Below are positions 1 through 37,569 of a DNA stretch of 37,569 nucleotides, piece after piece; positions within the stretch are counted from its first letter, which is position 1, and each line of letters starts with the position of its first letter. The translations under genes were made by a program, and so were the position numbers. A model generated the notes under the pieces. The model worked only from the letters and a program-made list of their open reading frames with translations. It made no database searches and was not told the DNA's origin. Origin of the DNA: Prevotellaceae bacterium (GTDB lineage Bacteria; Bacteroidota; Bacteroidia; Bacteroidales; UBA932); assembly GCA_031274595.1 (NCBI GenBank), contig JAISPX010000160.1:1-37569 (forward strand). Direction: 5' to 3'.

Positions 1-45
1 CATGTGATAATTAGGAGATTCTTGGCAAGCCAAGCGAACAAGTTC

Positions 46-86
46 GATAAGCGGGAATGCTGAACTTGATTCAGTACCGCAATGAC
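46..86. repeat. Dispersed intergenic repeat fragment (GGGAATGCTGAACTTGATTCAGTACCGCAATGAC)
   Basis: Non-coding stretch resembling the 'TGCTGAACTTGATTCAGCA'-type intergenic repeat common in Bacteroidetes; only one copy in the window. Confidence 0.4.
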
Positions 87-120
87 AATCGCTTTTTTGA
101 GGCTTTTAAGACAGCCTCAC

Positions 121-195
121 AAAAACATGCCTCTGCATGTCGTGCGGGTTGCGGGTTGTCCCTTGAAATACCGACAATGCTCCGCACTAAAACAG
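121..195 (+). repeat. Dispersed repeat R2, copy 1 (AACATGCCTCTGCATGTCGTGCGGGTTGCGGGTTGT...)
   Basis: Near-identical to 8326-8400 (AACATGCCTCTGCCTGTCGCGCGGGATGCAGGCTGT); contains the small palindrome ACATGC-ctct-GCATGT. Confidence 0.75.
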
Positions 196-345
196 CGAAT
201 TTTTATCCCATTTTATACTCAATTATTGTTTGAATATCAAAATGAATTTGTAATTTTGCAAAGATTTTAAAAGGCGTTATAAAAATAATTTTGGCGCTGA
301 TATTTGCAAAAAACAAACAAACTAACGAAACAATTTTCTGATATA

Positions 346-546
346 ATGAAAATATTTATAAACGGAAAAGAAATTGAAATTTTTGACGGAGCCACAATAG
401 AATCGGCTGTCCGCAAATTTGACAAATCGGTTTTATCCGAAATAAAAAACGGAAAATCGGAAGTGTGCGACCAATATGGAAACCACGTAGCGCTTAGCGG
501 ACCACTGCATGAAAATTCACAAATAATAATAAAAATATCAAAATGA
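346..546 (+). CDS. Small 66-aa protein, possible ThiS/MoaD-like beta-grasp fold, translationally coupled to the 5'-nucleotidase
   Basis: MKIFINGKEIEIFDGATIESAVRKF...GNHVALSGPLHENSQIIIKISK; internal ATG at 346 preferred over 304; ATGA stop/start overlap with the next gene. Confidence 0.6.
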   Translation: MKIFINGKEIEIFDGATIESAVRKFDKSVLSEIKNGKSEVCDQYGNHVALSGPLHENSQIIIKISK

Positions 547-1979
547 AAAAACTACTCTACCTACTTGCAATCTTTGTTTTTACAAGTTGCTCAGCGACAA
601 ATGAAGAAAAACAAATAATTATTCTCTCAACCAACGATATGCATGCAAAAATCGACAATTATGCTAAAGTTGCAGCCTACGTTGACAAAGTAAGAAGCGA
701 AAACAAAAACGTTTTGCTGCTTAGCGGCGGCGATATGTTTTCGGGAAATCCTGTTGTTGACAAATATGCCGATAAAGGTTATCCGATGATTGATATAATG
801 AACAAAATCGGCTATGACTATGGCGCTTTGGGAAATCACGAATTTGATTACGGACAGGATTTTTTGGCAAAACGTATTGAACAGGCAAAATTTCCTTTGC
901 TTTGTGCAAACATGAAAGTTTCTGAACAGGCGCTCATCAAACAACCCGAACCCTACGCGCTGTTTAGTTTAGACGGAATTAAAGTTTGCATCCTGTCAAC
1001 CGTTCAGGTCGAAAATTCCAACGGCAAACTCATTCCAAGCACACATCCCGACAGAGTTAAAGATATTGATTTCTTTCAACCTGTCGAAACGGCTTTGGAA
1101 TATAAATATTTGCGCAAAAAATGCGATTTATTTATATCGCTCAGCCATGATGGCATAGATGAAGATGTTATTCTTGCTCAGAAAATGCCCGAACTTGATA
1201 TTATTATCGGCGGACATTCGCATACACGCGTTGATGGAATGATTGTGAACGACGTGCTTGTTTCGCAAACAGAATGTTATTTGAAATATGTAGGCAAGAC
1301 AACAATAACGCTAAAAGGCAAAAAGATTATTGACAAAAAATTTGAACTCATTGACGTATCAACGTTGCAGGATGAAAACGAGGAAGTGAAAGCCTTGATA
1401 AATAAATATTATGAAGATTCTCCGTTGAAAGAAATTATTGGCGAAGCGGGTTCGGATTTTACAGGCAAAGAAAATCTCGGAGGATTAATGGCTGACGCCG
1501 TTACAGCGGTTCACAATATTGATATAGCGTTTCAAAATTCGGGCGGAATACGCATCGGGAAAATAGAACAGGGGAATATTTCTTTGGCAAAAGTATATGA
1601 ACTTGACCCGTTTGATAATCAAATTATATTGTTTGAAATGAATTATGATGAAGTGTATTCGTTAATTAAAAATTCATATCGCAAAGGAAACAAAAGCGCA
1701 GATTTGATGACATCGGGAATTTCGTATGTGATTAAAGTGAAGAACAATGAAGTTGCCGATATAGAAATACGCGATATAAAAACAGGAAATCTGCTTGATA
1801 AGAATAAAATTCATAAAGTTGGAATGAACAGTTATATTTCATCGAGTTACGTATTCGACCACAAAGATGCAGGAAAATCATTAAACATAACATCTGCCGA
1901 AACGCTCGAAGAGTATATAAGACAACAAAAAAAAGTAAATCCGAAAGCCGGCAGAACAAGAATTGAAGAAATAAAATAA
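543..1979 (+). CDS. 5'-nucleotidase/metallophosphoesterase family lipoprotein (UshA/NadN-like)
   Basis: Lipobox LLAIFVFTSC; metallophosphatase motifs STNDMHAKI, SGGDMFSG, LGNHEFDYG, GGHSHTR; 5'-nucleotidase C-terminal motif NSGGIRIGKIEQGNIS. Confidence 0.9.
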   Translation: MKKLLYLLAIFVFTSCSATNEEKQIIILSTNDMHAKIDNYAKVAAYVDKVRSENKNVLLLSGGDMFSGNPVVDKYADKGYPMIDIMNKIGYDYGALGNHEFDYGQDFLAKRIEQAKFPLLCANMKVSEQALIKQPEPYALFSLDGIKVCILSTVQVENSNGKLIPSTHPDRVKDIDFFQPVETALEYKYLRKKCDLFISLSHDGIDEDVILAQKMPELDIIIGGHSHTRVDGMIVNDVLVSQTECYLKYVGKTTITLKGKKIIDKKFELIDVSTLQDENEEVKALINKYYEDSPLKEIIGEAGSDFTGKENLGGLMADAVTAVHNIDIAFQNSGGIRIGKIEQGNISLAKVYELDPFDNQIILFEMNYDEVYSLIKNSYRKGNKSADLMTSGISYVIKVKNNEVADIEIRDIKTGNLLDKNKIHKVGMNSYISSSYVFDHKDAGKSLNITSAETLEEYIRQQKKVNPKAGRTRIEEIK

Positions 1980-2000
1980 ATATTAAATTGTAATCGCAGC

Positions 2001-2044
2001 AAAACCACAAAGGCAATAAATATTTTCAAGTCCTTTGTGGTTTT
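2001..2044 (+). terminator. Rho-independent-like terminator after the 5'-nucleotidase
   Basis: Perfect 13-bp inverted repeat AAAACCACAAAGG / CCTTTGTGGTTTT ending in a T-run. Confidence 0.8.
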
Positions 2045-2100
2045 AGTGTAATTACAGATACTGTTTTTAGATTAATTCAAAAAAATATTATTTTTGCACT

Positions 2101-2883
2101 ATGATAGGAATTTTTGATTCGGGAGTGGGAGGAATATCCGTTTGGAAAGAACTTTACGGTTTAATGCCAAATCAGGATTTTATTTATGTTGCAGACAGCG
2201 CCAACTGTCCGTATGGACGCAAATCGGCAAGCGAAATTATTGAAAGAGCAAAAAAAATATCCGAATTTCTAATCAATAAAAATGCCGATATTATTGTTGT
2301 TGCGTGCAACACTGCAACCGCAGCGGCAATTAAATATTTGCGTATGCATTTTTCTGTTCCTTTTGTGGGAATGGAACCTGCAATAAAACCTGCGGCTCTC
2401 AAATCAAAAAGCGGCATTGTCGGCGTGCTTGCCACAGCAGGAACTTTCAAAGGTTCGCTGTATTTGGATACTCTCACAAAATTTGCTTCAAACATTAAAG
2501 TAATTGAACAAACAGGCGATGGACTTGTAGAACTTGTTGAAAACGGAAAAATATCGGGCGAAGAAACAGAATTGCTTTTGCAGAAATATATTAATCCTAT
2601 GATTGATGCAGGCGCTGATAACCTTGTGCTTGGCTGTACGCATTATCCTTTTCTCGCCGAAACAATTAAGAAAATTACAAATAACTCAATAACAATAATA
2701 AATCCTGCGCCGGCAGTTGCCATGCAAACAAAAAAAATCATTGCCGAAAACAATATAAACAATTCAAATAATTCCGGCGCAAACATGTTCATTTCCACAG
2801 GAAACCTTGAAACCATGAAAACGCTTGTACGCAGTATCAATCCCAATACCCGCGAACAAGATTTCGCAACACAAAAAATATAA
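2101..2883 (+). CDS. murI: Glutamate racemase
   Basis: MIGIFDSGVGGISVWKEL, YVADSANCPYG, VVACNTATAAAI, LGCTHYPFL motifs. Confidence 0.95.
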   Translation: MIGIFDSGVGGISVWKELYGLMPNQDFIYVADSANCPYGRKSASEIIERAKKISEFLINKNADIIVVACNTATAAAIKYLRMHFSVPFVGMEPAIKPAALKSKSGIVGVLATAGTFKGSLYLDTLTKFASNIKVIEQTGDGLVELVENGKISGEETELLLQKYINPMIDAGADNLVLGCTHYPFLAETIKKITNNSITIINPAPAVAMQTKKIIAENNINNSNNSGANMFISTGNLETMKTLVRSINPNTREQDFATQKI

Positions 2884-2920
2884 TGACAAAGAGTTATTAA
2901 AAAATGATTAATGGTTTTCC

Positions 2921-2956
2921 CCGTCATTGCGATGAACATAGCGAAGAAGCAATCTG
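2921..2956. repeat. CGTCATTGCGA...GAAGCAATC-type dispersed repeat
   Basis: CCGTCATTGCGATGAACATAGCGAAGAAGCAATC; degenerate related stretch at 17437-17470 (TTGTCATTGCAAACATAAAAGGTGAAGCAATCC). Confidence 0.6.
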
Positions 2957-2970
2957 ATTATTTTTTATTT

Positions 2971-3011
2971 CATCATTAACCATTTCGTAATAGCGGTTTG
3001 GTATTATAATC
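2971..3011 (-). repeat. Dispersed repeat R1, copy A (reverse orientation)
   Basis: CATCATTAACCATTTCGTAATAGCGGTTTGGTATTATAATC; reverse complement matches 32372+ (ATACCAAACCGCTATTA..AAATGGTTAAT). Confidence 0.75.
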
Positions 3012-3023
3012 AAATTTTACGCA

Positions 3024-3109
3024 ATTCCATGCTCAGAGAGTCAACATTTGTTCTCCGAGAACAAAATTCCTCGCTCAGAGAACAAATGTTGACTCTCTGA
3101 GCATGGAAT
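3024..3109. repeat. 86-bp near-perfect palindrome with 32-bp perfect arms
   Basis: ATTCCATGCTCAGAGAGTCAACATTTGTTCTC (3024-3055) is the exact reverse complement of 3078-3109; 22-nt centre with a further CGAG/CTCG pairing. Confidence 0.95.
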
Positions 3110-3170
3110 ATGGCAATGCAAACATAAAAATCCGCGCAACCTGCTCTCTATTCTGCGATTTCTCAATGAC

Positions 3171-3216
3171 AAACAAACAAACAAACAAATCAACAAATCA
3201 ACAAATCAACAAACAT
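3171..3216. repeat. Microsatellite (AAAC)n followed by (AAATCAAC)n
   Basis: AAACAAACAAACAAACAAATCAACAAATCAACAAATCAACAAAC. Confidence 0.9.
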
Positions 3217-3235
3217 TAATCATTAGCCATTTTTT

Positions 3236-5440
3236 CTACAGGGAAATGACGGTTTTATTTTTCAATTCAGCAATGGAAATACTGTAAGGCTGATAACCTG
3301 CGGCGCTAAAAATATAGCGTTGATAATCGATTTGTGTCGGAACGCCGCTTGGTCCTCCTTCTATACTGCTTCCGTATTTAAAATGTCTCACTGTCAATAA
3401 ATCAAATTTGATTTTGCCTGTTGCGTCTGTTGTAACAGTTTGTATGTAATCATCGTCGTCTGTGCGTAGCGTGATTGGTTTATTTGCCAGCGGCGCTCCG
3501 CTACCGTCGTTGATTGTCAACGTTTTTGTTTCACCATAACTCATTTCCATTTTACCTGAACTACCATAAAAATATGGAGTCATTTCGCTTTCGCTGAAAC
3601 CTGTATATTCCGTATCAACCATACGGTTATTGAATGTATTCCAGAACCAGAATCCAAGACGGACGGGGCGGAAAAATTCGCTGTCGTGTTCAATTTTCTC
3701 CAATTTGGTGCGATACAGCCACACGCTATTGCCGATTCCGTAACTCTTCCCGATAATAACTAAATTCACATTGCCGATGCAGTGATTGTCTTCAAAAATA
3801 ATTGGGCTGGGTCGTTCTTCGCTTCCATTTGTAGATCCTCCGCAGACGTCAATAGCGGCAAGTGAATAATTTACATCTCCGTTATAATATGCGCCTGTAT
3901 TACCCTGTTCGGGATTAGTGTTATTGCCGGGCATGGCTTCGACTTTGATCTTATTGCGACGGTAAACGATATTGTTGTCATGGTCGCTGTTGACAGTCCA
4001 TATACCACATGCGCCCGTGCAACCGTCTTCCGCTTTCAGCACGATGATATTGTCTTCAAAGAGCATGTTTTCCATCGTTCTGCCGTCGTAGTTCGTAACG
4101 CGCATCCCCACTACGCTTGATTTACGATTATATTCGGTACTGCGCATTGAAGGGGAAAATCCGCGCATGTAGATGAAGTTGTTGGATACATGAATGTCAT
4201 TTGCCCATCCTACTCCGAGCGGGTTGTAGCCCATGCCGAATATTTTGTTATGTGTCGCCTGACTCTCCGCATATATTCCCAGAGCAAAACTGTTCGTTTC
4301 AAAACTGTCGGAATACAATTCATTATGTTCTATCTTGCCACTGCCGTCTATACCTCGGTGACGGAAACGCCGCAGTGAATTGAATGCAAAAATATTACTT
4401 GGCTTACTTCCTGTCATGACTGCACGGATACCTGAATGACGGTCAGTAACGACCGAACCTCTGTCGTATAAAACATTATGATGTATATTTCCGTCAGATG
4501 TTTTCATACCGCAGATATCATCGCCGTAATAATCGACTGTAATACCAGCCACTTCGTTATAGGTGTCGCCCATGTGATATAAATAAAGAGGATTGAAACC
4601 ATCGCCTAAAATGCTTGCTCCACCGTTTCGACCTTGTTTTATAATGCCGTTAAAAATTTTGAAATTTACGAAGTTCCACAATCCCGAGCGGATACCGAAA
4701 GTAGCCTTTTCTTCGTAACGAGCGTCTCCTGTAATGTCTGGCGTACCATCATCGTAAATAATCGTATGTCCGTTGAGATCCAGTTCCACATTACTTGTTT
4801 TTATATTGATTGCCAGAGTCCGTACTGTCAAATCCTGCGTAAGCACGTATTTAGCATTACCTTGTGTCAATGTATATGGCGCTTCGCCTTCCATGTCTTC
4901 GGGAATACGAATAATGTCGGGCGTAAATTCCTTAGTTGTGAAAGTATAATCGCCGGATATGATACATATTCCGTCATAATCTTGCGCTTTGATACGGTAA
5001 TGGTATGTTTTGCCTGATTCTAATCCTTTAATATGATGAAGATGTTGATAATAGTAAGAATCCGATTGCTCGGTAGTTTGTCCATACTGATCTGTTTCTC
5101 CGTATTCGATGATGGATATAGCAGGCAAAGCAGTTGAAAAACCGACAGCATGAGAGTTGTAGGAATTGTGTTCCCAAAAACCTGTTTGTTCTATTGTCAG
5201 TTGACTGCCGAATGTTTCTTTGATAAATGGTTCTGTGTCGGGAGCAAAATTTTCCAGACGGTAGTTAAAAAAATATTCATCGTCATTTTTCGGGTTGATA
5301 AAGGCTTGCGGAGGCGTAAGCGAACATTCACATTCATCATCAACAGGATTACCGTTATCATCTTTAACATCCAAAGGCTCGGAACAGGATGACAAAACGA
5401 TGCATGTCAATAAAAGATACTTAGTAATTGTTGTTTTCAT
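3236..5440 (-). CDS. Large secreted lipoprotein: FN3-like N-terminus, right-handed parallel beta-helix region, Ig-like/carboxypeptidase-regulatory-like C-terminus
   Basis: Lipobox LLLTCIVLSSC; beta-helix-like text (VELDLNGHTIIYDDG, GNIHHNVLYDRGS, IEHNELYSDS, HVSNNFIYMRG, FEDNIIVLKAE); C-terminal NDGSGAPLANKPITLRTDDDDY..TTDATGKIKF. Confidence 0.75.
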   Translation of the reverse strand: MKTTITKYLLLTCIVLSSCSEPLDVKDDNGNPVDDECECSLTPPQAFINPKNDDEYFFNYRLENFAPDTEPFIKETFGSQLTIEQTGFWEHNSYNSHAVGFSTALPAISIIEYGETDQYGQTTEQSDSYYYQHLHHIKGLESGKTYHYRIKAQDYDGICIISGDYTFTTKEFTPDIIRIPEDMEGEAPYTLTQGNAKYVLTQDLTVRTLAINIKTSNVELDLNGHTIIYDDGTPDITGDARYEEKATFGIRSGLWNFVNFKIFNGIIKQGRNGGASILGDGFNPLYLYHMGDTYNEVAGITVDYYGDDICGMKTSDGNIHHNVLYDRGSVVTDRHSGIRAVMTGSKPSNIFAFNSLRRFRHRGIDGSGKIEHNELYSDSFETNSFALGIYAESQATHNKIFGMGYNPLGVGWANDIHVSNNFIYMRGFSPSMRSTEYNRKSSVVGMRVTNYDGRTMENMLFEDNIIVLKAEDGCTGACGIWTVNSDHDNNIVYRRNKIKVEAMPGNNTNPEQGNTGAYYNGDVNYSLAAIDVCGGSTNGSEERPSPIIFEDNHCIGNVNLVIIGKSYGIGNSVWLYRTKLEKIEHDSEFFRPVRLGFWFWNTFNNRMVDTEYTGFSESEMTPYFYGSSGKMEMSYGETKTLTINDGSGAPLANKPITLRTDDDDYIQTVTTDATGKIKFDLLTVRHFKYGSSIEGGPSGVPTQIDYQRYIFSAAGYQPYSISIAELKNKTVISL

Positions 5441-5685
5441 AATATAAATAAAACTTTGTGAATTAATAATTAAAACCGTGCAAAGTTACATAAAAATTCA
5501 TTAACGATACAAAAGCAGGTAAAAAATAATTTGTTTTTACAGAGAAAAGTAGAAAAATATTTTGAATTACCTGAACTCAATTAATACTAAACAGCCATCA
5601 AAATATGTTTAATGTTTTTTTGAGTATTTGTATTATATTATTTATTCTACTTGTTTCGCTTTGGCGTTAATCTGCGCAGTATTTT

Positions 5686-5716
5686 ATTATTAACTATTTC
5701 GTAATAGCAATTTGCT
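5686..5716 (-). repeat. Dispersed repeat R1, copy B (truncated)
   Basis: TTATTAACTATTTCGTAATAGCAATTTGCTG; reverse complement resembles the R1 core. Confidence 0.5.
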
Positions 5717-5804
5717 GTTGATATCGCAAGCATATAGACATTTCGCTTACAAATTACAATCATCTATATCATGTGCCAATTATAGCTTTTATCTTTTTTT
5801 GTGC

Positions 5805-5832
5805 TTGATATTTGAAAAAATATTTACATTTG
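5805..5832 (+). promoter_or_regulatory. Bacteroidetes-type promoter (-33 TTG / -7 TAnnTTTG) for the XRE-cupin gene
   Basis: TTG at 5805-5807, 17-bp spacer, TACATTTG at 5825-5832. Confidence 0.65.
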
Positions 5833-5854
5833 CAATATTTTTTAAAATAAGATA

Positions 5855-6424
5855 ATGGAAAATTTAGGGGAAAGAATAAAGCAATTGCGCGAAGCCGCAA
5901 ATGTTTCCGTTGAAGGCGCTGCAAAAGCGGCAGGACTCGAACCTTCACAAATTGAACTTATAGAAAGCGGTGAGGTTATTCCGAGAATATCGCTATTAAC
6001 AAAATTTGCTCGCTGCTTTGGCGTACGTGTCGGCACATTGCTCGATGGTTATGAAAAAATGGGACCTGTAATTACTCGAAATCGTAAGTTGCTGCCGACT
6101 ACGCGGCTTGCCGAAGAACATGCGGCTTATCGTTCGCACATGGATTATTTTTCGTTGGCGCAGGGAAAACATGACAGAAATATGGAGCCTTACATAGTGA
6201 ATATTCATTATTTGCCGCCGCTTCGCGAGTATTATCAAAGCCACGAAGGGGAAGAATTTTTCTATGTGATCGAAGGCGAAATATCAATTTATTACGGAAA
6301 CGAAATTTTTAATCTCAGCGCAGGCGACAGCATATATTACGATTCTGTTGTTCCGCATTGCGTTTCGTCGAGCAAGAAAGATGAAAATGCAAAAGTTTTG
6401 GCTGTTACATACACGCCGTTTTAA
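5855..6424 (+). CDS. XRE-family HTH regulator with C-terminal cupin domain
   Basis: N-terminal HTH (LGERIKQLREAANVSVEGAAKAAGLEPSQIELIESGEVIPRISLLTKFARCFGV) and cupin (HEGEEFFYVIEGEISIYYGNEIFNLSAGDSIYYDSVVPHCV). Confidence 0.9.
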   Translation: MENLGERIKQLREAANVSVEGAAKAAGLEPSQIELIESGEVIPRISLLTKFARCFGVRVGTLLDGYEKMGPVITRNRKLLPTTRLAEEHAAYRSHMDYFSLAQGKHDRNMEPYIVNIHYLPPLREYYQSHEGEEFFYVIEGEISIYYGNEIFNLSAGDSIYYDSVVPHCVSSSKKDENAKVLAVTYTPF

Positions 6425-6444
6425 TTATCTTTAATTTATATTTT

Positions 6445-8136
6445 ATGGCTGACAAATTGCAGAGAGATAATTCCTCCGAATCCAAAATATCTCTTATTGA
6501 TGACACGTTAGGCGGTTTACTCGAAAAATGGGCTGCCGAATGTCCGGAACACGATTTTCTGGTTTATCCCGACAGGAATTTACGATTGACATATAAAGAA
6601 TTTAATACTCGTGTTGATAATATTGCCTGCGCCCTGTTGTCGCTTGGAGTAACAAAAGGCAGTAAAGTAGGAGTTTGGGCAAAAAATGTTCCCGACTGGC
6701 TGACATTCATGTTTGCTTCGGCAAAAATCGGCGCCATACTTGTAACCATAAATACCAACTACAAAAAATCGGAAGTAGAATATATAATGCAAAATGCCGA
6801 TATTCATACAATGTGCTTGGTAAGCGGCTATCGCGACAATAATTATATTGATATTATTTACGATTTGGTTCCCGAACTGAAAACGCAAAATAGAGGCGAA
6901 CTCGAAAGCCCGCGTTTTCCCGAATTGAAAAATGTTGTGTATATAGGACAGGAAAAATATCGCGGAATGTACACAACTCTCGAACTTATTGTTATGGGAA
7001 ATTTTATGGACAAAGAACCTGTGCGTAGCATATCGTCAACAATAAATTGCCACGAGGAAGTAAACATGCAATATACTTCCGGCACAACAGGATTCCCGAA
7101 AGGCGTAATGTTGTCGCATCATAATATTTTGAATTGCGGCATGGCAACAGGCGAGTTTATGGATTTTACCTCCGCCGATAAATTACTTACCTGCGTTCCG
7201 CTGTTTCATTGTTTTGGCTGCGTACTGGCTTTATGCGCGGTAATCACTCATGGCTCAACAATGGTTATGATCGAAGAGTTTGATGCGCTCAAAGCGCTTG
7301 CATCCATTCACAAAGAACGTTGTACAATACTTTACGGAGTGCCTACAATGTTTATTGCCGAACTCAATCATCCGATGTTTGACATGTTTGATATGACATC
7401 GTTGCGTACGGGAATTATGGCAGGTTCGGTTTGTCCGATAGAAACGATGAAGCAAGTCATGGAACGCATGCACTGCAACGTAATAAGCGTATATGGACTG
7501 ACAGAAACTTCGCCCGGAATGACTGCCACACGAATGACCGACACCGCCGAAGTGCGCGCAACAACAGTAGGACACGATTTTCCTTTTGTTGAAGTAAAAG
7601 TTATAAATCCCGAAACAGGCAACGAATGTACTGTCGGCGAACAGGGCGAAATGTGTTGCCGCGGATACAATATCATGAAAGGATATTATAAAAACCCCGA
7701 AGCCACCGCCGAAATTATCGACTCTGACGGATTTTTACATTCAGGCGATTTAGGCGTAAAAGATGAAGATGGAAATTACAGAATAACAGGCAGAATAAAA
7801 GATATGATAATTCGCGGAGGCGAAAATATTTATCCCCGCGAGATAGAAACATTTTTGTATAAAATACCACAAATAAAAAACGTGGAAGTTGTAGGGCTTG
7901 CAAGTCCCAGATATGGCGAGCAGGTAGCGGCATTTATCACGCTCAAAGACGGCGAAACGCTTGCCGAAGAAGACGTCTTAACATATTGTCGGGGAAATAT
8001 TGCACGATACAAAATACCTAAATATATCTTTTTTATTGAAGAATTTCCGATGACGGCAAGCGGGAAAATCCAAAAATACCGCCTCCGCGACTTAGGCATA
8101 GAACTGCTCGAAAAGGCAGGAATAGAGATTGTCTAA
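6445..8136 (+). CDS. AMP-dependent acyl-CoA synthetase/ligase
   Basis: MQYTSGTTGFPKGVMLSHHN, YGLTETSPG, HSGDLGVKDEDGNYRITGRIKDMIIRGGENIYPREIE, C-terminal TASGKIQKYRLR; lies just downstream of the XRE-cupin gene. Confidence 0.93.
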   Translation: MADKLQRDNSSESKISLIDDTLGGLLEKWAAECPEHDFLVYPDRNLRLTYKEFNTRVDNIACALLSLGVTKGSKVGVWAKNVPDWLTFMFASAKIGAILVTINTNYKKSEVEYIMQNADIHTMCLVSGYRDNNYIDIIYDLVPELKTQNRGELESPRFPELKNVVYIGQEKYRGMYTTLELIVMGNFMDKEPVRSISSTINCHEEVNMQYTSGTTGFPKGVMLSHHNILNCGMATGEFMDFTSADKLLTCVPLFHCFGCVLALCAVITHGSTMVMIEEFDALKALASIHKERCTILYGVPTMFIAELNHPMFDMFDMTSLRTGIMAGSVCPIETMKQVMERMHCNVISVYGLTETSPGMTATRMTDTAEVRATTVGHDFPFVEVKVINPETGNECTVGEQGEMCCRGYNIMKGYYKNPEATAEIIDSDGFLHSGDLGVKDEDGNYRITGRIKDMIIRGGENIYPREIETFLYKIPQIKNVEVVGLASPRYGEQVAAFITLKDGETLAEEDVLTYCRGNIARYKIPKYIFFIEEFPMTASGKIQKYRLRDLGIELLEKAGIEIV

Positions 8137-8200
8137 TGATTAATGATAAAATGGTTAATGGTAAATCACTTTTAACTTTACAAACTTTATAACTGAATAA
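8135..8200 (+). repeat. Dispersed repeat R1, copy C1
   Basis: AATGATTAATGATAAAATGGTTAATGGTAAATCACTTTTAACTTTACAAACTTTATAACTGAAT; matches copies at 20741 and 32372. Confidence 0.8.
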
Positions 8201-8246
8201 AAAAGGTGTAGCGGAAATACCTCGGGCGTGAGAACATCTCACACCT

Positions 8247-8338
8247 ATGTGGGGAAACAAAAACGAAGCATATGGAGAAACAAAAACGACGCATAAGGGG
8301 GAACAAAAGCGACGCATAAGTGAGCAGAAACATGCCTC
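8247..8338. repeat. Tandem array, exact 23-bp period (3 clear units plus 1 degenerate)
   Basis: ATGTGGGGAAACAAAAACGAAGC / ATATGGAGAAACAAAAACGACGC / ATAAGGGGGAACAAAAGCGACGC / ATAAGTGAGCAGAAACATGCCTC. Confidence 0.85.
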
Positions 8339-8400
8339 TGCCTGTCGCGCGGGATGCAGGCTGTTATATGAAAAAACGACTGCGCTCTGTGCGTAATATC
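8326..8400 (+). repeat. Dispersed repeat R2, copy 2
   Basis: AACATGCCTCTGCCTGTCGCGCGGGATGCAGGCTGT; matches 121-195. Confidence 0.75.
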
Positions 8401-8440
8401 TTTTATCCTTATTTTCTACCGAACTTTAATCTTTAACGGG

Positions 8441-8492
8441 ATTAACCATTTCATCATTTATATTATATCATTAACCAGCGGTTTGGTATTGC
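8441..8492 (-). repeat. Dispersed repeat R1, copy C2 (reverse orientation)
   Basis: ATTAACCATTTCATCATTTATATTATATCATTAACCAGCGGTTTGGTATTGC; 17/18 inverted match to 8142-8159. Confidence 0.75.
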
Positions 8493-8499
8493 CAGTCAA

Positions 8500-9303
8500 T
8501 CACCACGTAATAATCTTATCGACTATTGCCCGTTGCTCGCTTGCTGTACGGCGCAAGTAGATACGCGTTGTTTCGATGCTTTCGTGTCCCATCAAATCTG
8601 CCAAAAATGCAATATCATTGAATTTCTCCAAAAAATTCTTTGCAAAACGATGACGGAAAGAATGTGGATAAATCACTCTACTGTTTATTCCGTATTTTCG
8701 GGCAAAATGTTTCAGTTGCATGGAAATACCTCTTTCGGTGATTTGCTCGCCAAAACGATTTTGAAAAATATATCCGGTATTAAACCTTTCTTCTTTCAAC
8801 CATTTGGAAGCTTCTCTGCGCAATTTTTTAGGGATGTAAATCCTGCGAGTTTTCCCGCCTTTGGTGTACATATCCAAATATCCGATTTTGACATGTTCCG
8901 CTTTTATTTGTAACAGTTCGCTGATTCGCGCTCCTGTTGCCGTTAAAAACCAAACCACAAAATACCATTTGGTATATCCATCCTTTCGTAGTTTGTTTTT
9001 CAGAAATTTGTAATCGGCATCGCTGACAACATTTTCGAGAAAGTTTCTTTGTTGCTTTTTCACTAACCTGAGTTTTAGCCGTTCTTTTTTGATGAAGCCA
9101 AGAAATTTATTTAATGCCTGCAATCGCAAATTTATCGTTTGCGGTTTGAAATGTTCCATCAAATAACATTTGTAAGCTAATAAGTTTCTTCTGTCAACCT
9201 TTTCATATTGAGAAAGAAAATAATTGATTGTCCATGCATAAGAAGTAATTGTCCTTTTTGACAAATAATTCTTTTCAAGATGATTTCTAAATTTTTTTAC
9301 CAT
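8500..9303 (-). CDS. Tyrosine recombinase/integrase (XerC/D-like), orphan
   Basis: ATGARISELLQI (Arg I), TKGGKTRRIYIPKKL (Lys), HSFRHRFAKNFLE (HxxR), LMGHESIETTRIYLR (H...Y). Confidence 0.93.
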   Translation of the reverse strand: MVKKFRNHLEKNYLSKRTITSYAWTINYFLSQYEKVDRRNLLAYKCYLMEHFKPQTINLRLQALNKFLGFIKKERLKLRLVKKQQRNFLENVVSDADYKFLKNKLRKDGYTKWYFVVWFLTATGARISELLQIKAEHVKIGYLDMYTKGGKTRRIYIPKKLRREASKWLKEERFNTGYIFQNRFGEQITERGISMQLKHFARKYGINSRVIYPHSFRHRFAKNFLEKFNDIAFLADLMGHESIETTRIYLRRTASEQRAIVDKIITW

Positions 9304-9528
9304 AATTCTTTTGAAATTTTAGAGTTTATAGCGACAAAGTACAATTACAAATTAACAACTGCTCGGTTTCTCCTGCTTTTTTGCAGACAACAGTCAATTT
9401 TGCAAAAATATCCTTATTGCTTTTTCGTAATTATTGTTGAAAAATCCTCGATATAACACTTGGGTGTTAAATTTAACAAAAAAACACTACATTGATTTAT
9501 AAAAACCGTAAGTTGTTAAAATAAATTA

Positions 9529-9536
9529 TAATTTTG
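9529..9536 (+). promoter_or_regulatory. -7 element (TAATTTTG) upstream of ruvA
   Basis: TAnnTTTG match; implies the ruvA start is ATG 9564 rather than 9534. The -33 TTG candidate at 9513 has short spacing. Confidence 0.45.
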
Positions 9537-9563
9537 CAGGTTATAATCTTTGAAATTGAGTTT

Positions 9564-10142
9564 ATGTACGAATATATAAAAGGAAATATAACAGAATTAA
9601 CTCCCGCTTATGCTGTTGTAGAAACGGCGGGAATAGGTTATTTTATCAACATATCGCTGCAAACGTACAGCCAAATTTGTCAACGCAACGATGTGCGCTT
9701 GCTTTTGCACTATGTTATTCGTGAAGATGCCCATATATTATTCGGTTTTTTTGACGATGACGAGCGTAATGTTTTTCGTCTTTTGCTTTCGGTGAACGGA
9801 ATAGGCGCAAATACTGCGCGAATGATGCTGTCGTCAATAACCTCGCAAGAGGTGCGAATGGCAATAGAAAAAGATGATATAACAAAACTTAAAAGCGTAA
9901 AAGGAATAGGATTGAAAACAGCACAGCGTATTGTTGTCGATTTGAAAGATAAAATATCGAAAACGCCTGCCGGTAATATCTTTGTGTCGAAAGATAATCA
10001 TGTTCGAGACGAAGCCATATCGGCAATGATTACACTTGGGTTCACAAAAAACACTGTCGAAAAATGTATCGATGCTTTGCTGATTAAAGAACCCGATTTG
10101 AATGTCGAATCTATTATAAAGCAAGCGTTAAAACAACTTTGA
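9564..10142 (+). CDS. ruvA: Holliday junction DNA helicase subunit RuvA
   Basis: MYEYIKGNITELTPAYAVVETAGIGYFINIS, LLSVNGIGANTARMML, KSVKGIGLKTAQRIVVDLKDK. Confidence 0.95.
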   Translation: MYEYIKGNITELTPAYAVVETAGIGYFINISLQTYSQICQRNDVRLLLHYVIREDAHILFGFFDDDERNVFRLLLSVNGIGANTARMMLSSITSQEVRMAIEKDDITKLKSVKGIGLKTAQRIVVDLKDKISKTPAGNIFVSKDNHVRDEAISAMITLGFTKNTVEKCIDALLIKEPDLNVESIIKQALKQL

Positions 10143-10165
10143 TTAAAATTAGAAATATCCGAAAT

Positions 10166-13100
10166 ATGACAATAAATATCAAATATAACAGCATTAAATT
10201 ATTAATAATAAAAATACTTCCATCAATATTTTTGATGTGTATGTTTGCAGCGTACACGTCAGGTCAGACAACCGATTCAAAAGACAATCGGAGTTGGATT
10301 GACCTCAAAGAAAATGTGCTGATAGAATATGACCAAACTACCGACAAATATATATTTTATCACATGGAAGGCAGCAAAAAATCTTATCCTTTCAAAGTAA
10401 TGGATAAAGATGAATTTGAAAAATATCAGATTCAAAATTCCATACGTAATTCGTGGATAGAACAGCGAAAAACATCAACATCTTCGCAAAGCGGTTCGGG
10501 TTCGGGCATTGGAGGCGGAATTTTGAAAATTGACAATGATATTTTCGGTACGATTTTCGGAGGAAATGAAATTGTAATTATCCCGCAAGGTACGGCAGAA
10601 CTCATTTTTACAATCAACAATACAAAAACAACCAATCCGATGGTTGCGGCAAATTACCGTTCGTCAACAAGTTTTGATTTTGACACAAAGCTTCAATTCA
10701 ACGTATCGGGAAGCATTGGCGAAAGAGTGAAAGTAGAATTTAATTACAACACCGAAGCCACATTTGATTTTGAAACAAAATTGAAAATCGGATACGAAGG
10801 CGGCGAAGATGATATTATTCAGAAAATAGAAGTTGGTAATGTTTCGTTTCCTCTCTCAGGAACGCTGATTTCGGGAGCGCAAAATTTATTTGGTATCAGA
10901 ACAGATTTGAAATTTGGAAAATTAAGCGTTTCGGGAATTGTATCAAAACAGGAAAGTGAATCTAAAACAATGGAAATAAAAGGCGGAGCGCAAATAAGCG
11001 ACTTTGAATTAAGAGCCGACGAATACGATGCAAACCGACATTTTTTCCTTTCTCAAACTTTTCGCGATAATTACGACCGCTCGCAGCGAAACATTCCATA
11101 TATTCAGTCGGGCATAAACATTACACGAATAGAAGTTTGGGTTACAAACAAAACAAGCAGTTTCGACAATTCGCGAAGCATTGTCGGATTTATCGACCTT
11201 GCCGAACCCAAAGTAATGTATCAGGAATCGCGATTTCAGAAGCCAAATCCGCCGGCGTTTCCAACAAATAATGCAAACCGTTTGCTCGAAATTCTGGATG
11301 CAAATTCATTTCGCGCAGTTGCAGATGTTACCACATATCTGAATGCAAATTTAATGGTCAGCGGAAACGATTATGAAAAACTTGAAAATGCACGTAAACT
11401 GATAGAAGATGTAGATTATACATTAAACAGCCAACTCGGTTATATTTCGCTGAACGGCGCTCTCAACAATGACGAAGTCCTTGCTGTTGCTTATGAATAC
11501 ACGGCAAACGGAGTTTCGTACAAAGTCGGCGAACTTTCAACAGACGGAATAATATCGCCAAACGTGCTGGTTGCAAAATTACTGAAAGGAACAAACCTGA
11601 CTCCGTCTTTGCCTACATGGAAATTGATGATGAAAAATATTTATACAATTTCGGCAATATCATTTTCAAAAGATGAATTTTATCTTGACGTTTATTACCA
11701 AAACGATGAAGCGGGAACAGATTTAACATTTTTGCCCGAAGGAGCAATAAAAAACACGCAACTTATCAGAGTTCTGAATTTGGACAATATCAACAATTCA
11801 CAAGAAGCATATCCCGATGGAATGTTTGATTTTGTAGAAGGCGTAACGGTATTATCATCTCGCGGACGAATTATATTTCCTGTGCTTGAACCGTTTGGAA
11901 ATTATTTGAAAGAAAAAATAAATAACGATGCAATAGCATCAAAATACGTTTTTCAGGAATTATATGATTCTACATTAGTTAAAGCCCGCGAACTTGCCGA
12001 AAAAAATAAATTCAGCATAAAAGGTTCATATAAATCGGAAGGCTCATCGGAAATAATGCTCAGCGCATCCAATATTCCCGAAGGCTCGGTAACGGTAACA
12101 GTGAACGGAGTTAAACTTATGGAAAATGTCGATTACGTTGTAAATTATACAATGGGGACAGTCAATATTATCAATTCGGCATATCTGCAATCGGGAATGA
12201 CATTGAAAGTTTCGCTCGAAGACAACAGTTTGTTCAGTTTGCAACAAAAAACAATGTACGGAGTTCACTTAAATTATGAAATAGATAAAAATTTCAACAT
12301 AGGAGCAACATATCTCGGATTATACGAACGACCAATGGTGCGAAAAGTTTCGTATGGCGAAGACCCAATTTCAAACGCCATGTTAGGATTAAATTTATCG
12401 TATCGAAAAGAAGCCCCGTTTTTGACAAAACTTGTTGATAAAATTCCTTTATTAAATACACGAGAATCATCATATCTTGCCGTAGATGCCGAATTTGCAA
12501 AACTGCTTGCAGGACAATCAAGCGCAAATTCGTATATCGACGATTTTGAAGCATCTCGCGCAACACTTGACTTGCGAGCCTTTAATGCGTGGTCGCTCGC
12601 AAGCACGCCGCAAAAACAAACAGATTTGTTTCCCGAAGGCGAGTTAAGTAATAATATCGACTACGGTAAAAACAGAGCCAAATTTGCATGGTATTCAATA
12701 TCAACAGACCTTACGCGAAATACAAGTTATACGCCGTCGTATATAAGAAATAATCCCGAATTTCGTGAAAATCATTTTGTGCGCGAAATTCCAGTTACCG
12801 AAGTTTATCCCAACAAGGAAATAACAACAGGAACGTCAGAATATATATCAACTCTCAGCATGGCATTTTATCCAAACGAACGCGGACCTTACAATTATGA
12901 CATAGCAAACCTCAACGGCGAAGGCAAATTCACAAATCCCGAAAAACGCTGGGGCGGAATAATGCGTGCGCTTACAGTTACAGATTTTGAAACGGCAAAC
13001 TATGACCATATAGAATTTTGGCTGATGGATCCGTTTGTATATAATCAAAACTCATCGGGCGGTGAAATGTATTTAAATTTGGGAAATATTTCGGAAGATA

Positions 13101-16100
13101 TACTTCGAGACGGAATGAAAGGTTTTGAACACGGACATCCATATCCATTTGAACTTGATGGCGTTGTAGAAACGGCTTGGGGACGCGTACCCAAAATTCA
13201 ATCGCTGGTTTATACTTTCGACAATAACATACAAGCGCGTCCATATCAGGATATCGGATTTGATGGACTTAGAAATGAAGACGAAAGAGATTTTTTTGAA
13301 AGCAAATACTCATTTTTATCCAGTCTTTCGTGGTTAAATTCAACAGCATTTACAAAAATATCAGATGACCCGTCGAGCGATAATTTCCGACATTATCTCG
13401 ATGAATCATTCAATGAAGACGAGGCAACTATTCTCGACCGCTACAAAGATTTCAACGGACCAGATGGCAATTCGCAACCATCCGACCTCACAGGCGGACA
13501 AAACCGAATGTCAACAACATATCCCGATATAGAAGACTTAAATCGCGACAACACGATGAATGAGTCGGAAAGTTATTTTCAATATAGATTAAAACTCACT
13601 CCCGCAACAATGATTGTAGGCGAAAATCATATTTCGGATGTTCGCGAAGTTACCGTTGATTTCAGAAACAGCGAAGGACCGAAAACAGTTCGCTGGTTTC
13701 AATTTAAAATACCTCTAAGTGAATATCAAAAAGAAGTTGGCGATATAAGCGATTTCAAATCCATAAGATTTATGAGGCTTTTTGTTCGCGGATTTAAGGA
13801 AACAACATATTTCAGATTTGCATCGCTTGATTTGGTTCGCAGCGAATGGAGAAGATATAATTATTCAATGATTGAAGGACAGGAAGGATTGGCGCAACCT
13901 GAATTACCTAATGCAACATTTGACGTTTCGGTTGTTAATCTTGAAGAAAATTCAAGCCGCACTCCTGTAAATTATGTAATGCCTCCGGATGTTCAGCGCG
14001 AATTAAATTATGACAACTATCAATCTATACAGATGAACGAACAGGCAATGGAATTTAAACTTGTTGACCTTGGCGACGGCGAAGGTCGCGCAGTATATAA
14101 AAATTCACTGTTTGATTTTCGTCAGTTCCGCAGAATAAGATTAGATGCGCACGCCGAAGCAATTCCGGGTTATCCGTTAAAAGATGACGACATAACCTTG
14201 TTTATACGAGTAGGAAACGACTATCGCAACAACTATTACGAATACGAAATACCGCTTGTGCTTACTCCGCATCGTTCTACATACAGCAACAACAGCGAAG
14301 CCGACCGTTTGATAGTTTGGCCAAGAGAAAATATGCTCAATATTGCACTGGAAGATTTTACCAATCTGAAACTTGAACGAAATCAACAAATAAAACAATA
14401 CGGAGGTTCGCAATCTTCGCTTTACGAAAAAGTTGTAGGAAAAAATCGTATAAAAATTGTAGGAAATCCCAATTTAGGCTCGGTTAAAGTTATTATGATA
14501 GGCGTACGAAATCCGAAAAAAACAGCAGGAAGAAACGATGATGGACTTGATAAATCAGCAGTAATTTGGGTAAATGAATTTAGACTTGCCGATTACGAAA
14601 ATGAAGGAGGCTGGGCTGCTACAGCCCGCGCAACTGCACAACTTGCGGATTTAGGTTCGCTTACTCTTGCAGGAACTATGATAACAAACGGATTTGGAAG
14701 TATAGAACAGCGTTATATCGACAGAGCGCACGAAGACACTTACGAATACAGCGTAATGACCAATCTTGAACTCGGAAAATTCTTCCCCGAAAAATGGGGC
14801 GTGAAAATTCCTTTCTTCTTCGGATATTCGGCACATCACGAAATACCGCTGTATAATCCTTTTAATCAGGACGTGAAACTGAAAACAGCATTGGATGCGC
14901 TTTCGGGATATTCGCGCGACTCGCTGGCAATGATGGCAAAAACTTATGTTCAGCAAAAATCGTTCAACCTGTCTAATGTCCGCATTACGCCTATGGGACA
15001 CGATGGTCAAAAAGTTTTTGATATTTCAAATCTTTCGTTGAGTTACGCTTATACGCAGCAATTCAGCCGAAATGCACGTTTGGCTGGAAATTTACAGGAA
15101 TCTTACAGCGCGCTTTTATCGTATGCGTACAATGTTCAGCCAAAATACTGGCAACCGTTCAAAAAATTAAAACCAAAAGCGCTGGCATTTTTCCGCGATT
15201 TGGGAATAAATCCGTATCCTAATCAATTTAGTTTTACTTCGGAAATAAACAGATATTATAATGAGTTAACTACAAGAAATATATCAACGCCTGAACTTGA
15301 AATTCCATCAACATATTCAAAAGATTTTACATGGGAACGGCGTTATTCGGTTGTATATGATATAACAAAAAATCTTCGAGTTGATTTCAATGCCACAAAC
15401 CTTGCTCGTATCGATGAACCCGAAGGAATGGTGAATAAAGACCGCGACCCTGACAGTTACCGACATTGGCGAGACTCTGTGTGGAGCAATTTCTGGAATT
15501 TCGGACGCAACATTAATTATAATCATCAACTGCAATTTACATGGCAAGTGCCTTTGAACAAAATCGGGCTTTTGAACTGGCTGAGTCCTCAGATAACTTA
15601 TCGCGCGGGCTACGAATGGGTTGCAAATATGCGAAATATGGAAGATTACGACCCCGGAAATACTATCAGCAACACTCAGGCAATAGATATAAATACAAGC
15701 GCAACGTTAACAACTTTGTATAACAAAGTCAAGTTTCTGAAACGGATTAACGATGAATTTGACGGGCGATCACGTGCAAATGCTGAAACTACAACAGTAA
15801 CGTATGAATCGAAAAAAACAAGATTCATGCCGAACAGAAAACATACAATTACGCATAAACTTAAAACAATGAACATTTCGGTTAAAGCGTTTGACAGCAG
15901 CGGAAAAGAAATAAGAGGAAATGTTCAGGTTATAGATAAAAACAGTATTGCCGTTTCGTTCGACAAGGAACACAAAGATGCAACGGTTGTTGTAACAGGG
16001 AAAGTTCCTAAACCTCAAAATCCTGTTTCGTACACGGCAAAATTCCTTGCGCGTTTGCTGATGTCGGTTAAAACCGTTAATTTCTCATATACGCAACAGG

Positions 16101-17410
16101 GCGCAACTACTTTACCCGGATTCAAAGGCGAATCAAAATTTTTAGGAATGAGTAATTTTAATGGAACAATGTCTCCCGGTTGGAAATTCATATTAGGCGA
16201 CCAGTCGGTTGATTTTGTTGATATGGCGCGACAAAACCGCTGGCTCACAACCGACACAACGTTCTTCAATCCGTATTTAATGTCGCAAACTAAAAACTTC
16301 ACGTACCGCGCAAGAGTAGAACCAATCAAGAATCTGAATATAGATATTTCGGGTCAACGCCAAAAAATGACAAGCAATGTACGCTATAGCGTTGTGGATG
16401 CCGGCGGGCTCGGAACAGAAACAGGAAGTTTCAATATATCGGTTATATCAATAGGTTCGGCATTTGAAAATCCAACGGCAGAAAATAAATATAAATCAAA
16501 ATCTTTTGAAAAATTCTTGTCCGTGCGTAAAGAATTTGCATGGAAGCTGGCAAATAAACGATTGGGAGAATCACAAATGGGCTACAATCCGGGAACAGGC
16601 GAATATCCTGATGGATATGGACAATTCTCGCAGGAAGTTTTAATAAATTCTTTTTTATCGGCTTATGCCAATGTTTCAAATTCAAAATTCATTGATTTTA
16701 CAAAAATCCCTCTGCCCAACTGGAATATTCAATATACAGGTTTGGCGCGTTTAAACAGTCTCAAAAAATATTTGTCAAGCGCAACAATCGTACATTCGTA
16801 CACTTCGATATATTCAATAAATTCATTCTCGTCGAACCAATTGTACAGCCAAAGCGCAGATGGATTAAGTTATGTTCGCAATGTTTTGGGCGATTTTATT
16901 GCACACCGCGAAATGACAAACGTATCGCTACGCGAAACGATGAATCCTTTGTTTAAAATTGATTTGAGTTTCAAAAATATGTTGCTTACCAATTTTGAAA
17001 TAAGCCGCACGCGAACAGTTTCGCTTAGTTTATCCAATAATCAGATTACCGAAGCGCGAACTCATCAATATGTTTTTGGCGCAGGATATATGTTTGAAGA
17101 CCTTCCACAGATATTTAACTTCGGAAGTTTGACAAGTCGTAATCAGAGAACAACATTGAGATTGAAAGGAGATTTTTCACTCCGCGAAGATTTGAATATA
17201 ATTCGCAAACTCGACCAAAGCGATATATACAGCCAGATTGGCGATGGCAGAAAAGTTGTTTCTTTCACAGCAACGGCAGATTATGCAATTGGCGATAAAA
17301 TAAATTTACGATTATTTTTTGAACGTCAGCTGAACGAACCTTACGTATCGTCAATAGCAACAACAAACACATCGTTCGGATTCAGTTTGCGGGTAGTATT
17401 GGCGCAATAA
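10166..17410 (+). CDS. sprA: Cell surface protein SprA (T9SS outer-membrane translocon/gliding motility)
   Basis: About 2400 aa with SprA-like text (FNYNTEATFDFETKLKIGYEGGEDDIIQKIEVGNVSFPLSGTLISGAQNLFGIRTDLKFG; SYIDDFEASRATLDLRAFNAWSLASTPQ); immediately follows ruvA. Track start 10139 is TTG; ATG 10166 is preferred. Confidence 0.93.
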   Translation: MTINIKYNSIKLLIIKILPSIFLMCMFAAYTSGQTTDSKDNRSWIDLKENVLIEYDQTTDKYIFYHMEGSKKSYPFKVMDKDEFEKYQIQNSIRNSWIEQRKTSTSSQSGSGSGIGGGILKIDNDIFGTIFGGNEIVIIPQGTAELIFTINNTKTTNPMVAANYRSSTSFDFDTKLQFNVSGSIGERVKVEFNYNTEATFDFETKLKIGYEGGEDDIIQKIEVGNVSFPLSGTLISGAQNLFGIRTDLKFGKLSVSGIVSKQESESKTMEIKGGAQISDFELRADEYDANRHFFLSQTFRDNYDRSQRNIPYIQSGINITRIEVWVTNKTSSFDNSRSIVGFIDLAEPKVMYQESRFQKPNPPAFPTNNANRLLEILDANSFRAVADVTTYLNANLMVSGNDYEKLENARKLIEDVDYTLNSQLGYISLNGALNNDEVLAVAYEYTANGVSYKVGELSTDGIISPNVLVAKLLKGTNLTPSLPTWKLMMKNIYTISAISFSKDEFYLDVYYQNDEAGTDLTFLPEGAIKNTQLIRVLNLDNINNSQEAYPDGMFDFVEGVTVLSSRGRIIFPVLEPFGNYLKEKINNDAIASKYVFQELYDSTLVKARELAEKNKFSIKGSYKSEGSSEIMLSASNIPEGSVTVTVNGVKLMENVDYVVNYTMGTVNIINSAYLQSGMTLKVSLEDNSLFSLQQKTMYGVHLNYEIDKNFNIGATYLGLYERPMVRKVSYGEDPISNAMLGLNLSYRKEAPFLTKLVDKIPLLNTRESSYLAVDAEFAKLLAGQSSANSYIDDFEASRATLDLRAFNAWSLASTPQKQTDLFPEGELSNNIDYGKNRAKFAWYSISTDLTRNTSYTPSYIRNNPEFRENHFVREIPVTEVYPNKEITTGTSEYISTLSMAFYPNERGPYNYDIANLNGEGKFTNPEKRWGGIMRALTVTDFETANYDHIEFWLMDPFVYNQNSSGGEMYLNLGNISEDILRDGMKGFEHGHPYPFELDGVVETAWGRVPKIQSLVYTFDNNIQARPYQDIGFDGLRNEDERDFFESKYSFLSSLSWLNSTAFTKISDDPSSDNFRHYLDESFNEDEATILDRYKDFNGPDGNSQPSDLTGGQNRMSTTYPDIEDLNRDNTMNESESYFQYRLKLTPATMIVGENHISDVREVTVDFRNSEGPKTVRWFQFKIPLSEYQKEVGDISDFKSIRFMRLFVRGFKETTYFRFASLDLVRSEWRRYNYSMIEGQEGLAQPELPNATFDVSVVNLEENSSRTPVNYVMPPDVQRELNYDNYQSIQMNEQAMEFKLVDLGDGEGRAVYKNSLFDFRQFRRIRLDAHAEAIPGYPLKDDDITLFIRVGNDYRNNYYEYEIPLVLTPHRSTYSNNSEADRLIVWPRENMLNIALEDFTNLKLERNQQIKQYGGSQSSLYEKVVGKNRIKIVGNPNLGSVKVIMIGVRNPKKTAGRNDDGLDKSAVIWVNEFRLADYENEGGWAATARATAQLADLGSLTLAGTMITNGFGSIEQRYIDRAHEDTYEYSVMTNLELGKFFPEKWGVKIPFFFGYSAHHEIPLYNPFNQDVKLKTALDALSGYSRDSLAMMAKTYVQQKSFNLSNVRITPMGHDGQKVFDISNLSLSYAYTQQFSRNARLAGNLQESYSALLSYAYNVQPKYWQPFKKLKPKALAFFRDLGINPYPNQFSFTSEINRYYNELTTRNISTPELEIPSTYSKDFTWERRYSVVYDITKNLRVDFNATNLARIDEPEGMVNKDRDPDSYRHWRDSVWSNFWNFGRNINYNHQLQFTWQVPLNKIGLLNWLSPQITYRAGYEWVANMRNMEDYDPGNTISNTQAIDINTSATLTTLYNKVKFLKRINDEFDGRSRANAETTTVTYESKKTRFMPNRKHTITHKLKTMNISVKAFDSSGKEIRGNVQVIDKNSIAVSFDKEHKDATVVVTGKVPKPQNPVSYTAKFLARLLMSVKTVNFSYTQQGATTLPGFKGESKFLGMSNFNGTMSPGWKFILGDQSVDFVDMARQNRWLTTDTTFFNPYLMSQTKNFTYRARVEPIKNLNIDISGQRQKMTSNVRYSVVDAGGLGTETGSFNISVISIGSAFENPTAENKYKSKSFEKFLSVRKEFAWKLANKRLGESQMGYNPGTGEYPDGYGQFSQEVLINSFLSAYANVSNSKFIDFTKIPLPNWNIQYTGLARLNSLKKYLSSATIVHSYTSIYSINSFSSNQLYSQSADGLSYVRNVLGDFIAHREMTNVSLRETMNPLFKIDLSFKNMLLTNFEISRTRTVSLSLSNNQITEARTHQYVFGAGYMFEDLPQIFNFGSLTSRNQRTTLRLKGDFSLREDLNIIRKLDQSDIYSQIGDGRKVVSFTATADYAIGDKINLRLFFERQLNEPYVSSIATTNTSFGFSLRVVLAQ

Positions 17411-17465
17411 GTTGATTTGTTTGTTGATTTGTTGGTTTGTCATTGCAAACATAAAAGGTGAAGCA

Positions 17466-17500
17466 ATCCAATTAACCATTAGATTGCTTTATTTCTACAA
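17466..17500. terminator. Candidate stem-loop after sprA
   Basis: GAAGCAATC ... GATTGCTTT inverted repeat followed by a T-rich stretch. Confidence 0.4.
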
Positions 17501-17527
17501 TTTTTCATAAACTTTATTTTTTATTTG

Positions 17528-17535
17528 TACTTTTG
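17528..17535 (+). promoter_or_regulatory. -7 element (TACTTTTG) upstream of valS
   Basis: TAnnTTTG match about 50 bp before the ATG; no clear -33 seen. Confidence 0.4.
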
Positions 17536-17585
17536 TGGCTTCATTTATGAGAATGAATTGTTAATTATGTATTATTATCGTTTTT

Positions 17586-20225
17586 ATGGAAATTACAACA
17601 AAATACAACCCAGTTGAAGTTGAAGACAGACTTTATGCTTATTGGATGGAAAACGGATTTTTCAATTCCGACCCTGACGAACGCGAGCCTTATACAATTG
17701 TAATACCGCCGCCAAACGTTACAGGCGTTTTGCACATGGGACACATGCTCAATAATACAATACAGGATGTTTTGGTACGGCGTGCGCGTATGCTCGGCAA
17801 AAACGCTTGCTGGGTTCCGGGCACCGACCATGCTTCAATTGCAACCGAAGCCAAAGTCGTTGCAAAACTTCGCGAACAGGGAATAAGCAAAGACCAACTT
17901 ACCCGTAACGAATTTTTGAAACACGCTTGGGAATGGAAAGAAAAACACGGCGGAATAATTCTCGAACAATTGAAAAAACTTGGCGCTTCGTGCGATTGGC
18001 GGCGCACACGATTCACTATGGATGAAAAATTATCCGAAGCCGTTATCGACACTTTCATTTATCTTTACAATAAAAACTTAATATATCGCGGCGTGCGAAT
18101 GGTAAACTGGGATCCAGTGAGTAAAACAGCGGTTTCAGACGAAGAAGTTATTCACAAAGATGTGAATTCAAAACTTTACTATTTATCATATCCAATAGTC
18201 GGTGAAAATAAAAGTCTGACAATAGCAACCACACGTCCCGAAACAATTATGGCAGATGTTGCAATTTGCATAAATCCCAATGACGAACGTTATGCCGACA
18301 TGAAAGGCAAAAAAGTATATATTCCATTAATAAATAAAGAAATTCCCGTTATTTTTGATGAATATGTTACTATGGACTTCGGAACAGGTTGCCTCAAAGT
18401 TACGCCAGCACATGATGTTAACGATTATGCGCTTGGAATAAAATACAATTTGCCTGTGATTGATATTATCGACAATGATGGACGATTGAATCAAAAAGCG
18501 CAGATTCTTGTCGGCGAAGACCGCTTTGCGGCTCGTAAAAAAATCGTAAGGATGCTTGATGATGCAGGACTTCTTATAAAAACCGAAGATTATAAAAGTA
18601 ACATAGGATTTTCCGAACGCACTGATGCCGTAATCGAGCCTAAACTTTCGATGCAATGGTTTTTGAAAATGGACGAAATATCAAAGCCTGCGCTTGATTA
18701 TGTATTAAGCGGCGATGTAAAATTAATTCCCGATAAATTCAAAAACACATATAAACATTGGATGGAAAATGTTCGCGACTGGTGTATATCGCGTCAGCTT
18801 TGGTGGGGACAACGTATTCCCGCATGGTATTTGCCCGATGGAAATTTTGTAGTTGCAAAAACTGTTGACGAAGCATTTAATCTTGCACAAAAAAAATATA
18901 ATAATATAAAAATCGATGAATTGCGTCAGGATGAAGATGTTGTAGATACATGGTTTTCGTCGTGGCTTTGGCCTGTTTCTGTTTTTGACCCTTCGGTGTG
19001 CGGACATCCTGAAATCGCTGGAAACGCAGATTTGAATTATTATTATCCTACCAACGATTTGGTAACGGCTCCCGAAATTTTATTTTTCTGGGTGGCTCGC
19101 ATGATAATTGCAGGACATGAATTTCGCGGCAAAGCGCCTTTTTCAAATGTATATCTCACAGGCATTGTACGCGATAAATTGGGAAGAAAAATGAGCAAAT
19201 CGCTTGGAAATTCTCCCGACCCATTAAAGTTGATAGAACAATACGGCGCTGACGGCGTCCGCGTGGGAATGTTGCTTTGCTCATCGGCGGGAAACGATAT
19301 TTTGTACGATGATTCGCAAGTAGAACAGGGACGTAATTTTTGCAATAAAATATGGAATGCTTTTCGTTTGGTGAAAAGTTGGAATGTAGAGCAAATTCCG
19401 CAACCCGATTACTCCGCAAAAGCAATTGAATGGTTCAACTCCAAATTCAATAAAACGCTTAAAGAAATTTATGATAATTTTGATAAGTACAGAATTTCGG
19501 AAGCGCTGATGAATGCATACAAACTGTTCTGGGATGATTTTTGCGCATATTATCTCGAAATAATAAAACCATCATACGGCGCGCCTGTTGACAAATCAAC
19601 ACATACGGCAACATTGGCTTTTTTTGAAAATCTTTTGAAAATTCTTCATCCGTTTATGCCTTTCATTACGGAAGAAATATGGTTGATTCTGAATGATGAC
19701 AAGAAAGAAAATAAAACTGTCATGCTCTCACAACAGCCAAAACCTTACGGCTTTGATGAAAAAATTGTTGACACATTTGAGCAGGTAAAAGATATTATTA
19801 TAAATATCCGAGCATTGAGACAAAGCAAAAATATCTCGCCTAAAGAATATCTTGATTTGTTTGTAAAAGGCGATATTGATTTATCGTTTACTTCTGTTTT
19901 GATGAAGTTGGCAAATGTTTCTAAAATTGAAAAAACAGATAACAGCATTGAAAACGCTTCATCGTTCATAGTAGGCACAAGCGAATATTATGTTCCTGTG
20001 GGCAATAAGATAGATTTAGATGAAGAGTTGGAAAAACTCAAAAAAGAAGTTGAATATACAAAAGGATTTCTGGCAAGCGTAAATAAAAAATTAAGCAATG
20101 AAAAATTTGTAAACAGCGCACCCGAGAATGTAGTTGTTTCCGAGCGCAAAAAACAGTCGGACGCAGAATCGAGGATAAAAATTTTGGAAGAAAATATCGC
20201 TCGTTTACAGTCAAATAACATATAA
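17586..20225 (+). CDS. valS: Valyl-tRNA synthetase
   Basis: [21 protein letters not shown] (HIGH), [26 protein letters not shown] (KMSKS), coiled-coil C-terminus. Confidence 0.97.
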
Positions 20226-20251
20226 GTAATTAAAAAAGTTTGATTTGAAAT

Positions 20252-20281
20252 TTGTATTAATAAAAAATATAACTACCTTTG
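20252..20281 (+). promoter_or_regulatory. Bacteroidetes-type promoter for tRNA-Lys
   Basis: TTG 20252-20254, 19-bp spacer, TACCTTTG 20274-20281, about 26 bp before the tRNA. Confidence 0.7.
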
Positions 20282-20307
20282 CACCCTCATTTTAAAATGA
20301 GATTGAT

Positions 20308-20380
20308 GATTCAGTAGCTCAGCCGGTAGAGCACATCCCTTTTAAGGATGGGGTCCTGGGTTCGAATCCCAGCTGGATCA
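20308..20380 (+). tRNA. tRNA-Lys (anticodon UUU), CCA not encoded
   Basis: GATTCAG...CTGGATCA acceptor pairing, CATCC-CTTTTAA-GGATG anticodon arm, TGGG-TTCGAAT-CCCA T arm. Confidence 0.97.
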
Positions 20381-20384
20381 CTCG

Positions 20385-20421
20385 AAAGCAATTAATCCGC
20401 AAAAGATTGATTGCTTTTTTT
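20385..20421 (+). terminator. Terminator after tRNA-Lys
   Basis: AAAGCAATTAATC...GATTGATTGCTTTTTTT stem (one G-U) plus T-run. Confidence 0.85.
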
Positions 20422-20550
20422 ATTCTGTATATCATTCCCCACTCATTAAGAAACGAATGGAAGCCGTAAAATACAAAAAAACTGTTAGGGTTATATGCTT
20501 ATATTCCACAACTTTACATTTCAATTCTCTAATTTATTTTTTTCTTTCCC

Positions 20551-20704
20551 AATAGCGGTAAATTTCTACACCGATAGCCGTAAATTTCTTCTTCGGTAGA
20601 AATTTTTTTCTACGCCGATAGAAATAAATTTTCTCTTCGATAGAAATTTTTTTCTTCCCTTATAAAAATTTTGCTCCGTAAGGGTAGAAATTTATCGGTT
20701 ACAC
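20551..20704. repeat. Degenerate tandem array, strict 22-bp period, about 7 units
   Basis: AATAGCGGTAAATTTCTACACC / GATAGCCGTAAATTTCTTCTTC / GGTAGAAATTTTTTTCTACGCC / GATAGAAATAAATTTTCTCTTC / GATAGAAATTTTTTTCTTCCCT / TATAAAAATTTTGCTCCGTAAG / GGTAGAAATTTATCGGTTACAC. Confidence 0.9.
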
Positions 20705-20740
20705 TTGGCGTTTATTTTTTTGCAACTTTATAATCTGTAT

Positions 20741-20826
20741 TAAAACCGCTGTTAAGAAATGGTTAATGATACAAGGGCTACAAATCACTTTCAACTTTAC
20801 AAATTTTATGAACTTTATAACTAAAA
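20741..20826 (+). repeat. Dispersed repeat R1, copy D (near full-length)
   Basis: TAAAACCGCTGTTAAGAAATGGTTAATGATACAAGGGCTACAAATCACTTTCAACTTTACAAATTTTATGAACTTTATAACTAAAA; matches 32372-32458. Confidence 0.85.
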
Positions 20827-20937
20827 TCGTACAAATCAACAAAAGAAATAATGCGCATCGCAACCGACTGTCATCAACTTTTACAAAAATATTGATAATT
20901 TTTTTAATTAATTTATCATCAGATATTATTTGTTTCG

Positions 20938-20945
20938 TATCTTTG
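20938..20945 (+). promoter_or_regulatory. -7 element (TATCTTTG) upstream of serS
   Basis: TAnnTTTG match about 40 bp before the ATG; no convincing -33 at standard spacing. Confidence 0.45.
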
Positions 20946-20985
20946 CGAAATGATTTCAAGCATATTTAATAAATTTGTGAATTAA

Positions 20986-22254
20986 ATGTTAACTATTAAA
21001 CAATTACGTGATAATCCTTCATACATTATAGAGAGGCTGAATGTTAAAGGATTTGCTGCCGAAAATATTATCGCCGAAATTTTTAATCTCGACGATAGCA
21101 GAAAAGCAATTCAAACAAAACTGGATGCAAATCTTGCCGAGCAAAACAAAATTGCGAAAGAAATAGGTATATTGTTTAAGCAAGGCGCACAAACAGAAGC
21201 CGAAGCCGCAAAGCAACGCAGTGTTGATCTTAAAGAAATATCAAAAAAGATGCAGGACGAAATGGCTGAAACGGAAAAACTTCTTTCAGAAAAGATAGTT
21301 TTGTTGCCTAATATTCCTCATACATCCGTCCCCGCCGGCAAAACGGCAGACGATAATGTAGAAGTGCGGCGCGGCGGCATAGTTCCCGAACTGCACAACG
21401 CTTTGCCTCATTGGGAACTCGCAAAAAAATACGATATTATCGATTTTGAACTCGGCGTGAAACTCACAGGAGCAGGATTTCCCGTATATAAAGGCAAAGG
21501 AGCGCGTTTGCAGCGAGCTTTGATTTCGATGTTTCTTGATATAAATACGGCGGCAGGCTATCTGGAAATTGAACCGCCAATTGTTGTAAACGAAGATTCG
21601 GGTTTCGGCACAGGTCAGTTGCCCGACAAAGAAGGACAGATGTATCATGCCGAACTTGACAACTTTTATCTGATACCGACAGCCGAAGTTCCCGTAACAA
21701 ATATTTACAGAGATGTGATTCTGAATAAATCGGATTTTCCGATAAAAATGACAGCATACACTCCATGTTTTCGGCGCGAAGCAGGTTCATACGGAAAAGA
21801 TGTTCGCGGACTTAACCGACTGCATCAATTTGATAAAGTTGAAATAGTAGAACTTTCGCTGCCCGAATATTCTTACGAAGCGTTAGACAGAATGGTTAAT
21901 CACGTTGAAGGTATAATCAAGCAACTTGAATTGCCATACAGAATTATTCGTCTTTGCGGCGGAGATATGAGTTTTACGTCAGCATTGACTTATGATTTTG
22001 AAGTTTATTCGACAGCGCAAAATCGTTGGCTCGAAGTGAGTTCGGTGTCAAATTTTGAATCGTTTCAGGCTAATCGTTTGAAATTGCGTTACCGCGATGA
22101 CAATAAAAAAACACAACTGGCGCACACGCTCAACGGAAGCGCACTGGCATTGCCGCGAATTGTTGCAGCATTGATAGAAAACAATCAAACAGAACATGAA
22201 ATATTAATTCCCAAACTGTTGCAGAAATATACAGAATTTCAAAAAATATTCTAA
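20986..22254 (+). CDS. serS: Seryl-tRNA synthetase
   Basis: MLTIKQLRDNP N-terminus, coiled-coil arm, YLIPTAEVPVTNIYRD, TPCFRREAGSYGKDVRGLNRLHQFDKVE, NGSALALPRIVAALIENNQ. Confidence 0.97.
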   Translation: MLTIKQLRDNPSYIIERLNVKGFAAENIIAEIFNLDDSRKAIQTKLDANLAEQNKIAKEIGILFKQGAQTEAEAAKQRSVDLKEISKKMQDEMAETEKLLSEKIVLLPNIPHTSVPAGKTADDNVEVRRGGIVPELHNALPHWELAKKYDIIDFELGVKLTGAGFPVYKGKGARLQRALISMFLDINTAAGYLEIEPPIVVNEDSGFGTGQLPDKEGQMYHAELDNFYLIPTAEVPVTNIYRDVILNKSDFPIKMTAYTPCFRREAGSYGKDVRGLNRLHQFDKVEIVELSLPEYSYEALDRMVNHVEGIIKQLELPYRIIRLCGGDMSFTSALTYDFEVYSTAQNRWLEVSSVSNFESFQANRLKLRYRDDNKKTQLAHTLNGSALALPRIVAALIENNQTEHEILIPKLLQKYTEFQKIF

Positions 22255-22294
22255 TAAAACAAATAATATTATATTAAATAAATACACAAAAAAA

Positions 22295-23953
22295 ATGAAA
22301 ACAATTAAATTTACAATTATTATTGCGCTGTGCAGCGTAATTATTTGTGGCTGTTCAAAAAAAAGCGCCACTCCTCCGCACCTCCTTGCTGTTCCACAAG
22401 ATGCAGCGATTGTACTTGCTTTTAATGCTAAACAAATTACCGAAAAATCGGGATTAAACAACATTAAACAGTATAAATTTTATCAACTCATAGAGAAAGA
22501 ACTTAATCAGGATTCCGAAGAAACAAAATTCATAAATGATTTTCTGAAAAACACGCGTACTTCGGGCTTAAATCTTGATAATGTTTTTGTTTATGTAGTA
22601 CCCGGCAACAATGTTTATGAATATAGCACAGGTATTACATTTTTGATAGATGATTTAAAAACCTTTGAAGGTTTTATCGAAAAATTAAGACTCGGCGATT
22701 TAAGCAGAAGCCCTCAAAGCATTATGGAAGACAGGAAGATTGCTATGGACGAAGGTTACTTGCAATGGAATGACGAAATTGCAGTAATATTAGTAGGAAA
22801 GGATAACAATTTTGATTTGCTTAACAAAGACGAAGCGAAAAGTATTTTGGCAAACGAATTATTCAAAAGTGAATATTCGGATAAAAATGACGCATATTTC
22901 TTTGCCGAATATAACTCTATAATTAAACTTGTTGACGATTTTTCTTCTCTATATCTTGGACAATCGGCAAACGTTAATTTTGACACATACAAAGATATTT
23001 CATTGTCGGTATCGGTTAATTCGGAAAAAGGCGAATTTGTTGCAACCGCAAAAATGTTGCCTGCCGAAAAAGCAAAAAAACTGTTTGACAAATTTTACAA
23101 AACCGACTTTAATGCAGATTTGTACAAATATTTCCCCGACAAAAGCATGCTCGCTGTAAAAGTGGCAATAAAACCGCTTGATGTTTACAACGAATACAAA
23201 AAATCTGTCGGATTAGGCGTAACAGAAGAACCGACAGGAACAACAAACGAAGAGGTTGAAATACTCGACGAAGACGGAAATGTAACCGATGTAGAAAGTA
23301 TCGTTATTGACGAATACAGCGCTTATTCAAGAAACTATAATTATGGTACGAAAATGCTAATAGAACAATACGATGCAAAAATAACATCTGTACTTGAAAA
23401 CTTTACCGGCGATTTTCTCGGAAGTTTATTCGGAATTACTAACGGCATGCCCGATTTTGCATTGGCGGCAGGCATAACAGAAGGAAAAGAAAATGACGTA
23501 ATTGCATTGATTGAAGAAGCAGGATTTGCCAAAAATCCTGATGATTATTATTCGCTAAGCATACAAAATTTTAATTTTTATTTTGCTGTAAATAACAATA
23601 TTGCATATTTAACAGGAAACACCGAATCTATGGCAAAATTTTTTGATAACGGATACAGTTCAAACATAACATCGGCAAAAGATTTAGGCAAAGAACTTAA
23701 AAGCGCAGTCAACTACGGCTATTTGGATATAAACATAAACAATTATCCTGCAATATTTAAATTTATTATTTCAACATCGCCTGAAGGAAAGTTGACTATG
23801 CCTTTGCTCGAAAAATTAAAATCAATAACTGCAAAAACAGATGCAAACAGCAACGAATTTAAAATAAAATTCAACGATAGCGATTCTGCGTTAAAAATCA
23901 TTCTCAAAGGAATTGATGATTTAATAGTTGAACATCTTGGTTTGGCTCATTAA
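22295..23953 (+). CDS. DUF4836-like lipoprotein
   Basis: Lipobox CSVIICGC; LLAVPQDAAIVLAFNAKQITEKSGLN resembles the DUF4836 family; about 550 aa. Confidence 0.7.
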   Translation: MKTIKFTIIIALCSVIICGCSKKSATPPHLLAVPQDAAIVLAFNAKQITEKSGLNNIKQYKFYQLIEKELNQDSEETKFINDFLKNTRTSGLNLDNVFVYVVPGNNVYEYSTGITFLIDDLKTFEGFIEKLRLGDLSRSPQSIMEDRKIAMDEGYLQWNDEIAVILVGKDNNFDLLNKDEAKSILANELFKSEYSDKNDAYFFAEYNSIIKLVDDFSSLYLGQSANVNFDTYKDISLSVSVNSEKGEFVATAKMLPAEKAKKLFDKFYKTDFNADLYKYFPDKSMLAVKVAIKPLDVYNEYKKSVGLGVTEEPTGTTNEEVEILDEDGNVTDVESIVIDEYSAYSRNYNYGTKMLIEQYDAKITSVLENFTGDFLGSLFGITNGMPDFALAAGITEGKENDVIALIEEAGFAKNPDDYYSLSIQNFNFYFAVNNNIAYLTGNTESMAKFFDNGYSSNITSAKDLGKELKSAVNYGYLDININNYPAIFKFIISTSPEGKLTMPLLEKLKSITAKTDANSNEFKIKFNDSDSALKIILKGIDDLIVEHLGLAH

Positions 23954-23971
23954 TCTCATTAAAATAAAGAT

Positions 23972-24616
23972 GTGAAAACAATAAAATTAAACACAGTTAA
24001 GCCAGATATATTTTCCGAGTCTGAAATTTCAGGCTCGGAAATTTGGCATAAAAATATTTGCTTTGAAAAAGGAAATACATATTTGATTTCAGCCGAATCA
24101 GGCAAAGGAAAATCATCTTTGTTTGATTTTATTTATTGTCGGCGCAACGACTATTCGGGCGAGATTTTATTTGATGAACAAAATGCAAAAACATTAAGTT
24201 ATACTCAAAAAAAAGAACTGCGAAGCAATCACATAAGCCTTGTTTTTCAAGGATTCCGTCTGTTTTCGGAACTTACGGCAATGGAAAACGTAGAAATTAA
24301 AAATCGTTTGACAAATCATAAAACAAAAAAACAAATTGCCGAAATGTTTGAACAGATTGGCATTTCGCAAAAAATTGATACGCAACTGTCGCTGCTATCG
24401 TTTGGACAAAAGCAACGAGTTGCAATAATTCGCTCGCTTTGCCAGCCTTTCGATTTTCTATTACTCGACGAGGCTTTCAGTCATCTTGACGAAACAAATT
24501 ACACAACAGCCTGCTCGCTTATTATCGACCAAGTTGAAGCAAATAATGCGGCATTGTTGGTAGCATCGCTCGGCGAACCTTATAAATTCAAGTATAATCA
24601 TAAAATTTTATTATGA
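23972..24616 (+). CDS. ABC transporter ATP-binding protein (LolD/FtsE-like, divergent)
   Basis: GTG start; Walker A-like SAESGKGKSSL, signature LSFGQKQRVAIIRSL, Walker B FLLLDEAFSHLD. Confidence 0.88.
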   Translation: MKTIKLNTVKPDIFSESEISGSEIWHKNICFEKGNTYLISAESGKGKSSLFDFIYCRRNDYSGEILFDEQNAKTLSYTQKKELRSNHISLVFQGFRLFSELTAMENVEIKNRLTNHKTKKQIAEMFEQIGISQKIDTQLSLLSFGQKQRVAIIRSLCQPFDFLLLDEAFSHLDETNYTTACSLIIDQVEANNAALLVASLGEPYKFKYNHKILL

Positions 24617-25806
24617 TGTTAACGTGGAAATTATTAAAAAAGAATTTGAGCGTTCCTCAACTTGTAGGTTACGTTTTTGCAGGTTTTGTAGGACTTACGA
24701 TAATTTTGTTCGGTATTCAGTTTTATGCCGATACCAGACCGCTTTACAGTTCAAACGACAGTTTTCTTAATCCCGATTTTTTGGTGATAAACAAAAAAGT
24801 TTCGGTATTATCCAATTTATCGTCATCGATGATAACATTCAACGAAAAAGACGTTGACGATATAAAAAAACAGCCTTTTGTAAAGAAAACAGGATTTTTT
24901 ACATCAAGCAAATTCGGTATCCGCGCATCGGCTTCATCGTCAACTTTTGGCGGATTTTATACCGAAATGTTTTTTGAATCCGTTCCCGACGAATTTATTG
25001 ATGTGCAAAGCGAAGACTGGACTTGGAGCGAAGAACAAAATTATATTCCAATAATTATCCCGCGAACTTATCTCACTCTCTACAATTTTGGATTTGCGCA
25101 AACACAAGGATTACCGCAGATTTCGGAAAATATCGTTGAAAAAATAAATTTAAAAGTAACCGTTTACGGAAACGGCAAAACCAAAATTTTTGATGCCCGC
25201 ATAGTCGGTTTTTCCGATAAACTGAATACAATACTTGCGCCCGAATCATTTTTGAAATGGGCAAATGTTGAATTTGGCAGCGAAAGCGCGCCAAATCCGT
25301 CCCGTATTCTTGTTGAAACCTACAATCCAAGCGACCCGCTGATTGCAAAATATTTCGGAGAAAAAAATTACGAAATTGCCGATTACAGAGGAAATACAGG
25401 AAAAGCCGCATATTTTTTGCGTTTGGTAATAATTTCCGTCTTAATAATCGGCTTAATCATTACGCTTTTGGCAATATCGCTAATGTTGCTGAGCATAAGT
25501 TTGCTCATATACAAAAACAAAGAAAAACTCGAAAATTTAATATTGCTCGGATATTCGCGTGCGGTTGTTGCAAAACCTTATCAGATATTAGGTTTATCGC
25601 TTACTGCATTTATATTTACGCTTGCGTTTATAGTTGTGTTAATTATCCGAAATTTTTATATCAAAAAAATTTCTGTTTTGTTTGATAATCCTGAGATTGA
25701 ATCGAACATAATATTCACATTTTCGATAGGTTTTGCAATTCTTTTAATCGTATGCGCCGTAAATGCATTGTGGATACGCAAAAAAGTAAACGAAACGGCA
25801 AAATAA
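24613..25806 (+). CDS. ABC transporter permease (FtsX/MacB-like topology)
   Basis: N-terminal TM, large extracytoplasmic domain, C-terminal TM segments; 4-nt ATGA overlap with the ATPase gene. Confidence 0.8.
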   Translation: MMLTWKLLKKNLSVPQLVGYVFAGFVGLTIILFGIQFYADTRPLYSSNDSFLNPDFLVINKKVSVLSNLSSSMITFNEKDVDDIKKQPFVKKTGFFTSSKFGIRASASSSTFGGFYTEMFFESVPDEFIDVQSEDWTWSEEQNYIPIIIPRTYLTLYNFGFAQTQGLPQISENIVEKINLKVTVYGNGKTKIFDARIVGFSDKLNTILAPESFLKWANVEFGSESAPNPSRILVETYNPSDPLIAKYFGEKNYEIADYRGNTGKAAYFLRLVIISVLIIGLIITLLAISLMLLSISLLIYKNKEKLENLILLGYSRAVVAKPYQILGLSLTAFIFTLAFIVVLIIRNFYIKKISVLFDNPEIESNIIFTFSIGFAILLIVCAVNALWIRKKVNETAK

Positions 25807-25872
25807 AAGGCATAATAGCCATGAGAACTACAAAGTAATCTACATGCAATAGAACATTTAACTGTAAAAATT

Positions 25873-26766
25873 ATGAACATTTTAGATGAAATAAAAAAAT
25901 CAATTTTAGATGAAGGCGTAATCACCGAGAAAAAAGTAATCATGCTGCGAGAAGCATTGTATGACGATGGCGGCATAACCAAAGAGAAAGCTAATATTCT
26001 GTTTGAATTAAAAAATGCCTTTGAAAACAATAGTAATCATGCAAGCTGGGAAACGCTTTTTATAGATTCAATCACAAATTTTCTTTTGGAAGATGACGAT
26101 TCGCCCGGCTCTATTGATGACGATGAGGCTCAATGGTTGCGGGCAAAAATTCAACGAGATGGCAGGCTGAGCAGAATAGACAAAGCATTGCTTGAAAATC
26201 TGAAAAAGCAATCTATCAATTTCCCCGAAATATTGCATTACAAAAATCGGCATGTACTATTTTTTGAAACAGTATTGTACAGTTCGCGCTTTGTTACGTT
26301 TCTGGCGGTAATAGGTTCATTGCTGGCATCGGTTGCTCTTTTTGTTTTGAGTACCATTAGAGTCGCCGAAGGTTTAATTGATTCCGTAAAAGCCATAACA
26401 ACTTCCGAAAATGGCGCTATAGAACATGTGATTGCAAAATTTGTGTCGGCTATTGATGGCTATCTGTTTTCGACTGTGCTGTTTATTTTTGGCATGGGAA
26501 TATACGAATTGTTCATCAGCAAAATAGATGTGGTAAGCAAAAGAAAAGACTCGCGCCCTAACTGGTTGATGATTGGGAGTATTGATGATTTGAAATCATC
26601 TTTGGGAAAAGTTATTTTGATGATTTTAATCGTTTCGTTTTTTGAACATTCATTAAACATGAAATATGAAAATATCAGCGATCTTCTGCTTTTGGGAGTA
26701 GGCATTATACTTATTTCGGCTGCATTATTCTTAACGCATGTTCATATAAAACATAAAGAGAAATAA
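25873..26766 (+). CDS. YqhA (UPF0114)-like membrane protein with N-terminal TerB-like helical domain
   Basis: C-terminal half (ETVLYSSRFVTFLAVIGS...DGYLFSTVLFIFGMGIYELFISKIDVVS..NWLMIGSIDDLKSSLGKVILMILIVSFFEHSL) follows E. coli YqhA pattern; N-terminal half repeats ILDEGVITEKKVIMLREAL / IQRDGRLSRIDKALLENL. Confidence 0.7.
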   Translation: MNILDEIKKSILDEGVITEKKVIMLREALYDDGGITKEKANILFELKNAFENNSNHASWETLFIDSITNFLLEDDDSPGSIDDDEAQWLRAKIQRDGRLSRIDKALLENLKKQSINFPEILHYKNRHVLFFETVLYSSRFVTFLAVIGSLLASVALFVLSTIRVAEGLIDSVKAITTSENGAIEHVIAKFVSAIDGYLFSTVLFIFGMGIYELFISKIDVVSKRKDSRPNWLMIGSIDDLKSSLGKVILMILIVSFFEHSLNMKYENISDLLLLGVGIILISAALFLTHVHIKHKEK

Positions 26767-26796
26767 GAATTTTGTTCAATTATATTGAGCAAAAAA

Positions 26797-29064
26797 TTAT
26801 TCTTCAATATGAGTTATTAAAACATTTTGCGCATTAAAATCGGCTGCCGCATCCATAATGTCAAGTAGTTGATTCCAATTTTCTAAAGGTTCGAAATTGT
26901 TTTTTAATATTTTGTTTACATGAATTGATAATTCATTATTATTAACAGACGCTTTCGATTTGAATTCGCCACAAATGTTTTCGATATTTTTGTTTAAATT
27001 TTCAACGTTTTCTACTTTATATCCTTCTGGAATTTTAACAGTAATAGTATAGTCTGATTTTCGGGCAAAACCCATATAAATATCCAAATGTCGGTTACGT
27101 TGCGCTTGATTCAATGATAGTTGATTTCCTATTAATAATCCTGCATTTAAAATGTAATTGTTACCTGCTTTTTTCAATAAATTTTCTTTGACATATTTTG
27201 TTCTATATATAAATTCTGGATTTACATGTATTATTCCTGAATTAATAACTTCATATTCAATAATTTCTTTAATATCAGCGTTGTGAAATAATTCGGCTTC
27301 TTTTTTGAAATAATCTTTTTGGTCTTTACGCGCTTTGGCAAATGCATTTTTGTAGTCGGGAATAAGTTTCTGCAAATTTTTATCCGCTTGCATCTCATCA
27401 AATAATGTTTTATTTATTCCAAGATATTTGCGTTCTTCGGCATTATAATCTTCATAGAGCAACAATACTTGCTGATACGCTTCTTTAAAATGTCCATCTA
27501 ATGTAACTTCTCGTTCTATAATCAAGTCGGATTCGTTATTGCCAACAGTAACATAAATTTTTTCAGCATATATGTTTTCATCTGCTGTAAGTTTTGGAAG
27601 TGTAGCAATATTTTTCTTTTGCCCTTTTATAATTCTTTTGATATTATCGTATTTTTCCACAGCAACTGGTAACACTTGTTCGCCTTCATATTCAAATGGA
27701 ATATGCCATGCATTAGTAAAAGGTGAATTATATACAAAAGTATTTGAGGGATTTTTTGATTGTGTGATAATGAAGTATATATCGTTATCATTAAATATTT
27801 CTTCCAATTTAGAACCATCATTAGTTGTAGTGAAACCTAATTCAAAACGTTCATTAGTTATTTGTGGCAACAGTCTCTCCAAAGAAAATAAGCAAAGAAG
27901 AGAGAAAAGATTTTTTCGACTGTTTCTTCTGCTATCAACAATTATATTATCGTTTTTGTCAATATTTCCATAACAAAAATAGCGTAAGGCATAATATGCA
28001 AATGCAGCAATATCTTCAGATGTCGCTTCGGGATGATTTTGTTTATATGTATTCAATAGTTCTTTCGTTTTCTTTACCGAATTTGAAAATAATTTTATCG
28101 TGCTTGCATAGTTATTCATGAAACAAGCCTGAGATTCGGAATCTTTAATTATTTGTTCAAATGAAATATTCTTAATCAGATTACCTTGAGATAAATCTCT
28201 TTGATATTGTACATTGTTCTTAGATTGATAAGACATTTTCATTCTAATAATTGGCAACTGTCTTAAAGGATTTATCCAAATATCATCTGTTACAATTTGC
28301 AAGTTAGATGTTTGTAAATCTAAAATAAGATTATTGGTTTCAGGATTATTAGACGAAGTAAAATCAGGCGCTCCGTTCAATACTCTGTATTCGGTAATAA
28401 TGTCTTTTCCTGTTTCGCAATGTATAGAATATGACAATACAGGAGTATCATTAAAGAATAGAAAGATATTTGACATTCCGTTTTCGCTTTCCATTTTATA
28501 TTCTTCAAAAATAAAGTAATCTAATATATCTCCAATTTGTAATCCGGAGATTGCCAATTTACGTTGTTTATCTGATTTTTTATCAATTGATAAAACTGCT
28601 TGCGAAACATCTACTTCTATTATATTTCCATCAGGTTTAATTATTCGCGCTCCAAAAACAGAGGTCAACACATCCCGAGTCAAAAGATTATTATTTTTTT
28701 TGAATTGCTGAAAATCAAATTCAGAATAATTATCCAATGCTTTTTTATCGTTTATTTTTACCATTATGCGGTCAATATTCGTATAATTTAGGTTAGAGTT
28801 CATTGAAACAAGTAAAACGGGGTTAAAACGAAGTTTATTTTTTGCTGTCACATTAATATCCGTATGCCATGCTAATATAACGCTTGAGCAAGTGTCGTAT
28901 TGAGCGGGAACGGCGTAATTTTTGAATGCGGATAAATTCCATTTCCATATTTCTTCTCTTACGGTTTTAGCCATTTTTTCGTAGCTGTCATCTGTTGCAT
29001 AAACCAAATGAGGTGTAAATAACGCTAATATTATTGATAGTAATATAATGTTAATTGATTTCAT
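26797..29064 (-). CDS. Secreted DUF3857-like protein with apparently degenerate transglutaminase-like region
   Basis: Signal peptide; DUF3857-like N-terminal half (VLTSVFGARIIKPDGNIIEVD...LQIGDILDYFIFEEY); same size class and orientation as the upstream transglutaminase gene but no GDCKG motif. Confidence 0.6.
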   Translation of the reverse strand: MKSINIILLSIILALFTPHLVYATDDSYEKMAKTVREEIWKWNLSAFKNYAVPAQYDTCSSVILAWHTDINVTAKNKLRFNPVLLVSMNSNLNYTNIDRIMVKINDKKALDNYSEFDFQQFKKNNNLLTRDVLTSVFGARIIKPDGNIIEVDVSQAVLSIDKKSDKQRKLAISGLQIGDILDYFIFEEYKMESENGMSNIFLFFNDTPVLSYSIHCETGKDIITEYRVLNGAPDFTSSNNPETNNLILDLQTSNLQIVTDDIWINPLRQLPIIRMKMSYQSKNNVQYQRDLSQGNLIKNISFEQIIKDSESQACFMNNYASTIKLFSNSVKKTKELLNTYKQNHPEATSEDIAAFAYYALRYFCYGNIDKNDNIIVDSRRNSRKNLFSLLCLFSLERLLPQITNERFELGFTTTNDGSKLEEIFNDNDIYFIITQSKNPSNTFVYNSPFTNAWHIPFEYEGEQVLPVAVEKYDNIKRIIKGQKKNIATLPKLTADENIYAEKIYVTVGNNESDLIIEREVTLDGHFKEAYQQVLLLYEDYNAEERKYLGINKTLFDEMQADKNLQKLIPDYKNAFAKARKDQKDYFKKEAELFHNADIKEIIEYEVINSGIIHVNPEFIYRTKYVKENLLKKAGNNYILNAGLLIGNQLSLNQAQRNRHLDIYMGFARKSDYTITVKIPEGYKVENVENLNKNIENICGEFKSKASVNNNELSIHVNKILKNNFEPLENWNQLLDIMDAAADFNAQNVLITHIEE

Positions 29065-29098
29065 AATAACTAAATTTTAATTTTACAAATATAATAAT

Positions 29099-30967
29099 TT
29101 ATTTTATTTCTCGCCTTAATATTATATGTTCATTATAAATTTTTTTCAATTGTTCTATATCATTATTCCATTGTTTAAACATATTTCCGGAAATTTTAGG
29201 ATTGTTTATTGTTAGTTCTTTATTATAAAATATTTTATTGTCAGATATATGATATTGTATTTTGAAAGAATAATAACCTCTTTCTATCGAAAAGGTATCG
29301 GGTATATATTCAATTTGCATAGTATCCGGTATTTCTATTTGTATCTGATATATTATTTTAAATTTATATGGCATCCAATAATCATGTTTTCTGGTTGCGG
29401 TGTCAATTGATGAATTTATTAATTCTTTCCTGAAATCAGGATTTAAATAATATTTGTTATTTACTGCATATATTGCATTTTTGTTATCTGTTATTTTATA
29501 ATTAATTACTACCGGTTCATCTTTTCTTTGCAAATCATTAAATTGTAAATTACTTAATGTGTATTTATTATCATTAAAAATAAAATATTCCGTCAATGCA
29601 TCTGTAAGTTTATCTTTTTTTGTCGAATTAACAAAATCAAAAAAAATATGTTTACATTCTCCATCAAACAATACGTTTACATGTCCCGTTAACGCTTGAT
29701 TTATTATATTAAAATTTGATTTTATTGAGATAATATTTTGTTCTGCATTTGTTTCGGGAATGGTTTGCATAATAAAATCATCTCCGTTTTCAATCATAAT
29801 CTTTCTTCCTTGAATTGATTCGCTGTAATGGTCGAACGACATATATTTCACAGTTGCATCCAAATAATAGATATTATCGTGCAAAAACAATACGCAAACG
29901 ACATGATTTATTGCAGCAATTGTCGGAAATGAAAAGTCGTATGCAATATCGTTTGTGCCTATCCAAGCCAATCGAGCATCAAAATTCAAAGCACGCAACA
30001 AACATTTAATAAGATTTGCCATTCCTTTGCAATCGCCATATTTTTTATTTATTACTTCTTGTGGAGCATCTGGTTTATAACCTGCTATGCCTTTGACATC
30101 AGCTAAATATCGTATATTATCCTGAACCCACTCATACACAGCTTTGATTTTTTCACCATCCGAATGACAATTTGAAGTAATTTCCATTGCTAATTTGGAT
30201 ATTAAAATATCATCATTTATAACGCTTGATGTAAATTGAGTATTCCATTCATACAAATCCTGAAGAGTGCTGAAAAACTTCTCATCGATTACCTTATTTT
30301 TAGCATGATGGTTGAGAATAAGCAAATGAGGATAAATATAACTCGCAGGAGGCGTATTCTTTTCGTCGCTCCAAGTATCTAAATCTCTAATTATATATGT
30401 GTAAATGTCAGAATCTGCAGAAGCATCATATTCTATTGATTGAATTATATTTTTCCCGAAATTAAATGAAACAAACTCTGTATTCATCCAACGAGGGACA
30501 ATAATTCGGATTGTCTTTTCAGCAACATACACATTTTCATTGAACGGAATTTTATTAAAATAATGAAGGTCAGTATATGTTTTTTTTATTGCAACATTAG
30601 CAGTTTCGCCTTGTTTGTAAAATGACAATTCGAAATAACAAATTTTTTCATCTGTGTTCATTATTTCCTCTCCGAAGTAAAGTCTGTGTTCAGGTTTTGT
30701 GTATTTTCCTTTCGATTTAACGTTTACATAATCTATCTGAGTATGGTTTGCCGAGTATGCATCGAACACGGTTATTGATGTTTTAAATTGAGTACACAAA
30801 TAGTTGATTTCTTTTATTTCTTCAACTATCAGTTTTTTATTTTTTATTTTATAAGTAAATGTCTGTGTACATCCATTGATTATGATGTTGTGTTTATTTT
30901 CATCTATTGGCTTGGAAAAAACAGAGAAAACATGTAACAGGCAAATTATAAAAATTATAAACCGCAT
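29099..30967 (-). CDS. Secreted DUF3857/transglutaminase-like protein
   Basis: IKAVYEWVQDNIRYLAD...VINKKYGDCKGMANLIKCLLRALNFDARLAWIGT...NHVVCVLFLHDNIYYLDAT gives candidate Cys-His-Asp triad. Confidence 0.85.
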   Translation of the reverse strand: MRFIIFIICLLHVFSVFSKPIDENKHNIIINGCTQTFTYKIKNKKLIVEEIKEINYLCTQFKTSITVFDAYSANHTQIDYVNVKSKGKYTKPEHRLYFGEEIMNTDEKICYFELSFYKQGETANVAIKKTYTDLHYFNKIPFNENVYVAEKTIRIIVPRWMNTEFVSFNFGKNIIQSIEYDASADSDIYTYIIRDLDTWSDEKNTPPASYIYPHLLILNHHAKNKVIDEKFFSTLQDLYEWNTQFTSSVINDDILISKLAMEITSNCHSDGEKIKAVYEWVQDNIRYLADVKGIAGYKPDAPQEVINKKYGDCKGMANLIKCLLRALNFDARLAWIGTNDIAYDFSFPTIAAINHVVCVLFLHDNIYYLDATVKYMSFDHYSESIQGRKIMIENGDDFIMQTIPETNAEQNIISIKSNFNIINQALTGHVNVLFDGECKHIFFDFVNSTKKDKLTDALTEYFIFNDNKYTLSNLQFNDLQRKDEPVVINYKITDNKNAIYAVNNKYYLNPDFRKELINSSIDTATRKHDYWMPYKFKIIYQIQIEIPDTMQIEYIPDTFSIERGYYSFKIQYHISDNKIFYNKELTINNPKISGNMFKQWNNDIEQLKKIYNEHIILRREIK

Positions 30968-30997
30968 ATTATTTTAGTCTTATGTTATACATACGTA

Positions 30998-32257
30998 TCA
31001 TTTCAGCGCCTGATAAGTTACATTATGCAGTAATGTTTTCGGGTCGATGCCCGAAAAATTGGGACTGACATTTACATAAATCAAAAGTATCAATTCCTCT
31101 TGCGGGTCTATTATATAATCAGTGCCGAACATTCCGCCCCAACGCGACGAACCTGTCGAAGCAATTGAACGATGTGCATATTGTTCGCGAAAAACATCCC
31201 ATGCCATGCCAAAACCAATTTCACCGCGAAGGTCGCCAACGCCGTTACTGCGCATCATTTCAAGAGTCTTGCGTCCAAGAATACGAACTCCGTTGAACTC
31301 GCCATCGTTCAAAATCATTTGGCAAAATTTTGCATAATCTTCAATCGTTCCATTTAAACCTGCGCCTGTGCTGAAAAATTTTTGCGCTCCTTCGTAAGGA
31401 AATGTTTGATAAATCGGATGCTTGCTTCGCTGCAATTTTCCTCCTTTCGGAAATTCGTAAAGGGTAACCAATCTGTCAACTTTATCGTCTGGCAAATAAA
31501 AATAAGTATCTTTCATGCCAAGCGGGTTCAAAATACGTTCTTTTATAAATACATCAACAGATTTTCCTGAAAGTATCTCAATCAAATATCCAAGCACATC
31601 GACGCTCATACCGTAAGTGAATTTTTCGCCGGGGTCGTGAGCCAAAGGAATTTTTGCCAAACGCCGTATGGCTTCGCCAAGAGTAATATCAGCCTTTGTA
31701 TTGAGCGGAGGAATTCCGTTTTTTGCGCAGATTGCCGAAAGTTGAGTATCATAAGCCGAAATTCCCGATGTGTGCGTAATCAAATGGCGAATAGTAATAT
31801 CGCGTGAAGCGGGACGTGTTGTATATGTTGTATCTTTGGGATTGTAGGTTTCTATAACATGAGGATTTTCAAATTCGGGAATATATTTTTTTATGTTTTC
31901 ATCAAGTTGAAAACGACCTTCTTCAAAAAGCGTCATCAACGCAACAGCAGCAATGGCTTTGGTTTGCGAAGCCATGCGGAAAATATCATCTCGGCGACAT
32001 GGAATTTTTTTATCAACATCGCGCCAGCCGAAAGCCTTATAATGTATAATATTTCCTTTGTGAGCGACAAAAGTAACCGCATTCGGTAATAAACCTTGCG
32101 CTATCAATCGCTGATAAGCGCTGTCGATACGATGCAAACGGGCAGTGTCAAAAGTTTTGTAAATATCCGCTCCTTCGGTGAAATATTGCGGTTTTTGCTG
32201 AGCCGATAACAAGCAAAATATAAATGAGAAGGCAAAAAACAAAATAATTTTTTTCAT
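30998..32257 (-). CDS. Serine hydrolase, beta-lactamase class C/EstB-like
   Basis: Signal peptide MKKIILFFAFSFIFCLLSAQ at internal Met (32257); SQTK (SxxK), YGMSVDVLGYLIEILSG, WGGMFGTDYIIDPQEELILL. Confidence 0.88.
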   Translation of the reverse strand: MKKIILFFAFSFIFCLLSAQQKPQYFTEGADIYKTFDTARLHRIDSAYQRLIAQGLLPNAVTFVAHKGNIIHYKAFGWRDVDKKIPCRRDDIFRMASQTKAIAAVALMTLFEEGRFQLDENIKKYIPEFENPHVIETYNPKDTTYTTRPASRDITIRHLITHTSGISAYDTQLSAICAKNGIPPLNTKADITLGEAIRRLAKIPLAHDPGEKFTYGMSVDVLGYLIEILSGKSVDVFIKERILNPLGMKDTYFYLPDDKVDRLVTLYEFPKGGKLQRSKHPIYQTFPYEGAQKFFSTGAGLNGTIEDYAKFCQMILNDGEFNGVRILGRKTLEMMRSNGVGDLRGEIGFGMAWDVFREQYAHRSIASTGSSRWGGMFGTDYIIDPQEELILLIYVNVSPNFSGIDPKTLLHNVTYQALK

Positions 32258-32371
32258 AATTCCAGTGTATTTTATAAGTACAAAATAAGCGAAAAAACTG
32301 AACAACACAAAATAAATATTGTATATATTCAAATCACAAATGTAATTTCTATATTCGGCGCATTACAATTT

Positions 32372-32458
32372 CATACCAAACCGCTATTAAAAAATGGTTA
32401 ATTATATAATGGTAAAATGGTAAATCACTTTCAATTTTATGAATTTTATAACTAAATC
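32372..32458 (+). repeat. Dispersed repeat R1, copy E (near full-length)
   Basis: CATACCAAACCGCTATTAAAAAATGGTTAATTATATAATGGTAAAATGGTAAATCACTTTCAATTTTATGAATTTTATAACTAAATC. Confidence 0.85.
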
Positions 32459-32521
32459 AAAATAGTAAATAGAGAGTTTGAACGAAAAAATCATTAACCA
32501 GTTCGCAATGCAGGCAAATTG

Positions 32522-32554
32522 AAAAGCCGCACAAAATGTTTATGCGGCTTTTTT
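32522..32554. terminator. Terminator downstream of class II aldolase
   Basis: AAAAGCCGCA / TGCGGCTTTTTT stem with flanking A/T runs. Confidence 0.8.
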
Positions 32555-32588
32555 ATGATTTTTTCAACTTTTTTACTTTCCTGTCATA

Positions 32589-33581
32589 TCAGGCTTTGCC
32601 TGCGCTTCCAAGCACGTTTACGCATTTATGTTTATAAAGTTCTTTAAGAGCATCGCGGGCAGGTCCTAAATATTTACGAGGGTCAAATTCGGCAGGTTTG
32701 GTGGCAAAAACTTCGCGAACAGCGGCAGTCATAGCCAAACGTCCATCGCTGTCGATATTGATTTTGCAAACAGCCGAAGTTGCCGCCTTGCGCAACTGGT
32801 CTTCGGGAATTCCTATGGCGTCTTTCAATGTGCCGCCGTATTTGTTGATAATCGCAACCTTATCTTGCGGCACCGATGACGAGCCGTGAAGAACTATCGG
32901 AAAACCCGGAATACGTTTCTCAATTTCTTCGAGAATATCAAAACGTAATGGCGGCGGCACCAATACTCCATCGGCATTGAGCGTGCATTGTTCGGGTTTG
33001 AATTTATTGGCGCCATGAGATGTTCCTATGGAAATTGCCAAAGAATCCACACCTGTTTTCTTTACAAAATCTTCAACCTGAGCAGGCTCTGTATATGTAT
33101 GATGCTCAGCCGAAACTTCATCTTCGATACCTGCCAGCACGCCGAGTTCGCCTTCTACGGTTACATCGTGAGCGTGGGCAAAGTCAACAACTTTTTTTGT
33201 AAGCGCAACATTCTCATCATACGTAAGATGAGAACCATCAATCATTACCGACGAAAAACCAGTTTCGATGCATGATTTGCAAAGTTCAAACGAGTCGCCG
33301 TGGTCTAAATGCAGCACAACAGGAATTGCATAGCCAAGTTCTTTTGCGTATTCAACAGCGCCTTGAGCCATATACCTCAAAAGGGTTTGGTTTGCATATT
33401 TGCGTGCGCCGCTCGAAACCTGCAATATTACAGGCGATTTTGTTTCAACGCAGGCGGCAATAATTGCCTGCATTTGTTCCATGTTGTTAAAATTAAATGC
33501 AGGAATGGCATATCCGCCATCAATTGCTTTTTCAAATAATTTTTTAGAATTTACTAATCCTAATTCTTTGTAAGTTACCAT
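32589..33581 (-). CDS. fba: Fructose-bisphosphate aldolase, class II
   Basis: MVTYKELGLVNSKKLFEKAIDGGYAIPAFNFNNMEQMQAII, VVLHLDHGDSFELCKSCIETGFSSVMIDGSHL, EGELGVLAGIEDE, IGTSHGANKF; start at internal Met 33581. Confidence 0.95.
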   Translation of the reverse strand: MVTYKELGLVNSKKLFEKAIDGGYAIPAFNFNNMEQMQAIIAACVETKSPVILQVSSGARKYANQTLLRYMAQGAVEYAKELGYAIPVVLHLDHGDSFELCKSCIETGFSSVMIDGSHLTYDENVALTKKVVDFAHAHDVTVEGELGVLAGIEDEVSAEHHTYTEPAQVEDFVKKTGVDSLAISIGTSHGANKFKPEQCTLNADGVLVPPPLRFDILEEIEKRIPGFPIVLHGSSSVPQDKVAIINKYGGTLKDAIGIPEDQLRKAATSAVCKINIDSDGRLAMTAAVREVFATKPAEFDPRKYLGPARDALKELYKHKCVNVLGSAGKA

Positions 33582-33614
33582 AATTTTTATAATTTTGTGA
33601 GTTTTTTCGTTGCA

Positions 33615-33643
33615 CAAAAGTATGAAAAATAATGATAATACAA
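33615..33643 (-). promoter_or_regulatory. Bacteroidetes-type promoter for the class II aldolase gene
   Basis: On the minus strand: TTG (33643-33641), 18-bp spacer, TACTTTTG (33622-33615), about 34 bp before the start codon. Confidence 0.65.
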
Positions 33644-33721
33644 ACATTATTATTACAATATATTAATCTGCATATATTTAAAACATAATTTTTATAGATA
33701 ATAAATAACAAATTACAAAAC

Positions 33722-34957
33722 ATGAGCGAACAAAAATCAATTCTTATTCTTTGCGGCGGAGGTCCCGCTCCAGGAATAAACACTGTTATCAGTGCCGTAT
33801 CAAAGCAATTTATTGCAGCAGGCTACAGAGTGATAGGCTTGCACGAAGGCTACAAAAATCTGTTCAATGGTAAATCCGAAACCGTTGATATTAATTTTGA
33901 ATTTGCAGATAAAATTTTTAACATTGGCGGTTCAACTCTGCAAATGAGCAGATATAAACCTAAAAACGAGGAGTTCAATCCCGATTTTTTTGTTAAAAAC
34001 AATATCAAACTTTTAGTTACTATCGGAGGAGACGATACTGCATCTACGGCAACCCGAATATCAAACTATCTGGCAGAACACAATGTTAAAATTCAAAACA
34101 TTCATGTTCCCAAAACTATTGACAACGACCTTCCGCTGCCCGAAGGCATCTCTACGTTCGGCTATCAGTCGGCAAAAGACGAAGGCGCACGAATTACCGC
34201 TGCCGTTTATGAAGATTCGCGTACAAGCGGCGTTTGGTTTGTGCTTTGTGCAATGGGACGCGAAGCGGGGCATTTGGCTTTCGGAATCGGAGCGGCAAGC
34301 CATTCGCCAATGATTATTATTCCCGAAATGTTCAGCGAAGAAAATCCTGTAACTCTCGACAAAATCGTTAAACTTATTATTTCGTCAATCGTAAAACGTA
34401 AAATAATGGGAATTCCTTACGGCGTGGCAATAGTAAGCGAAGGCGTTTTTCATGATCTGCCCGACGAAGAACTTAAAAGTTCGGGCGTAACATTTACTTA
34501 CGACGAACACGGACATCCTGAACTTGGGACAGTGAGCAAAGCTCATATTTTTAACATATTGGTACAAAACAAACTTAAAGAATTAAATCTGAACGTAAAA
34601 ACACGTCCTGTTGAACTTGGGTATGAATTGCGTTGCATTGCCCCAAAAGCATTTGATTTGTTTTACTGCAATCTGCTTGGAATAGGAGTAAAAATTCTTT
34701 ACGACCAGGGCTATACAGGTTGCATGGTTACAGGAAATCAGCGAGGCGACATAAAAGGAGTTTTCTTGAAAGATATGGTTGACCCTAAAACAGGGAAAAT
34801 TGCTACCCGTCTTGTGAACATGAAAGGCAACAAGTGCCAAATGATATATCGTTTCGGATTGCAATACATTACCGAAAGCGATTACGATGCGGCACGCAAA
34901 TACTTGAAAAATCCGGAAGATTACGATTTCAACAAATTAGTGAATATTCCGAATTGA
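33722..34957 (+). CDS. 6-phosphofructokinase, predicted PPi-dependent type
   Basis: ILCGGGPAPGINTVI, VTIGGDDTAST, HVPKTIDNDLPLPEG motifs. Confidence 0.92.
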   Translation: MSEQKSILILCGGGPAPGINTVISAVSKQFIAAGYRVIGLHEGYKNLFNGKSETVDINFEFADKIFNIGGSTLQMSRYKPKNEEFNPDFFVKNNIKLLVTIGGDDTASTATRISNYLAEHNVKIQNIHVPKTIDNDLPLPEGISTFGYQSAKDEGARITAAVYEDSRTSGVWFVLCAMGREAGHLAFGIGAASHSPMIIIPEMFSEENPVTLDKIVKLIISSIVKRKIMGIPYGVAIVSEGVFHDLPDEELKSSGVTFTYDEHGHPELGTVSKAHIFNILVQNKLKELNLNVKTRPVELGYELRCIAPKAFDLFYCNLLGIGVKILYDQGYTGCMVTGNQRGDIKGVFLKDMVDPKTGKIATRLVNMKGNKCQMIYRFGLQYITESDYDAARKYLKNPEDYDFNKLVNIPN

Positions 34958-34966
34958 TATGCACAG

Positions 34967-35005
34967 AAAAAAGAGGTTGTCCGACTTTTTGGACAACCTC
35001 TTTTA
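34967..35005 (+). terminator. Strong intrinsic terminator after phosphofructokinase
   Basis: AAAAGAGGTTGTCC-gacttttt-GGACAACCTCTTTT perfect 14-bp stem. Confidence 0.95.
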
Positions 35006-35089
35006 AAATAACATCAATTAGTCGCTATTTACGAAGTTAATTTATTGTTAAATTAATTTCGTTTGTAGCATAATGTATTTTATTTTTCT

Positions 35090-35200
35090 CTTGTTCCTTT
35101 TTTCTTGACAGAAAATTAACCAACCGAAACGTAACGTAGCTCGCGAACACCAAATAAAATAAACACAGCGTGAGCAAAAGGTCAAGAGCGGCTGACGCTA
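35090..35200. repeat. Dispersed TTTTTTCTTGA...AAAGGTCAAGAGCGG intergenic repeat, copy 1
   Basis: Shares the CTTTTTTCTTGA...TCAAG framework with 37428-37475. Confidence 0.45.
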
Positions 35201-35314
35201 TACGGTAACTCCGATTTACGTCTGTCCTCTCCCGCTCAACGTTCTAATATCTTTTCTGTAAATTATTAACAAAAACACATTTATGGTCTTATTAAGGAAC
35301 GACTAAATAATAAT

Positions 35315-36589
35315 TTATTTTCCGTACTTTTTTTTCCAAAGAGCGGCAAGGCGTGCTAGTATTTCTTGTTCTCGCGCATTTTCGGCGGGATGATAAAATA
35401 TTTTATCTTTAATCTTTTCGGGCAAAAAATCTTGTTCTACAAAATTATTTTCGTAGTCGTGGGCATATTTATAACCTTTATGATAGCCTAAATCTTTCAT
35501 CAATTTTGTGGGCGCATTACGCAGGTGCAAAGGCACAGACAAATCGCCAGATGCCTGCGTTTCGGCAAAAGCCGATTCTATAGCCATATATGTGGAATTA
35601 CTTTTGACGGATGTCGCCAGAAAAACTGCCGCTTCCGACAAAATTATACGCGCTTCGGGCATACCTATTTTATGTACGGCATCAAAACAGGCATTGGCAA
35701 GCAACAGAGCATTAGGATTAGCAAGTCCTATATCTTCGGCTGCCAAAATCAACATTCGGCGGGCAATAAAAAGCGGGTCTTCGCCGCCATCCAACATTCG
35801 CGCAAGCCAATACACGGCGGCATTAGGATCGCTTCCACGCATGGATTTTATAAATGCCGAAATAATATCATAATGCTGTTCGCCGCTTTTGTCGTACATT
35901 GCTATATTTTCCTGCAATCGTTCGGCAACAATTTTATCATTTATTATAATGGTAGCATTTTCGGTATAAGTTCCGATAATTATTTCCAGAATATTTAAAA
36001 GTTTACGGGCATCTCCGCTCGAAAACCTGAACAAGGCGCTTGTTTCCTGTATATCGAATTTAAGTTTTTTCAAATCTTCATCATCTTTAATAACACGATT
36101 CAATAGAATTTGCAAATCGTCAACATCGAGCGATTTGAGAACATAAACCTGACAGCGCGAAAGCAGCGGAGAAATAACTTCAAACGAAGGATTTTCGGTG
36201 GTTGCGCCAATCAGCGTAATTGTTCCCTGTTCTACCGCTCCAAGCAATGAATCCTGTTGCGACTTGCTGAAACGATGAATTTCGTCGATAAAAAGTATAG
36301 GACTTGGACTGTTAAAAAATCGTTGCGATTTGGCTTTATCAATAACTTCGCGCACATCTTTCACGCCTGAGTTTATTGCGCTAAGGCTGAAAAACGCACG
36401 TTTTTGCTGTTCTGCAATTATTTTTGCCAAAGTGGTTTTGCCTACTCCGGGAGGTCCCCAAAGTATAAACGATGAGATATTTCCCGATTCAATCATGTTG
36501 CGCAATATTGCGCCTTTGCCAACGAGATGCCGTTGTCCTATATATCCTTCGAGCGACTTTGGTCGCATGCGTTCTGCAAGTGGTTTCAT
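35315..36589 (-). CDS. rarA: Replication-associated recombination protein RarA (MgsA), AAA+ ATPase
   Basis: PLAERMRPKSLEGYIGQRHLVGKGAILRNMIESG, LWGPPGVGKTTLAKIIAEQ, LFIDEIHRFSKSQQDSLLGAVEQGTITLIGATTENPSFEV. Confidence 0.96.
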   Translation of the reverse strand: MKPLAERMRPKSLEGYIGQRHLVGKGAILRNMIESGNISSFILWGPPGVGKTTLAKIIAEQQKRAFFSLSAINSGVKDVREVIDKAKSQRFFNSPSPILFIDEIHRFSKSQQDSLLGAVEQGTITLIGATTENPSFEVISPLLSRCQVYVLKSLDVDDLQILLNRVIKDDEDLKKLKFDIQETSALFRFSSGDARKLLNILEIIIGTYTENATIIINDKIVAERLQENIAMYDKSGEQHYDIISAFIKSMRGSDPNAAVYWLARMLDGGEDPLFIARRMLILAAEDIGLANPNALLLANACFDAVHKIGMPEARIILSEAAVFLATSVKSNSTYMAIESAFAETQASGDLSVPLHLRNAPTKLMKDLGYHKGYKYAHDYENNFVEQDFLPEKIKDKIFYHPAENAREQEILARLAALWKKKYGK

Positions 36590-36717
36590 AATTTTTTAAT
36601 ATTTATAAAGTTTGTAAATACCGTTTCAAAATCAATAAAAATCATAATACATAATATCTATTTGGCTGCCGTGTAATTATTCGTCATCATTTTTTTTGTA
36701 AAATTAATTTATTTTGA

Positions 36718-36747
36718 TTGATTTTTTATGAAAAAACGATATATTTG
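36718..36747 (+). promoter_or_regulatory. Bacteroidetes-type promoter for the 36770 gene
   Basis: TTG 36718-36720, 19-bp spacer, TATATTTG 36740-36747; makes start 36728 unlikely. Confidence 0.65.
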
Positions 36748-36769
36748 CAAAAATAAATCAATAAATATT

Positions 36770-37309
36770 ATGGTACTTACAGTTGGAACAATTATCGACC
36801 ACGAGCGTTACGGACAAGGCGTAGTTGCAAAAGTAAATTTCACCGACTACGAAGTTTATTTTGAGCGTAGCGGAAAAATCAGTATTCTGAAAACAAATAC
36901 AGATTATAAAATTGTAGAACAGCCGGAAGAAGAACACGACGAGGCTGACAAAATTACATTTGAAGATGTTGAAAAATCTTTGACTGTAATTCTTGAAAAA
37001 TATAATGCGCTGCACGAAAATGTGCCGCTTGGCGACCGTTGGACAGGCGGAAAAATAATTCTGCAGCCCGCAAATACAGCGATGCAAAATAAAGAAATTC
37101 CGATAGAAACATTTTTTCATAAGATAGTGATGCTGCGCGACCGTTTGCGCGTGCTTGAGCAGAATATCAACAGCCACGCAAAACTCAGCGACGAAGATAA
37201 AATAAACCTTCAACAATACATAACGCGCATTTACGGAAGCCTTACTACTTTTAACGTATTGTTTAAGGAAAAAGACGATAATTTCGTCGGCACGGGAGGC
37301 AAGGAATAG
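36770..37309 (+). CDS. Hypothetical protein (about 179 aa), small beta N-terminal domain plus helical C-terminus
   Basis: MVLTVGTIIDHERYGQGVVAKVNFTDYEVYFERSGKISIL...; well-placed promoter; ORF intact. Confidence 0.75.
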   Translation: MVLTVGTIIDHERYGQGVVAKVNFTDYEVYFERSGKISILKTNTDYKIVEQPEEEHDEADKITFEDVEKSLTVILEKYNALHENVPLGDRWTGGKIILQPANTAMQNKEIPIETFFHKIVMLRDRLRVLEQNINSHAKLSDEDKINLQQYITRIYGSLTTFNVLFKEKDDNFVGTGGKE

Positions 37310-37427
37310 GTTATTGTTAATAATTTACAGATAAAAATAGTTGAGAAATTTGCAAGGATTTAAGACCTTGCAAAAAGTAACGAAATAAAGCAAATTTGAA
37401 ACATAAAAACACTTTTCTTCCATTCTT

Positions 37428-37569
37428 CTTTTTTCTTGATAAAAAAGAAGCAAAAAATCAAGGCTCAGGTTACTTCACTTCGCTCAGTTTCCTCCTCCTC
37501 ACTCGGTAAAGCAAACAAGTTTGTTTTACACTCGTTTCGTTCGTCGGTTCTCGGCGACCCGCTAATGTC
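37428..37569. repeat. Dispersed TTTTTCTTGATAAAAAAGAAGCAAAAAATCAAGGCT repeat, copy 2, running off the window end
   Basis: CTTGAT...ATCAAG stem and shared framework with 35090-35200; no coding ORF in the tail. Confidence 0.55.

Follow-up and report, generated by a model that had tools for sequence, protein, structure and literature searches.

A 22-nt tandem array between tRNA-Lys and serS is a putative relic of an HU-HIG gene leader in a Prevotellaceae bacterium

The window, the whole stretch of DNA analyzed here, comprises 37,569 nucleotides of a Prevotellaceae genome. It carries a tandem array between a tRNA-Lys gene with the anticodon TTT (20308–20381, plus strand; ARAGORN and Rfam tRNA) and serS (20986–22254, plus strand), an ORF with the Pfam domains tRNA-synt_2b and Seryl_tRNA_N. 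A −7 box of serS itself, TATCTTTG, was read by eye downstream of the array (20938–20945). A second dispersed repeat of the CTTTACAAATTTTATGAACTTTATAAC type adjoins the array at 20782–20828 and has many copies in the same genome, in the congeners G004 and G009 and in others. A separate period-23 tandem repeat with three copies of GGGGAAACAAAAACGACGCATAA is located at 8251–8320 between genes for an AMP-binding enzyme and a phage-integrase-family protein; none of the adjacent ORFs scanned was an HU-HIG gene.

The periodicity of the array is pronounced. Self-identity of the region 20551–20704 was 0.59 at lag 22. Dinucleotide shuffling lowered it to 0.28±0.04, and a value of 0.59 was not attained in any of 5000 shuffles over the whole range of lags from 10 to 59. 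The tandem array described in the earlier note is therefore real and, in the very autocorrelation proposed there as a check, lies far above chance. High values were also obtained at lags 44 (0.65) and 66 (0.56). TRF called a period of 44 at 20563–20655 (2.1 copies, 85% matches) and a period of 22 at 20585–20657. The alternating 3′ ends of the units noticed before correspond to this 44-nt super-period. Unit segmentation, the R1 matches (20606–20690 and 20540–20605) and the lag-22 test placed seven consecutive, gap-free 22-nt units at 20537–20690 on the minus strand, which is the orientation of the HU leader introduced below. Thus, the seven indel-free units were correctly recognized, but in a frame shifted by about 14 nt. 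Self-complementarity had been ascribed to several units. GTAGAAATTTTTTTCTAC is indeed a perfect palindrome (20596–20613), but it occurs only once in the window, and a search for the exact pattern across the genus gave matches in the same genome only. The units are contiguous 22-mers rather than near-identical repeats separated by unique spacers, so the array is not a CRISPR array, as the note had stated. In an Rfam scan of the window, tRNA alone exceeded the gathering score and the array matched no known RNA family.

The array forms the core of an intergenic repeat of about 240 bp with three close copies elsewhere in the MAG-like assembly (205 contigs, 87% complete). Its approximate limits, deduced from these copies, are 20482–20745 on the minus strand; the ends vary among copies. 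The copy at C81 is 91% identical to the window element over 246 bp, the copy at C101 80–81% over 338 bp, and the copy at C144 86–95% over pieces. Exactly 44 nt, corresponding to two units, are missing from the C101 and C144 copies. Copy alignment located one arm of a AACCCTAACAG hairpin at 20482–20492 (minus strand). This hairpin is complete in C101, where it may serve as a terminator, and imperfect in C144. On the other side of the array, 20691–20745 (minus strand) is the counterpart of the promoter site of the HU gene; no intact TAnnTTTG box was seen there by eye. The genes around the copies are unrelated from copy to copy. The window copy is surrounded by a class I tRNA synthetase gene (valS-like), tRNA-Lys and serS, and the C81 copy by a biotin ligase gene and a gene whose translation reads as adenosylhomocysteinase. 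A formyltransferase-family gene lies near the C101 copy and a glycine dehydrogenase gene at the C144 copy.

Contig C146 of the same genome (G000) holds a fourth, more distant array with 87% identity over 157 bp. It is flanked upstream by a Bacteroidetes promoter box and downstream by the start codon of a gene for a 125-aa HU-HIG protein (PF18291, E 6e-29; TIGR01201 HU_rel above cut-off). A 22-nt array was found at the same place in all five congeners, counting the genome itself, that possess an HU-HIG ortholog of more than 80% identity, and the promoter box TATATTTG lies just upstream of it in each of the five. Promoter boxes and some of the unit readings were made by eye. Conserved position and upstream box suggest that the array at this home locus is most likely the 5′ untranslated leader of the HU-HIG gene and would be transcribed with it.

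The window copy has retained more than the array. Local alignment to the HU locus revealed a remnant of the leader 3′ end and the start-codon region at 20504–20526 on the minus strand (HU, ATGAAATAC; window, GTGGAATAT), with a GTG at 20507–20509. The sequence across the start codon is kept in the window copy and its sisters (HU, AATTAAAATGTAAAATTATGAAATA; window, AATTGAAATGTAAAGTTGTGGAATA). This homology rests on a short alignment, which counts against a leader origin; its score was reached by 1/500 shuffles for C121, 0/500 for C81, 0/500 for C101 and 2/500 for C144. Judged by the conserved start-codon region, the window feature appears to be a relic of the HU-HIG leader. With this remnant and its 87% match to the HU-leader array, the element belongs to the HU-HIG-associated arrays, a group defined here.

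Dispersed arrays in other genomes show a similar relationship. They are most like the HU leader of their own species in G000, G003 and G008, and mixed in G007. In the dispersed copies of G003, the similarity to the HU locus extends into the promoter region (298 bp at 76%). By eye, the promoter box of dispersed copies looks intact in L190, and small deletions have changed it in others. Read in HU orientation, the array copies L190 and L194 (G003) and L196 (G005) are immediately followed by a strong GC-rich hairpin (GCTCCCGAAATAC...GTATTTCGGGAGCG). These three copies look as if they were short transcription units with their own terminator.

The earlier note had read the array as a selected feature of the gap between tRNA-Lys and serS. 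As a locus-specific reading, this was not borne out. No match to the array model was found at the serS flanks of nine congeners and 80 other relatives, or at the birA flanks of nine congeners. At the birA site of congeners, the next gene also differs, and synteny is broken at both serS and birA in relatives, with no clean empty site as a result. ARAGORN detected no tRNA near serS in the congener loci, and the arrangement at the window locus itself is therefore lineage-specific. The window copy is better described as a dispersed relic of the HU-HIG leader. In contrast, the proposal that spacing is kept while sequence diverges finds support far beyond this locus, as a period of 22–23 nt recurs with unrelated unit sequences at HU-HIG genes across Bacteroidales.

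Leader arrays of unrelated sequence with lag 22 (23 in L206) also precede orthologs from two further genera of the family and from different families of Bacteroidales, exemplified by the units TTTCCTGCGGTGGGAAGAAAAC, TTTCCTGTGCACAGAAAAAAAA and CTGTCCACTCGCATACGTGTGTG. Dispersed array copies are also present in several of these genomes. Genes with a leader array cluster on the tree (12 rows, 3 changes needed compared to a shuffled mean of 10.2); one paralog of this clade, L205, is without array. HU-HIG paralogs belonging to other clades of the genus carry the array directly after the stop codon. This is the case in all testable members of the L168 clade. Among 14 further paralogs, lag 22 was the best downstream lag in most and exceeded shuffles in about a dozen. 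In the L168 clade, some dispersed arrays come after short deleted remnants of HU genes, in which MKY... continues into either the gene end or the array itself. At L284, L285, L279, L280 and L278 (G003 and G005), HU-HIG remnants of this kind (MKYKLTER or MKY) precede a 22-nt array, in several cases with Rhs/YD-core-like reading frames behind it; these loci look like deletion derivatives of an HU-array unit. In one HU-HIG clade, the 3′ arrays of L169 and L177 (G005) and L164 (G001) are followed by an ORF whose start resembles a signal peptide; at L169, this ORF contains an Rhs-core-like motif (GGARMYDSNTGRWFVTDPMAEKYY).

An order-wide sample, drawn to avoid picking examples, comprised 52 HU-HIG loci hand-chosen from the family-match table, namely every listed stand-alone gene outside the genus with no more than about 166 codons and a dozen longer ones. 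All lags from 15 to 40 were considered in the scan. Arrays with lags of 21–23, mostly 22, touch 31 of the 52 loci (p≤0.005, 200 shuffles), 15 of them upstream and 17 downstream just after the stop codon, including one with both. The remaining 21 had no significant array, which counts against a general binding function. The shuffles preserve single-base composition only. A control set of 56 serS genes from relatives guards against this effect, although it represents a single gene; 0/112 flanks had lags of 20–24 and two had other lags. The genomes surveyed are mostly incomplete. HU-HIG/TIGR01201 genes are numerous in some Bacteroidales, one sampled genome having as many as 18 matches. Distant relatives on named Bacteroides and Parabacteroides records are mostly without array, again a point against the binding function. 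HU-HIG relatives on named plasmid records likewise had no clear arrays of 22 nt, the weak signals at L389 (lag 20) and L393 (lag 23) being unconvincing. In the literature searched, we found no paper linking HU-HIG genes to tandem arrays, none on the HU-HIG clades themselves, and no targets of HU-HIG/TIGR01201 proteins.

The units tend towards symmetry. Across 54 arrays, the consensus units bear no relation to one another in sequence, but overall they are clearly more palindromic than shuffles of their own letters (mean z 1.9; p≤0.05 in 37%). Some arrays are not palindromic, which counts against a role as operator. Such symmetry could reside in RNA. Untranslated tandem hairpins at the 5′ or 3′ end would then control the HU-HIG mRNA through attenuation, stability or termination, or because the protein binds the message that encodes it. 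The leader position behind a promoter box fits this possibility, as does folding of the HU leaders of G000 (z −3.9) and L200 (z −6.3) better than shuffles. Several 3′ arrays resemble repeated terminators, and the terminator-like hairpin after the C101 copy points in the same direction. However, the L160 leader folds no better than shuffles, and folding of the window array is about equally favorable on either strand. Within the genus, covariation at the level of the unit hairpin did not significantly exceed permutation (z 0.8), and the inter-unit frame gave no consistent covariation signal within the genus. Mismatched dyad pairs showed no excess of G-U over A-C beyond the prediction from composition (0.87 vs 0.99 upstream, 1.17 vs 1.12 downstream), which favors symmetry of DNA over pairing of RNA. 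We consider control by RNA unlikely. The repeated RNA hairpin considered in the earlier note thus lost ground, and its other branch, phasing of DNA over two helical turns, is the better one, at the level of inference.

The distribution of the copies recalls a non-autonomous mobile element of the MITE type, comparable to BrickBuilt, that carries a minisatellite and came to lie ahead of the HU gene by chance, without any role there. Several lineage-specific intergenic copies with common flanks and truncated ends, and the variable unit number at C101 and C144, would be expected of such an element. It should possess terminal inverted repeats, yet within 20440–20840 all three inverted repeats found place one arm within the array, and in none of them do the two ends of the element pair; by eye, no common terminal repeat was seen at the ends of the G003 copies. 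Moreover, chance insertion leaves the arrays of unrelated sequence at HU-HIG loci across the order unexplained. This origin is improbable in our estimation. An ordinary minisatellite generated by slippage in AT-rich intergenic DNA would account for degenerate tandem units and for changes in unit number by multiples of 22, but not for palindromic units or for the same period in unrelated sequences beside one gene family and not beside the control gene serS. The linkage to HU-HIG genes already largely refutes slippage, which we regard as very improbable.

The explanation that we favor, and judge somewhat probable, is that the window array is a decaying dispersed copy of an HU-HIG (PF18291/TIGR01201) leader, and that such arrays are dedicated DNA sites through which putatively bound HU-HIG protein controls the adjacent gene. 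Each of the tandem, mostly palindromic units, one per two helical turns (about 22 bp), would be the site of one dimer, and the spacing would align the HU-HIG dimers on one face of the DNA beside their own gene. The array-bound protein might then control this gene in the manner of an operator or iteron. Copies of the leader would have moved into other intergenic places with loss of the coding sequence, and may now be inert relics or extra binding sites. A simple leader operator cannot be located after the stop codon, as some of the arrays are, and this counts against the explanation. More tentatively, HU-HIG proteins and 22-bp arrays could be widespread, fast-evolving partnerships of protein and site in Bacteroidales. 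Spacing and dyad symmetry would let each protein recognize its own array, the sequence of which changes from one species or paralog to the next. Dispersed copies, the one in the window included, would provide private genomic sites for regulation, partition or marking of self-DNA. An array of constant period and changing sequence at HU-HIG genes is a concrete candidate target, with which HU-HIG function can be tested directly. The puzzling 22–23-nt minisatellites of Bacteroidales also gain a new explanation, including a possible link to BrickBuilt of Porphyromonas gingivalis.

BrickBuilt is the closest published element, compared here by description rather than by sequence. It is a MITE/minisatellite with tandem units of about 23 nt without spacers, a leader and a tail, and has 19 intergenic copies of varying unit number (PMC4596501). 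The smallest copy, BrickBuilt_14, lies beside PGN_0872, a gene for a PF00216 DNA-binding protein (PMC4596501, Table 1), which is consistent with the association of arrays and HU genes; the authors draw no connection between the repeats and HU-type genes. Like BrickBuilt, the window element occurs in Bacteroidales in multiple intergenic copies with tandem units and shared flanks. Unlike BrickBuilt, it has a period of 22, terminal inverted repeats were not found, and its home copy is located in an HU-HIG leader. We do not claim that it is a MITE. Precedents for the putative binding come from canonical HU. In P. gingivalis, a capsule operon carrying a 77-bp inverted repeat at the 5′ end is transcribed less when the HU protein PG0121 is lost, and E. 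coli HU autoregulates hupA via a promoter cruciform, as discussed in the same study (PMC3969353). In both cases, as presumed here, an HU-family protein meets DNA with dyad symmetry near the genes that it controls. There, a single inverted repeat is involved, whereas the putative target of HU-HIG is a 22-nt array. Plasmid iteron and partition-site arrays consist of tandem sites spaced by about two helical turns beside the gene of their own binding protein. Their sequence differs between relatives while the architecture stays, and the proteins that bind them, such as Rep or those of the ParR type, are not relatives of HU. HU-HIG arrays likewise have a spacing of about two turns, adjoin the gene of a DNA-binding protein and change in sequence with a constant architecture. 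If the putative binding takes place, an HU-HIG array would work most like an iteron or partition-site array beside the gene of its binding protein.
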